Of a stretch of DNA of 64,000 bases, positions 1 to 64,000 are shown in pieces; within the stretch, counting starts at the first letter, position 1, and each line of letters starts with the position of its first letter. Under the pieces are notes generated by a model that saw only the letters and a list, made by a program, of their open reading frames with translations, made no database searches and was not told the origin of the DNA. The position numbers were made by a program, and so were the translations under genes. Where the stretch lies: contig JBCCEW010000012.1 in NCBI GenBank assembly GCA_039030075.1, positions 62,001 to 126,000 of the forward strand. Reading direction: 5' to 3'. The DNA is from Myxococcota bacterium (GTDB lineage Bacteria > Myxococcota_A > UBA9160 > SMWR01).

Positions 1-447
1 CGCGTGCCGCGCGAGCAGGTGTGGGAATGGCTCGAGACTCCGGCGACCTTCACCGACGGCCAGGTGTGGCCCTTTCGCGTCGAGTTCCTGAGTCGCGAGC
101 CGGGGGAGCCGGTGGGCTTTCACGAGGGAGGCCTCAACGCCCATCATGGGCCGGCGATGAGCTTCGTCGGCATCCTGACCGAGATTCGTGAAGGCGCGTA
201 CCGAGACCTCCGGTACTTCTACGGCAGCTACGTGCTGAGCCTGCGCTGGATCCGTCCGACCCGGCTCGAGTTCTGGGTGGAGGACGCATCGGAAGGCGCG
301 ACCCAGGTCCGCTTGCGGGTCGAGAGCCAGGTACGGCGCGGCGGCGCGGGCGCATGGAGCTGGCTGCAAAAGCGCTTCTGGGGTCGCTTTCCGCGCTGGA
401 TGTCGAAGTCGCTCCGGGGCACCGCGTCGGAGCTGCGCACCGCATGA
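1..447 (+). CDS. SRPBCC-like (polyketide cyclase/START fold) protein, 5' end cut by window
   Basis: The frame is open from the first base, so the true start probably lies upstream; the GTG at position 4 is unlikely to be the start because the frame opens mid-domain. The remaining 148 residues look like the SRPBCC ligand-binding fold: an early VPREQVWEWLETPATF stretch (start of helix 1 in these proteins), several short beta-like strands, and a C-terminal amphipathic helix rich in Trp, Arg and Lys. No catalytic residue can be assigned. The stop overlaps the ATG of the next gene (ATGA), so it is probably translated together with the FAD oxidoreductase. Family-level call only. Confidence 0.6.
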   Translation, partial: RVPREQVWEWLETPATFTDGQVWPFRVEFLSREPGEPVGFHEGGLNAHHGPAMSFVGILTEIREGAYRDLRYFYGSYVLSLRWIRPTRLEFWVEDASEGATQVRLRVESQVRRGGAGAWSWLQKRFWGRFPRWMSKSLRGTASELRTA

Positions 448-1424
448 CGAGCCGCATCGGCATCGTCGGCGCGGGCATCGCGGGGCTCGCGGCGGCGCAG
501 GCACTCACCGCGCAGGGCGTTTCCGTGCAGGTGTTCGACAAGGCGCGCGGTGCCGGCGGAAGACTCTCGACGCGCCGATCCGAGCACGGCGCCTTCGATC
601 ACGGTGCCCAGTACTTCACCTGTCGCGATCCCCGCTTCGAACGTGTGCTCCGGTCCTGGCTCGAGCAGGGCGCAGTGCGGCGTTGGAACGCCTCGCTCGT
701 CAGCGTGAAGGCAGGGGCGCGACAGCCCGAGCCGGCTCCGTCCGAGCGCTTCGTCGGGGTTCCGGGCATGAGCGCCGTCGGGCGCGCGTTGGCCGACGGG
801 CTCGACGTGTCTTTGCGACGGCGCGCCGTACGCGTGGAACCGGAGGAGAGCACCTGGCGGGTCGCCTTCGAGGAGGGAGAGGACGCGGGACCCTTCGACG
901 CCGTGCTGGTGGCGACGCCTGCGCCCCAGGCGGTTCCGCTCCTCGCCGCGTGTCCGGCCCTCGCCGCGGAAGTCGAGCGGGTCACGATGGAGCCATGTCA
1001 CGCGGCCATGGTCACGTTCGCCACGCCGCTCGACGTCGCCTTCGATGGAGCGTTCGTCGAGGGGTCGCCCCTCGCCTGGATCGCCCGCAACGGCAGCAAG
1101 CCCGAGCGGGCGGTGCCCGACACCTGGGTGTTGCACACGATGCCGGCCTGGAGCGAAGCGCATCTCGAAGCGGAGGCATCGCAGCTGGAGACGGACGTGC
1201 TCGAGGCCCTCGCGGAGGCACTGGGCGCGGCGCTCCCGCCAGTCGTGCACGTGCAGGTGCATCGCTGGCTCTATGCGCGCACGCGCCAGGCTTTGGGGAA
1301 GCCGTGGCTGTGGGAGCCCGACGCCGGCCTGGGCGCCTGCGGCGACTGGACCTACGGCGGCCGCGTCGAGAACGCCTACCTGAGTGGGCTCGAGCTGGCG
1401 ACCGAGATTCTCGGGGCTTCCTGA
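444..1424 (+). CDS. FAD-dependent (renalase-like) NAD(P)/amine oxidoreductase
   Basis: A 326-aa flavoprotein. The N-terminus carries a Rossmann dinucleotide-binding motif GIVGAGIAGLAA (residues 6-17), followed by an FAD-contacting segment GAGGRLSTRR and HGAQYFTCRDPRF, a pattern typical of renalase-like and small amine-oxidase-fold proteins. The C-terminus has GDWTYGGRVENAYLSG, which closes the FAD site in this family. The ATG at 444 is chosen because it sits directly before the Rossmann strand and overlaps the preceding stop by four bases; an in-frame start further upstream would only add an Arg-rich extension inside the neighbouring gene. The substrate is unknown. It is a cytosolic redox enzyme in the first rightward cluster. 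Confidence 0.8.
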   Translation: MTSRIGIVGAGIAGLAAAQALTAQGVSVQVFDKARGAGGRLSTRRSEHGAFDHGAQYFTCRDPRFERVLRSWLEQGAVRRWNASLVSVKAGARQPEPAPSERFVGVPGMSAVGRALADGLDVSLRRRAVRVEPEESTWRVAFEEGEDAGPFDAVLVATPAPQAVPLLAACPALAAEVERVTMEPCHAAMVTFATPLDVAFDGAFVEGSPLAWIARNGSKPERAVPDTWVLHTMPAWSEAHLEAEASQLETDVLEALAEALGAALPPVVHVQVHRWLYARTRQALGKPWLWEPDAGLGACGDWTYGGRVENAYLSGLELATEILGAS

Positions 1425-1457
1425 GGGACGCCGCGCAAGTCGCGTTACCCTCGCGCG

Positions 1458-2291
1458 ATGCCCGAACCGCGGCCTGCAGTTCCCGCACCCGCGGCCACCG
1501 TCATGATCGTTCGCGACGGCACGGACGGCGTCGAAGTCTTCATGCTCGAACGCAACCCGAGCGCCGACTTCGGCGGACTCTACGTGTTCCCGGGCGGGAA
1601 GCTCGATGAGGCCGACGCCGCCTCCGCCCTCGCGGCGCGCTGCCACGGGTTCGGTGCAGCCGAGGCGAACCGCACCCTCGGGTTCGAGCGCGACGCGCTC
1701 GCCTTCTGGGTGGCGGCGATCCGGGAGTGCTTCGAGGAGGCGGGCATCCTGTTGGCGCGGGGGCCCGAGGGCGACATCCTGCCGCTCACCCGTCCCGAGC
1801 GACGCGAGCGCTTCGCGGGCTATCGCAAGCGCTTGAACGCGCGCGATGCCGGGGTCTTCGAGGCGATGTGCGAGGACGAATCGCTGACGCTGGGGACGGA
1901 TTCCCTCGCCTATGTGGCCCACTGGGTCACGCCGAAGGTCGTTCCCCGGCGCTACGACACGCGTTTCTTCGTGGCGCGCGCACCGGCCGACCAGCACGCG
2001 ATCCACGACGGCGGCGAAGCGGTCGAGAGTCTGTGGGTGCGTCCGGAAGACGCGCTGGCGCGTTTCCGCCGTGGCGAACTCGAGATGATCTCTCCCACCT
2101 TCACGAACCTCGAAGCGCTGACGGGGTACGCCTCGGCCGACGCCTTGCTCGCGGACAAGCGCACCATCGACGCGGCGACGATCGAGACGATCCGGCCCGC
2201 GATCCGCGAAGGGACCGAGTTCGAAGAGGACTTCGAGGTGATCGCGACGGGCGGTGTCTTCGACGCGGCCGCGATCGCCGACGGCTTGTAA
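1458..2291 (+). CDS. NUDIX hydrolase with split Nudix box (NUDT19/CoA-diphosphatase-like)
   Basis: 277 aa. The core metal-binding half of the Nudix box is clear (RECFEEAGILLA, residues 89-100, with the REUxEExGU acidic residues). The preceding glycine part (FPGGKLDEAD, about 45-53) is separated from it by an insertion of roughly 30 residues. That long insertion is typical of NUDT19-like enzymes, which cleave CoA or acyl-CoA diphosphates in a metal-dependent way. It starts 33 bases after the FAD oxidoreductase and is probably in the same transcript. The C-terminal half (RRYDTRFFVARAP...) is also typical of this subgroup. The exact substrate cannot be read from sequence. Confidence 0.8.
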   Translation: MPEPRPAVPAPAATVMIVRDGTDGVEVFMLERNPSADFGGLYVFPGGKLDEADAASALAARCHGFGAAEANRTLGFERDALAFWVAAIRECFEEAGILLARGPEGDILPLTRPERRERFAGYRKRLNARDAGVFEAMCEDESLTLGTDSLAYVAHWVTPKVVPRRYDTRFFVARAPADQHAIHDGGEAVESLWVRPEDALARFRRGELEMISPTFTNLEALTGYASADALLADKRTIDAATIETIRPAIREGTEFEEDFEVIATGGVFDAAAIADGL

Positions 2292-2315
2292 CCCCGCCAC
2301 CGCTCGGCGATCGTC

Positions 2316-2378
2316 TTCGCGATCTGGAAACGAACCTTCGCGATCTGGAAACGAACCTTCGCGATCTGGAAACGAACC
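2316..2378. repeat. three tandem copies of a 21-bp unit
   Basis: The 21-base unit TTCGCGATCTGGAAACGAACC occurs three times head to tail without a mismatch (2316-2336, 2337-2357, 2358-2378). It fills the gap between the NUDIX gene (stop at 2291) and the VOC gene (ATG at 2399) and ends 20 bases before that start. The perfect identity implies recent expansion or strong selection. It could be a transcription-factor array, an RNA leader element or a slippage product. Confidence 0.9.
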
Positions 2379-2398
2379 CCACAGGGAGAGGCTCGAAC

Positions 2399-2950
2399 AT
2401 GGGTGTGAGTCACATCGCTCTCGCAGTTCGCGACATCCAGGCCACCCACGCCTTCTACACCGAGGCGATGGGCTTCGAACTCGTCAAGGTCGAGGTGGTT
2501 CCGCAGAAGGGCGGGTTCGCGCGCCATGCCTTCTACTCGACGGGCTCGCGGGAGGATCAGCTGATCGCGTTCTGGGATCTCGCGAACGTTCCCGGTTCGG
2601 AAGACCTGCGCACGGACATCTGCCGCGATCTCGGTCTCGACCCGTTGACCAACCACATCGCCTTCCAGGCCGAGGACGCGGCCGATCTCGAGCGTCGGAA
2701 GCAGCGCTGGCTGGATCACGGCTGCGACGTCCTGGAAATCGACCACGGCTGGGTGCACTCGGTCTACACCGAAGACCCGGACCACATCGCCGTCGAGTTC
2801 GCCGTGGTCACGCGGCCGTTGACCGAAGCGGACGCGCGGGAGGCGCTCGAACTGCTCCGGGCGGCGGAGCCCGCGTCGTCGGCGGACATCCCGAAGGTCA
2901 CGCTCCACAAGGCGGATGCCGCCGAAGCGAAGCGAGAAGGAGACGCTTGA
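2399..2950 (+). CDS. VOC-superfamily (glyoxalase/dioxygenase fold) protein
   Basis: 183 aa beginning MGVSHIALAVRDIQATHAFYTEAMGF, the canonical first beta-alpha-beta module of vicinal-oxygen-chelate proteins with the metal-ligand histidine at residue 5. The second module starts near LTNHIAFQAED (second histidine) and ends with DPDHIAVEFAV (the usual terminal glutamate ligand). The family includes extradiol dioxygenases, glyoxalases and lyases; nothing here fixes the reaction. A purine-rich sequence (GGGAGAGG) precedes the ATG. The tandem 21-bp repeat lies immediately upstream and may influence expression. The stop overlaps the next start as TGATG, indicating coupling with the carboxymuconolactone-decarboxylase-like gene. 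Confidence 0.85.
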   Translation: MGVSHIALAVRDIQATHAFYTEAMGFELVKVEVVPQKGGFARHAFYSTGSREDQLIAFWDLANVPGSEDLRTDICRDLGLDPLTNHIAFQAEDAADLERRKQRWLDHGCDVLEIDHGWVHSVYTEDPDHIAVEFAVVTRPLTEADAREALELLRAAEPASSADIPKVTLHKADAAEAKREGDA

Positions 2951-3591
2951 TGCCCCGCTTGCGACAGGTTTCGAAGCCGGACGCCCACCCCACCGCGCAG
3001 ACGCTCTACCGCATGCTCTTCGGCGAGCGCGACCCGGTCGCGTCGCCGGGGACGGCCACCGGGACTCCGGGCAACTGGTGGACGGTGTTCGCCGGCGTGC
3101 CCGATTGCTTCGATCACACGGTGGCGGGGTTCGCCTTCTACCGCAGTGAGAAGCGAGAGCTCTCGCCCCAGCTGCGGGAGCTGGGGCAACTCCGGGCCGG
3201 CTACGCGCGGGGCAGTCGCTTCGTGTTCTCCCAGCATTGCAAGGCTGCGCGGGACGTCGGGCTCTCGGAGGAGAAGATCGAAGCCGTCCGCGCCTGGTCG
3301 GTCGCGGACTGCTTCTCTGCGATCGAGCGCGCCGTGCTGGCCTACACCGATGCCCTGGTGCTCGAGAGCGGTCGGGTTCCGGATGCGGTCTTCGAGGCAT
3401 TGCGCGCGGAGCTGAACGACACCGAGATCCTCGAACTCACCTACATCACGTGCACCTACGACATGCACGCCACCATGTGTCGTGCGCTGCGTCTGGAATA
3501 CGACGACGTCGACGACCCGATCACCGAAGTGCCGGCGCCCGAGGGTGCTTCTCTGGACGTGATGTCCGCGGTGGACGCTGCCGACTCGTAG
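2950..3591 (+). CDS. carboxymuconolactone decarboxylase / AhpD-like protein
   Basis: 213 aa, all-helical AhpD/CMD-type protein. The diagnostic segment is RELGQLRAGYARGSRFVFSQHCKAARDVGLSEEKI, matching the conserved E..R.....EWxxH...A...G arrangement of this family. There is one Cys beside the conserved His rather than a CxxC pair, so a peroxidase-type AhpD mechanism is unlikely; a decarboxylase or unassigned role is possible. It overlaps the VOC gene by one base and ends convergently 19 bp from the LLM oxidoreductase stop. The context (VOC, LLM, HCCA isomerase, GST) suggests aromatic or xenobiotic catabolism. Confidence 0.8.
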   Translation: MPRLRQVSKPDAHPTAQTLYRMLFGERDPVASPGTATGTPGNWWTVFAGVPDCFDHTVAGFAFYRSEKRELSPQLRELGQLRAGYARGSRFVFSQHCKAARDVGLSEEKIEAVRAWSVADCFSAIERAVLAYTDALVLESGRVPDAVFEALRAELNDTEILELTYITCTYDMHATMCRALRLEYDDVDDPITEVPAPEGASLDVMSAVDAADS

Positions 3592-3610
3592 GCCCGGACG
3601 AATCCGGCCG

Positions 3611-4618
3611 CTAGGCCAGGCTCGTCACGATCTTGCCCAGCGCCTGGATCGACTGGGCGGCGATCTCGCGGGGGATGTCGCGGGAACCGGGCACGATCCG
3701 CAGGTAGTCGACGCCCGTCTCGCCCAGGGCTTCGAAGCGCTCGGCGGCTTCCGATGCCGGGCCCGCGATCCCGAAGCGGTGGATGAATTCGGCATCCAGC
3801 GCCTGGGCGTGACCGCCCGAGGCGACGGCATGGTTCTCCATGTCGTAGCCCGTGCGCAGGTGTTGCGCGGCGGCGCGCACCCCTTCGGGCAGCTTGTCGA
3901 TGTCCATCCCCTGGAAGCCGGAGAAGTGGGCAAACACGGACAGGCCCCCGCGGATGGCCTCGCGGGCCACCGCCGGGTCGTCGTGCACGACGCAGTTCAC
4001 GTAGGCGCCGAAACGCAGCTCGGCGGGATCGCGTCCGGCGGCTTCGGCGCAGCGGCGAGCGTGGGCGATGCAGTCGGTCAGGCGCTCGGGGTCGGCGCCC
4101 ACCGCGAAGCAGATCCGATCGGCTCTGCGTGCCGCGATGTCGATCACCTTGGGGCCGGTGGCGGCGACTTCGATCGGGACGGGCGCGACTTCGCACTCGT
4201 CGAGCCACTCGATGCGGCTGGGGCTGCCCTCGCGCAGGATCTCCTCGCCGTGGAGGTAGGCGCGCAGCCGCTCGAGGTAGGTCTCGAATTCGGCGGGCGG
4301 GGCCGGGCGCCGTCCGATCTTCGCCATCGACGAGTCACCACGACCGATGCCGAGGACGACGCGACCGCCGCTCGCTACCTGCAAGCCGAGGGCGGCTGAC
4401 GCGGTGACCGCGGGATCGCGGCTCACCGGGTTCGTCACGCCGGTGCCGATCTCGATGCGTTCGGTGGCCGAGGCCACGAGCATCAGCTGGGACCACACCT
4501 CCGGGGTGAGGCACTGGGTGTCGGCGAAGACGAGGCTCGCGAATCCGAGCTGCTCGGCGGTCTGGGCGATTCCGGCCGAGCCGAAGGCGCTCGGGAACAT
4601 CAGCAATCCGATCTGCAT
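3611..4618 (-). CDS. LLM-class flavin/F420-dependent oxidoreductase
   Basis: 335 aa luciferase-like monooxygenase (TIM-barrel) protein. The N-terminus MQIGLLMFPSAF and the segment IEIGTGVTNPVSRDPAVTASAALGLQVASGGRVVLGIGRGDSS are hallmark strands and loops of the family, especially the F420-dependent branch. It probably reduces or oxygenates a small substrate using F420H2 or FMNH2; which cofactor cannot be settled from sequence. The ATG at 4618 is preceded by GGGAGAAGGA. It is the last gene of a leftward three-gene set (GST, DsbA/HCCA isomerase, LLM enzyme) and converges with the CMD-like gene. Confidence 0.85.
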   Translation of the reverse strand: MQIGLLMFPSAFGSAGIAQTAEQLGFASLVFADTQCLTPEVWSQLMLVASATERIEIGTGVTNPVSRDPAVTASAALGLQVASGGRVVLGIGRGDSSMAKIGRRPAPPAEFETYLERLRAYLHGEEILREGSPSRIEWLDECEVAPVPIEVAATGPKVIDIAARRADRICFAVGADPERLTDCIAHARRCAEAAGRDPAELRFGAYVNCVVHDDPAVAREAIRGGLSVFAHFSGFQGMDIDKLPEGVRAAAQHLRTGYDMENHAVASGGHAQALDAEFIHRFGIAGPASEAAERFEALGETGVDYLRIVPGSRDIPREIAAQSIQALGKIVTSLA

Positions 4619-4647
4619 GACGGGTCCTTCTCCCGGTGGGGTTGCGA

Positions 4648-5307
4648 TCAGCCGCGCGGCTTCACGCCTGCGCGCTCGAGGCGCCAGGTCAAGAGGTCGA
4701 GGCGGTCCTGGCCGAAGAAGGGTTCGTTCTCGAACACCATCGTCGGCACGCCCCAGTGCCCCGCCGCTTCGAGGGCTTCCTGATTGGCGTCGATCGTCTG
4801 CACGTGCGAGGACGGATCGGCCTCGATCGCGGCGTCGAGCTCGGCGAGGTCGAGGCCGGACCGCTGGGTCGCCCGAGCGAGGTGATCGCCCTCGTGCCAG
4901 CCGTCGACGTCGCCGTTCCAGATGAGCTGGGACACTTCGTCGAGGAAGGCCAGGCCGCGGTCGCGCTCGGCGGCGGCCACGCCCAGCCGCGTGAGTCGGT
5001 GGATGGTGGGCTGCTCGGTGGGGTAGCTGCCGTCTGGATTCATCACGACCGGGTCGGGTCTCGGCCAGCGGATCGGGATCTCCTGGAACTCGCCGAGCCG
5101 CAGCACGTCGCGCACCAGGTAGCTCGGGAAGAGCGGGTTCACCTGCCGGAAGAACTCGGGTGTGCGCACCGCGAGTGGCAGCACGGGGCGCACGCGGACG
5201 TCGATCGCGTAGCGCGCTTCGAGTTCGACGAGCCGACCCGTGGCCAGGTAGGAGTAGGGACTGCGGAACGACCAGAAGACGTCGACGTGGGGGAGGGGGG
5301 GCGTCAT
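4648..5307 (-). CDS. DsbA-family / 2-hydroxychromene-2-carboxylate isomerase-like (kappa GST) protein
   Basis: 219 aa thioredoxin-fold protein. The start MTPPLPHVDVFWSFRSPYSYLATGRL has the Ser/Tyr-rich loop used by kappa-class GSTs and HCCA isomerases in place of the CxxC of DsbA; the usual WGVPTMVFENEPFFGQDRLDLL comes at the C-terminus with the conserved cis-Pro of the fold. The family binds glutathione and isomerises or conjugates aromatic intermediates, for example in naphthalene catabolism. There is no signal peptide, so it acts in the cytoplasm. It lies between a GST and an LLM oxidoreductase on the same strand, consistent with a glutathione-dependent catabolic operon. Confidence 0.85.
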   Translation of the reverse strand: MTPPLPHVDVFWSFRSPYSYLATGRLVELEARYAIDVRVRPVLPLAVRTPEFFRQVNPLFPSYLVRDVLRLGEFQEIPIRWPRPDPVVMNPDGSYPTEQPTIHRLTRLGVAAAERDRGLAFLDEVSQLIWNGDVDGWHEGDHLARATQRSGLDLAELDAAIEADPSSHVQTIDANQEALEAAGHWGVPTMVFENEPFFGQDRLDLLTWRLERAGVKPRG

Positions 5308-5371
5308 GACCAGAAGATGCGCGACCCGCGCCCTCCCGGCGAGGGGCAGCGCAGCCGCCCACGGTTCGCGC

Positions 5372-6130
5372 CTAGGCGCGTCCGGGCCGGTGGTCTGCGT
5401 ACATCCGCTGCACCCAGGCGGCTCCCGGTAGCGACGCCCAGCGCGCCAGGAACTCGCGAATCGCCGGCGGTGGCGACGCGGGCTTGTGCATGTCCGGGTG
5501 GTCGACGACCACGCCCGGCGCCAGGATCGCGGCCGCCGTCAGGTCGGCGATGCTGAAACGATCCCCTACCAGATAGCCCGACGGTCCGACTTCCTTCTCG
5601 ACGAACGCGAAGGCCTGGCGCGTCGCCTCGAACGCTTCGCCGATGTGGGGCTCTTCGATCTGCATCTCGTGTTTCATCTTCGCCTTCACGAGGGGGAACA
5701 CCGCGCCGTAGGCCCAGCGCAGGGGTGCGCTCTTGTGGCCCGCGAAGAGCGACGCGAGATAGGCGGGTTCTTCGACCATCACCGAGAACATCGCGCGTCG
5801 GATCTTCGGGCCGACCTCGTCGTCGAAGTGGGTCTGGATCGCGAGGGCGCGCTCGCGCTCGGCGGAGTCGCTCGGGTAGAGCGCCGGTTCCGGGTGGCGC
5901 TGCTCCAGGGCTTCGATGATGCGCGCCGAACCCGGAATCGCTTCGCCATCTGCCACGAGCACCGGAACCTGGGTCTGGCCCGTGAGTTTCCGGATCGGGC
6001 CGCCGTGGGGGCCGGGGAGGAACGGAGTCCGGCGATGGGGAATGCGTTTCCAGTCGAGCGCCCAGCGCGCCTTCTCGTTGAAGTGGCTGCGCTGGAACAT
6101 CAGCAGTTCGTAGTCGGGCGCTGTGGTCAT
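5372..6130 (-). CDS. glutathione S-transferase family protein
   Basis: 252 aa with an N-terminal thioredoxin-like domain (YELLMFQRSHFNEKARWALDWKRIPHRR, TQVPVLVADGEAIPGSARII, containing the conserved cis-Pro VPVL and the ES/GSA glutathione-binding turn) and a helical C-terminal domain (YLVGDRFSIADLTAAAIL, the N-capping S/T-xx-D motif of GSTs). The ATG at 6130 is preferred over one 22 codons upstream because GGAG lies at the right distance and the upstream segment is Arg-rich and non-conserved. It is the first gene of the leftward cluster and diverges from a TetR regulator, which probably controls it. Confidence 0.85.
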   Translation of the reverse strand: MTTAPDYELLMFQRSHFNEKARWALDWKRIPHRRTPFLPGPHGGPIRKLTGQTQVPVLVADGEAIPGSARIIEALEQRHPEPALYPSDSAERERALAIQTHFDDEVGPKIRRAMFSVMVEEPAYLASLFAGHKSAPLRWAYGAVFPLVKAKMKHEMQIEEPHIGEAFEATRQAFAFVEKEVGPSGYLVGDRFSIADLTAAAILAPGVVVDHPDMHKPASPPPAIREFLARWASLPGAAWVQRMYADHRPGRA

Positions 6131-6201
6131 GGGGATCTCCAGGACTCCGGATCCGGCGCGTCGCGGCGCGCGGATCGGTTTCCGATGGGATGACAAACGT
6201 A

Positions 6202-6215
6202 ATCCTATCGAGGAT
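6202..6215. promoter_or_regulatory. inverted repeat, candidate TetR operator
   Basis: ATCCT-ATCG-AGGAT is a 5-bp inverted repeat around a 4-bp spacer in the divergent gap between the GST (start 6130) and TetR (start 6241) genes. Short palindromes in such gaps are typical autoregulatory TetR sites. The arms are short, so the call is modest. Confidence 0.4.
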
Positions 6216-6240
6216 ACTCGTTGCCGAGCCTGGAGGTCAA

Positions 6241-6819
6241 GTGCGCTACGCCCCCGAACACAAGGACCAGACCCGTGAGCGCATCCTCGCCGAAGCGCGG
6301 CGCCTGTTCCGACGCCACGGCTTCGAGGGGGTGAGCCTCGACGCGGTGATGAGCGCGGCCGGACTCACGCGGGGCGGCTTCTACAAGCACTTCCGGTCGA
6401 AAGCCGATCTGTTCGCGCGGGCCCTGGATCACGAGGCCGACTTCGTCGCGCGGATGCGGGCCCGCGAGGGGCGCAGCGCCGAGGCGCTCCGCGAAGGCGC
6501 CCTCGAGGTGGTGCGCGGCTACCTGCATCCCGATCACCGCGAGCAGGTCGGACGCGGCTGCGACCTCGCGGCCCTGTCCGTCGACGTGGCGCGCGCGGGG
6601 AAGCGTGCGCGGAAGCAACATGCCACGAAGCTGCGCGAGCTCGTGGCCGAGTTCGAGCGAGGCCTCGGCTCTCCGGACACGCCCGACCCGCGGGCGCTCA
6701 CGTCGGTTGCGCTCTGTGTGGGAGGGCTGGTGCTGGCGCGGTCCGTCGACGACGAGGCGCTCGCCGAGGCCCTGCTCGATGCCTGCGAGGAAGCCGTCGC
6801 GGCTCGGCTCGACGCCTGA
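6241..6819 (+). CDS. TetR/AcrR-family transcriptional regulator
   Basis: 192 aa from the GTG at 6241. The N-terminal DNA-binding domain is textbook: TRERILAEARRLFRRHGFEGVSLDAVMSAAGLTRGGFYKHFRSKADLFARAL, with the recognition helix LTRGGFYKHF. The C-terminal helical ligand/dimer domain resembles the group with a conserved GC in RGCDLAALSVDVARAG. GTG 6241 is favoured because GGAGG lies four bases before it and the upstream ATG (6190) has no ribosome site and would put the palindrome inside the coding sequence. It is divergent from the GST operon and likely represses it until an electrophilic or aromatic ligand binds; the ligand is unknown. Confidence 0.85.
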   Translation: MRYAPEHKDQTRERILAEARRLFRRHGFEGVSLDAVMSAAGLTRGGFYKHFRSKADLFARALDHEADFVARMRAREGRSAEALREGALEVVRGYLHPDHREQVGRGCDLAALSVDVARAGKRARKQHATKLRELVAEFERGLGSPDTPDPRALTSVALCVGGLVLARSVDDEALAEALLDACEEAVAARLDA

Positions 6820-6834
6820 AGCCCGCGTGGTTCG

Positions 6835-7908
6835 CTACGCGGCCCCGTTGCCGGGCCGCGATGGAAGCGCCGCCAGCACGGCGTCGACCGTATCGACCGC
6901 GATCGGATCGCAGAGGCGCTCGAGGGGTTCGATCACGTAGACCGGATCTTCGATCTCTTCGGTCTTGCCGCCCTCGATCCAATCGTCGATGCCCCGCTTC
7001 GGAGCCGCCTCGGAGACGCGATACGCCGGACCGTCCTCACGAGAGACCTCGACGATCCAGCCGCCCGTTTCCACCCCGCGCGCTCCGATCTCGATCAGCA
7101 CGGGCGAGCCGACCGGGTCGAAGTCGAGGAGCGTGGCGACGCCCAGATCTTCCATCCAGAACATCGGATAGATGCGCCGCCGATGGACCACGCCGGCGCG
7201 CGACAGCGCCCGTTCGAGTCGGGCCCGGCGCTGTTGGATCCGGTTGCAGAGTCGGTCGCGGATCGGGGCGGTGGCCCGCGTGCGCCAGCGGCCCGAAGGG
7301 CTGCGGTACTGCATCGGCTGCAGGCGAAGCTTGTAGTCGAGCCAAGGGTTCCCGACGAGCACGTACCCCGGGTAGTAGTAGCGATATCCGTGCGCGACGG
7401 CGTGTTCCACCTCGAGCAGCATCGTGTACACGCCGAGGCCAAAGGGCTTGTACTCGGGATCGTAGAGTCCCAGCAGGCTCGCCACCGAATGCTGGCCCGT
7501 ATCGAAGTAGCTCGTGGCCACCAGTCGGTCGCCGTCCCACACCGATACCTCGCGCGTGTCGAAGAGCCGGTCGAAGGGTTCGGCGGTGAGCATCTCGCTC
7601 AGGCTCTCGTAGCGATAGCCGGCGAAGCGCTTCGACGTCTCGCGATAGAGGGACTCGCGGGCCGCATCGGACGTGGCGGGCCCGACCTCGGTGCGGAAAC
7701 GGTCGCCATTCTTGCGGAGCATCCGACGCAGGCTGCGGCTCGGTTGGTAGCGGTGCAGCGGAACGCGAATCGGAACCGTGGCCCAGACATCCCGGTGGAT
7801 CGTGATGAGGGGCGCGTAGGCCATCAGGCCGCCGGTGCGAAACCAACCTTCGGACAGGTACCGATCGAGGCAGTCACTCGCGGGCGTCTTCGGGAGCTCG
7901 GCCTGCAT
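6835..7908 (-). CDS. arginyl/leucyl-tRNA-protein transferase-like (ATE/Bpt, GNAT fold) protein
   Basis: 357 aa. Two blocks match the aminoacyl-tRNA-protein transferase family: YQPSRSLRRMLRKNGD (the FRPSRSMRRVLRRN block of Bpt/ATE) and GLYDPEYKPFGLGVYTMLLEVEHAVAHGYRYYYPGYVL (the C-terminal acetyltransferase-like core). The family moves Arg or Leu from charged tRNA to protein N-termini. In place of the cysteine cluster (CxxC...) that normally precedes VxVRV, this protein has APLITIHRDVWATVPIRV with no cysteine pair. It also has a roughly 100-residue C-terminal extension. Function may therefore have diverged. Start at ATG 7908, 53 nt after the hydroxylase stop, probably the same transcript. Confidence 0.65.
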   Translation of the reverse strand: MQAELPKTPASDCLDRYLSEGWFRTGGLMAYAPLITIHRDVWATVPIRVPLHRYQPSRSLRRMLRKNGDRFRTEVGPATSDAARESLYRETSKRFAGYRYESLSEMLTAEPFDRLFDTREVSVWDGDRLVATSYFDTGQHSVASLLGLYDPEYKPFGLGVYTMLLEVEHAVAHGYRYYYPGYVLVGNPWLDYKLRLQPMQYRSPSGRWRTRATAPIRDRLCNRIQQRRARLERALSRAGVVHRRRIYPMFWMEDLGVATLLDFDPVGSPVLIEIGARGVETGGWIVEVSREDGPAYRVSEAAPKRGIDDWIEGGKTEEIEDPVYVIEPLERLCDPIAVDTVDAVLAALPSRPGNGAA

Positions 7909-7961
7909 CGCGCCGTTCGGGGGCTTTTCCAGCGGGATCCTCGTGGGTGGCTCGTCGTCGA

Positions 7962-8819
7962 TCAGGAGCGGAAGGGGGCGCCGAGTTGGCCCCAGTAGGA
8001 GACCGGGATGTCGTCGCTCTCGATGCCGATCTCGTCCGGGCCGCTGCGTTCCGGGTGGCGATAGCGGGTGCCGAAGACGATGTCCCAGAACAGGAAGTTG
8101 CTGCCGTAGTTGTGGTTGGCTTCGGCCAGGGTCACCGAGTGGTGCCAGCGATGCATCTCGCCCACGCTGAAGATCCAGCTGAGCGGACCGAGCTTGAAGT
8201 CGATGTTGGCGTGTTGAAAGAGCCCGAGCACGGTGTTCGTGAGGGCGACCATCGCGAGCAGCGCTTCGCCTGCGCCGAGCAGGGCCAGCGGGATTACGTT
8301 GACGATGCCCCGGAACGCGATCTCCACCGGGTGGGCGCGGGTCGCATTGAGCCAGTAGAGCCGCTTCGGATTGTGGTGGATCGCATGGAAGCGCCACAGC
8401 GCTGGCACCTCGTGCAGCAGTCGGTGCGGCCAGTAGTCGAAGGCCTCCACGACCACCGAGGCCAGGACCAGCTGCGCCAGGAGCGACCAGTCGCCCGGCC
8501 AGAGCCCGATCCCGATCGACTCCGAGACCGCGACACCCAGGGCGACGGCGGCGACGCGTACGAAGGGCTCGAAGAGCGCGTTGACGCCCAGGTAGGTAGG
8601 CAGATAGAGAGCGTCGGCGGTGAGGTCGCCCTGCGAGTGGTTCCAATCGGGCCGGTAGGGCTGGACCCGCTCGAGTACGGCCACGATCGCGAGGCTTCCG
8701 AAGGTGCCGAGGCCGACGACCCAGCCGCTGGACACGTCGTTCCCCAACGCCCAGAGGCCGGCGCCGAGCACGACGGTCACGGTGACCGGGAAGATCAGCC
8801 AGGCGAGGACGTTGCGCAT
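7962..8819 (-). CDS. fatty acid hydroxylase / sterol desaturase family membrane protein
   Basis: 285 aa integral membrane di-iron oxygenase. It has hydrophobic segments at about residues 5-27, 30-48, 85-105 and 165-195, and the histidine clusters of the superfamily: HRLLHE, HAIHH and HRWHH, plus a final NHNYG. These ligate two irons and use O2 to hydroxylate or desaturate lipid substrates at the cytoplasmic face of the membrane. The substrate could be a fatty acid, carotenoid or sterol and is not deducible. It is preceded by the DDN-like lipoprotein gene (16-bp gap) and followed by the ATE-like gene on the same strand. Confidence 0.85.
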   Translation of the reverse strand: MRNVLAWLIFPVTVTVVLGAGLWALGNDVSSGWVVGLGTFGSLAIVAVLERVQPYRPDWNHSQGDLTADALYLPTYLGVNALFEPFVRVAAVALGVAVSESIGIGLWPGDWSLLAQLVLASVVVEAFDYWPHRLLHEVPALWRFHAIHHNPKRLYWLNATRAHPVEIAFRGIVNVIPLALLGAGEALLAMVALTNTVLGLFQHANIDFKLGPLSWIFSVGEMHRWHHSVTLAEANHNYGSNFLFWDIVFGTRYRHPERSGPDEIGIESDDIPVSYWGQLGAPFRS

Positions 8820-8834
8820 GCCGTGCGGCGCTTG

Positions 8835-9242
8835 CTAGCGAGGCTCGAGAACCAGGAACTCGCGCGGAGCGAAGCCCGTGAGTACATAGGCGAACCAGGG
8901 GAACCCGGACTCGTCGAGGAGCCGGTCCCGCTCTTCGTCACTGACGGGTACCGCGCGGTAGTCCGTGGTGTCGCTGGTCCCCTTCACCTGAACGTCCGGG
9001 TTCTGGAGTGCGCGGTAGTACCAGGCCCGCGGCCAGTGATTCGCGGCCACGACGAGGCGCCCGCCGTCGTCGATTGGCGTGATCACCCGCTCCCAGGGGT
9101 CGCCGTTCTTGTCGAACGTGGTGATCACGATGGTCTCCCCGCCGACGTTCTCGGGCTGGAAGATCCCGACCGCCGTGATGCAGCCGGTGGGCCCGGCCAG
9201 CGTGAGCCCGAGTGTCAGGACAAGGATGGTCAGCCTTCGCAT
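8835..9242 (-). CDS. exported DDN-like (deazaflavin-dependent nitroreductase fold) protein, possible lipoprotein
   Basis: 135 aa. Residues 1-21 look like an export signal (MRR, hydrophobic core, then GPTGC, a possible but non-canonical lipobox). The remainder resembles the DDN split-barrel family: GGRLVVAANHWPRAWYYRALQNPDVQVKG...DYRAVPVSDEERDRLL corresponds to the core where family members bind F420. An exported F420 or flavin enzyme would be unusual because F420 is cytosolic, so it may bind another ligand. A good Shine-Dalgarno (GGAG) precedes the ATG. It is the first gene of a leftward set with the sterol-desaturase-like enzyme. Confidence 0.6.
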   Translation of the reverse strand: MRRLTILVLTLGLTLAGPTGCITAVGIFQPENVGGETIVITTFDKNGDPWERVITPIDDGGRLVVAANHWPRAWYYRALQNPDVQVKGTSDTTDYRAVPVSDEERDRLLDESGFPWFAYVLTGFAPREFLVLEPR

Positions 9243-9347
9243 GGGGGTCTCCTCGCGCGCAGGGTAGCGCGATCCGGCTCGCGAGATGGACTACCGTCGG
9301 CCGCCGCACGCGGTGCCGGCCGTGCGAAGCCCGGGGAGGAGGGGACG

Positions 9348-10199
9348 TTGAGCACACCCGAAACGATCAGCGAGGCGCGCTGCTTCGACGGCCGCCAGCT
9401 CGTGCTGCGGCACGCCTCCAGCGAACTCGACTGCGAGATGGAGTGCGCCGTCTACCTCCCGCCCCAGGCCGCGTCCGGTCCCGTCCCGGTGCTCTGGTGG
9501 CTCTCGGGTCTCACCTGCACCTGGGAGAACTTCACCGTGAAGGCGGGTGCGCAGCGGTATGCCGCCGAGCACGGCGTCGCGCTGGTCGCGCCCGACACGA
9601 GTCCGCGCGGGACGGCGCTTCCCGGCGAAGACGACGACTGGGATTTCGGCAGCGGCGCAGGCTTCTACGTGAACGCGACCGAAGCGCCCTGGAGTGCTCA
9701 CTACCGGATGTACGCCTACGTCACCGAGGAACTCCCTGCGCTCGTGTCGGCGAACTTCCCGGTCGACCCGGACCGGCAATCGATCTTCGGCCACTCCATG
9801 GGCGGACACGGTGCGCTGGTGGTCGCGCTGCGGAACCCCCAGCGATACCGCTCGGTGTCGGCGTTCGCTCCCATCTGCGCGCCGAGCGAGTGTCCGTGGG
9901 GCGAGAAGGCCCTCGGGAACTACCTCGGGCCCGAGCGCGCGGCCTGGTTGCGCTACGACGCCTGCGCGCTGCTCGCCGAGAGCGAATGGCGCGCGCCCAT
10001 CCTCGTGGACCAGGGCGACGCCGACACGTTCCTCGAGGAGCAGCTCCGGCCCGACCGTCTTCGCGAGGCTTGTGAGCGAGCCGGCGTTCCCCTCGAGCTC
10101 CACTACCGCGAAGGGTACGACCACAGCTACTACTTCATCGCGTCCTTCGTCGGCACGCACATCGCCCACCACGCGCGCGCGCTCTCTGGCGAGCGCTGA
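9348..10199 (+). CDS. fghA: S-formylglutathione hydrolase
   Basis: 283 aa alpha/beta hydrolase closely matching the esterase D/FghA family: LWWLSGLTCTWENFTVKAGAQRYAAEHG, the NATEAPW loop, the nucleophile elbow GHSMGGHGALV (Ser at about 150), DQGDADTFL (acid) and YDHSYYFIASF (base His). It hydrolyses S-formylglutathione to formate and glutathione, the second step of glutathione-dependent formaldehyde detoxification. The TTG at 9348 is chosen because GGGAGGAGGGG lies just before it and the family N-terminus begins about there; no ATG is available. The partner alcohol dehydrogenase is not in the window. Divergent from the DDN-like gene. Confidence 0.9.
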   Translation: MSTPETISEARCFDGRQLVLRHASSELDCEMECAVYLPPQAASGPVPVLWWLSGLTCTWENFTVKAGAQRYAAEHGVALVAPDTSPRGTALPGEDDDWDFGSGAGFYVNATEAPWSAHYRMYAYVTEELPALVSANFPVDPDRQSIFGHSMGGHGALVVALRNPQRYRSVSAFAPICAPSECPWGEKALGNYLGPERAAWLRYDACALLAESEWRAPILVDQGDADTFLEEQLRPDRLREACERAGVPLELHYREGYDHSYYFIASFVGTHIAHHARALSGER

Positions 10200-10376
10200 T
10201 CCCCCGCGCGCCGGTGCTTCGGCGCCCTGGACCCCGCGGGAAGAGGTCGGTGGCAACACCGATTCGTGAACGCACCCTGGTGTCGCTCGTGTACGATGCG
10301 CGACAGGGAAGGGGCCGCCTCGCTCGGGCGGATCGCCTTCCGTTGCACGCAAGTACGCACGAGAAGGAGATCGCTG

Positions 10377-11198
10377 ATGTTCGAGCACGAGGCTCTCGCG
10401 AAGACCATCCCCACGCGACACCCGCGGAGCCGCGTTCCGCTCGCTGCGGCGATCGCTCTGCTCGTCGGAGTCGGAACACCGGCGATGGCGGCCACGGTCG
10501 TCGTCGACGCGGTGACCTCGGGCTTCTTCAAGGAGTCGGGGAACAGCGCTCACATCGTCGGATCGACGATCGAGAACTACCAGGCCGGCTACAACAAGAC
10601 GACGGATGAAACAGCGAAGAACTGGTTCGTGTTCGACGTGCCCACGCTCGGGCCCGACGATTTCATCGCCGACGCCGCGCTCAGCCTCTACCTGCCCACG
10701 TTTCCGGGAGACGCCGGCTTCGGCTACGGCTCGGCGGATCCCGAAGAGACGTACACCCTGTTCACACTCGACGCGCCCCAACTCTCCGTCATCGACGCCG
10801 ACCTGATCCTCGGCGATCTCGCCACCGGATCCGATTTCGACACCTGGTATCCGTTGCTCGGTGCGACCGGGGATATCGCCGCCGACGGTCCGGTGGTCAA
10901 GGCCGACGAGGGGACCGAGGTAATCTTCCCGTTCACGATGGAAGGCCTCATGTACCTCGACGGATCGATCGGGGGAACGATCCTGTTCGGAGGCCTCGTA
11001 TCGAGTATCGACAACGATCCGTCTCTCGACATCGCGGAAGGGCTCTTCCACCACACGCACCCCGGTGGGATCGGAGGGCCCGCGACACCCTCGGCGAAGC
11101 TGATCCTCGACATCGTGACGGTTCCCGAACCCGGTACGGGTCTCTTGATCGTGTTCGGTCTCGCGGGCATGGCGGTCGGGGGAGGCCGACGCCGCTAG
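10377..11198 (+). CDS. PEP-CTERM sorted extracellular protein
   Basis: 273 aa. An N-terminal signal peptide (hydrophobic LAAAIALLVGVGTPAMA, cleavage about AMA/ATV) is followed by an Asp/Gly/Thr-rich beta-type domain with no recognised family. The C-terminus VPEPGTGLLIVFGLAGMAVGGGRRR is a complete PEP-CTERM tripartite signal (VPEP, transmembrane stretch, Arg cluster) that exosortase recognises to anchor or secrete proteins in EPS-producing bacteria. The ATG at 10377 is preceded by AAGGAG. No exosortase lies in this window. The globular part contains FVFDVPTLG and a DUF-like Ser/Asp-rich core; function unknown. Confidence 0.85.
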   Translation: MFEHEALAKTIPTRHPRSRVPLAAAIALLVGVGTPAMAATVVVDAVTSGFFKESGNSAHIVGSTIENYQAGYNKTTDETAKNWFVFDVPTLGPDDFIADAALSLYLPTFPGDAGFGYGSADPEETYTLFTLDAPQLSVIDADLILGDLATGSDFDTWYPLLGATGDIAADGPVVKADEGTEVIFPFTMEGLMYLDGSIGGTILFGGLVSSIDNDPSLDIAEGLFHHTHPGGIGGPATPSAKLILDIVTVPEPGTGLLIVFGLAGMAVGGGRRR

Positions 11199-11257
11199 CG
11201 CGCGCTTCCCGACGAGGGCCCTGACGGCGGTCCGAGAATCGCGTACCGTGCGCTCGC

Positions 11258-11280
11258 TCCGACGGTGGATGTCCGTCGGA
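11258..11280. promoter_or_regulatory. 8-bp inverted repeat in the helicase leader
   Basis: TCCGACGG, a 7-base spacer, then CCGTCGGA: a perfect 8-bp inverted repeat ending 11 bases before the helicase ATG (11292). There is no T-run, so it is not a normal terminator. It may be an operator, or an RNA hairpin limiting access to the start codon. Confidence 0.5.
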
Positions 11281-11291
11281 CGGGGGTGAAG

Positions 11292-12995
11292 ATGCGCGCG
11301 GCACGAAAACGCCGCGGGCTGCCGACGCTGCGTCGTTGGCAGGTCGAGGCGCTCGCGAAATTCGAAGAGCAGGAAGATCCGGACTTCCTGGCGGTGGCCA
11401 CGCCCGGCGCTGGCAAAACGACGTTCGCGCTGATGGCGGCGCGGCGCACCCTGATCGCGCGCAAGGCTGCGCGCATCGTGGTGGTGGTGCCGACCGCGCA
11501 CCTCAAGGTGCAGTGGGCCGACGCGGCCGAGGGGTTCGGCCTGCGCCTGGAACCGAACTGGCACTCGCGCGAAGTGGTTCCCCAGGACATGCACGGGGTG
11601 GTGGTCACCTATCAGCAGGCCGCGGCAGCGCCCCACGCGATCGCCCGCGTGTCCCAGCGCGCGATCGGCATCCTCGACGAGGTGCACCACGCCGCCGAGA
11701 GCATGGCGTGGGGGGACGCCATCCAGCACGGGCTCTCCGGGGCGAGCCGACGCCTCTCCATCTCGGGAACGCCCTTTCGCTCGGACGATTCGGCGATCCC
11801 GTTCATCCGCTACGCGGGCGCCGAAGCCCAGCCCGACTACGAGTACGGCTACGGCGAAGCCCTCGACGATCACGAGGTCGTGCGGCCCGTCTTCTTCCCG
11901 CGCGTCAACGGCCGGATGGAATGGCGCGGCGCCGACGGCGAGCACTACACGGCCCAGTTCGACGATCCGCTGGGCGAGGGCAGTCTGGCGAGTCAGCGTT
12001 TGCGCACCGCGCTCTCCCTCGAAGGCGAGTGGCTGCGCGACGTGCTCGGTCGCGCCCATACCCAGCTCGAGAAGCTCCGCACCGAGGACGCCGATGCGGG
12101 CGGGCTCGTGATCGCGATGACCCAGGACCACGCCCACGGCATCGCCCGCCTGATCAAGGAGCAGTTCGGGCTCGATGCCGTGGTGGCCACCTCCGACGAT
12201 CCCGAATCGAACCGGCGGATCTCCGAGTTCCGCGACTCGGGCGACCCTTGGCTCATCGCCGTGCGCATGGTCTCCGAGGGCGTCGACATTCCCCGCCTGC
12301 GGGTGGGCGTGTACGCGACGACCACCATCACCGATCTCTTCTTCCGCCAGGCTGTCGGACGTCTGGTGCGCTGGGTGCAGGGGAAGGGTGGGCGACAGAG
12401 CGCCTACATGTTCATCCCGGACGATCCGCGGATCCGGGAGCACGCCCTCGAGATCAAGCGGGCGCGACGTCACAAGCTCGATGAAGCCGAGGAGGTCGAA
12501 GAGGCGCCGGAAGAGACCGAGGAGACGGAAGAGCGCGAACAGCTCGATCTCTTCCAGGCGATTTCCGCGCAGGCACTGCCCGGGGACGCCGTGCTCTTCG
12601 ACGTCGAATCCGTGTGGGATGCCGAGGAAGACGTCGACGCCGAAGAGGGCGCGCACGCCGAGGCGGTCGAAGCCGAACCGGTCGACGAGGTTCCGCTCCC
12701 CGAGCTCGAGAGCGAGGAGTCGCTCGCCGAAGGCGCCGTGCCGCCGATGCTCATCGAAGATGAGCCGACCGACGGCAAGACCGCTCGGGAGCGACGCAAG
12801 GAGCTGCGCGACCTCAACAAGTTCCGCGCCGAGGCGATCTCGCGCGCGATGGGCCTGGGGCACGCGAAGGTGAACCACCGTCTGAATCAGGAGGTGGGGA
12901 TTCGCAAGATCTCGGAAGCGACCGAGCGCGAACTCGAAGCGCGCCTGCGTGCCGCCGACCGTTGGCTCGCGCGCCTGCAGCCCGGCGCGCGCTAG
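11292..12995 (+). CDS. SF2 DEAD/DEAH-type helicase with acidic linker
   Basis: 567 aa. RecA-like domain 1 holds Walker A ATPGAGKTT (about 37-45), motif Ia VVVPTAHL, motif II DEVH and motif III SGTPF. Domain 2 holds GVDIPRL (motif V) and QAVGRLVRW (motif VI, with the second Arg finger region). After about residue 395 comes a long acidic stretch rich in Glu/Asp, then a basic helical tail (TARERRKELRDLNKFRAEAI) that may bind nucleic acid or a partner. It resembles SSL2/RapA-type UvsW-like helicases often found in actinobacteria and myxobacteria; no nuclease or specificity partner is adjacent. ATG 11292 is chosen over GTG 11265, which lies inside the inverted repeat. Confidence 0.85.
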   Translation: MRAARKRRGLPTLRRWQVEALAKFEEQEDPDFLAVATPGAGKTTFALMAARRTLIARKAARIVVVVPTAHLKVQWADAAEGFGLRLEPNWHSREVVPQDMHGVVVTYQQAAAAPHAIARVSQRAIGILDEVHHAAESMAWGDAIQHGLSGASRRLSISGTPFRSDDSAIPFIRYAGAEAQPDYEYGYGEALDDHEVVRPVFFPRVNGRMEWRGADGEHYTAQFDDPLGEGSLASQRLRTALSLEGEWLRDVLGRAHTQLEKLRTEDADAGGLVIAMTQDHAHGIARLIKEQFGLDAVVATSDDPESNRRISEFRDSGDPWLIAVRMVSEGVDIPRLRVGVYATTTITDLFFRQAVGRLVRWVQGKGGRQSAYMFIPDDPRIREHALEIKRARRHKLDEAEEVEEAPEETEETEEREQLDLFQAISAQALPGDAVLFDVESVWDAEEDVDAEEGAHAEAVEAEPVDEVPLPELESEESLAEGAVPPMLIEDEPTDGKTARERRKELRDLNKFRAEAISRAMGLGHAKVNHRLNQEVGIRKISEATERELEARLRAADRWLARLQPGAR

Positions 12996-13025
12996 CGGCT
13001 GCGCGTCAGACCGCGGGCCTCCCGC

Positions 13026-13880
13026 TCAACATTCCAGCCGGTGGCGCTCGCCGTCGCGCACCAGCCGTCCGGCGGTGGGCGTGGGGAAGTGGGTGCCGAT
13101 CACCAGGGTCGGGGTGTCCGCGAACTGGCCGAGGAAGGCACGTCGCGTCGCCGTGCTCTGGTTCGAGTCGCTGTCGGCGATGCTCGCCCACTCGGGGTGG
13201 GGGAGCTGGCAGGGGTGATGGATCATGTCTCCCGTGATCACGGCGCGTTCGCCGCGTGACTCGATCACCACCGAGACGTGCCCCGGCGTGTGCCCCTCGG
13301 TCGGTATCAACCGGACCGCGTCACTGACCTGGTGATCGCTCGCGACGAGGTCGGCGAGCCCCGCATCGAAGACGGGTTGCACCGAGTCGGCGAAGACCGG
13401 CCCAGTGTGATCGGGAGCGTCCTTCCAGTGCGCCCACTCCTTCTCGTGAAAGAGGTAGCGGGCGTTCGGGAAGGTCGGAACCCAGCGCCCGTCGACGAGG
13501 CGGGTATTCCAGCCGACGTGATCGATGTGCATGTGAGTGCAGAGCACGCGGTCGACGCGCTCGGGTTCGAAGCCGGCCTCGCGGAAGCGCTCGAGGAAGG
13601 GCGTATCGAGATGCGACCAGAAGGGCAGGTTGCGGGGTTTGTCGTTGCCGATGCAGGTGTCGACGACGATCACCTGCCCGTCGACCTCGATCACCAGGCA
13701 GTGGATGCTGTAAAGGAGGGCCCCGTTGGCATCGAGGAAGGGCGCAAGCCAACCGTAGGCGGCGACCTTCTCGGGCGTGGCGTCCGGCAGCAGGCCGGGC
13801 AGCGGGGCGGGCGGGATCTCGACCACGCGCGTGATCCGCGCGTCACCGATCTGCCAGCGGAGAATCTCGGTAGTGGACAT
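13026..13880 (-). CDS. metallo-beta-lactamase-fold hydrolase
   Basis: 284 aa. The zinc-binding motif THMHIDHVGWN (HxHxDH) is present, with the downstream His in GHTPGHVSVVI, the bridging Asp in ITGDMIHHP, and a last His near IGTHFPTPTAG. Overall architecture resembles AHL-lactonase/PNKD-like MBL proteins of about 280 residues. No signal peptide, so probably cytosolic. It converges with the helicase gene and diverges from the monooxygenase-like gene at 14010. It may hydrolyse a lactone, thioester or phosphodiester; the substrate is not readable. Confidence 0.85.
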   Translation of the reverse strand: MSTTEILRWQIGDARITRVVEIPPAPLPGLLPDATPEKVAAYGWLAPFLDANGALLYSIHCLVIEVDGQVIVVDTCIGNDKPRNLPFWSHLDTPFLERFREAGFEPERVDRVLCTHMHIDHVGWNTRLVDGRWVPTFPNARYLFHEKEWAHWKDAPDHTGPVFADSVQPVFDAGLADLVASDHQVSDAVRLIPTEGHTPGHVSVVIESRGERAVITGDMIHHPCQLPHPEWASIADSDSNQSTATRRAFLGQFADTPTLVIGTHFPTPTAGRLVRDGERHRLEC

Positions 13881-14009
13881 GGGGCTCCTCGTTCTGGCGC
13901 CTTCGCTCCGAGCCCAGGGAAACCCGCCCTTGGCGGAAACGTCAAGAAGAGATACCTCGTCTCCCACGTGTGCGGCCTGGGTCGCACCCGGCACCGAGGA
14001 GGCCGCACC

Positions 14010-14360
14010 GTGTCCGAAGCCATCACCCTGTTGGTCGAGTCGCGCATTCTGGAGGGGCAGCGCGCCGAACTCGAGGCGCTGCTCGTCGAGGTGGCCACCC
14101 ACGTTGCGGCGAACGAGCCCGGCAACGAGGCCTACGACTGGTACTGCTCTTCCGACGATCGTTGCGTCGTGATCGAGCGCTATGCCGATAGCGAGGCCGT
14201 GCTCGCGCACGTGGCTGGCTACCAGAAATTCGTGCCACGCCTTGACGCATGCCGTGAGCAGCAGCGCATCGCCGTCCTCGGGAAGCCCGAGGGCGCACTC
14301 GCCCAGGTGGCCGAGGCGCGGGGCTTCGAGGTCTACGACACGCGGATCGGGAAGGAATGA
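14010..14360 (+). CDS. antibiotic-biosynthesis-monooxygenase (ABM) domain protein
   Basis: 116 aa dimeric alpha/beta-barrel protein: an N-terminal ITLLVESRILEGQRAELEALL strand-helix, then GNEAYDWYCSSDDRCVVIERYADSEAVLAHV, as in the ABM/quinol monooxygenase fold. The family comprises cofactor-less monooxygenases, heme-degrading enzymes and small stress proteins; active-site assignment is not possible here. The GTG at 14010 is well supported by AGGAGG nine bases upstream. It ends convergently 11 bp from the SDR gene. Confidence 0.75.
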   Translation: MSEAITLLVESRILEGQRAELEALLVEVATHVAANEPGNEAYDWYCSSDDRCVVIERYADSEAVLAHVAGYQKFVPRLDACREQQRIAVLGKPEGALAQVAEARGFEVYDTRIGKE

Positions 14361-14370
14361 TCGCGGACGC

Positions 14371-15132
14371 CTACCACGGAATCGGCGTGCCGTCCCACGC
14401 GAGGAAGGCGCCGTGATCGTCCGGCGTGCTCGCGTCGATCACGTCCAGCAGCTGCTCGGCGGCACGGCTTGGAGAGAACAGGCGCTCTGCCGGTACTCCC
14501 CCACGGTAGGGCTCCGACAGTTCGGTCTCGACGGTGCCCGGATGGAGCGCGAGACACAGGACGTTCGGTGCCCGCCGGCGACATTCGATCGAGAGCGTGC
14601 GAAGGAACATGTTCTGGGCGGACTTCGATGCGCGATAGGCGTACCAACCGCCCAGGCGGTTGTCGCCGATGCTCCCCATCCGCGCCGACAGGCTGGCGAA
14701 CACCGCGCGATCACCGTGGCGCAAGAAGCGCAGGAAGTGCTTCGCCAGTAGCAGGGGCCCGAAGGCGTTCACCTCGAACACCGCGCGGAGCGCTTCCGGC
14801 GAAACGTCCTCGAGCTTCTTCTCCGGGCGAAGTTCCGAACCCGCGTGGAGGAGCCCCGCGCAGTTCACCAGCCAGTGGAGCGTCGGTCCGCTCCACGACC
14901 CGATGCGCGCGGCCGCCGCTTCGAGGCTCGACTCGTCCGTCACGTCGAGGGGAGCCGTGAGCAGCCGATCGGGCTCCCGCTGGGCGAGTGCGCGCAGTGA
15001 TGCGCTCGACTCGGGTTCTCGCGCCGTCGCGACGACTCGATCGACGTCGTCGCGGCGCAGTAGCAACTCGGTGAGAGCGAGGCCCACGCCGCGACTGGCT
15101 CCTACGACGAGCGCGACGCGGGGCTCTGTCAT
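14371..15132 (-). CDS. short-chain dehydrogenase/reductase (C-factor-like)
   Basis: 253 aa classical SDR: NAD(P)-binding GASRGVGLALTELL (residues 10-23), the structural NCAG (LVNCAGLLHAG), catalytic Ser in SLSARMGSI and Tyr/Lys in YAYRASKSAQN. The spacing and the HPGTVETELSEPY segment resemble the C-factor (CsgA)/sniffer-like SDR group. The substrate is unknown. An ATG start at 15132 follows shortly after the secreted-protein gene on the same strand. Confidence 0.85.
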   Translation of the reverse strand: MTEPRVALVVGASRGVGLALTELLLRRDDVDRVVATAREPESSASLRALAQREPDRLLTAPLDVTDESSLEAAAARIGSWSGPTLHWLVNCAGLLHAGSELRPEKKLEDVSPEALRAVFEVNAFGPLLLAKHFLRFLRHGDRAVFASLSARMGSIGDNRLGGWYAYRASKSAQNMFLRTLSIECRRRAPNVLCLALHPGTVETELSEPYRGGVPAERLFSPSRAAEQLLDVIDASTPDDHGAFLAWDGTPIPW

Positions 15133-15157
15133 GTCGCCGTCCAGTGGCGTCCCTCGC

Positions 15158-15493
15158 TCAGGGGGTCCAGCGGCCCGCGATTCTCGTAGCGGGGAGGGAT
15201 CGAGGCGGAGCCGGAGGGCCGCGGCGAACGAAGCGAGGCGGCGGCGTGTGAGCGGCGACCCACGCGTCCCAGCGCTTCGTGGCTTCCCAGGGCGGGAGTG
15301 CGGCGAAGCGTTCGATGACGGTATCCGGCGCTGGAGTCGTCGCGTCGCCGCCGGTGCTGCCCCGCACGACCAGTCGGGCCACCTGCGGATCGGGGTTCAG
15401 TCCATCGGTCGCTTGGCTCTCGGCGGAGGATGCGTGCGGTGCGACGCCGCCGAGCAGCAATGACAGTCCGATCGAGAAGACACGCGCGTTCAT
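15158..15493 (-). CDS. small secreted protein of unknown function
   Basis: 111 aa. The N-terminus MNARVFSIGLSLLLGGVAPHASSA is a Sec signal peptide with probable cleavage after ASSA. The mature part is Pro/Arg/Thr-rich with one short conserved-looking segment (IERFAALPPWEATKRWDAWVAAHTPPP) that may be a helix. No family is recognised. GGGAGAA precedes the ATG. It sits between the SDR and the CarH-like regulator on the same strand, 25 bp before the SDR start. Confidence 0.55.
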   Translation of the reverse strand: MNARVFSIGLSLLLGGVAPHASSAESQATDGLNPDPQVARLVVRGSTGGDATTPAPDTVIERFAALPPWEATKRWDAWVAAHTPPPRFVRRGPPAPPRSLPATRIAGRWTP

Positions 15494-15618
15494 CGAAGTT
15501 CTCCCAGGCTCTGCTTCGCGGGCGGTTGGAGGCCGCGAACGCTGCTGACCCTAGGCGCCGATTCTCGATCGGCCAGGAAACGACATCGCAGTTCATGTTC
15601 GATGGACGCACAAAAGTG

Positions 15619-16512
15619 TCATCGATGCGCCGAGAGCAGGGCGACGCGCTGCTCGAGCCTCTCGAAAGTGTCGAAGTGTTCGATACCTGGGGACCGTTCG
15701 ATCTGGGACGCACCGCAGCCCCCGAGCCAGAGATCGACATCGGCCGGTAGCGTCCCCCGAATGCGTCGTGTCGCGCCCCGCGCCGCGTGTGGGGAGAGCG
15801 TCACGATGCCGAGGGCGAGTGCTTCGGCGCCGCTCCGATCCACGGCCTCGAGGAGTTCCTCGATCGGTATGTCTGCGCCGAGATAGAGCGGGTGGGCTCC
15901 GGCTCCCAACGCGACGACCGCTGCCATCATCAAGCCGAGTTCGTGGGGCTCGTCGGGTGGCGTGGCGAACAGGACGCGCGGCGCACGGAGCGTCGCCGGG
16001 CTCGGTTGCAACGCAGTGCCCAGCATTCCGCGCAAGATTCCGGTAGCGAGGTGCTCGGCCGCGATGCCCGAATCGCCCGCGGCCCAGCGCGCTCCGAGCT
16101 CACGCATCAGCGGCTGGGCGACGCGGCGAACGAAGTCGGACGGTCCGAGGAGAGAGAGCTGCAGTCCGAGTAGGTGCTGCGCCTCTGCCGAGTCGAGTGC
16201 TTCGACGGCGTGACGAATCGTGGTCAGCGCTTCGGGTTCGGTGTCGTCTTCCGAGAGCGCTGCGAGGCTCGTTGCGTCGAGCTCCGCAACGCGGCCGATG
16301 CGGTTGCCGGCATCGACCGCCGCCTTGACCTGGCGGAGTCGCTCGAGGTCTTCCGGCGAGTAGCGACGCGTGCCCCCCGCCGTGCGCGTAGGGCGCACGA
16401 TGCCGTGCCGGTTCTCCCAGGCCCGGATCGTTTCGGCCGAGATCCCCGTCACGCGCGCCGCGACCCGCAAGGGGTAGGTCGAGGCTTCGGGCGCACGTCG
16501 GGCGGGGGGCAT
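15619..16512 (-). CDS. CarH/LitR-type MerR-family B12-dependent photoreceptor regulator
   Basis: 297 aa in three parts. Residues 12-78 are a MerR winged helix (YPLRVAARVTGISAETIRAWENRHGIVRPTRTAGGTRRYSPEDL). Residues about 95-170 form a four-helix bundle with the CarH signature W-x9-E-H (W143, E153, H154). Residues 178-297 are a cobalamin-binding Rossmann domain with the lower-axial histidine in DEPHELG (H190). Spacing between W, E, H and the axial H closely matches known AdoCbl photoreceptors, in which dark AdoCbl tetramers repress and light disrupts them. This supports a light-sensing repressor rather than a plain B12-binding protein. It diverges from the small membrane-protein genes across an AT-rich gap. 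Confidence 0.85.
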   Translation of the reverse strand: MPPARRAPEASTYPLRVAARVTGISAETIRAWENRHGIVRPTRTAGGTRRYSPEDLERLRQVKAAVDAGNRIGRVAELDATSLAALSEDDTEPEALTTIRHAVEALDSAEAQHLLGLQLSLLGPSDFVRRVAQPLMRELGARWAAGDSGIAAEHLATGILRGMLGTALQPSPATLRAPRVLFATPPDEPHELGLMMAAVVALGAGAHPLYLGADIPIEELLEAVDRSGAEALALGIVTLSPHAARGATRRIRGTLPADVDLWLGGCGASQIERSPGIEHFDTFERLEQRVALLSAHR

Positions 16513-16538
16513 GTCTCGAAACTACGCGGGGTGGCCCT

Positions 16539-16552
16539 TTTTGTCCAGAAAA
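16539..16552. promoter_or_regulatory. operator-like motif, copy 1 (near CarH-like gene)
   Basis: TTTTGTCCAGAAAA lies 27 bp upstream of the regulator start. It matches the site at 16657-16670 in 12 of 14 positions (only the central dinucleotide differs) and is nearly palindromic. Likely an autoregulatory binding site. Confidence 0.6.
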
Positions 16553-16600
16553 GATCAGTTCAATCAAATGAGCTGAGAGATGAAGGAAATCCATAGACAT

Positions 16601-16614
16601 TTGAATATATTCAA
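16601..16614. promoter_or_regulatory. perfect 14-bp palindrome
   Basis: TTGAATATATTCAA is a perfect palindrome in the middle of the divergent promoter region between the CarH-like gene and the small membrane-protein operon. It is AT-rich against a GC-rich background and could bind a dimeric regulator other than the MerR protein. Confidence 0.5.
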
Positions 16615-16656
16615 CTTATTTCGATCCTGAGGAGTCGGATCATCGCGAATGCTAAG

Positions 16657-16670
16657 TTTTGTATAGAAAA
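16657..16670. promoter_or_regulatory. operator-like motif, copy 2 (rightward promoter)
   Basis: TTTTGTATAGAAAA, 12 of 14 positions self-complementary, is the second copy of the motif at 16539-16552. It ends four bases before the TTGACA hexamer at 16675, the position expected for a repressor that blocks polymerase at the -35 element, as known for CarH-type regulators. Confidence 0.6.
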
Positions 16671-16674
16671 TATT

Positions 16675-16702
16675 TTGACAGAATCCGGACCGCTTCTAGC
16701 GT
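16675..16702 (+). promoter_or_regulatory. sigma70-like promoter for the small membrane-protein operon
   Basis: A perfect -35 hexamer TTGACA (16675-16680) is followed after 16 bases by TAGCGT (16697-16702), a weak -10. A weak -10 with an intact -35 suits a repressed, light-inducible promoter. The first gene starts at 16753. Confidence 0.55.
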
Positions 16703-16752
16703 GGAAGTCATCTCAGGAGGCCGACGCAGCCTCCTCGAAGAAGGACGTTGAC

Positions 16753-16989
16753 ATGGCATCCAAGCACGATTCGGTCCGACCCCCGGTCGCGGTCCACGCC
16801 GCCGCCGACGCCCAGCCCGCGGTCAGCAAGGCAAAACAGCTCTTCCTGCTCGCGGCGGGGCTCTCCTTCCTCGCCTCGATCTCCTTGTTCTTCACCGGAG
16901 ATCACGAGCGCGGGATCTTCGTGGGCATCTGGGTCCCTTCGATCCTCTCGATGGGCACCCTTCTCCTGGGGGCCGAGAACCGTGACTGA
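16753..16989 (+). CDS. small two-helix membrane protein, unknown function
   Basis: 78 aa. About 25 polar N-terminal residues are followed by two predicted membrane helices, LFLLAAGLSFLASISLFFTG (29-48) and GIFVGIWVPSILSMGTLLLGA (about 53-74), joined by a short charged loop DHER. No family is recognised. AAGGA lies at a fair distance before the ATG. It is the first gene after the CarH-controlled-looking promoter and overlaps the next small gene by 8 bp. Its size and position suggest a light- or stress-inducible membrane component. Confidence 0.65.
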   Translation: MASKHDSVRPPVAVHAAADAQPAVSKAKQLFLLAAGLSFLASISLFFTGDHERGIFVGIWVPSILSMGTLLLGAENRD

Positions 16990-17143
16990 TCTCGACATCC
17001 TGACCCTCGGTTGCGTCGTGAGCTTCATTGCAGGCGCCGGCGCGTATGTGTTCTTGCGAGAGCGATTCCAGCATGGACGGCGAGCGGCACGTCGGCTCGT
17101 CCCCGCCCCGGTGCGCACGCCCCGACGCCGCAAGGCAGCTTGA
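16982..17143 (+). CDS. single-pass membrane microprotein
   Basis: 53 aa from the GTG at 16982, overlapping the previous stop by 8 bp. Residues about 4-24 (LDILTLGCVVSFIAGAGAYVFL) form one hydrophobic helix, followed by a strongly basic tail (RERFQHGRRAARR...RTPRRRKAA) that should face the cytoplasm. No family recognised. Translational coupling with the 78-aa membrane protein suggests the two work together. It is easy to miss because of its size; codon use fits the surrounding genes. Confidence 0.55.
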   Translation: MTDLDILTLGCVVSFIAGAGAYVFLRERFQHGRRAARRLVPAPVRTPRRRKAA

Positions 17144-17210
17144 GACGTCACGGGGCTCCGGTCGCCCCCATCGACCGGGGCCCCATGAACGCAGCTTGCG
17201 GAGAGGACCC

Positions 17211-18569
17211 ATGAGCGTCGACATGTCGAACGCGCGCGCCGTACCGCGCCTCTCGGGGCAGGACCTCGCCTTCCTGGCTTTCGAGACCCGACGGCGTCCC
17301 ATGCACATCGCCGTACGCGCCTCCTTCGAACTGCCCCTGGGCGTGCCCGCCCCGACGCTCTCCGGGCTGCGCGCGATCTTCGCGCGCGCGGTGGCCCGCG
17401 AGCCCGCGCTGCAGCGACGCCTGCTCCGGTCCTGGTTCCGCAAACCGCGCTGGGGTGACATCGGGCCGATCGACGTCGCCCGCCACATTCGAAGTCTTCG
17501 CGTCGATCCCAAGCATCGCGCGCGGGATGTCGACGTCTGTCTGCGCGCACCGCTCGACCGGGACCTACCCCTCTGGGAGATCTGGCTCCTCGATACGCCC
17601 GAGCGCCCGCGGACCTTCGAACTCCTGCTCAAGGTGCACCAGGTGCTGATCGACAGCGTGGGCGCCGTGGCGCTCTTCGAGCGGCTGCTCGAGTCCGCGC
17701 CAGTCCCGACGCTCGTCGGGCGCGGGCCGGGGCCGGAGCTCTACCCCGACGCCGAGTCCCTGGGTTCCGCGGCAAACCTCGCACACGATCCGTTCCGCAG
17801 TACCGATCGCACCGCCCTCAACGGGGGCATCGCCGAGCAACGACATCGCAGACTCGACGTCCCCTCCGCATCCTTCGACCGCGCGGCTCGGCGCCTCGGT
17901 GGGAGCCGCAACGATCTCTTGCTCTCCGTCGTGACCGGGACACTCCAGCGCTGGTTCGCTCACTCGCGGTGCTCGTTCCCGATGCGTTTGCGCGCGTTCT
18001 GTCCCGTGAGCCCGAGGCCGCGGGACAGTCGCGCGGGCTTCGGCAACCGCATCTCGCCCTGGTTCGTGCCGCTCCCGATGGACGAGCCGACCCTGGCGGG
18101 TCGCGTGGCCCGCGTGAACGCCGCGACGCGGGCCTTCCGCCGCAAGCAGGCCGAAGGCCGCGGCAATCAGATGGCTCGCTGGGTGCAGCGACTCGGCGGT
18201 TGGGTGGCGCGCCTGGGAATGGCGATCGCAAACTACCGACGCGACTACAACCTGATCGTGACGAGCGCGAGGGGCCCTCGCGCGCTCTCGCTTCTTGGCG
18301 CGCACCTGCGCGAGCTCACCGCGTTCGCGCCGCTGGTACCGGGCCAGCGCGTCGCCGTCGCCGTCGTCGAGTACGAAGGGCGTCTCTTCTTCGGGGTGAC
18401 GGAAGGCTGGAAGCGCGCGACTCGCGGACGTCGCCTGATGGAATCCCTGGCCGAGGAGCTGACGCTGCTGGAGCGCTCCGCTCTGCGGGACGACCGAGCC
18501 GACTCGCCCCGCGCGCTGCGCACCTCGCGCGCCTTGCGGAGCCGGGTCTCCGCGGCGGTCGGCAGCTAG
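17211..18569 (+). CDS. WS/DGAT/MGAT-family acyltransferase with altered active-site motif
   Basis: 452 aa resembling wax ester synthase/diacylglycerol acyltransferases: N-terminal LSGQDLAFLAFETRRRPMHI (like the D..FL..E....MH. start), mid-region NDLLLSVVTGTLQRWF, and C-terminal ARGPRALSLLGAHLRELTAFAPL (like the NVPGP...G block). The catalytic HHxxxDG appears here as HQVLIDS (143-149): the second, catalytic His is Gln and the Gly is Ser. In characterised enzymes that His is the base, so activity is doubtful or altered. The ATG at 17211 has GGAGAGGA upstream. It follows the two tiny membrane-protein genes after 67 bp and probably belongs to the same light-responsive unit. Confidence 0.8.
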   Translation: MSVDMSNARAVPRLSGQDLAFLAFETRRRPMHIAVRASFELPLGVPAPTLSGLRAIFARAVAREPALQRRLLRSWFRKPRWGDIGPIDVARHIRSLRVDPKHRARDVDVCLRAPLDRDLPLWEIWLLDTPERPRTFELLLKVHQVLIDSVGAVALFERLLESAPVPTLVGRGPGPELYPDAESLGSAANLAHDPFRSTDRTALNGGIAEQRHRRLDVPSASFDRAARRLGGSRNDLLLSVVTGTLQRWFAHSRCSFPMRLRAFCPVSPRPRDSRAGFGNRISPWFVPLPMDEPTLAGRVARVNAATRAFRRKQAEGRGNQMARWVQRLGGWVARLGMAIANYRRDYNLIVTSARGPRALSLLGAHLRELTAFAPLVPGQRVAVAVVEYEGRLFFGVTEGWKRATRGRRLMESLAEELTLLERSALRDDRADSPRALRTSRALRSRVSAAVGS

Positions 18570-18584
18570 GCGAGATCCCGGGCG

Positions 18585-19187
18585 CTAGGCGCCTGCGGCC
18601 GTGAAGACGACCGACTCCGCCATCTGCTCGAAGTCGCCGAGGTAGCGCTCGAAGAAGTGCTGCTCGGGTGCGTTGAACTCGATCCGGTAGAGCCACGCCC
18701 CGACCGGACAGCCGTACTCGACGGTCCGCTTCTCGAGGCCGATCTCGTTCCGGTAGCGGTAGTCGAGGCGGAAGCAGCGCTGGCCCCCGATGGTCGCGGG
18801 CCGGTTCGAGACCAGGGCGAAGGCTCCGACGCCCTCGTCGGTGCGACGGCTGTCGATCGAGACGTTCGCCATGTCCTGCACCGTCAGGTTGCCGGCCAGG
18901 TTCCGGCTGGTTCCCTTCACGACCGAGGTCTTCGGAAAGCGGCGAACCCAGATCTCTTCGAGCTCGCCGCCGTGGACGGTGAAGAAGATGTGACCGACGA
19001 CCGGCCCGTAGTAGGACGTCATCCAGCCCTGGGGCAGGTCGAACTGAATCTCGAAAGTGGGGTAGGTGAATGGCCGCGGCGACGACTCGTCGACCAGCAC
19101 CCACGCCGGTGCGCAGCCCACGAGGAGGCTGCAGAAAGCGAGTACTGCGCCGCGCGCCCAGCGGGCTCGGTTGGCCAACACGTTCAC
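18585..19187 (-). CDS. lipoprotein with PsbP-like fold (unknown function)
   Basis: 200 aa. The signal ends in the lipobox LLVGC (Cys 25), so it is probably attached to a membrane. The mature protein has alternating strands and a DLPQGWMTSYYGPVVGHIFF segment, similar in style to small periplasmic PsbP/DUF lipoproteins, but no family can be named with confidence. Its start overlaps the stop of the M48-like gene by 4 bp (ATGA), so it is the last gene of a three-lipoprotein operon. Confidence 0.65.
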   Translation of the reverse strand: MNVLANRARWARGAVLAFCSLLVGCAPAWVLVDESSPRPFTYPTFEIQFDLPQGWMTSYYGPVVGHIFFTVHGGELEEIWVRRFPKTSVVKGTSRNLAGNLTVQDMANVSIDSRRTDEGVGAFALVSNRPATIGGQRCFRLDYRYRNEIGLEKRTVEYGCPVGAWLYRIEFNAPEQHFFERYLGDFEQMAESVVFTAAGA

Positions 19188-20434
19188 CTCGCCTCGGCTT
19201 CGAGTTCGCGGAGGTAGCCCCGCACGTAATCGCCGTCTCCCGCTGCGGGTGCGAGCTGGAGATAGCGTCGGAAGTAGCGCCTTGCCTCGGCCGAGGCGTC
19301 GGGTGTGCGCTGGGTTCCCGTGGTCCGATAGAACGACATGCCGAGCTCGCGCGTGGCGTCGGCATGGCGAACGTCGAGGATCAACACCTGCTCGAAGGCG
19401 TTGCGCACCGCCTTGAGGGACGGCAAGCGTTTGCCTTCGATCGGCCTGGAGCGCTGTCCGGCGAGCGCGCGTCCGAGGAGCATCCAGCCGTTCGGATCGG
19501 TCGGGCGCGACTCGGTCGCGAGCCGGGCGCAGGTCTCCGCCGAGATGAACAACCCGACCGCCAGTTCGAGATCACACTGACGTAGGGTGGCGGTGTGCAC
19601 GCGCCGGCGGAACCCGGCGGTGTCCGCCATCGGGCTGCGCGACGGCTTCTTGCGGGCGTAGTCGCGGGCGATCAGCGTCTCGTAGCCGGAGATGCGGGCC
19701 GAGATCTGAGGCGGCGGCGTGAACGGAGCCCAGCCCCAGATGCCCTGTGCGTGGACTTCGGCGAGATGGGTGAGGGACGCCTCGTAGAGGCCCAGCGTGC
19801 TTTGCACCGGGTAGCCGGCGTCGTGCAGGATGGCGAGCCCTTTCTCATCGGCGACCGTCTCGAGGTGATGATGGAAGCCTGCCGCCGTCGTGATCGAAGC
19901 GGCCTGGGCCAGCAGCTTGGCTTCGCCGCCGCCATCGACGAGCGTGGCGCCGACGCCGATCCATGCCAGGGTGTCCGCCCGCAGGCGCTTGTCGCGGTGG
20001 CCGCGCAGCGCGTGGCGATGGACGATGTGCGCGAGCTCTCTCGACAAGAGGGCTGCGAGCTGCGCTTCGTTCTGCATCCGCGAGAGCAGGGCCGTGTGGA
20101 TGTAGATGACGCCGTTCGCGAACGAGTACCCGTGGATGTTCACGTTCGAGACGACGCGCGCCTGCGGCGTGAGGGACGCCTCGGCGAGCTCGGGCGGCGT
20201 CACCCGCTGCAGGAGCTTCGAGAGGTAGGCGTCGAGCTTTGGATCTTCGAAGAGCAGCCCGCTGACCTCGATCTGGTACTGGAGCTCTCGCGATTGCTTC
20301 CACAGCGCCTCTTCATCGGCGTCGAGGCGTCCCACCCCGACGTTCGTACCGAGCGGCGGCAGGGGCTCATAGGGCGTGACGCAGCCCATGGCGAAGAAGA
20401 GGATGGAAACGAACGGGAGGCTACGGAGCATCAT
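19184..20434 (-). CDS. M48-family metalloprotease-like lipoprotein with degenerate zinc motif
   Basis: 416 aa with a lipobox (FAMGC, Cys 18). It has the M48/BepA-like layout: a helical lead (residues 40-90), NVNIHGYSFANGVIYIHTALLSRMQNEAQLAALLSRELAHIVHRHALR (the active-site helix), the third-ligand helix ETVADEKGLAIL (E192), then a C-terminal TPR-like region. The HExxH motif reads RELAH (132-136), from an AGA codon, so the first zinc ligand is missing although Glu133, His136 and E192 remain. Proteolysis is therefore doubtful; a chaperone or assembly role in the outer membrane is possible. Overlaps both flanking lipoprotein genes by 4 bp. Confidence 0.8.
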   Translation of the reverse strand: MMLRSLPFVSILFFAMGCVTPYEPLPPLGTNVGVGRLDADEEALWKQSRELQYQIEVSGLLFEDPKLDAYLSKLLQRVTPPELAEASLTPQARVVSNVNIHGYSFANGVIYIHTALLSRMQNEAQLAALLSRELAHIVHRHALRGHRDKRLRADTLAWIGVGATLVDGGGEAKLLAQAASITTAAGFHHHLETVADEKGLAILHDAGYPVQSTLGLYEASLTHLAEVHAQGIWGWAPFTPPPQISARISGYETLIARDYARKKPSRSPMADTAGFRRRVHTATLRQCDLELAVGLFISAETCARLATESRPTDPNGWMLLGRALAGQRSRPIEGKRLPSLKAVRNAFEQVLILDVRHADATRELGMSFYRTTGTQRTPDASAEARRYFRRYLQLAPAAGDGDYVRGYLRELEAEAR

Positions 20435-21225
20435 GGCTGCATTCCGGTCAGGACCAGGTCGACGAGGGCCTTGCTCGCTTCCGGGTCGCGCAGGTCGGCC
20501 AGCGGCATCGATACCTTGTTGAAGAAGAGGACGTCCCCGGTCTGCGACTCGACCAAGGCCACGATCAGCTCGGCGGGGGTGGCGCTCGGGCCGGCGTAGC
20601 TACCCGTCGCCAGGGCCGCGACCGCACCCACCCCGATCAGGGCGGCGCGGTCCTCGGTGGGAATGAAATCGGTGGCGATCATCAGCAGGAACGCATCCGC
20701 CGGCGTGCCGGCCAGCAGCGCGCGCGCCTCGGGCCCGAGGGTGTAGTCGAAGTTCTCCATCTGGGGCGGGAAGAGCTGTCCCAGATCGTAGGTGTGGCGA
20801 AGGATCGCGTCCTTCGCGGATTCGAAGAGCAGCCAGCTCTGCTCGCCCTCACTCACCTGGGGACGGCTGTTCACGCTGCCCGGGTGGATGCGGAAATCGG
20901 GCCGCGGCGGGTGGGCGCCCGCGTAGGGCACGAAGATCTTGCCGGTGCTCTCGAGGTAGGTCTGCACCGCGCCGCGGGTGTTCTGGTTCGCGGTGTCGCT
21001 CCACTCCTGGACTTCCTGCTCGATGTCGCCGGACGACATCGCGGCGACCGAGACGAGCGGTGGCACCAGGGTGACGGTCTCGATGTCACTCCAACGCAGC
21101 GCCTGATTCGCCGGCGCGCGGTAGGGGCGCGGCAGGACGCACGCAGAGCCGAGCAGGGCGAGCACGAGGCAGAGCCAGGCTTCGAGACGACGCGGGCCGG
21201 TGCGTCGAGACGAGGGCGAGGACAT
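20431..21225 (-). CDS. lipoprotein of unknown function
   Basis: 264 aa. Signal peptide ending LLGSAC (lipobox Cys about 29). The mature region has WSDIETVTLVPPLVSVAAMSSGDIEQEVQEWSDTANQ, and a strongly hydrophobic, Ala/Gly-rich stretch AALIGVGAVAALATGSYAG (about 193-211) that may be a membrane-inserting or glycine-zipper segment. The C-terminal ELIVALVESQTGDVLFFNKVSMPLADL resembles domains in curli/Lpp-type assembly lipoproteins (GNA1162-like), but this is a loose impression. It is the first gene of the operon with the M48-like protein. Confidence 0.6.
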   Translation of the reverse strand: MSSPSSRRTGPRRLEAWLCLVLALLGSACVLPRPYRAPANQALRWSDIETVTLVPPLVSVAAMSSGDIEQEVQEWSDTANQNTRGAVQTYLESTGKIFVPYAGAHPPRPDFRIHPGSVNSRPQVSEGEQSWLLFESAKDAILRHTYDLGQLFPPQMENFDYTLGPEARALLAGTPADAFLLMIATDFIPTEDRAALIGVGAVAALATGSYAGPSATPAELIVALVESQTGDVLFFNKVSMPLADLRDPEASKALVDLVLTGMQP

Positions 21226-21366
21226 GTTCGGTGGACACCCCAGCAGGGCCGGGTACAGGTCGCCCGATCCGCAGGCCCCCTCCCCAGCGTTCGCGGCCCA
21301 CTATAGGGAAAGGCGTGTCGTTGCGAGCCCGCGGGTCGGCACTTTCGCGGCTGCGTTGCGCCGCCG

Positions 21367-22758
21367 CTAGGGGGCTTGCGCGCGCAGGTGAACGCTCTTC
21401 GGACGCGTCACCGAAGCGAAGCCCAGCTCCGAGAGGGAGCAGCCGAACCCCGAGTCCTTGACGCCGGTCCAGACGAGGGCGGGGTCGAGGTAGTCGCAGC
21501 GGTTGGCGAACACGGTGCCCGCTTCGATCTCGGGGGCCAGCCGCTCCGCGCGGTCGAGGTCCGCCGTCCAGACGGACGCGGTCAACCCGAAGCGTGAATC
21601 GTTCATCAAGGCGAGGCCCTCGGCTTCCGTCGAAACGCGCTGGATCCCGACCGCGGGCCCGAAGGTCTCCTCGCGCATGAGCGACATCCCGTGATCGACG
21701 TCGACCAGCAGCTGTGGGGCCAGGTAGCAGCGCGAGGTGTCCGGCACCTCGAAATCCGCATCGCCAACGAGCACCCGCGCGCCTGCGGCCTGGGCCGCGC
21801 GCACCTGCTCGCGGACGAAGTCGGCAGCCCCGGCGTTGACCAGCGGGCCGAGCGTCGTACCCGGATCGAGCGGGTTCCCGACCACGTAGGGCTTCGTGAG
21901 GGCGATCGCGGCTTCGACGAACGCGTCGTAGACCGGCGCGGCGACGTAGATGCGCTCGATCCCGCAGCAGCTCTGGCCGGCGTTGTAGAAAGCGCCGTCG
22001 ACCAGGTTCTCGGCGGCGAAGGCGACGTCCGCGTCCTCGAGCACCAGTGCCGGGTCCTTGCCGCCGAGCTCCATGCCAGCCGGAATGAAGTTCTGTTCGG
22101 CCACGCTGCGGTAGATCTCGTGTCCTCCACGGACCGACCCGGTGAAGGAGACGTAGCCGAGGTCGCGCGACCCGATCAGCGCGGCGGTGGTGGCATGGTC
22201 CATCGGGAGCGCCTGCACGAGGCCTTCGGGCGCCCCCGCTTCGCGGAAGGCCCGCTCGAACTGATCGGCGACGAGGGCGGTCTGGGAAGCGTGCTTCACG
22301 AGCACGGCGTTGCCGGCCAGGACCGCGGGCACGATCACGTTGACGGCGATCGCGAGTGGATAGTTCCAGGCGGCGATGTCGAGCACGATCCCGACCGGTT
22401 CGCGTCGGATGAAGCGCCGAAAACCGGCCTTCTCCGGGAGTGCCGTGTCGGCGAGGGCGTCCTCGGCGATCGCGCAGAGATGCTCGGTCCGTTCGACCAT
22501 CGTGCGCTCGAACTCGCCGCGCGCCTGACCCCGCGGCTTCCCCATCATGCGCGTGATCTCTTCGGCGTTCGCGTCGCCACGTGCGGCGTAGGCCGTGAGC
22601 ATCTGGCGACACACGGCGATGCGCTCGGCCAGCGGTACCCGTCGCCATTCCTGCTGGGTCTCGCGCGCTCCGGCGACCCGGCGCTCGACCTCGTCCATCG
22701 CGACGAAGTCGAAGTGGTAGACCGGCTGTTCGTCGATCGGGCTGATGATCTCGGGCAT
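21367..22758 (-). CDS. aldehyde dehydrogenase family protein
   Basis: 463 aa NAD(P)-dependent dehydrogenase. Typical ALDH segments are visible: GIVLDIAAWNYPL (start of the cofactor domain), GNAVLVKHASQT, the general-base Glu in MELGGKDP, the nucleophilic Cys in NAGQSCCGIERI, EETFGPAV near the C-terminus and FANRCDYLDPALVWTGVKDSG. The N-terminal region (SPIDEQPVYHF) and size match succinate-semialdehyde/other acyl ALDHs. It oxidises an aldehyde to the acid; the substrate is open. It follows the 709-aa flavin oxidoreductase after 50 bp on the same strand, likely one operon. Confidence 0.9.
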   Translation of the reverse strand: MPEIISPIDEQPVYHFDFVAMDEVERRVAGARETQQEWRRVPLAERIAVCRQMLTAYAARGDANAEEITRMMGKPRGQARGEFERTMVERTEHLCAIAEDALADTALPEKAGFRRFIRREPVGIVLDIAAWNYPLAIAVNVIVPAVLAGNAVLVKHASQTALVADQFERAFREAGAPEGLVQALPMDHATTAALIGSRDLGYVSFTGSVRGGHEIYRSVAEQNFIPAGMELGGKDPALVLEDADVAFAAENLVDGAFYNAGQSCCGIERIYVAAPVYDAFVEAAIALTKPYVVGNPLDPGTTLGPLVNAGAADFVREQVRAAQAAGARVLVGDADFEVPDTSRCYLAPQLLVDVDHGMSLMREETFGPAVGIQRVSTEAEGLALMNDSRFGLTASVWTADLDRAERLAPEIEAGTVFANRCDYLDPALVWTGVKDSGFGCSLSELGFASVTRPKSVHLRAQAP

Positions 22759-22808
22759 GGGCGCGAGGTTCGCAGGATCCCGGGGATCGCGCTCGCGGCG
22801 GGCGGGGG

Positions 22809-24938
22809 CTAGTCGCGCAGCTCCGCGTGGAGCGTATCCACTACCTCCATCGCGTCGCGGATCGCGCCGCCGATGTAGCCCACGCCCGTGCCGTCCCCGA
22901 TTTCGTACACACGGAGCCCGGCCTCGCGCAGAGCTTCCGCCTGGCGGGTGTCGCCCGTCGTACCCTTGGCGACGATCACGTGATCGGCCGGCGCCTGGGT
23001 GGTCTCGCCCTGGGCATTCGTGAAACGCACACCGTCGGGCTCGATGCAGATGTCCTTCGCCGACGGGAAGAGGGCAACTTCATGCTCGCGGAGCTCGGCG
23101 AGCATGCGCAGGCGTCGGACGAGCGTGATCCCCGCACCAAAGCGCGGGACGTCGTCCACGACGGTGACCTGTCTGCCGCGCTCGGTCAGTAACTCGGCGA
23201 GCTCGAGGCCGACGAGCTCGCCGCCGACCACCACGATGCGCTTTCCGAAAGGCATCCAGCCGCGCGTCGCCTTGCGGACGAAGGCGAGGTTCCGGGTGAG
23301 TCCGGTGGCGGCGCCCACCCGCGTGGCCAGCCGGGTCGAGAGCGAGGTCTTGCGTTGCAGGGCGTCGGAGGAGGCGCCGAGCATCAGGTCGCGCATGTCG
23401 TCGCCCGAGAGCACATGAGGCAGGTCGGCGCCGGGAATGTCGGGCAGACTCCGACGCGCCCCCGTGGCGACGACCACCGCGTCCGGTGCCCAGGCGGCCA
23501 GTTCATGGGCCGACGCTTCGGTGCCGAGTTTGAGTTCCACCGGGGCCGCTTCGACACGCGTGCGGAGCCAGTCGAGGAGGGGCTCGTTGGCGGCGTAGGC
23601 GAGGGAGGCGAAGCGCAGCGTACCGCCGAGCCGCTCGCTCTTCTCGAAGAGGACGGTCTCGTGGCCGTGCTCCGCGAGGCGACGGGCGGTCTCCATCCCC
23701 GCCGGACCCCCACCGACCACGGCGACGCGCAGCGTCCGACCCTTCGTCGGTGCAGCGTCGCGCGTGTACTCGATGCCGCACTCGGGATTGACGGCGCATT
23801 GGGTGGAGGCGCGGTTGTAGATCGCGCTCACGCACGTGTAGCAGTAGATGCAGGGGCGGATCTCACGCTCCCGGTTCTCTCCGAGCTTGCGCGGCAGGTG
23901 CGGGTCGGCGAGCAGCTTGCGCCCCATGCCGAGGAAGTCGAAGTGTCCCTGCGCGATCTCGGCATCGGCATGCGCGACCTCGACCCGACCCGACGCGATG
24001 ATCGGGATCGAGACACCGCGCTTGATCGCGGCAGCGGCGGGGAGGTTCCAGTTCGGCTCGTGGGGAATGTTCGAGGCCGAGTGGAGCTTTCCCTGGGCGA
24101 AGTCGTGGTAGGCGCTCACGGTGATCGCATCCGCCCCGGCGTTCTCCAGCCACTGGGCCGTGACCTTCGCGTCTTCGAGCGAGATGCCGCCCTCCTTGCC
24201 GACCTCTCGCGAGTCGATCTTGACGATCAGCGGGAAGTCGGAGCCGACCTCGGCGCGCACGGCGCGCACGATCTCGAGCAGGAGCCGGGCGCGATTCTCG
24301 AGCGGTCCGCCGTATTCGTCGGTGCGGCGATTCGTCTTCGGCGAGAGGAAGGAAGAGGGGACGTAGCCGTGGCCTCCATGGACCTCGACGGCATCGCAAC
24401 CCGCCTGCGCCGCGCGCCGCGCACCGGCGGCGAAGGCCGACACGAGATCCCGGATGTCGTCGTCGTCGAGTTCTTTGAAGGTGGGCATGCCAGTGCTGGC
24501 GAGGATCTCGAGCTCGGGCAGCAGGAATCCGTCGACGAAGTCGCCCATCTCGAGCCGCGGGGCCGAAGGGCACCACTGGGGGCGTCCGGCGACCGTGTCG
24601 TCGACGGCGTTGAGGCCCCCCTGGTGGAGCTGCACGGCGAAGCGTGCGCCGTGCCGATGCACCGCATCGACGACCTGCGCCAGCCCCGGAATGTGGGTGT
24701 CGTCCGAGATCCCGACCTGCCAGGGCTGAACCTGGCCCACCGGATACATCACGCCGCAGGCGCCGGAGATGATCAGGCCGGCCCCGCCGCGAGCCTGCTC
24801 CTCGTGGTAGGCCGCGATGCGGTCGCCCCAGTGTCCGTCTTCGTCACTGAGGTTCACCCCCATCGCCGTGACGAGGATGCGATTGCGCAGTTCGAGCGAC
24901 CCGATGCGCCCAGGGGCGAGCAGATGGTCGTAGGCCAC
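22809..24938 (-). CDS. NADH:flavin oxidoreductase, 2,4-dienoyl-CoA reductase type (FMN/4Fe-4S/FAD)
   Basis: 709 aa, fully consistent with the large old-yellow-enzyme family. Residues 1-360 are an FMN TIM barrel (PGRIGSLELRNRIL, ...HGGHGYVPSSFLSPKTNRRTDEYGG). Then comes the 4Fe-4S cluster CIYCYTCVSAIYNRASTQC (CxxCxxxC...C) followed by VNPECG. Two Rossmann folds follow: VVGGGPAGMETARRLAEHG (FAD) and VVGGELVGLELAELL (NAD(P)H). Electrons pass NAD(P)H-FAD-FeS-FMN to a conjugated enone, enoyl-CoA or nitro substrate. It neighbours an aldehyde dehydrogenase. Family is certain; substrate is not. Confidence 0.9.
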   Translation of the reverse strand: MAYDHLLAPGRIGSLELRNRILVTAMGVNLSDEDGHWGDRIAAYHEEQARGGAGLIISGACGVMYPVGQVQPWQVGISDDTHIPGLAQVVDAVHRHGARFAVQLHQGGLNAVDDTVAGRPQWCPSAPRLEMGDFVDGFLLPELEILASTGMPTFKELDDDDIRDLVSAFAAGARRAAQAGCDAVEVHGGHGYVPSSFLSPKTNRRTDEYGGPLENRARLLLEIVRAVRAEVGSDFPLIVKIDSREVGKEGGISLEDAKVTAQWLENAGADAITVSAYHDFAQGKLHSASNIPHEPNWNLPAAAAIKRGVSIPIIASGRVEVAHADAEIAQGHFDFLGMGRKLLADPHLPRKLGENREREIRPCIYCYTCVSAIYNRASTQCAVNPECGIEYTRDAAPTKGRTLRVAVVGGGPAGMETARRLAEHGHETVLFEKSERLGGTLRFASLAYAANEPLLDWLRTRVEAAPVELKLGTEASAHELAAWAPDAVVVATGARRSLPDIPGADLPHVLSGDDMRDLMLGASSDALQRKTSLSTRLATRVGAATGLTRNLAFVRKATRGWMPFGKRIVVVGGELVGLELAELLTERGRQVTVVDDVPRFGAGITLVRRLRMLAELREHEVALFPSAKDICIEPDGVRFTNAQGETTQAPADHVIVAKGTTGDTRQAEALREAGLRVYEIGDGTGVGYIGGAIRDAMEVVDTLHAELRD

Positions 24939-25127
24939 GACGTCTTCTCCGAGGGAGGAGCGCGGGGGGGAGCCTCGCGCGAGTCATGGCCAGGGTACTG
25001 CGGAATCGAAGCGGGCGTCCGAGCGTTTCGATGGCTCCGGGGACGCCGAGGGGACGAGGACTGTGCGGGCCTCTCACGGGAGCCGACAGAGCCCCCGCGA
25101 GAGGTCCGCTCGCGCCCGAGGAGCGCG

Positions 25128-25862
25128 TCAGGTCCGCGTGACGCGTCGGGCCACGAACCCGCCCACGAGGGTCAGCCCACACACCAGCGCGGAGACGCCG
25201 AAGCCACCGAGCGCCGGCACCGGCACCGTCGCTGCGTTCAGGTTGATGTTGACGACCTCGATGAAGTTCCCGCCCATGGGGTTGGGCCGCTGGAAGCGCA
25301 GCTCGGCCGTGTCCTCGCCGGGCAGACCGATCAGCCCCAGCATCGTCGACGGACTCGGCATGCTGCCGTTCGGCAACCCCGACGCGGGCGCCGACAGCGA
25401 GAACGCGATGAAGGGATACGCGTCGAAGGGCGCCACGAAGGCGGGGCCTGCCACGCCGAAGTTGTTGGCGCCCACGAGGTTGCCGGCGGGAAGGACGTTG
25501 TTGTCGATCACGTTGAGCTGGGTCGTGGTGGGCGGGACCGGATCCATCTCCCAGGACTGGCCCGCCATGTCGATCACCATCTCGACGACCGCGCCGTCGA
25601 AGAACAAGCCCATCTGCGGCGCGTTCGGATCGATCACGACTGTGACGGTGACCGGAGTCCCGACGTTGACCCCGTACGCCGTCGGTACCTGCGGCGTCTC
25701 GGTCGGGTTGAAGCTGACCTGGATGTTCTCCACCTCGCCCGTGTACTGCACCGTGTAGTTCGCCTGAGCCGCGTTCGCCGCCAGCACGACCACCGCGACG
25801 ACGAGCCACGCACTTCGGCCGCTCTGCTTCCACCCACTCCACTTCCTGCGCACCATCTTCAC
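25128..25862 (-). CDS. secreted protein with a PEP-CTERM-like C-terminal sorting signal
   Basis: 244 aa. A signal peptide (SAWLVVAVVVLAANAAQA) precedes a beta-rich domain with repeated Pro/Val/Thr (TVQYTGEVENIQVSF, GTPVTVTVVIDPNAPQMGLFFDGAVVEM) and no recognised family. The C-terminus VPVPALGGFGVSALVCGLTLVGGFVARRVTRT has the shape of an exosortase-type signal (short motif, membrane helix, basic tail), but the motif is VPVP/VPALG rather than VPEP. It may use a variant sorting enzyme. Alone between the OYE-like gene and the HNH gene. Confidence 0.7.
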   Translation of the reverse strand: MKMVRRKWSGWKQSGRSAWLVVAVVVLAANAAQANYTVQYTGEVENIQVSFNPTETPQVPTAYGVNVGTPVTVTVVIDPNAPQMGLFFDGAVVEMVIDMAGQSWEMDPVPPTTTQLNVIDNNVLPAGNLVGANNFGVAGPAFVAPFDAYPFIAFSLSAPASGLPNGSMPSPSTMLGLIGLPGEDTAELRFQRPNPMGGNFIEVVNINLNAATVPVPALGGFGVSALVCGLTLVGGFVARRVTRT

Positions 25863-26045
25863 CTCGAGTTCTCCTGGTCGGTGGGCACGGCAGCCCCGGC
25901 TCGGCGTACCGAGCCATTTCGCGCCCCGGATTCACGCGCGTCGGGAAGCCCCCGAGCGTCGACAGGATTCTCTCGGGAGCCCGTTAACCGGAGCGAAACC
26001 CGAGGAATTCCAAGGGGCTGGGGCTTCGCGGCCGCCGCCGTTCGG

Positions 26046-26363
26046 CTAGCGCCGGCGCGCCCGTCCGGCGCGCCGCGTCGGGACGTGGGTTCCGTCGGGC
26101 CGCTTCGCCACCCAGCGTACGAAGCGCGCGACCTCCGGGTGGGCGGCGAGCTTCTCGATCGTGTCGTAGGCGCGCTCGAGCTCCTTCTCGGAAAGGAGCA
26201 CGTGGATCTGCTTGTGGCAGGGCGCGCACAGCCAGGCGATGCGATCGCGTTCACGCGTGCCCTTCTGGCGCGTGCGGGGTACCAGATGGTGACGCGTGGG
26301 GTGGGCGACGGCGCGCAGGCAGAGCTCACAGGCGTCGGCGCGGCGTCGCCCGTTCGTGTTCAC
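26046..26363 (-). CDS. small HNH-type nuclease-like protein
   Basis: 105 aa. Contains CELC...HHLVPRTRQKG...LCAPCHKQIHVLL, i.e. two CxxC/CxxCH pairs around HH, the usual metal-binding core of small HNH (McrA-type) proteins. The C-terminus is basic (RRAGRARRR). The HH before the zinc-like site plus the final H of CHKQIH form the nuclease core; the ordering suggests an active enzyme, but substrate is unknown. Codon composition and GC are like the neighbours. It is the last gene of the leftward run from the GST (26416) and has no restriction or phage gene beside it. Confidence 0.65.
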   Translation of the reverse strand: MNTNGRRRADACELCLRAVAHPTRHHLVPRTRQKGTRERDRIAWLCAPCHKQIHVLLSEKELERAYDTIEKLAAHPEVARFVRWVAKRPDGTHVPTRRAGRARRR

Positions 26364-26415
26364 CGCGAAACCGTAGCGGCGCTCGGCGTCGCGGCCGCTC
26401 TCGGGAGGGACCGCT

Positions 26416-27027
26416 TCAAACGGCTGCGGCGCGTTCGAAGGCCGGCCGCGCCGTCAGTCGCGCGAGGTAGGCCGACGTGCGCGGCGTGTCGGCATTCACG
26501 TATTCGAGGTGTCGGGCGATCATCAACCCGAACCCCAGCATGATGTCGGCCGCACTGAAGCGGTCGCCCAGGATCCACTCGCGCCCGTCGAGCGCGCCTT
26601 CGATCACGCCCACGAGGTTCGGTGCGATCTCGCGGCCCCGGTCGACCAGGACGGGCCACCGGCGATCCTCGGGGATCCGACCGCTGTGGGAAGCGATCTC
26701 TCCCATGATGACGGTCAGCGGGTTCTCGCCGTAGCCCATCCACTGGAGGGTGAGTGCGCCTTCCTCCGTATCGCTCGGCGGGATCAGCGCGCCCGCGCCG
26801 TACTTCGCGTCCAGATACGAGAGGATGGCGGCGGTCTCCCAGAGGAGGAAGCCGTCGTCTTCGATCGCGGGCACCTTGCCCAGCGGGTTGACCTTCAGGT
26901 ACGCGGGACGCTGCATGGCGTCGCTGAACATCTCGACGGGCTCCAGCCGATAGGCGAGGTCGATCTCCTCGCAATACCAGACGACGCGCATCGAACGCGA
27001 GAGCGGGCTGTGGTGCAGGGTCAGCAT
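26416..27027 (-). CDS. glutathione S-transferase family protein
   Basis: 203 aa. The thioredoxin-like domain (MLTLHHSPLSRSMRVVWYCEEIDLAYRL, NPLGKVPAIEDDGFLLWETAAILSYLDAKYG) includes Ser9, a plausible glutathione-activating residue, and the conserved VPAI cis-Pro and ETAAI glutathione loop. The helical domain has DRFSAADIMLGFGL with the N-cap D of GSTs. Size and pattern fit beta/theta-like bacterial GSTs. It starts 7 bp after the acyl-CoA synthetase stop and is likely cotranscribed; a detoxification or dehalogenation helper role is plausible beside the haloalkane dehalogenase. Confidence 0.85.
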   Translation of the reverse strand: MLTLHHSPLSRSMRVVWYCEEIDLAYRLEPVEMFSDAMQRPAYLKVNPLGKVPAIEDDGFLLWETAAILSYLDAKYGAGALIPPSDTEEGALTLQWMGYGENPLTVIMGEIASHSGRIPEDRRWPVLVDRGREIAPNLVGVIEGALDGREWILGDRFSAADIMLGFGLMIARHLEYVNADTPRTSAYLARLTARPAFERAAAV

Positions 27028-27034
27028 TGGCCCG

Positions 27035-28588
27035 TCAGCTCTGCGACTTCGCCTGCTCGAGATACTCGTCGCGGAGCAGGCGCTTGTAGAGCTTTCCCGT
27101 CGGCAGGCGCGGCAGCTCGGGACGGAAGTGGATGTGCTTCGGCACTTTGTAGTGCGCGATCGACTCGCGCGCGTACGCGCGCAGCTCGGCCTCGAAGGCC
27201 TCGTCGCCCGTCACGCCTTCCGCGGGCTGCACCACCGCCTGCACGAACTCGCCCATCTCGGGGTCGGGTAGTCCGAAGACGGCGACGTCGGTCACCTTGT
27301 CGTGGACGATCAGGCAGTCCTCGATCTCCTGGGGATAGATGTTCACGCCCCCCGAAATGATCATGAACGCCTTGCGGTCGGTGAGATAGAGATAGCCGTC
27401 CTCGTCGAGGTATCCGACGTCCCCCAGCGCCGACCAGTTGGCGTGGTGGGGGTGCTGCGCCGATTTCGTCTTCGCCGAGTCGCCGTGGTACTCGAAGGGC
27501 ATTTCGTCGCGCTCGAAGTAGATCAGTCCGGCTTCCCCGACGGGCAGTTCGTTGCCTTCGTCGTCACAGATGTGGGGCGTTCCGAGGATGGGCTTTCCGA
27601 CCGAGCCCGGGTGCTCGAGCCACTGGGGCGAATCGATGAAGGTCAATCCGTTGCCCTCGGTGCCGGCGTAGTACTCGGTGATGATCGGGCCCCACCACTC
27701 GATCATCTGGCGCTTCACCTCGACCGGGCAGGGTGCCGCCGCGTGCACCACGTTCTCGAGGGACGAGGTGTCGAAGCGGCGACGCAGCGTCTCGGGCAGC
27801 TTGAGCATCCGCACGAACATGGTCGGCACGACCTGGCTGTGGGTGATCTGGTGCTGCTCGATCGCTTCGAGGAACGCCTCTTCGCGGAACTTCTCCATCA
27901 CCACCACCGTACCGCCGAGCTCGTGCACCCCGGTCGACCACTGGAGCGGCGCCGAGTGGTAGAGTGGGGCTGGCGAGAGGTAGCGGGTGGACTCGCTCAT
28001 CCCGAGCAGGTGCTGCTCGAGCGCGGAGATCGCGAGACCGCCCGGCTCGTCGATCTGCTTCCCCGACAGCCCACGCTTGATGCCCTTTGGACGCCCGGTG
28101 GTTCCCGAGGAGTAGAGCATCACGTCGCCGCGCGGTTGATCGTCGAGGCGTTTCGCGGGCATCGCCCCGGTTGCGGCCTCGTACGCCTCGAAGCCGTCGA
28201 CGGTGCCGTCCATCATGAAGCGGTCGGTGCAGTCAGGGATCAGCGGGAGCATCTCGCTGACCGTCTCGGCCATGGCGCGCGTGGTGACGAGCGAGGTCGA
28301 GCCCGAGTCGTTGACGAGGTAGGCCGCCTCCTCCGCTGACAGGAAGCGATTGATCGCCGTGACGTAGAGCCCCGAGCGCAGCGCTGCCCAGTAGGCCTCG
28401 TAGTAGCGCGGGGTGTTCTCGGCGAGGATCGCCACGTGACCCCCCGGTCGGAGTCCGCGTTCCCACCACAGCTGAGCGAGCTGGTTCGAGCGGTCGTCGA
28501 GTTCGCGGTAGGTCACGACGGCGCCGGTCCCGGTCATGATGACGGCCGGCTTGTCGGGGTGGGTGGCGGCGTGGGTACCCGGATACAT
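27035..28588 (-). CDS. acyl-CoA synthetase (AMP-binding, ANL superfamily)
   Basis: 517 aa ANL enzyme. The phosphate loop LYSSGTTGRPKGIKR (motif A3), YYAGTEGNG (A5), GDVGYLDEDGYLYLTDRKAFMIISGGVNIYPQEIE (A7-A8 hinge), and the A10 Lys in LPTGKLYKR are all present. It activates a carboxylic acid with ATP to the adenylate and then the CoA thioester. The A8 KAFMIISGG sequence and length match long-chain or fatty/aryl acyl-CoA ligases of the FadD type. Part of a leftward set: haloalkane dehalogenase, small dimeric-barrel protein, this enzyme and GST. Substrate unknown. Confidence 0.9.
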   Translation of the reverse strand: MYPGTHAATHPDKPAVIMTGTGAVVTYRELDDRSNQLAQLWWERGLRPGGHVAILAENTPRYYEAYWAALRSGLYVTAINRFLSAEEAAYLVNDSGSTSLVTTRAMAETVSEMLPLIPDCTDRFMMDGTVDGFEAYEAATGAMPAKRLDDQPRGDVMLYSSGTTGRPKGIKRGLSGKQIDEPGGLAISALEQHLLGMSESTRYLSPAPLYHSAPLQWSTGVHELGGTVVVMEKFREEAFLEAIEQHQITHSQVVPTMFVRMLKLPETLRRRFDTSSLENVVHAAAPCPVEVKRQMIEWWGPIITEYYAGTEGNGLTFIDSPQWLEHPGSVGKPILGTPHICDDEGNELPVGEAGLIYFERDEMPFEYHGDSAKTKSAQHPHHANWSALGDVGYLDEDGYLYLTDRKAFMIISGGVNIYPQEIEDCLIVHDKVTDVAVFGLPDPEMGEFVQAVVQPAEGVTGDEAFEAELRAYARESIAHYKVPKHIHFRPELPRLPTGKLYKRLLRDEYLEQAKSQS

Positions 28589-28631
28589 GGCGATCTCCTC
28601 GGGGCGCGAGTATACGAGCGCTCGGGGGAGA

Positions 28632-28970
28632 CTACTCCCCTGCGGTCGGTCCCTCGGCTTCGAGCCAGGAGGCGACGTCCCATTCGCGGAACACGGTCCA
28701 GCTGTAGTTTCGCGTGGCGCGCTCTCGCAGGTGACCGACGCCCGCTTCGGCCTGTCGCTCCATCAGGGTCTCGAAATCGTCGAGTGAGCCGAAGCGCATC
28801 ACCACCAGGTACTGGCGCCCTTCGCCCGAGAGCGTGCGCACGGGCGGATGACCGGCGACGACCGGCTGGGCGTCCAACCCCTCGAGAAGCGGCGCTGTCT
28901 CCCGCATGTAACGGCGATAGGCGTCTTCGGCGCCCGGGGCCAGATCGAAGAAGTTCAGTGCGTAGATCAT
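28632..28970 (-). CDS. small dimeric alpha/beta-barrel (DUF1330/EthD-like) protein
   Basis: 112 aa. MIYALNFFDLAPGAEDAYRRYMRETAPLLEGLDAQPVVAGHP...RQYLVVMRFGSLDDFETLM has the strand-helix-strand layout of DUF1330/ABM-type proteins, with an aromatic-lined pocket. Ends AGE with no motif. The ATG at 28970 lies after a purine-rich site (GAGCC...); the upstream extension is Arg/Pro-rich and not conserved-looking. It sits between the acyl-CoA synthetase and haloalkane dehalogenase (14-bp gap) in the same operon. Confidence 0.65.
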   Translation of the reverse strand: MIYALNFFDLAPGAEDAYRRYMRETAPLLEGLDAQPVVAGHPPVRTLSGEGRQYLVVMRFGSLDDFETLMERQAEAGVGHLRERATRNYSWTVFREWDVASWLEAEGPTAGE

Positions 28971-28983
28971 CGAAGGCTCCCGA

Positions 28984-29964
28984 CTAGGATCCGGTGGCGT
29001 GCATCCAGGCGACGACGCGCTCGGCGACGTCTTCCCCGCAGTCTTCCTGGAGGAAGTGCCCCGCGCGTTCGAGGGTGGCGTGGGGTTGTCCGGCGGCTCC
29101 GGGCACACGCTCCTGGAAGATGGCGTCCCAGCCGCCGGTCCCGGGATCGCTGTCACCGAACAGGGTCAAGAAGGGCTTCTCGAACTTGCCGAGGACGTCC
29201 CAGGTCGCTTGGTTCAGCGCGGCACCTACGTCGTTCCGCGTCACGGGTATGAGCGCGGGAAACTGGCGCATGCCCTGCTTGAAACGCTCTTCCGGAAACG
29301 GAGCGTCGTAGGCCTGCGCGGCCTCGGGCGCCAAGGGACGCGCCGTAGCGCCGTGCGCTGCCATGCTCGCTGCAAAATCCGGCGTGCGCTGCGAGAACGC
29401 GATCCACGACAGAAGCGCTTCGGCGATCTGGGTGTTGTCGCCCGGGAGCGCATGGTTGTCCTGCACCAGACGACCCGCGAGCGCGGGTTCGAGGGTGTGC
29501 AGCATCGTGTTGGCGGCGACCACGCGCGCGAAACGCGGACTCTCTCGAGCCACCACCCCCATGCCGATCGGGCCGCCCCAGTCCTGGCCGAAGACGGTGA
29601 CGTCACGCAGGTCCAGACCGAGCACGAAAGCGCGCAGCCACTCGACGTGCCTTTCGAAGGTGAAAGAGGTGCGCTCGGTGAGCTTGTCCGAGCGGCCGAA
29701 GCCGATGTGGTCGGGGGCGATCGCCCGGAACCCCGCCGCGACGAAGACCGGAATCATCTTCCGGTAGAGGTACGACCACATCGGCTCGCCGTGCAGCAGC
29801 AGCACCGCGGGACCCTCGCGCGGGCCTTCGTCGACGTAGTGCATGCGCAGCGTCTGGGCGGGCTGCTCGGGGTTCGGCAGCTCGGCGTAGTGGGGTTCGA
29901 AGGGAAAGTCGGCGAGGTCCGCGAAGCGCGCTTCCGGCGTGCGGATCACCTCCGAGATCAACAT
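28984..29964 (-). CDS. haloalkane dehalogenase (HLD-I type)
   Basis: 326 aa, resembling Xanthobacter DhlA. LHGEPMWSYLYRKMIPVF is a near match to its HGEPTWSYLYRKMIPVF segment, followed by APDHIGFGRSDK. The nucleophile elbow is GQDWGG (Asp followed by the halide-stabilising Trp), a second Trp occurs in the cap domain (LLSWIAF), the acid is in FGDSDPG and the base is H in AGHFLQED. It hydrolyses carbon-halogen bonds to alcohol plus halide. The ATG at 29964 is preferred over an upstream alternative. It lies beside GST, acyl-CoA synthetase and SRPBCC genes, suggesting a haloalkane or related xenobiotic route. Confidence 0.85.
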   Translation of the reverse strand: MLISEVIRTPEARFADLADFPFEPHYAELPNPEQPAQTLRMHYVDEGPREGPAVLLLHGEPMWSYLYRKMIPVFVAAGFRAIAPDHIGFGRSDKLTERTSFTFERHVEWLRAFVLGLDLRDVTVFGQDWGGPIGMGVVARESPRFARVVAANTMLHTLEPALAGRLVQDNHALPGDNTQIAEALLSWIAFSQRTPDFAASMAAHGATARPLAPEAAQAYDAPFPEERFKQGMRQFPALIPVTRNDVGAALNQATWDVLGKFEKPFLTLFGDSDPGTGGWDAIFQERVPGAAGQPHATLERAGHFLQEDCGEDVAERVVAWMHATGS

Positions 29965-30075
29965 GGCGTCTCCGGTCCGAGGGCAGGGCGTCGGGTCGAA
30001 GGGTCTCTCGCCCCACCGAGACGTCAAGAGGCAGGGATCGGAGGCGTCAGCAGGATGGGCTCGGCGGGCGAGCCG

Positions 30076-30558
30076 TCAGGCGGCGCCGGCTTCCTCCGCG
30101 CCCAGCTTGCGTGCGAGCGCGCGCCAGCGTCGCTGGCGGTGACGGTAGAAGAGCGCCGCGAACGCCCAGACCACTGGCGTGAGGAGGCCGGCGTCGACGT
30201 CGACGCGATCCACGTAGCGGGTGTGGCCGTCCGGGAGCGCGTCGATCTCGATCCAGTGGTCCCAGCGCTTCGCGAGCTGGCCGCTGCCGTTGTCGCGCAC
30301 CCGTCGCGGCCAGCCGCTGGGCACCTCGCCATCCGGGAGCTCCAGGCCGACCCACTGCCGACCCAAAGGCAGCACTCCGAAAAGCCACACGCTGACCCGG
30401 TAGCGGCCGGGGGACCAGGTCGACGGAAGGCTCGGCGGGTCCACCGGTTCGAAGCGGATCAGAGGGGCCGCCACGTAGCGGAGCAGGTCGGGGGTGAGCA
30501 GCTCCTGCCAGGCGCGTTCTGGGGAGCACTCGAGTCGGGTGGTGCATTCGATTCGCAT
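30076..30558 (-). CDS. SRPBCC (START-like) family protein
   Basis: 160 aa. MRIECTTRLECSPERAWQELLTPDLLRYVAAPLIRFEPVD is the usual helix-1/strand start of SRPBCC proteins, followed by strands around WVGLELPDGEVPSGWPRRVRDNGSG and a C-terminal helix FAALFYRHRQRRWRALARKLG. No active site is assigned; such proteins bind hydrophobic ligands. It diverges from a TetR regulator (30645) across an imperfect palindrome and is probably controlled by it. Confidence 0.7.
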   Translation of the reverse strand: MRIECTTRLECSPERAWQELLTPDLLRYVAAPLIRFEPVDPPSLPSTWSPGRYRVSVWLFGVLPLGRQWVGLELPDGEVPSGWPRRVRDNGSGQLAKRWDHWIEIDALPDGHTRYVDRVDVDAGLLTPVVWAFAALFYRHRQRRWRALARKLGAEEAGAA

Positions 30559-30588
30559 GGGTCGTCGTCCTCCGAGGTTCCCTAGAAT

Positions 30589-30611
30589 GTGAGAAATCCC
30601 TCGGTTTTCAC
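30589..30611. promoter_or_regulatory. imperfect palindrome, candidate TetR operator
   Basis: GTGAGAAA, an 8-base spacer, then TTTTCAC; the arms pair over GTGA/TCAC with further A:T matches. It lies in the divergent gap between the SRPBCC gene (30558) and TetR gene (30645), the place expected for TetR autoregulation. Confidence 0.45.
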
Positions 30612-30644
30612 CTCGCATTCCGAACCGGACCCGACCGCCCGCCC

Positions 30645-31307
30645 ATGCCCACCCGCAAGACCTCGAAAACCCGCCGGAAACGACCCCAGCAGGCGCGCTC
30701 GCGCGCAACCGTCGACGCGCTCCTCGAAGCCGCGGCTCAGCTTTTCGAACGCCACGGCGTCGGCGCGACGACCACCGACCGCATCGCGGAGCGTGCCGGT
30801 GTGTCGGTAGGGTCGCTCTACCAGTACTTCGGCGACAAGCAGGCCCTGCTCGTGGCGCTGTCCGAGCGTCACCTCGACGAGGGGGAGGCGGTCGTGCGCG
30901 CGGCCTTCGGCGAACTCGCAGCACCGGATCGTCCCCTCGACGAGTGGGTCGCGGCGCTGATCGAGACCTTCGTCGCGCTGCACCGCGAACGTCCGGCGCT
31001 GCACCGCGTGCTCACCGAAGAAGGCCCGCTGCCGACCCGCGTGCGCCGCCGGGTCGAGGCGCTCGAGGCTGCGGCTGTCGAGGCACTGGCGGGGCTTCTC
31101 CGGCAGCGGACCGACGTGCGGGTACCCGATTCGCGGCTTGCCGCCCACTTCCTCGTGGTCTGGGTCGACGCCGTGGCGCACCGACTCGTGCTGCACCCAC
31201 CGGATGGCGTGACCACCGAAGCGCTCTGCGCCGAAGCCGAGCGTTTGATCGTGGCCTACCTCGCGTCGGGTGACGCTCCGACAGGCCGCCGCGCCGCGTC
31301 GCGCTAG
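30645..31307 (+). CDS. TetR-family transcriptional regulator
   Basis: 220 aa with a basic N-terminal arm (MPTRKTSKTRRKRPQQARSRATVDALLEAAAQLFERHG) and a standard TetR helix-turn-helix (TTTDRIAERAGVSVGSLYQYFGDKQALLVAL). The C-terminal domain ends in a helical segment and carries no obvious ligand motif. Divergent from the SRPBCC gene; may also control the downstream dehalogenase/acyl-CoA genes. Stop overlaps the convergent lipoprotein stop by 4 bp (31304-31307). Confidence 0.85.
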   Translation: MPTRKTSKTRRKRPQQARSRATVDALLEAAAQLFERHGVGATTTDRIAERAGVSVGSLYQYFGDKQALLVALSERHLDEGEAVVRAAFGELAAPDRPLDEWVAALIETFVALHRERPALHRVLTEEGPLPTRVRRRVEALEAAAVEALAGLLRQRTDVRVPDSRLAAHFLVVWVDAVAHRLVLHPPDGVTTEALCAEAERLIVAYLASGDAPTGRRAASR

Positions 31308-31696
31308 AGACGCTCGAGCCGCGCGACCGGATAGCTCTCGCCCGCGCCGTGGGGATCGTGCGGGGCGCCGAGCCAGACGCGCACCTTCTCCCCCGAGTCG
31401 ATGTCGACACCGCTGCTCCGAATCACCTCGGCGCCAAGGTCGACCGGAACGCCCCATTCGTCGTCGCCCTCGGTCAGCAGCGAGCCGAAGGCATCCGTGG
31501 GGAGTTCGGATTCGTCGCCGAAGACGACCTCGACGATATCGAGGGTGCCGACGGTTTCATAGGGCCAGGCCGTGTTGCTCCGCAGGGCCTGCTCCAGGGG
31601 CGAGTCCTGGTCGGGGGCCAGGGCCTCGAAGTCCGCGATGTCCGAACCGCAGGCGAGGGTGAGCGCGAGAATCGATCCGAGCCAGAGAAGTCGCAT
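31304..31696 (-). CDS. small lipoprotein, unknown function
   Basis: 130 aa. MRLLWLGSILALTLAC is a short lipoprotein-type signal (Cys 16; the preceding TLA is not a perfect lipobox). The mature part is acidic (SDIADFEALAPDQDSPLEQAL...) with a conserved-looking core VGTLDIVEVVFGDESELPTDAFG and GVDIDSGEKVRVWLGAPHDPHGAGESYPVARLERL. No family recognised. It lies 108 bp downstream of the secreted beta-propeller gene on the same strand, separated by a strong hairpin, so is probably a separate transcript. Confidence 0.5.
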   Translation of the reverse strand: MRLLWLGSILALTLACGSDIADFEALAPDQDSPLEQALRSNTAWPYETVGTLDIVEVVFGDESELPTDAFGSLLTEGDDEWGVPVDLGAEVIRSSGVDIDSGEKVRVWLGAPHDPHGAGESYPVARLERL

Positions 31697-31750
31697 GCCT
31701 CTCGAATCGGCAGGATCCCAGGCGACCTTGATCGGTGTCGTCGAGAGCGA

Positions 31751-31782
31751 GGCGCCCCCGGCGGGGTTCCGCCGAGGGCGCC
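31751..31782. terminator. strong GC stem-loop between convergent-side genes
   Basis: A 14-bp stem with one mismatch (arms 31751-31764 and 31769-31782, GGCGCCCCC.../...GGGCGCC) around a 4-base loop. It lies 22 bp after the beta-propeller stop. There is no T-run on either side, so intrinsic termination is plausible but may need Rho; it could also serve as mRNA 3' end protection. Confidence 0.6.
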
Positions 31783-31804
31783 CGGATTCGATGGGGTGGG
31801 TGCC

Positions 31805-33127
31805 TCAGAAGGCCACGATCCCCTGGGTGTTGGTTTCCGGAAGGTCGCTGACCAGCTGGATCTCGGTGAGGCCGGCGCCAGCGCCGTCGCTCTCGACCTT
31901 GTAGACCCCGATCGTGCCGCTCAGCCCGAAGAGCTGATAGACGTACTCGCCGTCATCGCTGATCCACAGATCGATGAAGCCGTCGGTCGATCCGAAGGCG
32001 GCCGCGGGGCTGCTGTTGTCGGGCGGCGTTCCCGCCGCTGCAACGTCGTCGATCAGGGCGATGCGACCCTGGTCGAAGGAGAACGAGGAGATCGTCGCGT
32101 CCAAGGCGTTCGACACCCAGAAGGTGTTCTCGTCGTCGCTGAACTCGATCCAGCACGCGGTGCGTCCGCCCTCGGTGGGCGTGGAGCCCGTGAGGACATC
32201 GAGGTCGATGGCCTCGAGGGACCCATCGTCGTCCAGGCGCCAGGTCGACACCGAGCCCGTCTGGAGCTCGAAGAACGCCGGCGGCGCTCCGTCCGGGCGG
32301 AACTCGCGCGCCTCGGTCACGACGACGTAGTTCTCGCCCTCGTCCTCGACGATCTCGAAACCGATCGCGCTCGGGAGGTTGCGTCCCTCCGCGTTGCCGG
32401 GCAGCGTCGACGCCGCGGCGCTCACGGGCTGCCGCGAGAGCCGACCGCTGCGCGCCACCGCGTAGACGACGATCTCATCCGTGCTGCCGCTCGCCAGCGC
32501 CGAGGAGCCCGCGTTGATCGACGACACGACCAGGTGGCGTCCGTCGGGTGAGAACTGGATCGCCGACGGCCGGTTCTCGAGCCGCCGCGCGCCGTTGCGG
32601 ATGCGATGCAGGCGTCCGCGCGGCGTGAGCCGGAACCCGGTCAGCACGCCCTCCTGGTCGGGCTCACCGACGAACTCGCCGTCGGCATCGATGCTCGAGA
32701 CCCAAAGCGTTCCGTCGAAGTACGCCACGCTGTTCGGACCGACGCCCTCGACGCGGCGATGGTCGGTCAAGCGCAGGGAGAAGTCGTTGCGCACGCGAAA
32801 CACCGAGACCGAGTTGCTGCCCGCGTTCACCGCGATGAGGTGACGTCGGTTCTTGGTCAACAGGACGGCATAGGCGGAGATCAGCGGGTCGAGCCCTTCG
32901 CCCCCGTCGAAGGCAGCGCCACGCCCGCCCGTCGCGAACTTCCCGATCAGCGAGAGCGTGCCGTCGGCGTTGCGCCCGTAGGCGACGATCTTGTTGCGGT
33001 CGAACTCATTCGTCATCGCGTACACGCCGCCGACGAAGTCACGTCTCGGGTAGTCGTTTGCCGTGGCCATCATCGCGGCGAACGTCGAGATTGCGAGCGT
33101 TCCCACGAGCGTTGCTGTCTTCCACAT
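31805..33127 (-). CDS. secreted 7-bladed beta-propeller (lactonase-like)
   Basis: 440 aa. A signal peptide (MWKTATLVGTLAISTFAAMMATA) is followed by repeated blade-like units such as NKIVAYGRNADGTLSLIGKF, NSVSVFRVRNDFSLRLT, RPSAIQFSPDGRHLVVSS, SVSTWRLDDDGSLEAID, ATISSFSFDQGRIALID and DLWISDDGEYVYQLFG. This repeat style (SPDGR, DGxL) matches 6-phosphogluconolactonase-like YVTN/lactonase propellers. Mature protein is probably extracellular or periplasmic; ligand or enzymatic role unknown. Upstream NrsF gene is on the same strand, 114 bp away. Confidence 0.8.
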   Translation of the reverse strand: MWKTATLVGTLAISTFAAMMATANDYPRRDFVGGVYAMTNEFDRNKIVAYGRNADGTLSLIGKFATGGRGAAFDGGEGLDPLISAYAVLLTKNRRHLIAVNAGSNSVSVFRVRNDFSLRLTDHRRVEGVGPNSVAYFDGTLWVSSIDADGEFVGEPDQEGVLTGFRLTPRGRLHRIRNGARRLENRPSAIQFSPDGRHLVVSSINAGSSALASGSTDEIVVYAVARSGRLSRQPVSAAASTLPGNAEGRNLPSAIGFEIVEDEGENYVVVTEAREFRPDGAPPAFFELQTGSVSTWRLDDDGSLEAIDLDVLTGSTPTEGGRTACWIEFSDDENTFWVSNALDATISSFSFDQGRIALIDDVAAAGTPPDNSSPAAAFGSTDGFIDLWISDDGEYVYQLFGLSGTIGVYKVESDGAGAGLTEIQLVSDLPETNTQGIVAF

Positions 33128-33241
33128 CGATTCGGTGTCCTCGGGTTGGGGAAGAGCGAGGACCGTCGCACCCGACGCTCCGCGTTCTTCGTGTGGCTCG
33201 AGGTACGCACCAGCTGCGGATGTGTTGCGCGAAGCTGCGGA

Positions 33242-33889
33242 TCAGATGCGGAACACGCGCGGCCCGATGAGTGCGCCGACGAACGCGAGCGCGATCACCG
33301 GTGCCGCGTGGTGGGTGAGCGCGTGCCAGGGTTCGATCATGCAGCCCACCTGCATCGCCAGGTTCGACACCAGGGCACCCGAACCGAGGAGCACGGCACC
33401 GGTCAGGCGCGGCGCGAGCGAGAGCCTGCGCGACAGCGCCGGGAGCAGCAGCAAGGCACCCAGGAACCCGAAGAGCGCGACCTCGAATTGGCAGCCCGGT
33501 CGTTTCCCGAGCATCGAGGGTTCGACGTGGGGTTCGTGAACACCCCACGCGAACAGGGCGAGCCACAGGCCGACACTGCACCCGAGCACGAGGCGCCATC
33601 GCGCCGCATTGTCGAGGCCCGGGATGCTCAGGCGAGCGGCGGCGGAGACGGCGAGCGAAAACAGCAGCGCGCCTGCGAGCAGCTCACCGCGGAAGCGCGA
33701 AGAGGTCGCGAGCTCGGCCTCGACGCCCGGTCGCCAACCGCCGGTGGTCGCGATGTACGCGAAGGCCGTGAGGCCGAGGAGCGCGATCCACACCGCTGCG
33801 ATCCAGCTCGGCGGCCAGAGCGTCGGGGACGCCTCGAAGTCGCGGTCGATGCGGGAGAGCACGCGGGGCTGGGGGCGGTCGTTCGACAT
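33242..33889 (-). CDS. NrsF-family (DUF1109) membrane anti-sigma factor
   Basis: 215 aa with six hydrophobic segments (about 29-47, 69-88, 100-119, 138-155, 165-183, 194-211) and two cysteine-bearing motifs, GKRPGCQFE and QVGCMIEPWHALTHHAAP, matching the conserved cysteines of NrsF. In Caulobacter, NrsF holds its ECF sigma (SigF) at the membrane and releases it on metal or thiol stress through these cysteines. It lies directly after the ECF sigma gene on the same strand, as in that system. ATG 33889 is chosen for GAGGAA upstream. The inducer here is unknown. Confidence 0.85.
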   Translation of the reverse strand: MSNDRPQPRVLSRIDRDFEASPTLWPPSWIAAVWIALLGLTAFAYIATTGGWRPGVEAELATSSRFRGELLAGALLFSLAVSAAARLSIPGLDNAARWRLVLGCSVGLWLALFAWGVHEPHVEPSMLGKRPGCQFEVALFGFLGALLLLPALSRRLSLAPRLTGAVLLGSGALVSNLAMQVGCMIEPWHALTHHAAPVIALAFVGALIGPRVFRI

Positions 33890-33922
33890 GCGATTCCTCA
33901 CGAGGCCTGGGGAGATTCCCGG

Positions 33923-34534
33923 CTAGACCCGATTTCCTTCGTCCAGGCTTCCTTCGCGGCGCGCCAGCGATTCGAGCTGCTTGAGACCCCGATGCACGCG
34001 CGTGCGGAGGGAGATCTGGGAGATGCCGATCGCCGACGCGGCTTCGCGCCCGGCGAGACCCTCGATCTTGGTGAGCAGGACGGCTTCCCGGTACTTCGGG
34101 GGCAACCGCTCCAACAGGCGCTCCAGGTCCCGCTGGGTGGTCGGGTCCGACTCGACGGGACGCAGCGCCGCCGCCTCTTCGTCGAGCGGGTTCTCGCGGC
34201 GGCGTTCTCGATGGCGCGCGACGTCGAACACCTTCCTGCGCACGATCGCGAGCAGCCAGGGGCGAAAGGGACGACGCGGGTCGTAGGTGTGGCGCGCGCG
34301 ATGGAGTGCCAGGAGCGCATCCTGGGCGCAATCGTCGGCAGCCACCGAGTCACGCAGCATGCGGGTGGCGTAGCGGCCGACCCAGTCGTGCAGCTCGCCC
34401 ATCAGCCGCCGATACGCCTCACGGTCGCCCTGCTGGGCCTGGCCCATCCAGCGCGACCAGCGTTCCGCGGCGCCTTCGGACGCCGCCTCGGCATTCTCGG
34501 CCTGGTCTCCGCGACTCAACCCTGCACCCTGCAC
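33923..34534 (-). CDS. ECF RNA polymerase sigma factor (SigF/NrsF-type)
   Basis: 203 aa from GTG 34534 (TTG 34519 is also possible). Region 2 (ECF): EAYRRLMGELHDWVGRYATRMLRDSVAADDCAQDALLALHRARHTYDPRRPFRPWLLAIVRRKVFDVARHR. Region 4: LPPKYREAVLLTKIEGLAGREAASAIGISQISLRTRVHRGLKQLES. An upstream GTAACC-N16-CGTA promoter-like pair on the same strand (34583-34588 and 34563-34566) resembles the Caulobacter SigF consensus as I remember it and implies autoregulation; it also supports a start at or inside 34534. The NrsF anti-sigma gene follows. Divergent from the small glycine-rich secreted gene. Confidence 0.85.
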   Translation of the reverse strand: MQGAGLSRGDQAENAEAASEGAAERWSRWMGQAQQGDREAYRRLMGELHDWVGRYATRMLRDSVAADDCAQDALLALHRARHTYDPRRPFRPWLLAIVRRKVFDVARHRERRRENPLDEEAAALRPVESDPTTQRDLERLLERLPPKYREAVLLTKIEGLAGREAASAIGISQISLRTRVHRGLKQLESLARREGSLDEGNRV

Positions 34535-34562
34535 GTCTACCGTCCGCGTTCCCCGGGGCCAG

Positions 34563-34588
34563 TACGGCTGCCCTCCGAGGGCGGTTAC
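34563..34588 (-). promoter_or_regulatory. ECF (SigF-like) promoter of the sigma/anti-sigma operon
   Basis: On the minus strand GTAACC (34588-34583), 16-base spacer, CGTA (34566-34563). This closely resembles the -35/-10 pair recognised by the NrsF-controlled sigma of Caulobacter (GTAACC-N16-CGAA, recalled). It directs transcription into the sigma gene about 30 bp downstream. Confidence 0.6.
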
Positions 34589-34613
34589 GGGGAGAAGAAA
34601 TCGAGGGAGCGGT

Positions 34614-34639
34614 GTCACGTTCCGGACGCCCCGCGCGTA
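34614..34639 (+). promoter_or_regulatory. second ECF-like promoter, toward the glycine-rich secreted gene
   Basis: On the plus strand GTCACG (34614-34619), 16-base spacer, CGTA (34636-34639). The spacer length and -10 match the opposing promoter exactly and the -35 shares four of six bases. It lies 75 bp before the ATG at 34715 and makes that gene a likely target of the adjacent sigma factor. Confidence 0.45.
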
Positions 34640-34714
34640 CTGGGAGAGCGAGGCAGCGCCGGTGACGGCGTCGGCGTCTCGGCATCTCACCTCTCCACGG
34701 AAAGGACCGTCCTC

Positions 34715-35134
34715 ATGCAACGACCCGGCCTGCTCTTGCTCGCACTCGCGACGTTCCTGGGAACGACCCCGATGGCCTGGGCCTCGGGCGGCTACGGCGG
34801 CGGCGGTGGCGGTGGCGGTTCGTTCGGCGGCTATCGGAGCCAGTCCGACCCCGTCTACGACCGCGGCAAGGCGCTCTTCAACGGACGGACCCGCCCCCAT
34901 CGTGGCCTCGAAGTGTGTTTGTCTCGCGTCGCGGAAGGAGGAGAGCCCGAGACCGTTCCCGTGACGCGTCGCAGCCTCACGCCCTATCGACGCGGGCCGG
35001 TCCGCGACGTGGCGCTGCGACTCGTCGACTGTGAAGCGCCGCAGGAGCGCCTGGGCAACCGCTTGAGTCCCGACGAGTTCCAGTCGCTGCTCTACTACCT
35101 GAACAAGCGCTACGCGCTGCGTCTCGACGACTGA
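34715..35134 (+). CDS. small secreted glycine-rich protein, likely ECF sigma target
   Basis: 139 aa. Signal peptide MQRPGLLLLALATFLGTTPMAWA, then a Gly-rich patch SGGYGGGGGGGGSFGGY, then a domain beginning YDRGKALFNGRTRPH and ending LGNRLSPDEFQSLLYYLNKRYALRLDD. That frame (xxGkalFxg ... YLxxRY) is like c-type cytochrome domains, but the CxxCH heme motif is absent; two separate cysteines (VCLS, VDCE) remain. It may be a heme-less relative or a metal/thiol sensor-effector. The good Shine-Dalgarno (GGAAAGGA) supports ATG 34715. Overlaps the opposing glycosyltransferase end by 25 bp. Confidence 0.65.
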   Translation: MQRPGLLLLALATFLGTTPMAWASGGYGGGGGGGGSFGGYRSQSDPVYDRGKALFNGRTRPHRGLEVCLSRVAEGGEPETVPVTRRSLTPYRRGPVRDVALRLVDCEAPQERLGNRLSPDEFQSLLYYLNKRYALRLDD

Positions 35135-36414
35135 AGGTCCCAGGCGAACGCGAGTGCGATCGGCCCGAACTCGAGGAACAGCGCCCAAGCTGGAACCTCG
35201 TAGGGGGCGAGGTTGGCATCGCCGAGGCCGAGGCCATGAGCGTACGACACGAGTAGACCGGCCGAAGCGACCCAGGCGGTCGCGCTCGGGCGCAGCGGGG
35301 CGAACGCCAGTGCCCACAGCGCGTACCAGGGGTTCAGCACTGGCGCGAACAGGAGCAGGGCCCCGAAGACGAGATCGCCGCGCGGCCAGTCGCTGGCGGA
35401 AGCGTCCCGGACATGCCGATGGAGCAACGCGCACCACCCGATCACGAAGGCGGCGCTGAGCACGCCCCGCGCTTCGCCGCCGGGCCAGACCTGGAGAGCC
35501 AAGAGATGCAGAGGGGCGTTGAACAGCCAACCACCGGCGAGACTGCGCAGGCCCTCCGAGGCATCCGGGCGCAGCAGCGCTGGATCGAAGAAGGGTGCAT
35601 GCAACGCCACGACGCCCACGACGAACGCGAGCCATGCGCGCCCCGATCCCAGGAGGACGAAGGGTGCGAGCACGGCGGCGAACGGGCGCGCTCCGAAGGC
35701 GATCGCGAGGAGCACTCCGGCCGCGACCGGCCGCTCGGCGCGCACGGCGATGGACAGCAAGAGCGGCAACACACCGAACGCGTCGGTGTGGGCGGTGAAG
35801 CCGAACTCCTTCACGACCAGCGGGCTCCAGGCGAGGAGCAGCAGGTCGCGGGGGCGCACGACCCGCGCGACCACGAGACAGCAGCCGAGCACCGCGGCGC
35901 CGGCGAAGAACTGGAGCGGCCACAGCAGGCCGGGTGCCATGGTGTGGGCAGCGCGGAACAGCCACTGGCAGACCGGGCCATAGACGGTGGGAAGCGCGGG
36001 GTTGTTGATCTGGTCGAGGATCCGATCGAAGGGGGCGGGCACCGCGCGATCGAAGTAGGCCGCCGGCGCGACGCCGTAGGGCGAGCCTCGTTCCTGGAAG
36101 ACCCACGCGTCCCACAGGTACCGGTAGGGGTCGTCCTCGAGGATGGGCAGGCCCGCGACGCCGATCGCCTGGAACAACGCGGCAAACCCGAGGACCGCGA
36201 CGAGCGGCGGGTCCGTGTCCTCCTCCCGGTGTCGCCACCACAGCGCGAAGGAAGCGACGAACGCGCAGGCACTGAATACCCACAACTCCGAGAGGGTGGC
36301 TCCGCCCGGTGCGTGGGAGCGCGTGGCCAGTGCCGCATAGCAGAACGCGGCGGTCGTCCCGGCGATGGCCCAGGCGGGAACCCGCGCGAAGCGCGACGCG
36401 GACGGTCGAGGCAC
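35110..36414 (-). CDS. multi-pass membrane mannosyltransferase-like (GT87-type) protein
   Basis: 434 aa with about ten membrane helices. The early loop LEDDPYRYLWDAWVFQERGSPYGVAPAAYF is a hallmark of GT-C/GT87 polyprenol-phosphate mannose transferases (acidic pair followed by RYLWDxxV...NPY). Others: TVYGPVCQWLFRAAH, DLLLLAWSPLVVKEFGF and LNPWYALWALAFAPL. Members transfer sugars from a lipid-phosphate donor at the outer face of the inner membrane. It diverges from a GT2 (dolichol-phosphate-mannose-synthase-like) gene; the pair could make a glycan or glycolipid. Donor and acceptor are unknown. Confidence 0.8.
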   Translation of the reverse strand: MPRPSASRFARVPAWAIAGTTAAFCYAALATRSHAPGGATLSELWVFSACAFVASFALWWRHREEDTDPPLVAVLGFAALFQAIGVAGLPILEDDPYRYLWDAWVFQERGSPYGVAPAAYFDRAVPAPFDRILDQINNPALPTVYGPVCQWLFRAAHTMAPGLLWPLQFFAGAAVLGCCLVVARVVRPRDLLLLAWSPLVVKEFGFTAHTDAFGVLPLLLSIAVRAERPVAAGVLLAIAFGARPFAAVLAPFVLLGSGRAWLAFVVGVVALHAPFFDPALLRPDASEGLRSLAGGWLFNAPLHLLALQVWPGGEARGVLSAAFVIGWCALLHRHVRDASASDWPRGDLVFGALLLFAPVLNPWYALWALAFAPLRPSATAWVASAGLLVSYAHGLGLGDANLAPYEVPAWALFLEFGPIALAFAWDLQSSRRSA

Positions 36415-36497
36415 GCGGCGATTCTAGCTCCCGCTGCGAAGCGTCTCGGGCGGCGTCCGCACCACGAAGCGAACCGCCCGATCCGAAGGAGGAACTC

Positions 36498-37250
36498 GTG
36501 TACCACGGTCGCCACGTCAGTCTCGTGATCCCCGCGCGCAACGAGGCCGCGATGCTCGGGGGGGTCCTGCAGCGGGTCCCTGCATGGGTCGATCGGGTGG
36601 TCGTCGCCGACAACGGCTCCACCGACGGAACCGCCGAGTGCGCGCTGCGCCAGGGCGCGCAGGTGGTGCACGAGCCGCGACCCGGGTATGGCGCCGCCTG
36701 CGCACGCGGGGTCGCCTACACCCTGGCCCTTGGTACGGAGTTCGTGGCCTTCTGTGATGCCGACGGCAGCGACGATCCGCGCGAACTCGATCGACTGCTC
36801 CGACCTTTGTTGAACGGCCGGGCGGGGCTCGTCGTGGGGTGTCGGCCTCACGCACGGATGCCCCGCCACCAGTCCCTGGGCACCCGCTTCGTGTGTGCGC
36901 TCCTGTCGTTGGGGTTCTCGACCCCGGTGAGCGATCTCGGACCCTTTCGAGCGATCCGGGCCGACACGCTACGCGCGCTGGCCCTGCGCGACCGCGGGTT
37001 CGGTTGGACGGCGGAAATGCAGGCGCGCGCGCTGCGGTTCGGCGTGCCGGTTCGGGAGGTGCCCGTCGGTTGGCGCGCGGGCGGCGGCCACTCGGAGATC
37101 ACGGGAACCTGGCGCGGTGTCTATCGCGCGGGACGCGACCTGCTTCGCCACACGCTTCGCGAGATCCTGGCGGCAAAGCGCGACGCATGGCATCGGGGTC
37201 CGGGCGTCTCGGCGCGGGCGGAGTGGCCCGGCGCTTCCTACAAGATGTAG
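36498..37250 (+). CDS. GT2 family glycosyltransferase (DPM/GtrB-like)
   Basis: 250 aa from GTG 36498, preceded by AAGGAGGA. VSLVIPARNEAAMLGGVLQRVPAWVDRVVVADNGSTDGTAECALRQGAQVV is the GT-A start (nucleotide-binding NGSTDGT), then FVAFCDADGSDDP (DxD-like), PFRAIRADTLRALALRDRGFGWTAEMQARALRFGVPVREVPVGWRAGGGHSEITGTW (acceptor/base helix region). Such enzymes make polyprenyl-phosphate sugars used by GT-C enzymes. Ends 13 bp inside the opposing SDR end. Divergent from the GT87-like gene, suggesting donor synthesis plus transfer. Confidence 0.85.
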   Translation: MYHGRHVSLVIPARNEAAMLGGVLQRVPAWVDRVVVADNGSTDGTAECALRQGAQVVHEPRPGYGAACARGVAYTLALGTEFVAFCDADGSDDPRELDRLLRPLLNGRAGLVVGCRPHARMPRHQSLGTRFVCALLSLGFSTPVSDLGPFRAIRADTLRALALRDRGFGWTAEMQARALRFGVPVREVPVGWRAGGGHSEITGTWRGVYRAGRDLLRHTLREILAAKRDAWHRGPGVSARAEWPGASYKM

Positions 37251-38120
37251 GCGTCCCCGGTCGCGCGGACGGTGATGTCGCCGAGCGAGACGCCCCAGGG
37301 TTGGTCGATGGCGGAAAGGATCGCCTCGGCGATGTACTCCGGTGCCAACATCCGGTTCCGAACCGATTCGGGATCGAGATCGGCGGGGTCGACCTTTCCC
37401 TCGGCCATCGCTGCGAAGAAGCCGAGGTACTCGGTGTTCTGGCCGACGATGCCATGCGATCGCTCCTGGGTTGACGACGCCCGTTGCGAGACCGGTTCCC
37501 GGGACGCCGGTCGGCTTCACGATCGTCACCTTGATCTTCCCCTGGGTCTCGACCCGAAACGACTCGGACAGCACGTTGACCGCGGCTTTGCTCGCCCCGT
37601 AGACCGCGGCGCCGACGACCGGGTGGTTGCCGTAGATCGAGGACACGTTGATCACGTGTCCGCGGCCCTGCTCCATCATCGGGGTGTAGGCGGCGATCAT
37701 GCCGTGCAGGACCCCCTTGATGTTGATGTCGATGCAACGATCCCAGGCTGGGGCGGCCTCGGCGTGATCGGAGAAGAACGCGAGCGGCATCACACCGGCG
37801 TTGTTCAGCATCACGTCGACGGCGCCGAAGCGCTCGACGGCGGCCGCCACCAGCGCCTTCATCGCGCCGAGGTCGGTCACGTCGGTCTCGACGGGAGCGA
37901 AGCGGTCGGGCGCGTCCAGAGCATCCGCCAGCTCGCTCAGGCCGTCGGAAGAGACGTCGCCGCCGACGACGTTCGCGCCCCGCGCCAGCGCTCGCTCGCA
38001 GACCAGCCGGCCGAAACCGCCGGCCGCCCCCGTCACGACGAGGGTCTTCCCAGCGACGTAGTCCTGGCCGGTTCCGCGCGCTCGCGGGTGGTATCGTGGC
38101 GCGCGAAGGGAGAGGAGCAT
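37238..38120 (-). pseudogene. short-chain dehydrogenase/reductase broken by a 1-nt frameshift
   Basis: Starts at 38120 (same CATG as the opposing kinase ATG at 38119). The N-terminal part is a clear SDR: LVVTGAAGGFGRLVCERAL, MLNNAGVM, NVSSIYGN and YGASKAAVNVL, ending in the reading frame near KVTIVKPTGVPGTGLATGVVNPG. The frame then turns into an Arg-rich run, while the +1 frame continues as GIVGQNTEYLGFFAAMAEGKVDP...LAPEYIAEAIL and stops at 37238, the SDR C-terminus. A single extra base near 37465-37466 (a C pair on the plus strand) explains the break. It may be an assembly error or a recent mutation; if corrected, the protein would be about 293 residues. Flagged as a broken gene. Confidence 0.8.
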
Positions 38121-39453
38121 GGCTGGGCGCAGTTCGGTGCTGGGGGTCTCGTCGCAGGCGCTCTCCGAGGCCGAGGCCCAGCTCCGTCGGATCCTGCCTC
38201 CGGTGACGGCGCTCGCCGGGTTGGCGGGGACCGCGGGCGCGATCGCGCAGGGGTTCGCGAACGACGGCTTACTCCGACCGTGGGCGCTGGTGGCCTACCT
38301 CGGGGTGATGGGCCTGGGTCTGTTTTGGTGGTGGCGTCCGCCGCGAGGCCCGCACGTCGCCGCCTTCCTCGTTGCGCTGGTGCTCGCGACGGGCATCGGC
38401 ACGATCGCGTGGCAGCGGGAGACGTCCGGTCCCCTCTTGCATTTGAGCGTGCTCAGCGTGGCGTGCTTCTACTTCCTGGTCGATCGCCGCGTTCTGATCC
38501 CGCTCCAGCTCTGCATCGTCGTGTTGGGTGCGGTCGTCGTGGCGCGGACCGGCGCCGGGGCGGCGATCCACACCCAGGCCATCTTCGCTCTCGTCACCGT
38601 GATCGGAGGCGTGGCGCTGCACCTGGGCCGGGTCCGGGCCATCGAAGAGCTCGAACGCACGCGAAGTGCACTGTTCAAGGAGATCGCCGAACGACGGCGC
38701 GCCGAAGAGGAAGCGCTCCACGCGCGCAAGCTCGAGAGCCTCGGTGTGATGGCCGGGGGCGTGGCCCACGACTTCAACAACCTGCTGGTCGGGATCGTCG
38801 GTGGGACGGATCTCGCCTTCGCAGCTCGTGGCAACCCCGAGGAGCTGCGGGCTGCCCTGGAGATCATTCGCGACTCGTCGGTGTCCGCCCAGGAACTCTG
38901 TCGCAAGATGCTCGACTACGCGGGCGGGGGGCCGCTCGAGCGGGAGAGCGTCGATCTGAATGCGGCGGTACGCGATGCGGTGCGTCTCGTCTCGGGACGC
39001 TTCCCTCGCTCGGTGTGGGTGACCAGCGACCTCTCGCCGACGACGCCGCACGCGCTGGGCGACCGCGTGCAGCTGCGCCAGGCCGTCGTGAACCTGCTCT
39101 CGAATGCCGCCGAGGCGATGGAACCCGAGGGAGGAACCGTCTCGGTGCGCACCTCGCGCGAGCAGCGCGGGGGCGCTGGGGTCGCGGTGATCTGCGTCGA
39201 GGACGAAGGCGGGGGGATCCCCGGCGAGATCCGCGATCGGATCTTCGACCCGTTCTTCAGCACGCGATTCACCGGACGCGGCCTCGGGTTGGCACAAGTC
39301 GCGGGGGCGATCCGGTCTCACGAGGGGACGATCGACCTCGCGTCGACGCCCGCAGGCACCCGGTTCGTGGTGCGCTTGCCAGCCGCCGAACCCGTTTCGC
39401 TCTTCTGGCCCATGCCCCGCGATCGCGTTCCCCCGAAGGAGGTCACCCATTGA
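38119..39453 (+). CDS. sensor histidine kinase with membrane domain, no receiver
   Basis: 444 aa. An N-terminal membrane region with about five to six hydrophobic helices (residues 25-160), then a coiled coil (LERTRSALFKEIAERRRAEEEALHARKLESLG), dimerisation H box GVAHDFNNLLVGIVGGTD (phosphorylated His), N box LLSNAAEAM, G1 DEGGGIP, F FDPFFSTRF and G2 GRGLGLAQV. Belongs to the HisKA/NtrB-like group. No response regulator is adjacent, so it is an orphan kinase or its partner is elsewhere. ATG 38119 has GGAGAGGAG close by and shares its CATG with the opposing SDR start. The alpha/beta hydrolase overlaps its stop by TTGA. Confidence 0.9.
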   Translation: MAGRSSVLGVSSQALSEAEAQLRRILPPVTALAGLAGTAGAIAQGFANDGLLRPWALVAYLGVMGLGLFWWWRPPRGPHVAAFLVALVLATGIGTIAWQRETSGPLLHLSVLSVACFYFLVDRRVLIPLQLCIVVLGAVVVARTGAGAAIHTQAIFALVTVIGGVALHLGRVRAIEELERTRSALFKEIAERRRAEEEALHARKLESLGVMAGGVAHDFNNLLVGIVGGTDLAFAARGNPEELRAALEIIRDSSVSAQELCRKMLDYAGGGPLERESVDLNAAVRDAVRLVSGRFPRSVWVTSDLSPTTPHALGDRVQLRQAVVNLLSNAAEAMEPEGGTVSVRTSREQRGGAGVAVICVEDEGGGIPGEIRDRIFDPFFSTRFTGRGLGLAQVAGAIRSHEGTIDLASTPAGTRFVVRLPAAEPVSLFWPMPRDRVPPKEVTH

Positions 39454-40205
39454 CCGCCGAACCCGGAAACACCGCACCGCCCCTGGCCCTGTTCTTCCTC
39501 GAGGGGCAGCGCGCGTTCTTCGAGGGCATGACGCTGCCGGCCGCCCATGCCCTCCTGCGTCGGGCACCCCGCGGTGGCGGACAGCCGGTCCTGCTGCTGC
39601 CCGGCTACTTGACGGGTGACGGGTCGACGCGTGTCTTGAGGCGGTTCCTGGCCGCCCAGGGGTTTCGCGCGCATCCGTGGCTCCAGGGTCGGAACAGCGG
39701 TCCGCGGCGCAGCGTCATCGAGCGGGTCTCGCGCCGGCTCGCCGCGCTCCATGAACGCTACGGCGAACCTGTGTCCCTGGTGGGCTGGAGCCTGGGCGGC
39801 GTGTACGCCCGCGAGATCGCCAAGGGCTTTCCCGACCTCGTGCGCCAGGTCGTGAGCCTCGGCAGTCCCTTCGCAGACATCACGCGCACCTCGAGTCTCA
39901 CGCGTTGGGTCCAGCGCGGCGACGCTGAGGAGCAGGTCGAACGCGAGCGCTGGGCCGAACGCCTGAAGCAGCCGCCGCCGGTTCCCTCGACCGCGATCTT
40001 CTCGAAGAGCGATGGGATCGTGCACTGGCGCGCATGCCGTGAGCTGGATGCTCCGTCGACCGAGAACATCGAGGTCAGCGGCAGCCACTGCGGCCTGGGC
40101 TTCAACCCGCTGGTGCTCTATCTGGTGGCCGAGCGACTGGCGCAGCCCGAGGGCGGATGGAAGCCATTCCGCTACGAGGGCTGGCGGCGCTACGCCTACG
40201 GCTGA
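39450..40205 (+). CDS. alpha/beta hydrolase (lipase/esterase-like)
   Basis: 251 aa from TTG 39450, with AAGGAGG seven bases upstream; no ATG fits. PVLLLPGYLTGDGSTRVLRRFL (oxyanion strand), the nucleophile elbow GWSLGGVYAREIA, an acid in SKSDGIVHWRA and the base His in SGSHCGLGF give a complete Ser-Asp-His triad. The N-terminus is short and no signal peptide is obvious, so it is cytosolic. It overlaps the histidine-kinase stop (TTGA) and shares ten bases with the convergent SDR end. Substrate unknown. Confidence 0.8.
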   Translation: MTAEPGNTAPPLALFFLEGQRAFFEGMTLPAAHALLRRAPRGGGQPVLLLPGYLTGDGSTRVLRRFLAAQGFRAHPWLQGRNSGPRRSVIERVSRRLAALHERYGEPVSLVGWSLGGVYAREIAKGFPDLVRQVVSLGSPFADITRTSSLTRWVQRGDAEEQVERERWAERLKQPPPVPSTAIFSKSDGIVHWRACRELDAPSTENIEVSGSHCGLGFNPLVLYLVAERLAQPEGGWKPFRYEGWRRYAYG

Positions 40206-41014
40206 TCCCCGACTTCGATCCCGTCGAGCAGCCCGCCGATGAGCCGATCGATCAGCGCCTGCGGGGCCAACCCTTTCACCCAGCCGAGGGGCTTCGCCCG
40301 ATCGAGCGGGACGCGCAGCGGCTTCTCGCGTTGGGCGAGCACCTCGAGCACGCGCGCGGCCACCTGCTCGGGGGTGAGCTTGCTCGCGGCCGTGTCGCGG
40401 GCCATGCGGATCACCATACGCTGGGTGGGGGAGTCGTCTGCCACGTGCTCCGCCGTGTGCAGGTGTGCACCGGTCGCGGCCCGGTCCATCGCCATCGCGA
40501 CGGGTTGCATGATCACCACGTCGATGCCCGTGCCGCGCACTTCGTGGTAGAGCGCTTCGGTCATCGCCTCGAGCGCAAACTTCGCCGAGGTGTACGCGCT
40601 CATGTAGGGAACGGCGAGCAGCCCGCCGAGTGAGCTCATGGTGACCAGGGTCCCCGAGCCCTGACGACGCAGCACCGGCAGCACGCCCTGGAAGAGGCGG
40701 AGGGTGCCGAACACGTTCGTCTCGTAGAGGGCCTGGACCTCTTCGACGGTCTGCTCCTCGATGCCGCCGATCATCATGTCGTTCACACAGTTGACGACGG
40801 CGTCGATGCGCCCTTCGCGCTCGACGAGTTCGGCCACCGCCTTCTCGATCGAGGCGGGGTCGGTGATGTCCATGGCCAGCACTGGCCAGGGAGGCGCCTC
40901 CGCGCCACCGCTCGGCTGGCGGGAGGTGCCGTACACGCGGTGGCCCGCGGCCTGGGCGGCGCGGGCGAGGACCTGCCCGAAGCCGCCGGAAACGCCGGGA
41001 ATCAAGACGACCAT
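40196..41014 (-). CDS. short-chain dehydrogenase/reductase
   Basis: 272 aa. GVSGGFGQVLARAAQAAG (NAD(P)-binding), the NCVND variant of the usual NNAG motif (AVVNCVNDMM), catalytic Ser in MSSLGGLL and YTSAKFALEAM (Tyr-x3-Lys). C-terminal extension KLTPEQVAARVLEVLAQREKPLRVPLD is typical of SDRs acting on larger or lipid substrates. A perfect -10 TATAAT (41048-41043, minus strand) with TGGACG 16 bp upstream (41070-41065) lies before the ATG, and GAGGAG lies next to it. Confidence 0.85.
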   Translation of the reverse strand: MVVLIPGVSGGFGQVLARAAQAAGHRVYGTSRQPSGGAEAPPWPVLAMDITDPASIEKAVAELVEREGRIDAVVNCVNDMMIGGIEEQTVEEVQALYETNVFGTLRLFQGVLPVLRRQGSGTLVTMSSLGGLLAVPYMSAYTSAKFALEAMTEALYHEVRGTGIDVVIMQPVAMAMDRAATGAHLHTAEHVADDSPTQRMVIRMARDTAASKLTPEQVAARVLEVLAQREKPLRVPLDRAKPLGWVKGLAPQALIDRLIGGLLDGIEVGDQP

Positions 41015-41042
41015 GAGGAGCTCCTCTCGAGGGGACGGGCGG

Positions 41043-41070
41043 ATTATACAATTGGATAAAGTCCCGTCCA
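41043..41070 (-). promoter_or_regulatory. sigma70-like promoter of the SDR gene
   Basis: On the minus strand TGGACG (41070-41065, four of six -35 bases), 16-base spacer and TATAAT (41048-41043). The SDR ATG is at 41014. The short A/T-rich patch stands out in a GC-rich background. Confidence 0.6.
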
Positions 41071-41119
41071 GGGGTCTTGGCGCGTGGCCGAGGCGCCGTG
41101 CTCGGGTCGTGCCGGCCGC

Positions 41120-41983
41120 TCAGCCCAGCGCGAAGCGGAGCGGCGGCAGGACCCAGCGCTCGTCGGATGCCTGGCGCCGCACGACGCAGACGCCGACCCG
41201 GTCGAGGTCGAGGGCGATCGCCACGCGCTCGTCGCGACACACATCGGCCCAGGCCTTCTCCATCCCGGTCGACCAGCGGATGTCGTCGAAGACGAAGAGC
41301 GCATCGTCGTGTGCGTTGCGCCAGATGCGTTCGAAGTAGTCGAGGGTGGGCTCGTGGGCATGGTGCCCATCGATGAAGGCGAAGTCGAAAGGACCCCGTT
41401 CTTCGATGGCGGCGTCGAGCGACTCGACGAAGCGTCCCTGGCGGTAGTCGACGTTCGCGAGCCCGATCCGCGCGTGGACTTCCCGCGCGATCCGCAAGCG
41501 GTAGGGCGATGACTCGAGGGTCACGAGTCGTCCCTGGGCGCCGGCTTCTTCGAAGGCCGCGGCCTGATAGGCGGAGGAGAGTCCGAGGTTGGTTCCCAGC
41601 TCGATGCCGCGCTGGGGAGCGAACGCGCGGCCGAGCCAGTAGAGCAAGCGCGCGGCGCGAGGGGATTTGCTCACGCGGCATGCCTCGGAAACGCTCGAAC
41701 CCGCATCGGCGACGCCCGGTGCTCCCAGGCTGCCGTCGATCAGGGGCTCGTGTCGTTGGAGCAGCGCCGCGCGCTCTTTCTCGATGGCGCGCACCCGTTC
41801 CGAGTCGGGCTCGGCATTCTGGTAGAGCTGGTCTACGACCTGTGCGAGCCGAGGGGCATGGGGGTGCTCCACCTCAGCCAACACCGCTGCGGCCTTCGGG
41901 CGCTCGGCGGCGGCCCTTGCTGCTCGGTAGGCCGTGCGCAGGTGCGGGCCGGCGATCGGAAGGCGTCCTACCCAGCTCTTCAT
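41120..41983 (-). CDS. class I SAM-dependent methyltransferase (O-MTase-like)
   Basis: 287 aa. The SAM-binding motif I is GIELGTNLGLSSAYQA, then ESSPYRLRIAREVH (acidic loop for the ribose), GPFDFAFIDGHHAHEPTLDYF (motif IV/V), matching small-molecule O-methyltransferases of the CmcI/catechol-type. The N-terminal region is a helical lead with no known domain (ALLQRHEPLIDGSLGAPG). Substrate unknown. Converges with none; its upstream region of about 530 bp has no convincing gene. Confidence 0.8.
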   Translation of the reverse strand: MKSWVGRLPIAGPHLRTAYRAARAAAERPKAAAVLAEVEHPHAPRLAQVVDQLYQNAEPDSERVRAIEKERAALLQRHEPLIDGSLGAPGVADAGSSVSEACRVSKSPRAARLLYWLGRAFAPQRGIELGTNLGLSSAYQAAAFEEAGAQGRLVTLESSPYRLRIAREVHARIGLANVDYRQGRFVESLDAAIEERGPFDFAFIDGHHAHEPTLDYFERIWRNAHDDALFVFDDIRWSTGMEKAWADVCRDERVAIALDLDRVGVCVVRRQASDERWVLPPLRFALG

Positions 41984-42518
41984 GCGTCTCCTCGGGGCGC
42001 CGCGGTGGCACCTCCCTTCTCATCGTCCGCTGTGGGCGTGCGCTTGAAAGCGGACTCCACCTCGGGAGCGGGCCCATCGCGCCGAATCTGTGCGTCCTCC
42101 GTGCCACGCCCTGCACGCGAACGCCCACTTCCCCTCTAGCGGGCGAATCGAGGGTTCAGTGCAGAGGCGGCGGAGGTTCGGGAGTGCGGGGGTGTCCCCG
42201 GCCCGATCGAGCGGTTCACGAGTCGCGGCGCGATTCCACATGTCGAGCCAACGGCATCGCCCCTGCTGTCCGCGCAGCTCGTCCCACTCTGCGTCTCGGA
42301 AGACCGCCTCGAGCGTGTCTCGTCGGCTGGCCCCGCCGACCGTGGGCACGTTCCGCCCCGCCCGAGGACTGCGGCGTCGCCAGGGATTCCCCACCAAATC
42401 CCCAGCCCGTCGCACGGCGCAGAGCGTGTAACACCGAATGATGTTTTTGGATCGCGCTCTTAGGAGCGCGAGATCGGATCGGGATGCGGAGCCGGGTGTG
42501 TCGGGGTAGACGGGGCCG
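41984..42518. other. gene-poor intergenic region, REP-like palindrome near 42187-42200
   Basis: No supported gene. A 131-codon minus-strand frame (42020-42415) exists but is Arg/Trp-rich, and its peptide contains GDTPALPN, while the plus strand reads AGVSPARS. These two reads are the familiar signature of a GC palindrome rather than a protein; the palindrome is CGGGG-GTGT-CCCCG at 42187-42200. It looks like a dispersed extragenic palindromic repeat. Nothing else was seen apart from the inverted repeat at 42452-42471. Confidence 0.5.
42452..42471. promoter_or_regulatory. 8-bp inverted repeat upstream of the winged-helix regulator
   Basis: TCGCGCTC-TTAG-GAGCGCGA, perfect 8-bp arms with a 4-base loop, 47 bases before the ATG at 42519. 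The T-run TTTTT lies on the 5' side (plus strand), so it is not an intrinsic terminator in either direction. Possible operator of the wHTH gene. Confidence 0.5.
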
Positions 42519-44252
42519 ATGTTTGTGTTCGCGGATTTCGAGTTCGATCCGGAAGTGTTCGAACTGCGCAGCGAAGGAAACCCAGTTCGAATCGAGCCGA
42601 GGGTCTTCGACCTCCTCCACTATCTGATTCGGCATCGAGAGCGCGTCGTTCCGAAAGAAGAGCTCCTCGAGCGCGTCTGGAACGGTGCCTCCGTCAGCGA
42701 GTCGGCCCTGATCAGCGCGATCCGGGACGCCCGCCGCGCAGTCGGGGACAGCGGCGCGCGACAGCGCGTGATCCGCACCGTGCCGCGGCGGGGCTTCCGC
42801 TTCGTCGCCGAGACGACCGAAACGCCCGGCGCGTTCCCACCAGTCCTGTCCGCCGTCGCGGCTGCGGAGGAGCTGGACACAGACGACCCGTCGGCCGACG
42901 CTTCGAATCTGCGCCGGACCTACCAGTCGTGTCGGGCGAATGCCGAGCAGGCGCTGGAGGCCGGCGATCGGCGGGCCGCGAAACAGGCCTGGCTCGAGGC
43001 GGCCGTACTGGCGCGGTGGCTCGGCTCTCCCGAAGCGTTGGCGAAGAGCGCGATCGGGATGGCGCGGATTCCGCGGCGGGGCTTCCAGGGAGACGAACTC
43101 CTGATGCGATTGCTGCGGGAAGCCTCCGAGGCGCTCCCCGAGGCGCGGTTGGGACTCCGGTCGGAGCTGGTATCGCTTCTCGCCGAGGAGCTCTGTCGAC
43201 ACGTCGACTTCGACGAGGGCAGGTCGGCCAGTGGCGAGCTGCTGGGGATCGCCCGGACTCTCGGCACCCCCGACGCCGTGGGATCGGCACTCACGGCAAG
43301 GCTGGTCTGGTTGTCCAGCCCCGACGATGCCGAGGAGCGCACGCGCTGTCGGGTCGAGCTGGAGGCGACGGCCGAGGCCAGCGGCTGCCCGCAGTTCGCG
43401 CTCTGGGCGTGCTACTGGGAGGTGGGCGAACGTCTCGAAGCGGGCGATCTCCGCGCGGCGCGCCACGCCATCGATCGCCACGGTCTCGTCGCCAGGACTT
43501 CATCCGATGCGCGGGACCGGGCGCGCCACGAAGCCCTCGAGACATCCCTCGATCTCGCCGAAGGCCGCCTGGAGCGCGCGCGCGACCGCAACCGCAAGGC
43601 CCAGGTATTGGCAGCGGAGTCCACGCCGGATCCGCTCCGCGTGCACGTCGCACTCCAGGAGCAATGGCTGGATGTGCTGGACCGGAGTTCGCGGGTCGAG
43701 CGGGTCGACGCCCTGGCGCTTCTGCCGCTGCCCGATGCCTACCGCCCGCCGCTCGAGGCGTTCGTGGCGCGCCTGCACGCCGAGGCCGGTCGTCTCACGC
43801 GCGCCCGGGATGAACTCCATCGGCAGTACGCCGAAGGCGGCGTGTCGCGAGCGTTCGCCGGGCGTTGCCCGCTCTTCACGCTGGCGGCGCTCGCCGACGT
43901 CGCTGCCTGGACCGACGCGCGCGAGCTGGCCGCGGAGCTGCACGAGGCGTTGCAGCCCTACGCCGGACGTTTCTGCGTGGGAGGCAACGGACACACCCTC
44001 GGTTCGGTTGCGCAGCGACTGGCGAGCCTCGAATCGCTGCTCGGCCGCCATGCGTCGGCGGCGCGTCGCTTCGCGGCCGCGCGTGTGACGGAAGCGGACG
44101 GGGCGGGCGCGCTCGCCGACGCCGCGTTGCAGCAGGCGTTCGCTTCGGCGGCGGAGCGCGCCCGCGCGGCGCGATCGCACCCGGCGATCGCGGACCGAGG
44201 ACCGTCGGAGTCCCCGCGTCACTTCGGGGGGTCCCGCGCGAGGAGCCGGTGA
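42519..44252 (+). CDS. OmpR/CadC-type winged-helix regulator with long helical (TPR-like) C-terminus
   Basis: 577 aa. Residues 4-100 are a trans_reg_C/OmpR winged-helix domain: DPEVFELRSEGNPVRIEPRVFDLLHYLIRHRERVVPKEELLERVWNGASVSESALISAIRDARRAVGDSGARQRVIRTVPRRGFRFV, so it binds DNA through C-terminal-type OmpR elements placed at the N-terminus, as in CadC-like proteins. No phospho-receiver and no membrane helix. The remaining 470 residues are repeated helices (TPR/solenoid-like, for example RAARHAIDRHGL..., RARDELHRQY...), a probable protein-interaction or ligand sensor. Signal unknown; the inverted repeat upstream may be its site. Confidence 0.8.
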   Translation: MFVFADFEFDPEVFELRSEGNPVRIEPRVFDLLHYLIRHRERVVPKEELLERVWNGASVSESALISAIRDARRAVGDSGARQRVIRTVPRRGFRFVAETTETPGAFPPVLSAVAAAEELDTDDPSADASNLRRTYQSCRANAEQALEAGDRRAAKQAWLEAAVLARWLGSPEALAKSAIGMARIPRRGFQGDELLMRLLREASEALPEARLGLRSELVSLLAEELCRHVDFDEGRSASGELLGIARTLGTPDAVGSALTARLVWLSSPDDAEERTRCRVELEATAEASGCPQFALWACYWEVGERLEAGDLRAARHAIDRHGLVARTSSDARDRARHEALETSLDLAEGRLERARDRNRKAQVLAAESTPDPLRVHVALQEQWLDVLDRSSRVERVDALALLPLPDAYRPPLEAFVARLHAEAGRLTRARDELHRQYAEGGVSRAFAGRCPLFTLAALADVAAWTDARELAAELHEALQPYAGRFCVGGNGHTLGSVAQRLASLESLLGRHASAARRFAAARVTEADGAGALADAALQQAFASAAERARAARSHPAIADRGPSESPRHFGGSRARSR

Positions 44253-44263
44253 GTTCCGCGCGG

Positions 44264-44635
44264 CTAGGCGGAAGGCGCTTCCGGTACGGGCCCGAAGAAC
44301 CCCCACACGCGGAGCACGCGGGCGTCCGAGTCCACCTCGGCGACGTCGAATCCGGGGAGCACGAGCTCGCTGCCGCGGTGGATCTCCCAGTGGTAGCGGA
44401 AGAGGCCATGGTGCGAGTCGAATCCCGATGCACGCGAGCAGACCGCATCCGGGAGACGCGTGCGGAAGTCACGCACGTTCGCTTCGAAGGCGTCGATCCC
44501 GCGGGTTTCGATGGAGGGATCGACGAAGTGGATCTCGGGGGACAGCGCGCGCTCGAGGTGGCTGCGGACCTTCTCCAGGTCGCGCTCGTTCCAGGCGGCG
44601 AGCATGTGATCGAAGGCCGGAGGAAGCTCGGGCAT
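44264..44635 (-). CDS. NTF2-like/SnoaL-type protein
   Basis: 123 aa of the cone-shaped alpha+beta barrel family: FDHMLAAWNERDLEKVRSHLERALSPEIHFVDPSIETRGIDAFEANVRDFRTRLPDAV and HHGLFRYHWEIHRGSELVLPGFDVAEVDSDARVLRVWGFFGP. Many members bind or transform small hydrophobic molecules (epoxides, steroids, polyketides). No catalytic set assigned. Divergent from a TetR regulator across a 22-bp inverted repeat, so probably under its control. Confidence 0.8.
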   Translation of the reverse strand: MPELPPAFDHMLAAWNERDLEKVRSHLERALSPEIHFVDPSIETRGIDAFEANVRDFRTRLPDAVCSRASGFDSHHGLFRYHWEIHRGSELVLPGFDVAEVDSDARVLRVWGFFGPVPEAPSA

Positions 44636-44700
44636 GATGGATCTCCAGGTGGGAGTGCCGGCCGCAGGGGCCGAGTCCCGGTTCGATGACTTTGGTCGGA

Positions 44701-44754
44701 TTTACAGACTCTCTGTCGGTTTCTTTCTTAGCAAACCGACACAGAGTCTGTAAA
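44701..44754. promoter_or_regulatory. 22-bp inverted repeat, candidate TetR operator
   Basis: Arms 44701-44722 and 44733-44754 (TTTACAGACTCT...GTCGGTTT and its complement AAACCGACACAG...CTGTAAA) differ by one base, with a 10-base spacer. The right arm contains ACAGAGTCTGT, itself an 11-base palindrome. It ends 8 bp before the TetR ATG (44763), in the gap to the NTF2-like gene (44635). Such size and position strongly suggest a double TetR site controlling both divergent genes. Confidence 0.75.
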
Positions 44755-44762
44755 GTGCCGAG

Positions 44763-45338
44763 ATGGCCACCCAAGCCGAACGCCGCGCGGAAACCCGCTC
44801 GCGCCTGCTCCAGGCGGCCGAGGAGGCGTTTCTCGCCCGCGGCTACGAAGCCGCGACCACCGGAGCGATCCTCGAGGCCGCGGGCGTCAGCCGCGGCGGG
44901 CTCTACCACCATTTCGCGAACAAGCGCGAGATCTTCGAAGCGGTCTTCCTCGCCAAGTCCGACGCCGCGCTCGATGCCTCGCAGCGGGTGAAGCCCTGCG
45001 ACTCGCCGCTCGAATCCCTCGTGCGCGCGTGTCTCGCATGGCTGCGGGCCGTGCGCGCTCCCGACGTCGCGAAGGTGTTGCTCGAGGACGGGCCCAGCGT
45101 GCTCGGCTGGCAGCGCGCGCGAGAACTCGAGGGCGAGCGGAGCCTGCGCATGATGACCCGCGCCCTCGAGGCCGCCGTGATGGCGGGCGAGATCGAGGTG
45201 GCGTCGATTCCGGTGACCGCGCGCCTGCTCAACGCTTCGCTCGCCGAGGCGGCCCTCGCCGAACTCCACGACGGCGTGTCGCGCCGTGCGACCGAGACCT
45301 CGGTGCGCGCCTGGATCGAGGCGCTGGCCCGGGCTTGA
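44763..45338 (+). CDS. TetR-family transcriptional regulator
   Basis: 191 aa. N-terminal TetR helix-turn-helix: AETRSRLLQAAEEAFLARGYEAATTGAILEAAGVSRGGLYHHFANKREIFEAVFL. The C-terminal effector domain has LLEDGPSVLGWQRARELEGERSLRMMTRALEAAVMAGEIE, common in this family but without a known ligand. It faces the 22-bp inverted repeat immediately upstream; divergent partner is the NTF2-like protein. Confidence 0.85.
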   Translation: MATQAERRAETRSRLLQAAEEAFLARGYEAATTGAILEAAGVSRGGLYHHFANKREIFEAVFLAKSDAALDASQRVKPCDSPLESLVRACLAWLRAVRAPDVAKVLLEDGPSVLGWQRARELEGERSLRMMTRALEAAVMAGEIEVASIPVTARLLNASLAEAALAELHDGVSRRATETSVRAWIEALARA

Positions 45339-45519
45339 GCCGCGCCGCCCGTGGCGATCGCGCGACACGCAGGAGCAATGTCGCTTGCGGAGTGGGGGGC
45401 GACGACCCGAACCGAGGCGGTGACCGAAAGCGTCGGAGACCAGCGTGCTTCGTCGGTGGTGCGCGCAAATCGCGCCCGCGCGCTTGCACCGCGCGACGCG
45501 CCCAGAATAGGCTGGCGCG

Positions 45520-46104
45520 ATGGAGCGGACGCTGCGCCACGCCCTGCTGCTCGTCGGGCTGACTTCGCTGCTGGCGTGCGCCGGCGTGAAACCCATCGAC
45601 CTCGCGACCGAGGACCCGTCGTCCCTGCCCGAAGACGCGGCCATCCTGGTGCTCGAGATCGACACCGAGGTGCGGATCGGCACGCTGGAGATCTCAGGAG
45701 TCGCAGCCACGAACCACGTCGTCGCGAAGGATCTCAAGGAGGGGAAGCACCTGCTGTTCGTTTCCCTGCGGCCGGGGCAGTACTCGTGGCGAATGCTCAA
45801 GCGCTATCTCGGTGGCACGGAGTACCACTGGCGGTTGCGACGAGAGCACGACCGCATGGGTTTCCGCGTGGAACGGGGGTTGCTCAACTACCCGGGCGTC
45901 CTCCGAGTGCGAAGGGCTCGCTATGACCGCTGGCTCGAGATCCGGAACCTGAACCACGCTGCGCAGACGCGCGCACGCCTCGCCCGCGAGTTCCCCGAGC
46001 TGCTCGAGAAGTTCCCGATCCGCTACACGGGCGAAGACCGGGATGAGTTCCTGGAGCGCTACGAGGCAGCGCTCGAGATGCAGGTCGAGAGGAACATGCC
46101 GTGA
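45520..46104 (+). CDS. lipoprotein, unknown function
   Basis: 194 aa. MERTLRHALLLVGLTSLLACAG is a lipoprotein signal (Cys 20). The mature part has DAAILVLEIDTEVRIGTLEISG and a beta-rich core GKHLLFVSLRPGQYSWRMLKRYLGGTEYHWRLRREHDRMGFRVERGLLNYPGVLRVRR, then a basic helical end. No family recognised. Its stop overlaps the start of the S9 peptidase (GTGA), so the two are co-translated; it may be an accessory factor for the peptidase or its export. Confidence 0.6.
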   Translation: MERTLRHALLLVGLTSLLACAGVKPIDLATEDPSSLPEDAAILVLEIDTEVRIGTLEISGVAATNHVVAKDLKEGKHLLFVSLRPGQYSWRMLKRYLGGTEYHWRLRREHDRMGFRVERGLLNYPGVLRVRRARYDRWLEIRNLNHAAQTRARLAREFPELLEKFPIRYTGEDRDEFLERYEAALEMQVERNMP

Positions 46105-48041
46105 GCGCGCTTCGTGCTCTGCTCATCGGGTTTCTGGTCGCAGCCGGCGCGGCCCTTGGGACGGCCGCCGAGCGTCTCGAACCGGGTCGCCTGTACGCGA
46201 TGCCTGCCATTCGGCAGCTGCAGGTCAGTCCGACCGGCGAGTGGATCGTGGCGGTCGCGTCGAGTGAGCAAGCCTGGGGCGTCCTCGCCCAGCGCCGCGG
46301 CGACCTCGTCACGGTTCCGCTCTACCGAACGAAGCAGCAGATTGCCGATCTCCAGTGGATCGGAGACGACACCCTGTTCGTGGAGCATGTTTCCGGGAAG
46401 CGTCCGCTGCTGATCCGATTCTCCTGGAACGGACACACCATCGAGCAGGACCTCCTGGAGGTGACGCGTCGTGGTCGGCTGATCGACGGTCTGCCCAACG
46501 AGAACGAGGTCGTCCTCTGGCGCGAGCGGAAGTGGCAGCGTTCGGAGGTGTTGCGCGGGCCCGCGACGGCACTCTCCAACCAGAAGTGGCAGTTCAGCCA
46601 GAAGAAGGAGGGAGGCGAGCTCGAGCAGGTGGCTGAACTGGATCACCGGGTGCACCAGTGGATCACGGATTCGAAGGGCGTCGTTCGGGCAGCGCTCACC
46701 ATCGAGGGCCGGGTCAATCCGGGCCTGGTCATTCACTACCGCAGCGGTCCCGATGGCTGGTGGAGTCGGATCGTACGCTCGGACAACCTCGAGTACGCGA
46801 TCCTTCCGCTCGGCATGACCCCCGACGACGAGCGACTGATCGTGGCGGCGCACGCAGGCCGGGATACGCGGGGAATCTACGAGTTGGATCCGTCCGACGG
46901 AGAGCTCGGGCGGCAGGTCTTCCATCACCCGGAAGTCGACGTCGTGTCCGTGCTGCTCGACCACGATCGACGCCAGATCATCGCCGCGATCTACGAGGTC
47001 GAGGGACAGCGCCGGTATCACTACCTCGATGCCTTCGGCGAGCAGCACCTGAACGACTTCACCCGGTTCGCCTCGGGAGAATCGGTCTCGGTGACGAGTG
47101 CGAGCCGCGACCATCGCTACCTCGCGCTGCTGGTACGCGGGGTTCGCAACCCGGGGACCTTCTACTTCTTCGACAAGGACACGGGCGAGACCGTCCGGGC
47201 CGGTCGACTGCTCCCGTGGGTGCATCCCGACGCTCTGGCGACCTCCGAAGCGATGCGGGTCGTGGCCAGCGACGGCACCCAGCTCGAGGCCTTCCTGACG
47301 CTTCCGCCCCGGATGGGCAATCGGCCCGCGCCGCTCTTCGTGGTGCCCCGCGGCGGCGTGATTGCCGCGCGGCGTCAGCCACTCTTCGATCCCCTGGCTC
47401 AGTACGTGGCGCTATCCGGGGTCGCGGTGTTGGAGGTGAACCACCGTGGCTCCTTGGGCTACGGCGCCGCGTTTCGCAAAGCCGGCGAAGGGGAGTTCGG
47501 GAAACGGATCGAGGATGACATCGACGCGGCTGTCGATCTGGCGATCGAAGGAGGCCGGGTCGACCCGGCGCGCATCTGCATCGGCGGGATCAGCTACGGC
47601 GGCTACTCGGCCTTGATGAGCGCGATCCGCCGTCCCGACCGGTACCGCTGCGCCATCAGCTTGAACGGGCCCACCGACCTTCCCTTGATGTTCCAGTCGG
47701 ACATTCGCATGAACAGGGAATCCGTGCGGGAGGCTGCCGCCAAGCTCATGGGTGACCCCGAGAAGGATTTCGACCGGCTCGTCGAGATCTCGCCGGTCTA
47801 CCAGGTTTCGAAGCTGCGGGCTCCCGTGCTCATCGCGTTCGGCACCAAGGACAATTGGGTCGACCCGGACCACGCATATCGTTTTCGGGCCATGCTCGAA
47901 GCCCACGGCAAGCCCTACGAATGGTTGGAACTACCGAACGCAGCGAACTCGCCGTCGCGTGGCCACATGCGTCAGTTCGCGTTCCGGGCGGTCGACTTCC
48001 TTCGGGCCCACCTTCGCGCGAAGGAACTCCCGGCGAACTAG
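46101..48041 (+). CDS. prolyl oligopeptidase family (S9) serine peptidase, exported
   Basis: 646 aa from GTG 46101. A signal peptide (LRALLIGFLVAAGAALGTAA) precedes a beta-propeller-like region (residues 25-390; LYAMPAIRQLQVSPTGEWIVAVASS, NPGTFYFFDKDTGETVR) and an alpha/beta hydrolase domain. The catalytic Ser lies in GGISYGGYSALMSAIRRPD, the Asp in FGTKDNWVDPDH and the His in NSPSRGHMRQFAF. It cleaves after proline or acidic/amino-acid residues in short peptides, in the periplasm or outside. The upstream lipoprotein overlaps by 4 bp. Convergent with the GH1 enzyme. Confidence 0.85.
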   Translation: MSALRALLIGFLVAAGAALGTAAERLEPGRLYAMPAIRQLQVSPTGEWIVAVASSEQAWGVLAQRRGDLVTVPLYRTKQQIADLQWIGDDTLFVEHVSGKRPLLIRFSWNGHTIEQDLLEVTRRGRLIDGLPNENEVVLWRERKWQRSEVLRGPATALSNQKWQFSQKKEGGELEQVAELDHRVHQWITDSKGVVRAALTIEGRVNPGLVIHYRSGPDGWWSRIVRSDNLEYAILPLGMTPDDERLIVAAHAGRDTRGIYELDPSDGELGRQVFHHPEVDVVSVLLDHDRRQIIAAIYEVEGQRRYHYLDAFGEQHLNDFTRFASGESVSVTSASRDHRYLALLVRGVRNPGTFYFFDKDTGETVRAGRLLPWVHPDALATSEAMRVVASDGTQLEAFLTLPPRMGNRPAPLFVVPRGGVIAARRQPLFDPLAQYVALSGVAVLEVNHRGSLGYGAAFRKAGEGEFGKRIEDDIDAAVDLAIEGGRVDPARICIGGISYGGYSALMSAIRRPDRYRCAISLNGPTDLPLMFQSDIRMNRESVREAAAKLMGDPEKDFDRLVEISPVYQVSKLRAPVLIAFGTKDNWVDPDHAYRFRAMLEAHGKPYEWLELPNAANSPSRGHMRQFAFRAVDFLRAHLRAKELPAN

Positions 48042-48048
48042 GCGGGCT

Positions 48049-49407
48049 TCAGGTCTCGAAGCCGTTCTCCGCAGCGACCGTCCCGTACCAGCGCCCGGAC
48101 TCCTTCTGCGTGCGGTCGCCGGTTTCGTAGTCGACCCAGCAGAGCCCGAAGCGCTGGTGGTATCCCTCGGCCCACTCGAAGTTGTCGAGCAGACTCCAGG
48201 CGTGATACCCGCGCAGGTCGACACCCGCATCGATCGCGCGCGCGGCGGCCTCAAGATAGCCGCGGTAGAAGTCGATGCGCGCCGAATCGCGCGCCACGCC
48301 GTCGGGGTCGGGGGGCGTGGCGTAGGAGCAACCGTTCTCGGTCACCTCGAGGGTGGGCCGGTCGTAGTCGCGGTCGATGCGCAGGAGGGCGTCTTCGAGG
48401 GCACGGGGCCAGACCTCCCAGCCGAAATCGGTCCGCGGTCCGTCCTCGCCGCCGAACGCGCCGACCGGGTTCGCGCCGGTGCCGAGCCGACCCCCGTCCG
48501 CGGCCGCCTCGACCAGGGTGCGCGTGTAGAGATTCACTCCGAGAAAGTCGTAGGGAGCGCGGATGCGTTCCAGGTCGCCGTCCCGGAACCCCATGGCTTC
48601 CCAGGGGTTCCCCGCCAGGAAGGGCTCCGGGTAGCGCCCGTGCAGGGCCGGTTCGAGGAACCAGGTGTTCGCCCACGCGTGCCAGCGTTCGCTCGCCGAG
48701 ACGTCTTCGTCGTGATCGCCGCGGGGTTCACAGGGCGACCAGTGGAACGCGCTGCCGATGCGGGCGTCGCTGCGATTCGCGCGGAGTGCGCGCAAGCCCT
48801 CGCCCTGGGCGAGGTTCACCGTGTGCGTCGCCGCGAAGAACGCGTCGCGATCGCGGCGGCCGGGCGCGTGAATGCCGATCAGGTAGCCCAGGGTGGTGAA
48901 GATGCCGGGCTCGTTCAGCAGCACCCAGTCCGAGACGCGATCCCCGAGTCGCCGCGCCACCAGGTCGACGTAGTCGGCGAAGCGCCCCGCCGTGTCCCGG
49001 TTCGGCCACCCGCCCAGGTTCTCCAACGTCTGGGGCAGATCCCAGTGGTAGAGGGTCACCAGCGGACGAATGCCCGCATCGAGCAGGGTGTCGACCAGGC
49101 GGCCGTAGTAGTCGAGGCCGGCCGCGTTCGCCTCACCCTTGCCCTTCGGCTGTACCCGGGGCCACGAGATCGAGAAGCGATAGCTCGAACAGTGCATCGC
49201 GCGAAGCAGGGCGATGTCTTCTTCGAAGCGGTGGTACGAGTCGCAGGCGACATCGCCGCGGTGGTCGCTCTTCACGCGACCGGGCTGGCGGACGAAGCGA
49301 TCCCAGATCGATTCGCCTTTGCCGTCGGCTCGCCAGGCGCCCTCGATCTGGTACGCGGCGGTGGCGGCTCCCCAGTGGAAGCCGTCGGGGAAGCGGAGAC
49401 GCGTCAT
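48049..49407 (-). CDS. beta-glucosidase, GH1 family
   Basis: 452 aa (beta/alpha)8-barrel glycosidase. FPDGFHWGAATAAYQIEGAWRADGKGESIWD is the GH1 N-terminal signature, the acid/base is Glu in LLNEPGIF, the nucleophile Glu in VTENGCSYA. RYAGLDYYGRLVDTLLDAGI-type helices and WSLLDNFEWAEGYHQRFG at the C-terminus complete the family pattern. Retaining hydrolysis of beta-linked glucosides in the cytoplasm. It begins the codon after the redoxin stop (TGAATG), so is translationally coupled to the selenoprotein gene; this is an unusual partner. Confidence 0.9.
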   Translation of the reverse strand: MTRLRFPDGFHWGAATAAYQIEGAWRADGKGESIWDRFVRQPGRVKSDHRGDVACDSYHRFEEDIALLRAMHCSSYRFSISWPRVQPKGKGEANAAGLDYYGRLVDTLLDAGIRPLVTLYHWDLPQTLENLGGWPNRDTAGRFADYVDLVARRLGDRVSDWVLLNEPGIFTTLGYLIGIHAPGRRDRDAFFAATHTVNLAQGEGLRALRANRSDARIGSAFHWSPCEPRGDHDEDVSASERWHAWANTWFLEPALHGRYPEPFLAGNPWEAMGFRDGDLERIRAPYDFLGVNLYTRTLVEAAADGGRLGTGANPVGAFGGEDGPRTDFGWEVWPRALEDALLRIDRDYDRPTLEVTENGCSYATPPDPDGVARDSARIDFYRGYLEAAARAIDAGVDLRGYHAWSLLDNFEWAEGYHQRFGLCWVDYETGDRTQKESGRWYGTVAAENGFET

Positions 49408-50631
49408 TCAGCCGTTGCGGCGACGCTGACTCGCCTGGCGCTCGAGCTGGAACGACTTCCAGAAGAAGCGGGGGAGCCCCGCCGGGTTCTCCTTGAACTT
49501 CCGCCAGATCAAGCGCAGCAGGTGCTTCTCCATCCGCGTCGCGCTCTCGCGCTGCCCGTGCCCGCGGTGCATGCCGAGCGACGGCACGTCGATCACGTCG
49601 AGGGGCACGGTCAACGCCATCTTCTCGCTCTTCGGCGGGAAGCACATCTGGTCGTCGCAGGCCTGGTAACGGATGCCCACCTCGATCGTGACGTCGTCTT
49701 GATCGAGCGGGCGCGTCTCGCTGGCGAGCTCACCGACTGCGTAGAAGGGCACGACGAAGTCGACCTGCCCGCTCCAGACCGGGAGCTCGACGTCGATGCT
49801 CTCCATCCGCAGCGTCTCGGTCGGCGGCGCTTGCAGTTCTTCGAACACCAGGCCGGGCGGGCCCGAAACCTCGAGTGCGGTCGCCACCATGCCCTCGGGC
49901 ACCCCGTCCCCATAGATGTGGAGCCCCTCGCCGAGGTCGCAGCGCACCACCAGTTCGCGTCGGATGCCCTGGCGGATCGTGCCGCCGCCGCCGTGCACCT
50001 GCGCCGTGAAGCGGACATCGGCGTCGCCGCCGCTCGCGGCCGGTGCTTCGTCGGACAGGACGCGGCGGCCCAGCGCGGCGTCGAGGTAGAGCTCGGGGCT
50101 GTCGCGCTTCTTGTAGGTGTCGTGGAAGAACTTTGCGACGACGACGCCGTCCTCGTCGGTGACGTACACGCCGGGGTAGGGGATCCCGTGGAGGAAGGCG
50201 TCCTCGACTCCGATCTGGTCGTTCAAGATGCCGTAGCGACGGATGACGGCAGAGTCGACGTCGGAGAGCAGCCGAAAGGGAATCCGCTGCTTCTCCTGGA
50301 AATCGGAGAGGACCCCGGTGTCGTCGTAGGAGATCGCGTAGACCTCGATCCCTTCCGCTTCGAACTTCCCGAAGGCGTCTCGCAGCTCACCGAGCTGCGT
50401 CCAGCACGGAGGTCACCAGACGGCGGAGCGATAGAAGACGACGATCGACTTCTTGTTGCCGCGGCTCGCGTGGTAGTCGACGGACGTTCCGCTCGCATCG
50501 GGCAGCGTGAAGTCGGGAAGACGCTCCCCCACTTCGGGGCCCGTCGGGTGCCCGTCGGGCAAGCCCAGGCGCCCCGGGTGGCCCAAGGGTGCCGGAGCGT
50601 CGAAGCCGTGGTGATCGCGTTCGATCGTCAT
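49408..50631 (-). CDS. probable selenoprotein: UxxC peroxiredoxin-like domain fused to DsbD-alpha-like domain
   Basis: Read through an in-frame TGA (50415-50413) as selenocysteine, the protein is 407 aa. N-terminal residues 35-72 match AhpC/TSA-type redoxins (GERLPDFTLPDASGTSVDYHASRGNKKSIVVFYRSAVW), and the TGA is residue 73 in W-U-P-P-C-W, exactly where CxxC/WCPxC occurs in relatives. The frame is open on both sides, and the later residues fit (LRDAFGKFEAEGIEVYAISYDD...IPFRLLSDVDSAVIRRYG). From about 190 the protein resembles the DsbD N-terminal alpha domain (IRYQACDDQMCFPPKS). An 8-bp stem with GGU loop starts 14 nt after TGA (SECIS-like). ATG 50631 has GGAGGAG upstream. TGA also serves as final stop. 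Confidence 0.75.
50381..50399 (-). ncRNA. SECIS-like hairpin downstream of the in-frame TGA
   Basis: On the minus strand, CGCAGCTC-GGT-GAGCTGCG forms a perfect 8-bp stem with a three-base GGU loop. The loop starts 22 nt after the TGA, within the spacing expected for bacterial SECIS elements, which need a short upper stem and a loop G/U near the apex for SelB. It lies inside the coding sequence, as bacterial SECIS elements do. Confidence 0.65.
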
Positions 50632-51800
50632 CGAGAGTCTCCTCCGGGCGCGACCCGGGTCGCGAGCTTCGCAAAACGAGCGAACGGATGCCGGGGTTGG
50701 GATTCGGGCGACGTAATCACTTCGAGGCCCCCACCAAAGGGAGCGCGACGCTCCGTGTCGACCTCGGAGGGCCGCGGCGGCGGCGCGAACACGAGCTCCG
50801 AGAGCTCGTGCTTCGGGAGATGTTCGCGGACCCGCTCGCGCTCGTCGGGAGTCAGCGCGGCGGCGTGCCGGTGGAGCTCCTCCCAGCACCAGACCCGGTA
50901 GCGCGAGGTCGGCAGGTCGCGGTAGCGAACGCCCTGGACGAGCACGTCGTGTCGCCAGGCGTCCCGGGCGAACGCGGCCGCGTTCTCTCGCAACGTCGCG
51001 AAGTGGGTTTCCACGATCTCTTGCAGCAGGGGTTGCATCGCGCTGGGAATTTCGGCGTCGAGCGGCGCTTCGCCCAGTTCGCTGCCGCGCGCGTTCCAGA
51101 GGCGCGCGAGCCATTCCCAGACGGCCGGTGCGCGATTCTGCATGATCACGGCGGGCGTCGGGTCGTGGGAGAAGTGGCGCAGCATCGGACCGACCAATCC
51201 GATGTCGGCGAGGGTGGGGCGGGATCCGAAACAGTAGGGCCGGTCGGCGAAGAGGGCCGACAGGAGGTCGAGGCTGCGCAGGTAGCTGCCCTCGACGTGG
51301 GCACGGTTCTCGTCCGACACGCCGTCTCCGGTCACGAAGATGGACTTCTGACGGCTCCGTACCATGAAGCGTTTGAGTGCACCGGGGAGCGGGAAGCCGG
51401 GCATCAGTTCGTGCGCGAGCTTTCGCGACAAGAGCTCGCGGTCCGGGTCGTAGCTCCAGCGGTAGTGCATCGCGGGGCGCCACAGCCACTCGTCGGCCCA
51501 GTCCTCGATGAGTCGGGCCAGGAAGGCGTGGGCCGGGTCCTCGGGCAGGATCGGGGGCGCCGGCTGTTGGGTCTCGTACCAATCGATGATCGGCGTCGAG
51601 TCGGTCATCCACCGCCCATCGGGCAGGTGCACTGCCGGCACCTGCGACGCGCCGGCGAGCGCGCCGAGCTGGTCCGGTGCGATGGCTACGAACTCGTAGG
51701 GAATCTCCTTGTAGCGAAGATACGCCTCGAGCTTTCCCGTGTAGTACGAGACCGATGCGCCGTAGACCCGGGGCGCTTCGCCGGTGGTCGTGTCTGTCAC
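50628..51800 (-). CDS. long GST-like (metaxin/GST N- and C-domain) protein
   Basis: 390 aa from GTG 51800. N-terminal thioredoxin-like region YGASVSYYTGKLEAYLRYKEIPYEFVAI...QVPAVHLPDGRWMTDSTPIIDWYE (with the VPAV cis-Pro and DSTPI loop) and a GST C-terminal helical part (YCFGSRPTLADIGLVGPMLRHF). It is about 140 residues longer than ordinary GSTs, with a helical tail (DLPTSRYRVWCWEELHRHAAALTPDERERV). Its stop overlaps the selenoprotein ATG (ATGA), so it is translationally coupled upstream of it. Likely glutathione-dependent; exact reaction unknown. Confidence 0.8.
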   Translation of the reverse strand: MTDTTTGEAPRVYGASVSYYTGKLEAYLRYKEIPYEFVAIAPDQLGALAGASQVPAVHLPDGRWMTDSTPIIDWYETQQPAPPILPEDPAHAFLARLIEDWADEWLWRPAMHYRWSYDPDRELLSRKLAHELMPGFPLPGALKRFMVRSRQKSIFVTGDGVSDENRAHVEGSYLRSLDLLSALFADRPYCFGSRPTLADIGLVGPMLRHFSHDPTPAVIMQNRAPAVWEWLARLWNARGSELGEAPLDAEIPSAMQPLLQEIVETHFATLRENAAAFARDAWRHDVLVQGVRYRDLPTSRYRVWCWEELHRHAAALTPDERERVREHLPKHELSELVFAPPPRPSEVDTERRAPFGGGLEVITSPESQPRHPFARFAKLATRVAPGGDSR

Positions 51801-51865
51801 CGTCCAGGGACCTCGTCCCCAGCATCGCACAAAGCCGAGAGGGTCAGTAGCGACGGAGCCCGGCG

Positions 51866-52846
51866 TCAGGGGACGGCGCGACTCGCTTCCAGGGGGACCG
51901 GTTGCTCCTGGCGGCGGGGGCCGCCGAGTCGCGCGACCAGCGCGTCCCAGGGGAGGAAGGGCAGGTAGTTCACGAAGTAGGTGAGATGGACGCCCATCAG
52001 CAGGGCGATCCCGGTCTGCATCGCGAAGAGCCCGGGGACCACCAGCCGCCGGGCCCAGCGGGAGAACGGGACCGTGATGGCGAGCAGCTCGGCCAGCAGG
52101 GCCCCGGCCGCGAACAGAGGAAGCAGGGGGGAGAGCGTTTTCAGCCAGGCACCGGCTGGGAAGAGCGGATCGTGGTTGGTGTAGCCGCTGTTCCGGATCA
52201 TCCAGAGCTCGAGGGATCCCGAGCTGGCCCAGCCCGGTCCGGTGACCAGCAGCTTGCTCACGCCGCCCGCGAAGAACACGAGGCCGAAGAGGACCGCGAC
52301 GGCCTGGACCGGCCAGCGGTACTCCCCACTGGGCGGCACGACTTCGCCCGAGCGCCAGGCGTCGATCGAAAGCGCGTCGCCGCACCGCGAGAAGGGCAAC
52401 ACCATCACCACCCAGAAGAACAGGAACAGGGTGTTGTGCCCGGTGCGTCCACTGAAGTCGAAGACCACCAACGAGAAGAAGAGGGTGCCGATCGCTGCGA
52501 CCACGGAGCTCGCACGGGTATGCCAACCTGCCGCGGTGGTCAGTAGGGAGGCCCACCAGATCCAGAAGCAGACGCGGGTGGCCTCCGGCGAGAGCGGGTA
52601 TTGCTCGAACCACGCGTGGTAGCTCTGGGGGTGCCAGGCCCAGTCGGGGAGCGCCGCGAACGCGACGAAGTCCTCGCCCACCCGCGCCGCGGGCCACAGC
52701 AGGAACCCAGCGTACGCAAGGCAAACCGCGATGCGGCAGCACGCCAACGCGATGGGGCTCGCGGGGGCGAAGAAGAGGCGTTCCCAGAGCTCAGTAAGCG
52801 TGGCGCGCAAGCGTCTGTTTCTCTTGCCACGGGTCGTGGCGGTCAC
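51866..52846 (-). CDS. HTTM-domain (vitamin K gamma-carboxylase-like) membrane protein
   Basis: 326 aa with several membrane helices and the horizontally transferred transmembrane layout: PIALACCRIAVCLAYAGFLLWP, HAWFEQYPLSPEATRVCFWIWWASLLTTAAGW, TLFFSLVVFDFSGRTGHNTLFLFFWVVMVLPFSRCGDALSID and VAVLFGLVFFAGGVSKLL. Such proteins are related to vitamin K-dependent gamma-carboxylase; in bacteria the role is unknown. It overlaps the preceding gene by 56 bp, and a gap of 65 bp separates it from the GST-like gene. Probably part of the selenoprotein operon. Confidence 0.75.
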   Translation of the reverse strand: MTATTRGKRNRRLRATLTELWERLFFAPASPIALACCRIAVCLAYAGFLLWPAARVGEDFVAFAALPDWAWHPQSYHAWFEQYPLSPEATRVCFWIWWASLLTTAAGWHTRASSVVAAIGTLFFSLVVFDFSGRTGHNTLFLFFWVVMVLPFSRCGDALSIDAWRSGEVVPPSGEYRWPVQAVAVLFGLVFFAGGVSKLLVTGPGWASSGSLELWMIRNSGYTNHDPLFPAGAWLKTLSPLLPLFAAGALLAELLAITVPFSRWARRLVVPGLFAMQTGIALLMGVHLTYFVNYLPFLPWDALVARLGGPRRQEQPVPLEASRAVP

Positions 52847-53225
52847 CGCCGAGCGCGAGCGTCCAGGTCACGCGGGCGAGCTCGAAGGACGCCGGGAGCG
52901 CACGTCCCTCGCGTCGGCGTTGCTCGGCGTAGTGCCCGGCCGCCCAGGCGATCGCTGCGGGCTCTTCCCGGTTTGCGGCCAGGACGCGATACACGAAGAC
53001 GTAGGGGTGCGGACCGATGGCCTGGTCCGGTGCCAACAGCTCGTGGCGGCCGTCGGCTTCCACCGCCAACAAGGCGAGCCCCGAGTAGGTGGGCGTCTGG
53101 CTGCCGCTGTACATGGTGATCGGCGCAAACGGCCACCACTCCCGCCGCGTCCCGATCGACGCGACCTGCAGGCCGACCCAGAGCAGGATCCAGGCCGAGA
53201 TCCAGAGCTTTCGCTGCGAGCTCAC
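52791..53225 (-). CDS. membrane-anchored protein of unknown function
   Basis: 144 aa. N-terminal signal-anchor helix (KLWISAWILLWVGLQVASIG) followed by RREWWPFAPITMYSGSQTPTYSGLALLAVEADGRHELLAPDQA and a helical end. Its shape, position directly before the HTTM gene and a 56-bp overlap suggest that it is the usual small partner of HTTM proteins. No catalytic motif. It is the first recognised gene of the leftward cluster that ends with the GH1 gene. Confidence 0.6.
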   Translation of the reverse strand: MSSQRKLWISAWILLWVGLQVASIGTRREWWPFAPITMYSGSQTPTYSGLALLAVEADGRHELLAPDQAIGPHPYVFVYRVLAANREEPAAIAWAAGHYAEQRRREGRALPASFELARVTWTLALGGDRHDPWQEKQTLARHAY

Positions 53226-53354
53226 CAGCGCCCCCTCGCGTGTCCGCTCCCGGACCGCCGTTTCCCGTTTCGGCCAAACGCCACGCGGACTTGCGGGGCG
53301 AATCGCGCATCGCTGAGGCGCCCCTTGGGCGCCCGGAACGGGTGTACGCGGGCG

Positions 53355-54359
53355 CTAGCGCCGTTTCGCAGCGCGCGTTCGGCGGCGCGCGAGCAGGCCG
53401 ACGACGAGGGCGCCGGACGCGACCGTCGCCCAGCGCACGGGCTCGGGGACCGCGACGGCGGCCCGAATCGCGATCACTTCGTGGGCGACCGTCGTGGGGT
53501 GGATCGCATCGAAGAGGAAGAAGCCGTCCGAGACGGGGCCCTGGGGATCGAGGGAGCAGGGCACGTCGATCAGGCAGGGGATCGCGAAGTCCGTGTCGTC
53601 GCTCGTGGTGTCGATGCCTTCGGGTGCCAGACCGAAGGCGGACGGGTTGGCGAAGATCTCCTCGACGAGCCCCCCGATGTCGAGGGTGTAGAGCGTCGGG
53701 ATCGGTTCGGCCGCGAGCGCGGTTGCGAGGCGCGCGTTGAAGTCGAGGCTCAGCGCGGAGACCGCGTCGCGTTCGGTGGGGGTGAAGACGCTTCCGCTGC
53801 CCGCGGGCAGCTCGAAGTCGCCGTAGGCGCGCCCGATGTCGGGCAGGTTCACGATCAGGAAGTGCTGGGCGCCCATCCCGATCAGGTCCTGGATGCCGTC
53901 GATGATGTTGTCGACTGCGTCCTGGGTCGCCGTCGGCGAGCTGGGGATCCCGAGGATGTCGTTGCCGCCGAGCCAGATCACGTAGAGGGCGTTGGGATCG
54001 GCCTGCCCGAAGAGCTGGGTCAGCGCGAAGGCGAAGATCTGAATCGACAGGTCCTCGGTCTCGTCGCCGCCGAACGCGAAGTTGGTGCCACCCAGGATCG
54101 AGGCCTCGGCATCGTTCCCGATCATCTCGGCGAACTGCTCGGACCAGACGTCGCCGTTCGAGCAGCGCCCGGGGGCATAGCCGGCGATCGCCAACACGGT
54201 GCAACCGTTGCCAGTGTCCGAGAGGCTGTCGCCGAAGACGTAGACGTCGCTGAACTGAGCGTGGGCAGAACTCGCGCCGAGGAGCGAGAGCAGACCCATG
54301 AGACAGGTCGCGACGAAGAGGTGGGGTCGGATCACGCGCGCGATCGAGGTAGGGCCCAT
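53355..54359 (-). CDS. secreted GDSL/SGNH esterase with PEP-CTERM-like end
   Basis: 334 aa. A signal peptide (LFVATCLMGLLSLLGASSAHA) precedes the SGNH fold: block I FGDSLSDTGNG (Ser nucleophile), block II GGTNFAFGGDE, block III LGGNDIL and block V DAIHPT (catalytic Asp-His). The C-terminus VPEPVRWATVASGALVVGLLARRRTRAAKRR contains VPEP, a hydrophobic segment and a basic tail, the exosortase-type anchor. It probably cleaves ester bonds on the cell surface. Divergent and convergent neighbours do not indicate a substrate. Confidence 0.85.
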   Translation of the reverse strand: MGPTSIARVIRPHLFVATCLMGLLSLLGASSAHAQFSDVYVFGDSLSDTGNGCTVLAIAGYAPGRCSNGDVWSEQFAEMIGNDAEASILGGTNFAFGGDETEDLSIQIFAFALTQLFGQADPNALYVIWLGGNDILGIPSSPTATQDAVDNIIDGIQDLIGMGAQHFLIVNLPDIGRAYGDFELPAGSGSVFTPTERDAVSALSLDFNARLATALAAEPIPTLYTLDIGGLVEEIFANPSAFGLAPEGIDTTSDDTDFAIPCLIDVPCSLDPQGPVSDGFFLFDAIHPTTVAHEVIAIRAAVAVPEPVRWATVASGALVVGLLARRRTRAAKRR

Positions 54360-54515
54360 GCAGCGAGTATGACCCAGACCCGGGGGCTGCCACCGGTGAG
54401 CCCGGTCACGCCGCGATCGGTTCGTGCGCCTCGGCGGCGGCGCCTCCGGAGCGTCCTCGCGGCCCAGCGGAGCCCCCTCATTCCTCTTCTCTGGCTGGGA
54501 CTTACGGGTCTGCCG

Positions 54516-55760
54516 CTAGACGGAGCGCAGCGACTCGGAGGGGGAGGTGCGCGCCGCCCGCAGGGCGGGGATGGTCCCGGCGATCACGGCCACCGCGCCC
54601 AGCACCGACAGCCCGACCCCGACGAGCGTCCAATCGACGACCGGACGGACGAGCCCGAACTCTCCGTGGTCGGCGGCGAGTTGGGTGAGTCGCACCAATC
54701 CGATCCCGGTCGCGCCGCCCAATAGCCCGGCCATCAGCGAGATGGCGACGGACTCCGCGAGAAAGAGTGCAAAGATCGCCTTGTCCTTTGCACCCAGGGC
54801 CTTGCGCAACCCGATCTCCTGCACGCGTTCGCCCACGACCACGAGCATGATGTTCATCACGCCCACGGATCCGACCAAGAGCGTGACCACGCTCGCGCTG
54901 ATGAGGAACGCCTTCAGCCCGGTAAAGAGGGCATCGAGGATGTTCCAGACTTCCTTGATGTCGACGAAGTCCAGGGCGATTTCCGAGTCCGGTTGGAATC
55001 CGTGGTGCAGCGCCGTGACGGATCGCATTGCCCGGATGCTCTCGCTCGACTCGTCGCGATGTCGCGGGGTCGCCACGAAGCGCCGAACGGTCGCACCACG
55101 ATCGAGCCAGCGAAAAGCCGCCTGGGTCGGCACGACGACGAGGTTGTCGTCGCGGGGGCCCATGTTGACGAGCTGGTCCCCCTTCCGTCGGGCAACACCG
55201 ATCACGCGAAACGGAACTCCGTTGAGGCGGATCCACGCGCCCACGGGCGGCCTTCGGTCGAAGAGCCGCGCCGCGCTCTCGGCACCCAGCACCGCCACGC
55301 GCGCCCCACTCTCGGCCTCGAGGCGCCGAAACACGCGCCCGTGTTCCATTTCGAAGCGCCGGATCTCCAAGCCGTCCTCGTCCATCCCCATCACCGAGAG
55401 GAGGCGAGAGCCGAACTCGGACCGCACGAGCACGTTGCGGAGCTGGGTTTCGGAGGTGGCCGCTTCGACCAGATCGAGCGCTTCGAGGCGTTCGACGTCC
55501 TCGAGCTCGAGGGTGAGCGGCCGGGCTCCCCGTTCGCCAGCGTGCTCCTTGATCACGGCGCCCGTGAAGCCCCAGACGTTCTTCGGGCCGGTGCGCTCGA
55601 GGCTGTCCGAGAAGTTCGTCTCCATGCCGAGGGCGGCCGCCGACAGATAGACGAGCATCGTGGCACCCCAGAAGATTCCGAGGGTGGTGAGCGCAAACCG
55701 CAGCGCATGCGCACGCATGCTGCTCGCCGTCTGTCGGAGGAGATCGAGGAGTCCGCGCAC
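54516..55760 (-). CDS. MacB-like ABC permease (FtsX-type), second
   Basis: 414 aa from GTG 55760, two bases after the stop of the preceding permease. N-terminal membrane helix (RFALTTLGIFWGATMLVYLSAAALGM), a large periplasmic MacB-PCD-like domain, then three C-terminal helices (AFLISASVVTLLVGSVGVMNIMLVVVGERVQEIGLRKALGAKDKAI..., LLGGATGIGLVRL, VGVGLSVLGAVAVIAG) and the FtsX-type motif GLRKALGAK. Works with the ATPase and the adaptor to export a substrate from the periplasmic side. Pairs with the first permease, a heterodimeric arrangement. Confidence 0.85.
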   Translation of the reverse strand: MRGLLDLLRQTASSMRAHALRFALTTLGIFWGATMLVYLSAAALGMETNFSDSLERTGPKNVWGFTGAVIKEHAGERGARPLTLELEDVERLEALDLVEAATSETQLRNVLVRSEFGSRLLSVMGMDEDGLEIRRFEMEHGRVFRRLEAESGARVAVLGAESAARLFDRRPPVGAWIRLNGVPFRVIGVARRKGDQLVNMGPRDDNLVVVPTQAAFRWLDRGATVRRFVATPRHRDESSESIRAMRSVTALHHGFQPDSEIALDFVDIKEVWNILDALFTGLKAFLISASVVTLLVGSVGVMNIMLVVVGERVQEIGLRKALGAKDKAIFALFLAESVAISLMAGLLGGATGIGLVRLTQLAADHGEFGLVRPVVDWTLVGVGLSVLGAVAVIAGTIPALRAARTSPSESLRSV

Positions 55761-55762
55761 GC

Positions 55763-57004
55763 CTACTCCATCCGAAGCGTCACCGAAGGTGCGACGCCCA
55801 CGGCCCGCCAAGCGGGCAGCAGTGCCGCCGCAAAGCCGGTCGCCGTCATGACGCCGAGCGCGATGGCGATCACGCTGACGGAGAGCTCCGGAACCGGAAC
55901 GACGTCGGGGAGGTCCAGCGCTGCGAGCGCCGCGCAGCTGAGGATCCCCAACGCGACACCGAGGACGCCTCCGATGACGCTCACGACCATGCTCTCGATG
56001 AAGAACTGCACGAGCACGTCACGTCTTCGCGCGCCGACGGCCAGCCGAACGCCGATCTCGGTGCGCCGCTCCTGGACCGAGTCCAGCATCATGGTCAGGA
56101 TGCCGACGCCCCCGATCATCAGCGTGGTCGCCGCGATCACGAACATCAAGCCGCGCATCTGGTCCACCGGAAGCGCGTTCAGTCGCTCCATCGGGCTCCA
56201 GCTGTCGATGGCGCTGTGGTCGGTGCGCGGCACGCCCAAGCGGTCGGCGAGGATCGCGCGAATCTCGTCGCGCGTCGTCTCGTAGAATCGTCGGTCGCGC
56301 GCCTGGTAGAGGATGCGGCCTACGACGGCTTCTTCGGTCCAGGTTCGCGGCCAGTAGCTGTGATAGGTCGCGAGCGGAACCCACGCCTGATCATCGATCA
56401 GCCGGCCGTCTCGGTTCAGCTGCACCCCGACGGGCGCGAGGATCCCCACGACTTCGAAGGGCGTACCGTCGATCCGCACCCAGCTCCCCAGGCCGCCGTG
56501 CGCGCCCAGGAGCTCCCGCCGCAGCTCGGCGCCGAGGACCACGACGCGGCGGTTTCGCCGGAGGTCGGTCCGGGTGATGCCACGTCCCGCTTCGATCGGA
56601 ACGCCTCGGATCTCTATGGTCTCGGGTTCGACGCCCCGGAGGTCCACGGAGAAGGCGGTCTGGCCGAAGCTCGCCATGGCGAAGCGCTTTTCCTCGCCTC
56701 CGACGAGGGCGGGCCACTTCGCCCGCGCTCGTACGGCCTCGAGGTCGTCGACGTCGAACCAGACGTAGCGCCTGTCGGTGATGGGGACGTAGTCGACGCC
56801 GAGAGTCCCCGGGTCGATCACGCCGAGGTTGCGTCCGGTCTTGGCGAATCCGACGTCCAACATGGTCCGGACCCCGTCGCCCCACGCGACGAGGAAGATC
56901 ACCGCGGCGGTTCCCCACACGAACCCGAAGAGCGTGAGCGCAGCGCGGAGCTTCTGCGCCGCGAGTGTTCGGAGGGCCTCACGGATCGCCTCGCGGACGA
57001 TCAA
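55763..57004 (-). CDS. MacB-like ABC permease (FtsX-type), first
   Basis: 413 aa from TTG 57004, overlapping the ATPase stop (TTGA). N-terminal helix KLRAALTLFGFVWGTAAVIFLVAWGDG, a MacB periplasmic domain (VDLRGVEPETIEIRGVPIEAGRGITRTD), and C-terminal helices with MMLDSVQERRTEIGVRLAVGARRRDVLVQFFIESMVVSVIGGVLGVALG. Homologous to the downstream permease but different in detail, suggesting a heterodimer. Exported substrate unknown; a lipid, peptide or polyketide product is possible because of the neighbours. Confidence 0.85.
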   Translation of the reverse strand: MIVREAIREALRTLAAQKLRAALTLFGFVWGTAAVIFLVAWGDGVRTMLDVGFAKTGRNLGVIDPGTLGVDYVPITDRRYVWFDVDDLEAVRARAKWPALVGGEEKRFAMASFGQTAFSVDLRGVEPETIEIRGVPIEAGRGITRTDLRRNRRVVVLGAELRRELLGAHGGLGSWVRIDGTPFEVVGILAPVGVQLNRDGRLIDDQAWVPLATYHSYWPRTWTEEAVVGRILYQARDRRFYETTRDEIRAILADRLGVPRTDHSAIDSWSPMERLNALPVDQMRGLMFVIAATTLMIGGVGILTMMLDSVQERRTEIGVRLAVGARRRDVLVQFFIESMVVSVIGGVLGVALGILSCAALAALDLPDVVPVPELSVSVIAIALGVMTATGFAAALLPAWRAVGVAPSVTLRME

Positions 57005-57708
57005 TGCGACGGATCCCGCAGGTCCGACGCGATCCGGCCGTCGCGAATCGCGACGCAACGCGGCGCCCACTCCGCGATGTGGTTGTCGTGGGTCACCATG
57101 ACGATCGTGTTGCCGGCTTCGTGCAAGGCGGAGAAGATCGCCAGGATCTCCTGCCCCGTCTTCGAGTCGAGGTTCCCGGTCGGTTCGTCCGCGAGCAGGA
57201 GCGATGGCTCGTTGATGAGTGAGCGCGCGATCGCGACCCGTTGACGTTCGCCGCCGGAGAGCTGGGTGGGGCGGTGGTCCGCGCGGTCGGTGAGACCGAC
57301 CCGTGCCAGCGCCTCGAGGGCGCGCTCCCGGCGTTCGCGCACGCGAACACCCCGGTAGACGAGCGGAAGCTCGACGTTCTCGAGCGCCGAAAGGCGCGGC
57401 AACAGGTTGAAGCTCTGGAACACGAAGCCGATCTTGTCCCCGCGCAGATCGGCGAGGCCATCCGAGTCGATCTCTTCGACGGCGCGCCCATCGAGCCGGT
57501 AGTGACCCGAGGAGGGTTTCGCGAGGCAGCCCAGCATCTCGAGCAGCGTCGTCTTGCCCGAACCGGAAGGTCCGATGATCGCCACCAGCTCGCTCTGCTC
57601 GATCGAGAGGTGCACGTCGCGGAGTGCATGAACCGCGTTTCGTCCGGTGTCGTAGGTCTTGCAGATGGCTTCGAGCTCGATGAGCGCCGAGCTAGCCGCC
57701 GGTCTCAC
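57001..57708 (-). CDS. MacB/LolD-type ABC transporter ATPase
   Basis: 235 aa. Walker A GPSGSGKTT, Q-loop FVFQSFNLLPRLSALEN, signature LSGGERQRVAIARSL, Walker B LLLADEPTGNLD, H-loop VTHDNHIAEW, all intact. The LolD/MacB family motif PRLSALENVELPL is present. GTG 57708 overlaps the adaptor stop (GTGA) and its stop overlaps the first permease (TTGA). It energises the MacB-like permease pair. Membrane-associated on the cytoplasmic side. Confidence 0.95.
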   Translation of the reverse strand: MRPAASSALIELEAICKTYDTGRNAVHALRDVHLSIEQSELVAIIGPSGSGKTTLLEMLGCLAKPSSGHYRLDGRAVEEIDSDGLADLRGDKIGFVFQSFNLLPRLSALENVELPLVYRGVRVRERRERALEALARVGLTDRADHRPTQLSGGERQRVAIARSLINEPSLLLADEPTGNLDSKTGQEILAIFSALHEAGNTIVMVTHDNHIAEWAPRCVAIRDGRIASDLRDPSH

Positions 57709-58814
57709 TGGAGACTCACGCGCTCGCCGATCGCGAGGCCGTCGACGATCTGGACGAGATCGCCGTCGACGACGCCGACGGACACGAACCTGCGCTCGTC
57801 CTCGTTCACACTGGCGTCGTCACCGACGATCTCGACGTAGATGTCCTCGCCGACGTAGCGCAGCGCGGTCTCCGGAACGACGATCGCCGCGTCGATGCTC
57901 TCGGCGACGATCTCGGCGTCGGCCGACATGCGCGCCTTGAGGAGATCCGCATCCGCGTCAGTGATCTCGACCTCGATCTCGAAGTAGGTGACGTTCTCCA
58001 CCCGTTCGCCCATCGGCGCGATGTCACGCACGGTCCCTTCGAAGCTGCGCCCTCGGTATGCCTCGGTGCGGACGCGTGCCGACTGACCCACCGCGATTCG
58101 CGAGATCTCGTTCTCGTCGACGGAGCCCGTCATGTGCAGGCGTTCGGTTTCGGCGAGGACCAGCAGGACGGTTCCGCCGTTGACGGACGTCACGGGAGAG
58201 ACGGCGGCCCCGACCTTGACGTGCACGTCGAGTACGCGACCCGAGATCGGAGACCGCACCGTGGCGTAGCGGAGCTGAACGGAGAGCTCTTGCAGGCTGG
58301 CGCGCGCACTGGCGAGGCGCGCCGAGGCTCCCTCGAGGTCTGCCCGCGCTTCGTCCTGCTGGCTGTCCGAAGCCGCGCCGCGGGCGCGCAATCGCTCTGC
58401 GCGTTGCTTCGCGATCTCGGCGTAGTGGAGCTCGACCTCGGCACTCTTGACCTGTGCCCGCGCTCGCGCGACCTGACTCTCGAGGAGCTCACGTTCGATC
58501 TCGACGAGTGCGTCGCCGGCTTCGATGGTATCGCCGCGCTCGACGTTGATGGCCTCGATGATGCCGGCGACGCGGGGTCGTACCTCGACTTCGCCGGCGG
58601 GTTCGATCGTACCCGTCGCCATCACGATGCGTTCGATGTCGCGCTGCTCGGCCGCGGCCGTCGTGACCGGCGTGGACTCCGTCGGACTGCTGCACGCGGC
58701 CGCGACGAGCGCGAGGCAGACGACGAGACCGACGATCCGGGGGCGGGCCGCGCAGGCCGTGGCGTGCCCGGGATCGATCGGCCGTGACGAAGGGAGGAGG
58801 GGGGGCACGTGCAT
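57705..58814 (-). CDS. periplasmic adaptor (HlyD/MacA-type) lipoprotein
   Basis: 369 aa. An N-terminal signal ends LVAAAC (lipoprotein Cys about 41). RVAGIIEAINVERGDTIEAGDALVEIE (biotinyl-lipoyl half), a coiled-coil hairpin RARAQVKSAEVELHYAEIAKQRAERLRARGAASDSQQDEARADLEGASARLASARASLQEL, the second half RSPISGRVLDVHVKVGAAV, and barrel segments follow, as in MacA. It bridges the inner-membrane permease to an outer-membrane channel, which is not in the window. Start codon uncertain; ATG 58814 is the first in frame near the signal. First gene of the four-gene exporter operon. Confidence 0.85.
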   Translation of the reverse strand: MHVPPLLPSSRPIDPGHATACAARPRIVGLVVCLALVAAACSSPTESTPVTTAAAEQRDIERIVMATGTIEPAGEVEVRPRVAGIIEAINVERGDTIEAGDALVEIERELLESQVARARAQVKSAEVELHYAEIAKQRAERLRARGAASDSQQDEARADLEGASARLASARASLQELSVQLRYATVRSPISGRVLDVHVKVGAAVSPVTSVNGGTVLLVLAETERLHMTGSVDENEISRIAVGQSARVRTEAYRGRSFEGTVRDIAPMGERVENVTYFEIEVEITDADADLLKARMSADAEIVAESIDAAIVVPETALRYVGEDIYVEIVGDDASVNEDERRFVSVGVVDGDLVQIVDGLAIGERVSLQ

Positions 58815-59032
58815 CGGGATCGTTCCGAGAGGTCGTCTCCCCCGACCGCGCGCGCAACGATCGCAGCGAACGATGGGGGAGGTGTTCGCGGCACCATATC
58901 GCTCCTCCGCGAAAACGCGACCGTCGGCTTGCGAGCGAACGGTCGACGCGGTTCCACTGCGATGGTGCGCCGCGGCGTCTCCGGATCTCGGAGAGGGCTG
59001 TGATAGGCTCCGCCGCTCTTCAGGACGACTCC

Positions 59033-59812
59033 ATGCCGCACGATCTCGACGACCGCTGGTTCTGGCGCCCTCGCCCGCGCCCCGACGCCCGGTTTCGGCT
59101 CTTCTGTTTCCCTTTCGCCGGCGGAGGGCCACGTGCCTTTCAGGGCTGGGACGGCTGGCTCGATCCGGACTGCGAGCTCGTCGGCGTGCGGCTCCCGGGG
59201 CGCGAGAGCCGCATCGGAGAACCCGCCTACTCCGACTGGAAGACGCTGCTCGAAGACACCGAAGCCGTGCTCGACCCCTGGCTCGACCGGCCTTTCGCGT
59301 TGTTCGGCCACAGCTTTGGTGCCCAGGTCGCGTTTCGTCTCGCGGCGCGTTGGGCGAATCAGCCCGGTCGTCTGCTGCGTGGCCTGGGGGTGTCAGGTTG
59401 CGCGCCACCCCACCGCGTTCGCGAGGAGCGTCGCATTTCGGATCTCGATCGCGACGCGTTCTTCGCCACGCTGGTGCGCATGGGCGGCATGCCGCCGGAG
59501 GCGATCGCGAACGAAGCGTTCAAGACCCTCTTCGAACCCACCCTGCGCGCCGACATGCGACTCGCCGAAGGGTGGCCGGCACTCGAGGCGACACAGGTGT
59601 CGGTTCCGATCGCCGCTTCCGCCGGCATTCGCGATCGCATGGCCCTGCCCGACGCCGTCGAAGAGTGGTCGCAGTACACCGAGAGCGGTTTCTCGTTCAC
59701 GGTGGTCGACGGCGCGCATTTCTTCCTCCGCGAGCAGGCCAGTCGGCTGGTCCCGAGCGTGAGCGCGCTACTCCGGGAGCCGGGCGCGTGGGGCGCCGTC
59801 GGCGGCGGATGA
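59033..59812 (+). CDS. type II thioesterase (alpha/beta hydrolase)
   Basis: 259 aa. LFCFPFAGGGPRAFQGWDGWL (oxyanion region), VRLPGRESRIGEPAY, nucleophile elbow FGHSFGAQVAF (Ser 94), base His in VDGAHFFLREQ. Matches editing thioesterases (RifR/GrsT-type) found beside PKS or NRPS genes; they release misprimed or stalled acyl groups from carrier proteins. It is divergent from the exporter operon and 186 bp upstream of the polyketide synthase on the same strand. ATG 59033 has no strong ribosome site but begins at the conserved family start. Confidence 0.85.
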   Translation: MPHDLDDRWFWRPRPRPDARFRLFCFPFAGGGPRAFQGWDGWLDPDCELVGVRLPGRESRIGEPAYSDWKTLLEDTEAVLDPWLDRPFALFGHSFGAQVAFRLAARWANQPGRLLRGLGVSGCAPPHRVREERRISDLDRDAFFATLVRMGGMPPEAIANEAFKTLFEPTLRADMRLAEGWPALEATQVSVPIAASAGIRDRMALPDAVEEWSQYTESGFSFTVVDGAHFFLREQASRLVPSVSALLREPGAWGAVGGG

Positions 59813-59872
59813 GGCGACCGGCGGCGCACGTCGCCCCGGGCCCGTGATCCCGTAGGTCCCTGAAAGAACAAC

Positions 59873-59889
59873 GGAAAACCTTGTTTTCC
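59873..59889. promoter_or_regulatory. palindrome 7-3-7 upstream of the PKS
   Basis: GGAAAAC-CTT-GTTTTCC is a perfect inverted repeat in the thioesterase/PKS gap. The A/T-rich arms contrast with the surrounding GC-rich DNA. Could be an operator or a hairpin at the end of the thioesterase transcript. Confidence 0.45.
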
Positions 59890-59924
59890 CGTGGGGGGTC
59901 CCGGCTCGCAGCAGCCTTAGTGAT

Positions 59925-59943
59925 ATTGAAATTCGTTTTCAAT
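59925..59943. promoter_or_regulatory. Fur-box-like palindrome upstream of the PKS
   Basis: ATTGAAA-TTCGT-TTTCAAT, perfect 7-bp arms. The inner TGAAATTCGTTTTCA agrees with a Fur 7-1-7 half-site pattern at about ten of fourteen positions, suggesting iron control, though other dimeric regulators are possible. It ends just before the candidate upstream ATG at 59942. Confidence 0.35.
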
Positions 59944-59998
59944 GGGCTACTCATTGGCGCGCAATCCGCCCCTCCCGACGTCCCGCCAGTTCCCCCCA

Positions 59999-62900
59999 AT
60001 GACCACCCTCCGTCGAGCCGACCTCTCCACGCCGAAGCTCGCCCTCGCGTCCCGCGAGCGCGTCGGCGCTGCCCTGCCCTGGGTGCGCTCCGAACCGATC
60101 GCGGTCGTCGGCATCGGCTGCCGGTTTCCCGGTGCGGAGGGGCCGGAGGGCTTCCTCCACCTGCTGCGCGAGGGCATCGACGCGGTGGGCGAACTTCCGA
60201 ACGAGCGCTGGGACCGCGAGCGCTATTACGACCCGGATCCGGACGCCCCGGGCAAGACCTATGTCACGCGCGGCGGGTACCTCGAGGACATCGCGGGTTT
60301 CGACGCTGCGCGCTTCGGGATCGCGCCGATCGAAGCGCTGCGGATGGACCCGCAGCAGCGCCTCTTGCTCGAAGTCGGCTGGCACGCGCTGGAGCACGCG
60401 TCCATCGCGCCCGAATCGCTCTACGGCGCCAAGGCGGGTGTCTTCTTCGGGATCAGCAGCTTCGACTACGCGAGTGTGCTCCGGCAACGAACGCCGATCG
60501 AGGAACTCGACGGCTACGTCGCCACCGGGAACGCCTTCAGCGTCGCCGCAGGACGCGTGTCCTACGCCCTGGGTCTCACGGGGCCGAGCCTGGCCGTCGA
60601 TACCGCTTGCTCCTCGTCGCTCGTGTCGGTCCATCTCGCGATGCAGAGTCTGCGTCTCCGCGAATGCGAGGTCGCGCTGGCCGGCGGGGTCAACCTGCTG
60701 CTGCAGCCCGAATCGACCATCAACTTCGCGAAGGCGCGGATGCTGGCGCCCGACGGCCACATCAAGGCCTTCGATGCGCGCGCCGACGGGTTCGTGCGCG
60801 GCGAAGGCTGCGGCGTCGTCGTGCTGAAGCGGCTCTCCGACGCACTGGCCGCTGGCGACGACGTCTGGGCGGTCTTGCGTGGCTCCGCGGTCAATCAAGA
60901 CGGTGCGTCCAGCGGCTTGACCGCGCCGAATGGAACCGCCCAGCGCGAGGTGATCCGCGCTGCGCTCGAAGGCGCGGGTGTCGAGGCCGCGCAGGTGGGG
61001 TTCGTCGAGGGGCACGGCACCGGCACGGCGCTGGGAGACCCGATCGAACTGGGCGCGCTTGCCGAGGTCTACGGGAGCAGCCGTTCGGAGCATCCGCTCC
61101 AGATCGGATCGGTCAAAGCGAGCATCGGCCACCTCGAGAGCGCCGCTGGCATCGCGGGCCTGATCAAGGCGGTGCTGACCCTGCGCTTCCGCGAGATCCC
61201 CGGGCAGCTGCACTTCGACACGCCCAGTCCCCACATCGACTGGGAGCATTCCGGCCTCGAGGTGGTTCGCGAACGCCGTCCCTTCACCCCGATCGACGGG
61301 CGTCGCCTGGCGGGTGTGAGCTCGTTCGGTTTCAGCGGCACGAACGCCCACGTGCTCCTCGAGGCGGCACCAGAAATTCGTCCGGAAGAAACCCGTACGA
61401 GCGGACCGCACACCCTCGTGCTCGGCGCGCGCGATGCGGCCCGGGTCGATGCGCTCGCCGAGGTGTGGGCCGAGGGGCTCGAGGGCGCGTCCGAGGACAC
61501 GGTGCCGGCGCTCGTGCGCACCGCATGGGCGGGGCGCGATCGCGGGCCCGAGCGTCTCGCCGTCAGTGGCGCCGACGGCACCGAACTCGCGACCCAGCTG
61601 CGGGCCGCGCTCGCCGGAACCGCGCGAACCGGCGTCGCACGCGGGCGCGTGCGCAACGGTTCGGCGGCCGGGAAGTTGGGGTTCCTCTTCTCGGGCCAGG
61701 GCTCCGCGTGGGTCGGCCTGGGTCTCGAGCTGCGCGAGCGCGAGCCTGTGTTCGCCGAGGTGATCGAGCGCTGCGCTGCCGTCCTCGGAGAGCGCGCTTG
61801 GCTCGACCCGGGTCGTGTCGCTGCTGACGCCGTCATCGACACGGGCGACGCGCAGCCCGCGCTCTTCGCGTTCGAGGTCGCGATGGCGGAGCTCCTTCGC
61901 TCGAGAGGCCTCGAGCCCGACTACCTGCTCGGACACAGCGTCGGCGAGCTGGCCGCGGCGTGCGTCGCCGGGGTGATCGAGCTGAAGGACGCGGCGCGGC
62001 TCGTGCGGATTCGTGCCGACGGGATGTCCGCCCTTCCGTCGGGCGGCAAGATGGTCGCGCTCACCGCCGACCCGGCGCGTGTAGAGCACGCGGTGCGCGG
62101 CGCCGGAACCCAGGTTTCGATCGCCGCCTACAACGGGCCACGACAGGTGGTGGTGTCGGGCGCGGGCGACGCCGTCGATGCCTTCGTCGCCTCCCTGGAA
62201 GTCGACGACGCCCGGGCACTCGCCGTATCCCACGCATTCCACTCGGTCCTCATGGAGCCAGCGCTCGACGCCCTGAGCGCGGCAGTTGCCGAGATCGAAT
62301 TCCAGCCGCCGCGCATTCCGCTGGTCTCCAGTCGCTCGGGCGCGCTCGCCGGGTCCGAGATCGGACGACCGGACCATTGGGTGCGGCAGCTGCGCGAGCC
62401 CGTTCGTTTCGCCGACGCCGTCGATGCACTCTGGACGGCCGGCGTTCAGGAGTTCGTCGAGGTCGGCCCCGGCGCGGCTCTGGTGGGACTCACGCGGGAG
62501 ATCCTGGCGGACGACCCGAGCGTGATGGCGATTCCGACCGCCACCCGGCGCCGCGGCGAGCTGCGCTCGCTGTCCGACGCGGTGGGTGCGCTGGCCGTGC
62601 GCCGCGCCGATCGCGACCTCACACCGTGGCTCGGCGAGGGGCCGCGGACCGCCGAAGCACCGCGCACCCCCTTCGAACACACTCGAGTCTGGCCGCTCGA
62701 AATCGAGGGCGAATCGCTCGGGCCGGCGGCGCCGCCCTCGCGGGGCGAGCGGCGTCCCGTCGACGCGTGGGGCTGGACGCCCAGCGTCCGTCGCCTCGGT
62801 GCTCCGACTCCCGTCGCGGAACCCGACGGGCCGATCGTGGTCCTGGGCGATGGCGGTGCCGACGCCGTCGCCGAGGTCTTCGAAACCCGAGGCGTCGCCT

Positions 62901-64000
62901 CCCTGCGGGCCGCTCTGGGCGAACCGCTCGCCGAGCGATTGGCGGAGCACTGCGGACCGGACGTCGCCGAGGACGGTCCGCCGCTGCAGCTCGTGATCGT
63001 TTCTCCGAATACCGCTTCGACCGCATGGGCGGCGCCGTTGGCACGCGAGTTCGCAGGAGCGCAACGGGAGATCCGTGTTTCGATCCTCACGTCGGGCGCG
63101 GTCGAGGTGACGGGCAGCGAGACCCTCGATGCGCCGGGCACCGCCGCCGCGGCGGTCGCGTTCGTGCTCGGGCAAGAGATCGCGACCGCACGCACGCGTC
63201 ACTTCGATCTCGACCCCGCCGCTTCGGATCTGCCGGCGTCGCTGTTCGACGATCTGCTCGCGACGGACGCCGGAGACACACCCCGGGTCGTGGCCTATCG
63301 GGGTTCGCATCGTTGGGCCGTGGACTACGCCCCGGCCGCGTTGGGGAACCCGGTGGACGTCGAGGCCGACTCGAACCACGCCTCGGGCGATTCGATCGTC
63401 CTGGTCGGGCGGCTGGCCGGCGGCCTCGGGGAGCGCATCGCCGGCCATCTCCTGCGGCGCGGCGCCACGCGCGTCGTGGTGGTCGGCCCAGGCATGGAGG
63501 CCGATCCCGAGCAGAGCGCTGCGTTGGAGCGTCTGCGCGCAAGCGCGGGTGACGATGCACGGGTGGCGGCGCACTCGGCCGACATCGGCGATCCCGAGTT
63601 GCTGTCGGTCGCGCTCCAGAAGGTCCACGCGCAGTACGGGCCGGTGGACGGTGTGGTGCACGTCGGCGCGAGCGGTCGACCCGAGATCGCGCGGCTGCTG
63701 CTGCAGGACGAGCGCGAAACGACCCGGGCGATCGCCCGCGAGCGGGTGAAGGGTCTGCCCGCCCTCGCGAAGGCGCTCGAAGGCTGGACGCCGCGCTACG
63801 TCCTCGTCGTGTCGTCCTTCGCGGCCCACGTCGGTGGCATCGGCTTCGGCGACTACGCGGCGGCGACGGCCTTCACCGAGACCTTCGTGCGACAGCACGC
63901 GCGCTCGACGGACGTGCCCTGGTCGACGGTTTCTTTCGAGGCGCTCGCGGAGGAGCTCGGGCACGGTGTCGATCGGCTCGACGAAGGCAGCGGCCTGCGC
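59999..64000 (+). CDS. modular type I polyketide synthase, KS-AT-KR, cut by window end
   Basis: 1334 codons without a stop to the window edge. KS: PIAVVGIGCRFPGAEGPEGFLHLLREG, DTACSSSLVSVHLA (Cys 204), GHGTGTALGDPIE (His 339), ASIGHLESAAG (His 378). AT (from about 555): LLGHSVGELAAACVAG (Ser 647) and HAFHS (745-748), the malonyl-CoA pattern. There is no dehydratase between AT and KR. A KR-like region begins near residue 1133 (LVGRLAGGLGERIAGHLLRRGA), with SSFAAHVGGIGFGDYAAATAF (Tyr 1286). ATG 59999 lacks a Shine-Dalgarno; an in-frame ATG at 59942 also exists. The carrier protein and rest lie outside. Confidence 0.9.
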   Translation, partial: MTTLRRADLSTPKLALASRERVGAALPWVRSEPIAVVGIGCRFPGAEGPEGFLHLLREGIDAVGELPNERWDRERYYDPDPDAPGKTYVTRGGYLEDIAGFDAARFGIAPIEALRMDPQQRLLLEVGWHALEHASIAPESLYGAKAGVFFGISSFDYASVLRQRTPIEELDGYVATGNAFSVAAGRVSYALGLTGPSLAVDTACSSSLVSVHLAMQSLRLRECEVALAGGVNLLLQPESTINFAKARMLAPDGHIKAFDARADGFVRGEGCGVVVLKRLSDALAAGDDVWAVLRGSAVNQDGASSGLTAPNGTAQREVIRAALEGAGVEAAQVGFVEGHGTGTALGDPIELGALAEVYGSSRSEHPLQIGSVKASIGHLESAAGIAGLIKAVLTLRFREIPGQLHFDTPSPHIDWEHSGLEVVRERRPFTPIDGRRLAGVSSFGFSGTNAHVLLEAAPEIRPEETRTSGPHTLVLGARDAARVDALAEVWAEGLEGASEDTVPALVRTAWAGRDRGPERLAVSGADGTELATQLRAALAGTARTGVARGRVRNGSAAGKLGFLFSGQGSAWVGLGLELREREPVFAEVIERCAAVLGERAWLDPGRVAADAVIDTGDAQPALFAFEVAMAELLRSRGLEPDYLLGHSVGELAAACVAGVIELKDAARLVRIRADGMSALPSGGKMVALTADPARVEHAVRGAGTQVSIAAYNGPRQVVVSGAGDAVDAFVASLEVDDARALAVSHAFHSVLMEPALDALSAAVAEIEFQPPRIPLVSSRSGALAGSEIGRPDHWVRQLREPVRFADAVDALWTAGVQEFVEVGPGAALVGLTREILADDPSVMAIPTATRRRGELRSLSDAVGALAVRRADRDLTPWLGEGPRTAEAPRTPFEHTRVWPLEIEGESLGPAAPPSRGERRPVDAWGWTPSVRRLGAPTPVAEPDGPIVVLGDGGADAVAEVFETRGVASLRAALGEPLAERLAEHCGPDVAEDGPPLQLVIVSPNTASTAWAAPLAREFAGAQREIRVSILTSGAVEVTGSETLDAPGTAAAAVAFVLGQEIATARTRHFDLDPAASDLPASLFDDLLATDAGDTPRVVAYRGSHRWAVDYAPAALGNPVDVEADSNHASGDSIVLVGRLAGGLGERIAGHLLRRGATRVVVVGPGMEADPEQSAALERLRASAGDDARVAAHSADIGDPELLSVALQKVHAQYGPVDGVVHVGASGRPEIARLLLQDERETTRAIARERVKGLPALAKALEGWTPRYVLVVSSFAAHVGGIGFGDYAAATAFTETFVRQHARSTDVPWSTVSFEALAEELGHGVDRLDEGSGLR

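Follow-up and report, generated by a model that had tools for sequence, protein, structure and literature searches.

A gene interrupted by an in-frame TGA

The window, the whole 64,000-nucleotide stretch of Myxococcota DNA that we analyzed, contains on its minus strand a gene that runs from an ATG at 50631-50629 to a TGA stop at 49410-49408, and that carries a further in-frame TGA at codon 73 (Table 1). A preliminary description had pointed to this internal TGA and to the frame open on both sides of it, and we found the same: when TGA is translated as U, the frame yields 407 residues and reads FYRSAVW-U-PPCWTQL around codon 73 (VVFYRSAVW-U-PPCWTQLGELRDAF in a longer reading). Ordinary ORF calling splits the gene, the largest in-frame piece being 272 amino acids from a TTG at 50226; standard calls thus leave a short peptide and a fragment, and the conserved redox enzyme stays hidden. 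An open frame by itself says little here, because the DNA is GC-rich: the window has 330 TGAs that close an open frame of 72 codons or more, and after 26 of these the frame stays open for another 334 codons or more. The significance of the TGA frame therefore comes from homology and conservation.

The stop codon of the glutathione S-transferase-like gene upstream overlaps the ATG (ATGA), suggesting that the two genes are probably on the same transcript. On the other side, a beta-glucosidase-like gene (48049-49407, minus strand) begins directly at the stop codon (TGAATG), and the interrupted gene is thereby packed tightly between two genes of the same strand. Comparison of gene neighborhoods among the homologous loci revealed no universally conserved neighbor; a glutathione S-transferase-like homologue lies nearby in 11 of 101 loci, representing about six distinct genomes.

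Table 1. Features of the predicted selenoprotein gene and its surroundings (window positions), and TGA-containing paralogues elsewhere in the genome (positions preceded by a locus label).
Feature	Position	Strand	Description
Predicted selenoprotein gene	49408..50631	-	407 aa; N-terminal AhpC/TSA (Prx-like UxxC) and C-terminal nDsbD-like domain; from translation with TGA as U, and Pfam
AhpC/TSA (redoxin) domain	50134..50532	-	Residues 34-166; PF00578, 2.8e-30, 105 bits against a cut-off of 26; spans the TGA
Predicted Sec73 codon	50413..50415	-	TGA in W-U-P-P-C; TGA in every covering homologous locus
Cys76 codon	50404..50406	-	Partner of Sec73 in UxxC; invariant in homologue alignments A1 and A3
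SECIS-like hairpin	50381..50399	-	8-bp stem CGCAGCTC/GAGCTGCG, loop GGT at 50391-50389, 21 nt after the TGA
DsbD_N-like immunoglobulin-fold domain	49615..49962	-	Residues 224-339; PF11412, 9.4e-8, above the Pfam cut-off
Cys325 and Cys330 codons	49642..49659	-	C-x4-C (YQACDDQMC); place of the nDsbD active-site cysteines
Glutathione S-transferase-like gene	50628..51800	-	Upstream of the predicted selenoprotein gene; sequence and neighbor comparison
WUPYC paralogue	L002:1848	-	In-frame TGA at redox site
WUPYC paralogue	L004:1887	-	In-frame TGA at redox site
WUPFC paralogue	L003:1836	-	In-frame TGA at redox site
TPGU paralogue	L006:1686	-	In-frame TGA at redox site
WUPFT paralogue	L007:1624	+	In-frame TGA at redox site

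TGA is kept in every homologous locus found that covers the codon

We searched public genomes with two patterns, one of which lay away from the site, making that part of the scan unbiased toward either codon. The scan yielded 53 loci, and all 51 that cover codon 73 have TGA there. The gene is present in 23 of 61 related genomes, where each covering locus is interrupted by a single TGA, always at this codon. In a scan of the phylum, 37 of 379 genomes gave a match at 1e-25, and all matches covering the codon show TGA, the sole stop-free match being a C-terminal fragment. The full length from the same ATG is conserved in relatives, the full-length product is kept in other genomes at about 48-76% identity, and the WUPPC motif is invariant in the homologues. 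By their labels, the host records belong to Myxococcota/Deltaproteobacteria and to marine gammaproteobacteria (Halieaceae, Pseudomonadales); Spirochaeta and Alphaproteobacteria are represented by one record each. The majority of the records are MAGs; the record of marine gammaproteobacterium HTCC2143 (L082), which is not marked as a MAG, has the TGA as well.

The window comes from a draft genome in 55 contigs, and a TGA in such an assembly could be a TGC altered by a mistake in sequencing or assembly, or mark a nonsense mutation in a gene undergoing decay. The same-codon TGA in all covering loci from many independent assemblies refutes this explanation and excludes the TGC error, and coding conservation extends over the full length on either side of the TGA; we give error or decay practically no credence.

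The pairing of Cys and Sec at one position serves to recognize selenoproteins. In distant homologues with a single domain, the residue aligned with the TGA is Cys (FYRGAWCPYC and FYRGGWCPFC in Rhizobium/Sinorhizobium), and the same holds for two homologues in the same genome (WATWCKPC and WASWCGPC, L005 and L008). The in-frame UGA therefore stands where close homologues have UGA and distant ones Cys, which is the outcome that the preliminary description had looked for in an alignment. The homologous loci of the public, phylum and relatives scans included no Cys form of the two-domain fusion. One candidate for such a form, a Flavobacteriales protein (L106; VWCPPCWT, Cys = TGT), was rejected: it aligns over 53 residues only and, judging from this alignment, is probably unrelated to the fusion. 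A 225-residue single-domain version, without DsbD_N, occurs at two loci (L052 and L101); it is 67% identical over residues 1-218 and keeps the TGA. The genome of L052 (G055) also carries a full-length copy (L049).

The host genome encodes the selenocysteine machinery

In the host genome (5.76 Mb, 95% complete) we found selA (517 bits), selB (322.6 bits) and selD (271 bits), each above its curated cut-off, together with a tRNA-Sec (69.7 bits) with the anticodon UCA; the second match of the tRNA-Sec search was a tRNA-Ser. All of the genes named in the preliminary description as a check on selenocysteine use are thus present. Among ten host genomes labelled mostly as gammaproteobacteria, selA was found in all, in nine above the cut-off and in one split in two. 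Counted by hand, selB exceeded the cut-off in 20 of 23 related genomes with the gene versus 26 of 38 without it, and its presence did not clearly separate the two groups. In the three draft genomes that carry the gene and gave no selB above the cut-off, incompleteness of the assembly may be the cause.

The same genome contains five other redoxin genes with an active-site TGA (Table 1), so that it holds at least six Sec-type redoxin genes and can be called selenoprotein-rich. Four of the five paralogues have an 8-bp SECIS-like hairpin, three of them at the same 21-nt spacing (G-U pairs allowed), and this pattern lends independent support to active use of Sec in the genome.

If the TGA were an ordinary stop, a 72-amino-acid peptide would be followed by a separate protein restarting downstream, for instance at TTG 50226, from which a conventional ORF of 272 amino acids does run, as automatic annotation might call it. 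However, the AhpC/TSA domain spans the TGA, the invariant WUPPC motif and the helix that follows it lie upstream of the 50226 start, and the genome has a complete sel system. Termination at codon 73 is accordingly very improbable.

Decoding of TGA as Trp or Cys, through an altered genetic code or a suppressor tRNA, fares no better in our estimate, and there is little chance that it is correct. The Cys that distant homologues have here is compatible with it in principle; against it, TGA also terminates this gene and several of its homologues, the adjacent Trp is always encoded by TGG (57/57), a tRNA-Sec with a UCA anticodon is present, and the hairpin would be left unexplained. The comparisons above indicate that the TGA is very probably read as selenocysteine, as had been proposed initially. 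The three findings named at the outset as arguments against that proposal did not materialize: homologues with Cys at the position exist, the genome has the sel genes, and an error for TGC is excluded.

A SECIS-like hairpin follows the TGA

The preliminary description had expected a SECIS just downstream of the TGA, and a candidate is indeed found there. The hairpin, which as RNA is CGCAGCUC-GGU-GAGCUGCG, fits the published bacterial SECIS model (PMC13188914) in loop, stem, G position and spacing; applied to the 981 TGAs of the window, the same model gives stems of at least 8 bp for 9 of them. Synonymous variation falls by half over the hairpin. In 57 distinct sequences, synonymous codon diversity was 0.26 in codons +5 to +12, compared with 0.586 upstream, 0.538 in codons +1 to +4 and 0.48-0.55 further downstream; Glu82 is GAG in 57/57 and Thr78 is ACG in 56/57. 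The stem was paired in 96% of cells, versus 18-47% when it was slid along. Only one stem pair shows a compensatory change (G-C to A-U), and the covariation shuffle control was partly uninformative because most stem pairs are invariant.

The hairpin was not more stable than shuffles of its own sequence (z -0.93), and the argument at the RNA level therefore rests on synonymous conservation and the fit to the model. For some of the gammaproteobacterial members, the fold of lowest energy is not this hairpin. Scanning the window against Rfam at gathering thresholds gave no match, and hence no curated SECIS family.

Taken together, we consider it likely, with good though not complete confidence, that the gene encodes a genuine selenoprotein, a two-domain redox protein. 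The SelA, SelB, SelD and tRNA-Sec of the host would decode UGA73 as Sec, directed by the downstream hairpin.

The active site resembles UxxC oxidoreductases

A Pfam scan of the product found AhpC/TSA, Redoxin and DsbD_N only, and the redoxin matches in NCBIfam were all below threshold, including those to SelL-related redox proteins (NF040769; 37 versus a cut-off of 120 bits) and ResA (NF002854; 41 versus 170 bits), to which the redoxin domain is weakly similar. An AlphaFold2 model built with 45 sequences had a mean pLDDT of 93.9 and a pTM of 0.91, and its Foldseek matches were peroxiredoxins (AhpE, Bcp) and ResA.

In the alignment with peroxiredoxins, Cys76 falls on the peroxidatic Cys and residue 73 on the Thr/Ser of TxxC. 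The classical Pxxx(T/S)xxC active site is therefore lacking, its Thr/Ser position being taken by the predicted Sec. From this alignment, Sec73 corresponds to the first, attacking Cys of the WCxxC motif of TlpA/ResA/thioredoxin-like proteins. The earlier placement of Sec at the redox Cys of a peroxiredoxin-like protein thus holds for the first Cys of WCxxC; it does not hold for the peroxidatic Cys. With an AhpC/TSA domain and Sec in UxxC, the protein has the features of Prx-like thiol:disulfide oxidoreductases.

The main functional rival to a thiol-disulfide oxidoreductase is a peroxidase. The selenoprotein would then act chiefly as a peroxiredoxin, Sec73 or Cys76 attacking peroxides and the nDsbD-like domain serving as a built-in reductant. 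The AhpC/TSA domain, the alignment of Cys76 with the peroxidatic Cys, and the nearest solved structures, which are peroxiredoxins (AhpE, Bcp) both by sequence and by fold, all speak for this role. The loss of TxxC to a site that reads as thioredoxin-like UxxC speaks against it, and so does the literature, where such proteins are classed as thiol:disulfide oxidoreductases (PMC9312934). We regard the peroxidase role as rather unlikely, yet as deserving far more weight than any of the non-Sec readings of the TGA.

An nDsbD-like domain with an invariant cysteine pair

The C-terminal domain had been missed in the preliminary description. Its DsbD_N match recurs in all 45 relatives scanned, and Cys325 and Cys330 are both invariant in homologue alignments A1, A3 and A4; the protein thus has an N-terminal DsbD domain with its Cys pair. 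A search of the domain sequence against solved structures gave no match. Modelled alone, the C-terminal part reached a pLDDT of 85, and its first ten Foldseek matches were nDsbD of E. coli and Neisseria (best 3pfu, 1l6p, 1jzd and 1vrs), with moderate TM-scores of 0.55-0.60 by target length.

The domain shares with nDsbD (PF11412) the immunoglobulin fold and an active-site Cys pair. In E. coli nDsbD the pair, C103/C109, lies on opposite strands of a hairpin with five residues between the cysteines (PMC7347389), in contrast to the C-x4-C of the window protein. Unlike DsbD, the window protein has neither the transmembrane nor the C-terminal thioredoxin domain in the Pfam scan. Inspection of the sequence by eye revealed no evident signal peptide, hydrophobic N-terminus or membrane segment, and a cytoplasmic location is therefore likely.

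These features suggest how the protein might work. The product would consist of a Prx-like/TlpA-like thioredoxin-fold domain with W-Sec-P-P-Cys, followed by the nDsbD-like immunoglobulin-fold domain with its Cys pair, placing both redox partners in one polypeptide. The protein would be a thiol-disulfide oxidoreductase in which Sec73 attacks as a selenolate, and a Sec73-Cys76 selenenylsulfide would form and then be reduced by, or passed to, Cys325/Cys330. The last exchange is proposed by analogy with nDsbD, which in the periplasm exchanges electrons with thioredoxin-fold partners; partners of nDsbD include DsbC and CcmG (PMC7347389). We give this scheme of selenolate, selenenylsulfide and exchange with the Cys pair about an even chance.

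A wider reading, which we put forward tentatively and think somewhat less probable than its converse, is that Sec is obligatory, as it appears to be, and that Myxococcota and marine gammaproteobacteria share a soluble, probably cytoplasmic polypeptide that joins a Sec-containing thioredoxin-fold catalyst to its own nDsbD-type electron partner. If true, a relay known elsewhere from the periplasm, where separate proteins share it, would here be contained in a single molecule. Sec is retained in every homologue found, and why no exchange of Sec for Cys took place here is a directly testable question.

Relation to known selenoproteins

By domain and motif, the window protein is a member of the Prx-like UxxC selenoproteins (PF00578; Prx-like 1 of the GOS survey), with which it shares AhpC/TSA with Sec in a thioredoxin-like UxxC, occurrence in marine bacteria and a predicted thiol-disulfide redox role (PMC1088965, PMC2398784, PMC13188914). 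This selenoprotein family has been known since 2005, and selenium in the Prx-like fold is therefore not new. The suggestion of a new selenoenzyme combination must be restricted accordingly: selenium in a UxxC redoxin is already known, and the fused nDsbD-like domain is the unusual part. The window protein differs from the family in this C-terminal domain with an invariant C-x4-C, and also in that the family has many Cys homologues whereas our scans gave no Cys member of the fusion. The joining of a Prx-like UxxC domain to an nDsbD-like one is a selenoprotein architecture of which we found no mention in the open-access papers searched, whose silence does not prove novelty. Among the entries of Table 1 of PMC13188914 considered here the fusion does not occur, and the only DsbD entry is the rhodanese/DsbD protein TsoB.

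TsoB (rhodanese/DsbD fusion-like, NF045694) resembles the window protein in being a selenoprotein with a DsbD-like part, and differs in its rhodanese partner domain and UxxxxU motif (PMC13188914). Another Prx-like selenoprotein, joined to a domain that contains Cys, has also been described (PMC2398784) and has the same general layout; compared by description only, that fusion has three conserved Cys including a CxxC, and the window protein has two in C-x4-C.

Follow-up and report, generated by a model that had tools for sequence, protein, structure and literature searches.

The question raised by this locus is whether a hairpin found shortly after an in-frame TGA acts as a bacterial SECIS element or simply reflects the codons in which a conserved peptide is written. 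The gene comprises 407 codons on the minus strand of the window (the whole stretch of 64,000 nucleotides that was analysed; gene at 49408..50631), with its ATG at 50631, a TGA at codon 73 and a terminal stop TGA at 49410-49408. The internal TGA (50413..50415) would specify selenocysteine (Sec) as residue 73 in the motif W-U-P-P-C, and is followed, on the same strand, by a 13-nt spacer (50412-50400) and by the stem-loop CGCAGCTC (50399-50392), GGT (50391-50389) and GAGCTGCG (50388-50381). Counting from the TGA, the 14th nucleotide is the first of the stem, and the gap between TGA and loop measures 21 nt; the 8-bp stem, the GGU loop and the starting point are exactly as the preliminary description had claimed. 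The hairpin is encoded within the conserved peptide TQLGELR, and its apical loop reads GGN across the close family and GUN where Gly81 is replaced by Val. On the evidence of sequence comparison we are highly confident that it represents a bacterial SECIS element recoding the UGA as Sec in a fusion of an AhpC/TSA-like and a DsbD-N-like domain.

Translation with TGA as U yields one uninterrupted frame that agrees with full-length orthologues and carries both Pfam domains, AhpC-TSA and DsbD_N. The AhpC/TSA (Prx-like) domain (residues 34-166, 50134..50532; PF00578, 2.8e-30, 105 bits against a Pfam cut-off of 26) holds U73 and C76 of the active-site UxxC (W-U-P-P-C), and its AF2 model is similar to AhpE, Bcp and ResA. 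The DsbD N-terminal-like domain (residues 224-339, 49615..49962; PF11412, 9.3e-8) was detected in 17/17 aligned members and contributes C325 and C330, which together with U73 and C76 form the invariant redox residues. The product is probably a thiol/selenol redox enzyme. The canonical Sec peroxiredoxin motif (PxxxTxxU) was not found in the protein, which reads AVWU and lacks Thr three residues before U; because TxxU is absent and the predicted structure points to AhpE-, Bcp- and ResA-like proteins, the enzyme seems more likely to be a disulfide reductase or an atypical peroxidase than a classical peroxiredoxin. The end of the upstream gene (51800-50628, minus strand, ~390 codons), which is glutathione S-transferase-like, overlaps the selenoprotein gene at its beginning in the sequence ATGA, an arrangement that suggests translational coupling. 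Among 28 homologous loci a close copy of this neighbour was seen only in L022, where it is 58% identical and flanks the gene on the opposite side, and a weak one in L025.

Taken as a single copy in a GC-rich window, the hairpin is modest evidence. A perfect stem of at least 8 bp that follows the bSECIS rules for loop and spacing accompanies 0.9% of the TGAs that the window contains in any frame (981 in total), the rate at random positions is 0.45%, and the same stem returns in 3% of recodings of the protein that follow local codon usage; the remark in the preliminary description that a stem alone means little in such DNA was thus well founded. The minimum free energy of the 46 nt is -15.2 kcal/mol (-13 for the centroid, which is mostly the SECIS hairpin), average for the composition when compared with shuffles (z = 0.15). 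An Rfam scan of the whole window returned no match above cut-off, a result that says little on the hairpin. These figures leave room for the view that the hairpin is an unselected by-product of TQLGEL being conserved and written in GC-rich codons, of which CAG CTC ... GAG CTG are self-complementary, even if the UGA is still read as Sec: the 3% of recodings and the ordinary stability of the single sequence both fit that view.

The orthologues speak against it. A protein search of GTDB genomes gave 28 loci, and a second search, over 282 genomes of the phylum (Myxococcota according to the named records among the matches), gave further ones; removal of duplicates left 49 distinct orthologues, with one distant homologue (L078) set aside. 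Records assigned to Gamma- and Alphaproteobacteria (L031-L038, L042, L043, L045-L049) nest at several places in the gene tree, which suggests repeated horizontal transfer or misassigned bins. A perfect 8-bp stem was found in 38 of the 49 orthologues against 1.4 expected from their own codon usage, and a stem of at least 7 bp in 46 of the 49 against 8.5 expected, counts that are not independent trials since the orthologues are related, so that other columns of the same genes make the fairer control. The exceptions include one clade of five orthologues with a C-U mismatch at pair 3, and L046, L079, L151 and L152, in which the closing pair is lost and the loop becomes 5 nt long. For the fairer control, codon sharing between pairs of orthologues was compared with each gene's own usage at 160 columns whose amino acid is conserved. 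The codons of the hairpin (78-84) rank 1, 2, 3, 4, 10, 11 and 38 of the 160 in synonymous conservation, and the strongest 7-codon window of the whole gene begins exactly at codon 78, so that the peak falls precisely on the stem. Codons 74-76 of the spacer (50400..50412), whose length is shared by the register-21 Sec homologues and paralogues, show no synonymous constraint. The hairpin had been put forward as a second feature independent of the Sec call; this held for synonymous codon choice, which could be tested separately, and not for the peptide, because the hairpin is written in the conserved codons of TQLGELR and is therefore not wholly independent of the protein.

Besides the orthologue stems and synonymous conservation, both the 5' arm CGCAGCUC (50392..50399) and the 3' arm GAGCUGCG (50381..50388) are supported by covariation. 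Pair 5 joins the third base of Gln79 to the first base of Leu83, and in four orthologues (L086, L097, L098 and L100) G-C has become A-U by a compensatory double change of the codons CAG/CTG to CAA/TTG; one further orthologue has A-C (L058) and one G-U (L035). On the maximum-likelihood tree the A-U state needs three changes, and well-supported branches force this number; the changes could in principle include losses. L097 uses CAA at just 1 of its 14 other Gln codons, yet has CAA/TTG in the stem, a choice hard to reconcile with a mere by-product. Between subfamilies 5 of the 8 pairs have changed on both sides. In a test set of 25 distinct sequences, hand-picked for variants so that its counts show spread and not frequencies, the covariation score was 0.313 against 0.132 in shuffles (0/500 as high; no correction for relatedness), and did not exceed 0.081 once the partners were slid. 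In a larger set of 56 distinct register-21 homologues 95% of the cells were paired, compared with 46% or less after sliding. Compensatory change, which serves as a criterion for SECIS elements, was thus observed in the tree-mapped A-U changes as well as between subfamilies, and the homologues with a conserved TGA do carry a hairpin at equal distance, both points on which the first reading of the hairpin could have failed.

The paralogues tell the same story. The same genome contains three more Prx-like UxxC genes with an in-frame TGA (L110, L111 and L112, on contigs C37, C9 and C3 of G000, respectively). The C3 paralogue has the same hairpin as the window gene; the C9 paralogue has UCGAGCUG-GUC-CAGCUCGA, again 8 bp in the same register, in codons for the peptide VELVQL instead of TQLGEL, so that Gln and Glu are exchanged and the stem is still paired, a result not expected of a by-product of one particular peptide. 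In a third subfamily (YCVAELRRW) the SECIS-like hairpin is a different one, UGUCGCCG-AGUUR-CGGCGAUG, and its loop lies at +16. Across the order, Sec paralogues (n=41) have a mean stem of 7.7 bp, with at least 6 bp in 98%, compared with a mean of 4.7 bp and 41% for non-Sec paralogues (n=39), an imperfect control in which the aligned residue is Cys in only 12, most of the rest being classical Prx with Thr there. Distant paralogues had to serve as this control because no full-length Cys orthologue was found in the homologue searches. None of the 12 Cys paralogues combines a stem of at least 6 bp with a loop at +21. Some non-Sec Prx genes (TKEACGFRD; L165, L168, L170, L178 and L187) do have a hairpin, GGAAGCC-TGC-GGCTTCC, near the equivalent site; this 7-bp stem favours the by-product view and is a reminder that codon choice by itself can produce such stems. 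Weighing both sides, we consider it very improbable that the hairpin is an unselected by-product, a reading that the comparative statistics have already refuted.

A covariance model of the element, run over the 5.76-Mb genome, gave 4 matches at E < 1e-5, all of them in-frame UGAs of Prx-like genes and the next match only at 0.74; its training set included the window and two of the other matches (L111 and L112), so that only the match on contig C36 is an independent find. This match (L197, G000 contig C36, 34040-34077) points to an additional selenoprotein gene, VDWUPFTKARLVQLRD, with the hairpin CGCGGCUG-GUU-CAGCUGCG, of a subfamily in which Thr replaces the second Cys of UxxC. The genome is thus predicted to hold several selenoproteins.

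A different view would take the TGA as a true stop in a broken gene or between two separate proteins, and a reading with standard table 11 does terminate at 50413. Against this, TGA occupies the Sec codon position in 28/28 loci from the GTDB search and in 49/49 distinct orthologues, and each full-length match among the 282 phylum genomes has exactly one internal stop, which is TGA; the full-length orthologues, which span several bacterial classes, therefore all share this one TGA and its position. Moreover, coding conservation runs on past the TGA, with the residues behind it as conserved as the remainder, and the TGA occupies the position of the active-site Cys (WUPPC). A true stop is accordingly extremely improbable, and the orthologue comparison already excludes it. 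Genome-wide reassignment of TGA was considered as well and rejected, as the terminal stop of the selenoprotein gene is itself TGA and a tRNA-Sec is present. That the near-perfect inverted repeat is a DNA operator or transcription signal has a negligible chance of being correct, given that it lies ~230 bp inside the gene with no T-run after it, at a fixed distance from the TGA, and that paralogues have different palindromes in the same register.

Sec insertion at the hairpin would require the appropriate machinery, and the source genome has tRNA-Sec (anticodon UCA), SelA, SelB and SelD. SelD (L113, G000 contig C6, 73000-76000) lies within an open frame of 863 residues and has CGGC in place of Sec in its active site; the upstream part of the frame resembles a pyridine-nucleotide oxidoreductase, which makes it similar to the Ndh-SelD fusions described in PMC2398784. 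SelA was found in 26 of the 27 phylum genomes that bear the TGA form of the gene, with no match in the remaining gene-bearing genome G186 (85% complete) and none in G177, a genome with a distant Cys form, and in all 10 of the proteobacterial hosts that were tested, the match in one of them being split and under the cut-off. This co-occurrence is consistent with the use of Sec and is not strong proof of it, because SelA is frequent in the phylum (171/282 genomes). Together with the orthologue stems and the covariation, the machinery supports the SECIS reading made in the preliminary description; what the comparative analysis shows is the UGA, a hairpin that is conserved and covaries, and a genome equipped with the Sec machinery.

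SECIS elements of the E. coli fdhF type have a bulged U. The bSECIS rules, as given in PMC13188914, place the element in the coding region directly after an in-frame UGA, with an apical loop of 3-9 nt, an upper stem of 4-16 bp, a G at loop position 1 or 2 that is usually followed by G or U, a distance of 16-37 nt from UGA to apical loop and a minimum free energy of at most -7.5 kcal/mol. The hairpin of the window agrees with each of these sequence rules (3-nt loop GGU at 50389..50391, 8 bp, 21 nt, -15.2 kcal/mol), and a GGN or GUN loop is present in 54 of the 56 distinct register-21 homologues. It shares with that consensus the site next to the UGA, the 3-nt loop starting with GG, the 8-bp stem, the 21-nt spacing and the stable hairpin; nothing essential differs from the consensus, with the loop here at the 3-nt lower limit and the upper stem without a bulge. 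The Prx-like thiol:disulfide oxidoreductase selenoproteins (PF00578; called 'Prx-like 1' by the GOS study PMC2398784 and included in Table 1 of PMC13188914) likewise combine AhpC/TSA with UxxC; the protein differs from them by an additional DsbD-N-like domain at its C-terminus, which brings a second pair of Cys. No separate entry for a Prx-like/DsbD-N fusion was found in the available parts of the selenoprotein catalogues PMC13188914 and PMC2398784. Weak similarity to the SelL-related redox protein (NCBIfam NF040769) extended over the redox domain, and membership was rejected, the 37 bits being far under the curated cut-off of 120 bits.

If the hairpin is indeed a SECIS element, we infer that SelB binding, actual Sec insertion and redox chemistry would proceed as follows. 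As the UGA at codon 73 arrives at the ribosome, SelB with GTP and Sec-tRNA(Sec) would bind the stem-loop 21 nt downstream, chiefly via the G[G/U] of the loop, and Sec would be delivered at the UGA rather than termination by release factor 2 taking place. The product would be the Prx-like/DsbD-N fusion with its U-P-P-C redox motif, in which the selenolate of U73 probably attacks a peroxide or disulfide, C76 would resolve the selenenylsulfide and electrons may be relayed by the C325/C330 pair in the DsbD-N-like domain.

Both the element and the protein class are already known; the fusion to DsbD-N and the apparent absence of Cys forms are less ordinary. We tentatively suggest that the Prx-like/DsbD-N fusion may be an uncatalogued and apparently Sec-only family, in which the sequence of the active-site helix co-evolves with the SECIS element (the Gln/Glu swap between TQLGEL and VELVQL). 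Standard gene calling cuts the genes of this family short at the TGA. With the present analysis a Sec call made by eye is now statistically supported, and the locus provides a clean case of covariation for a bacterial SECIS element within coding sequence, where codon constraints on the stem normally make it difficult to demonstrate.
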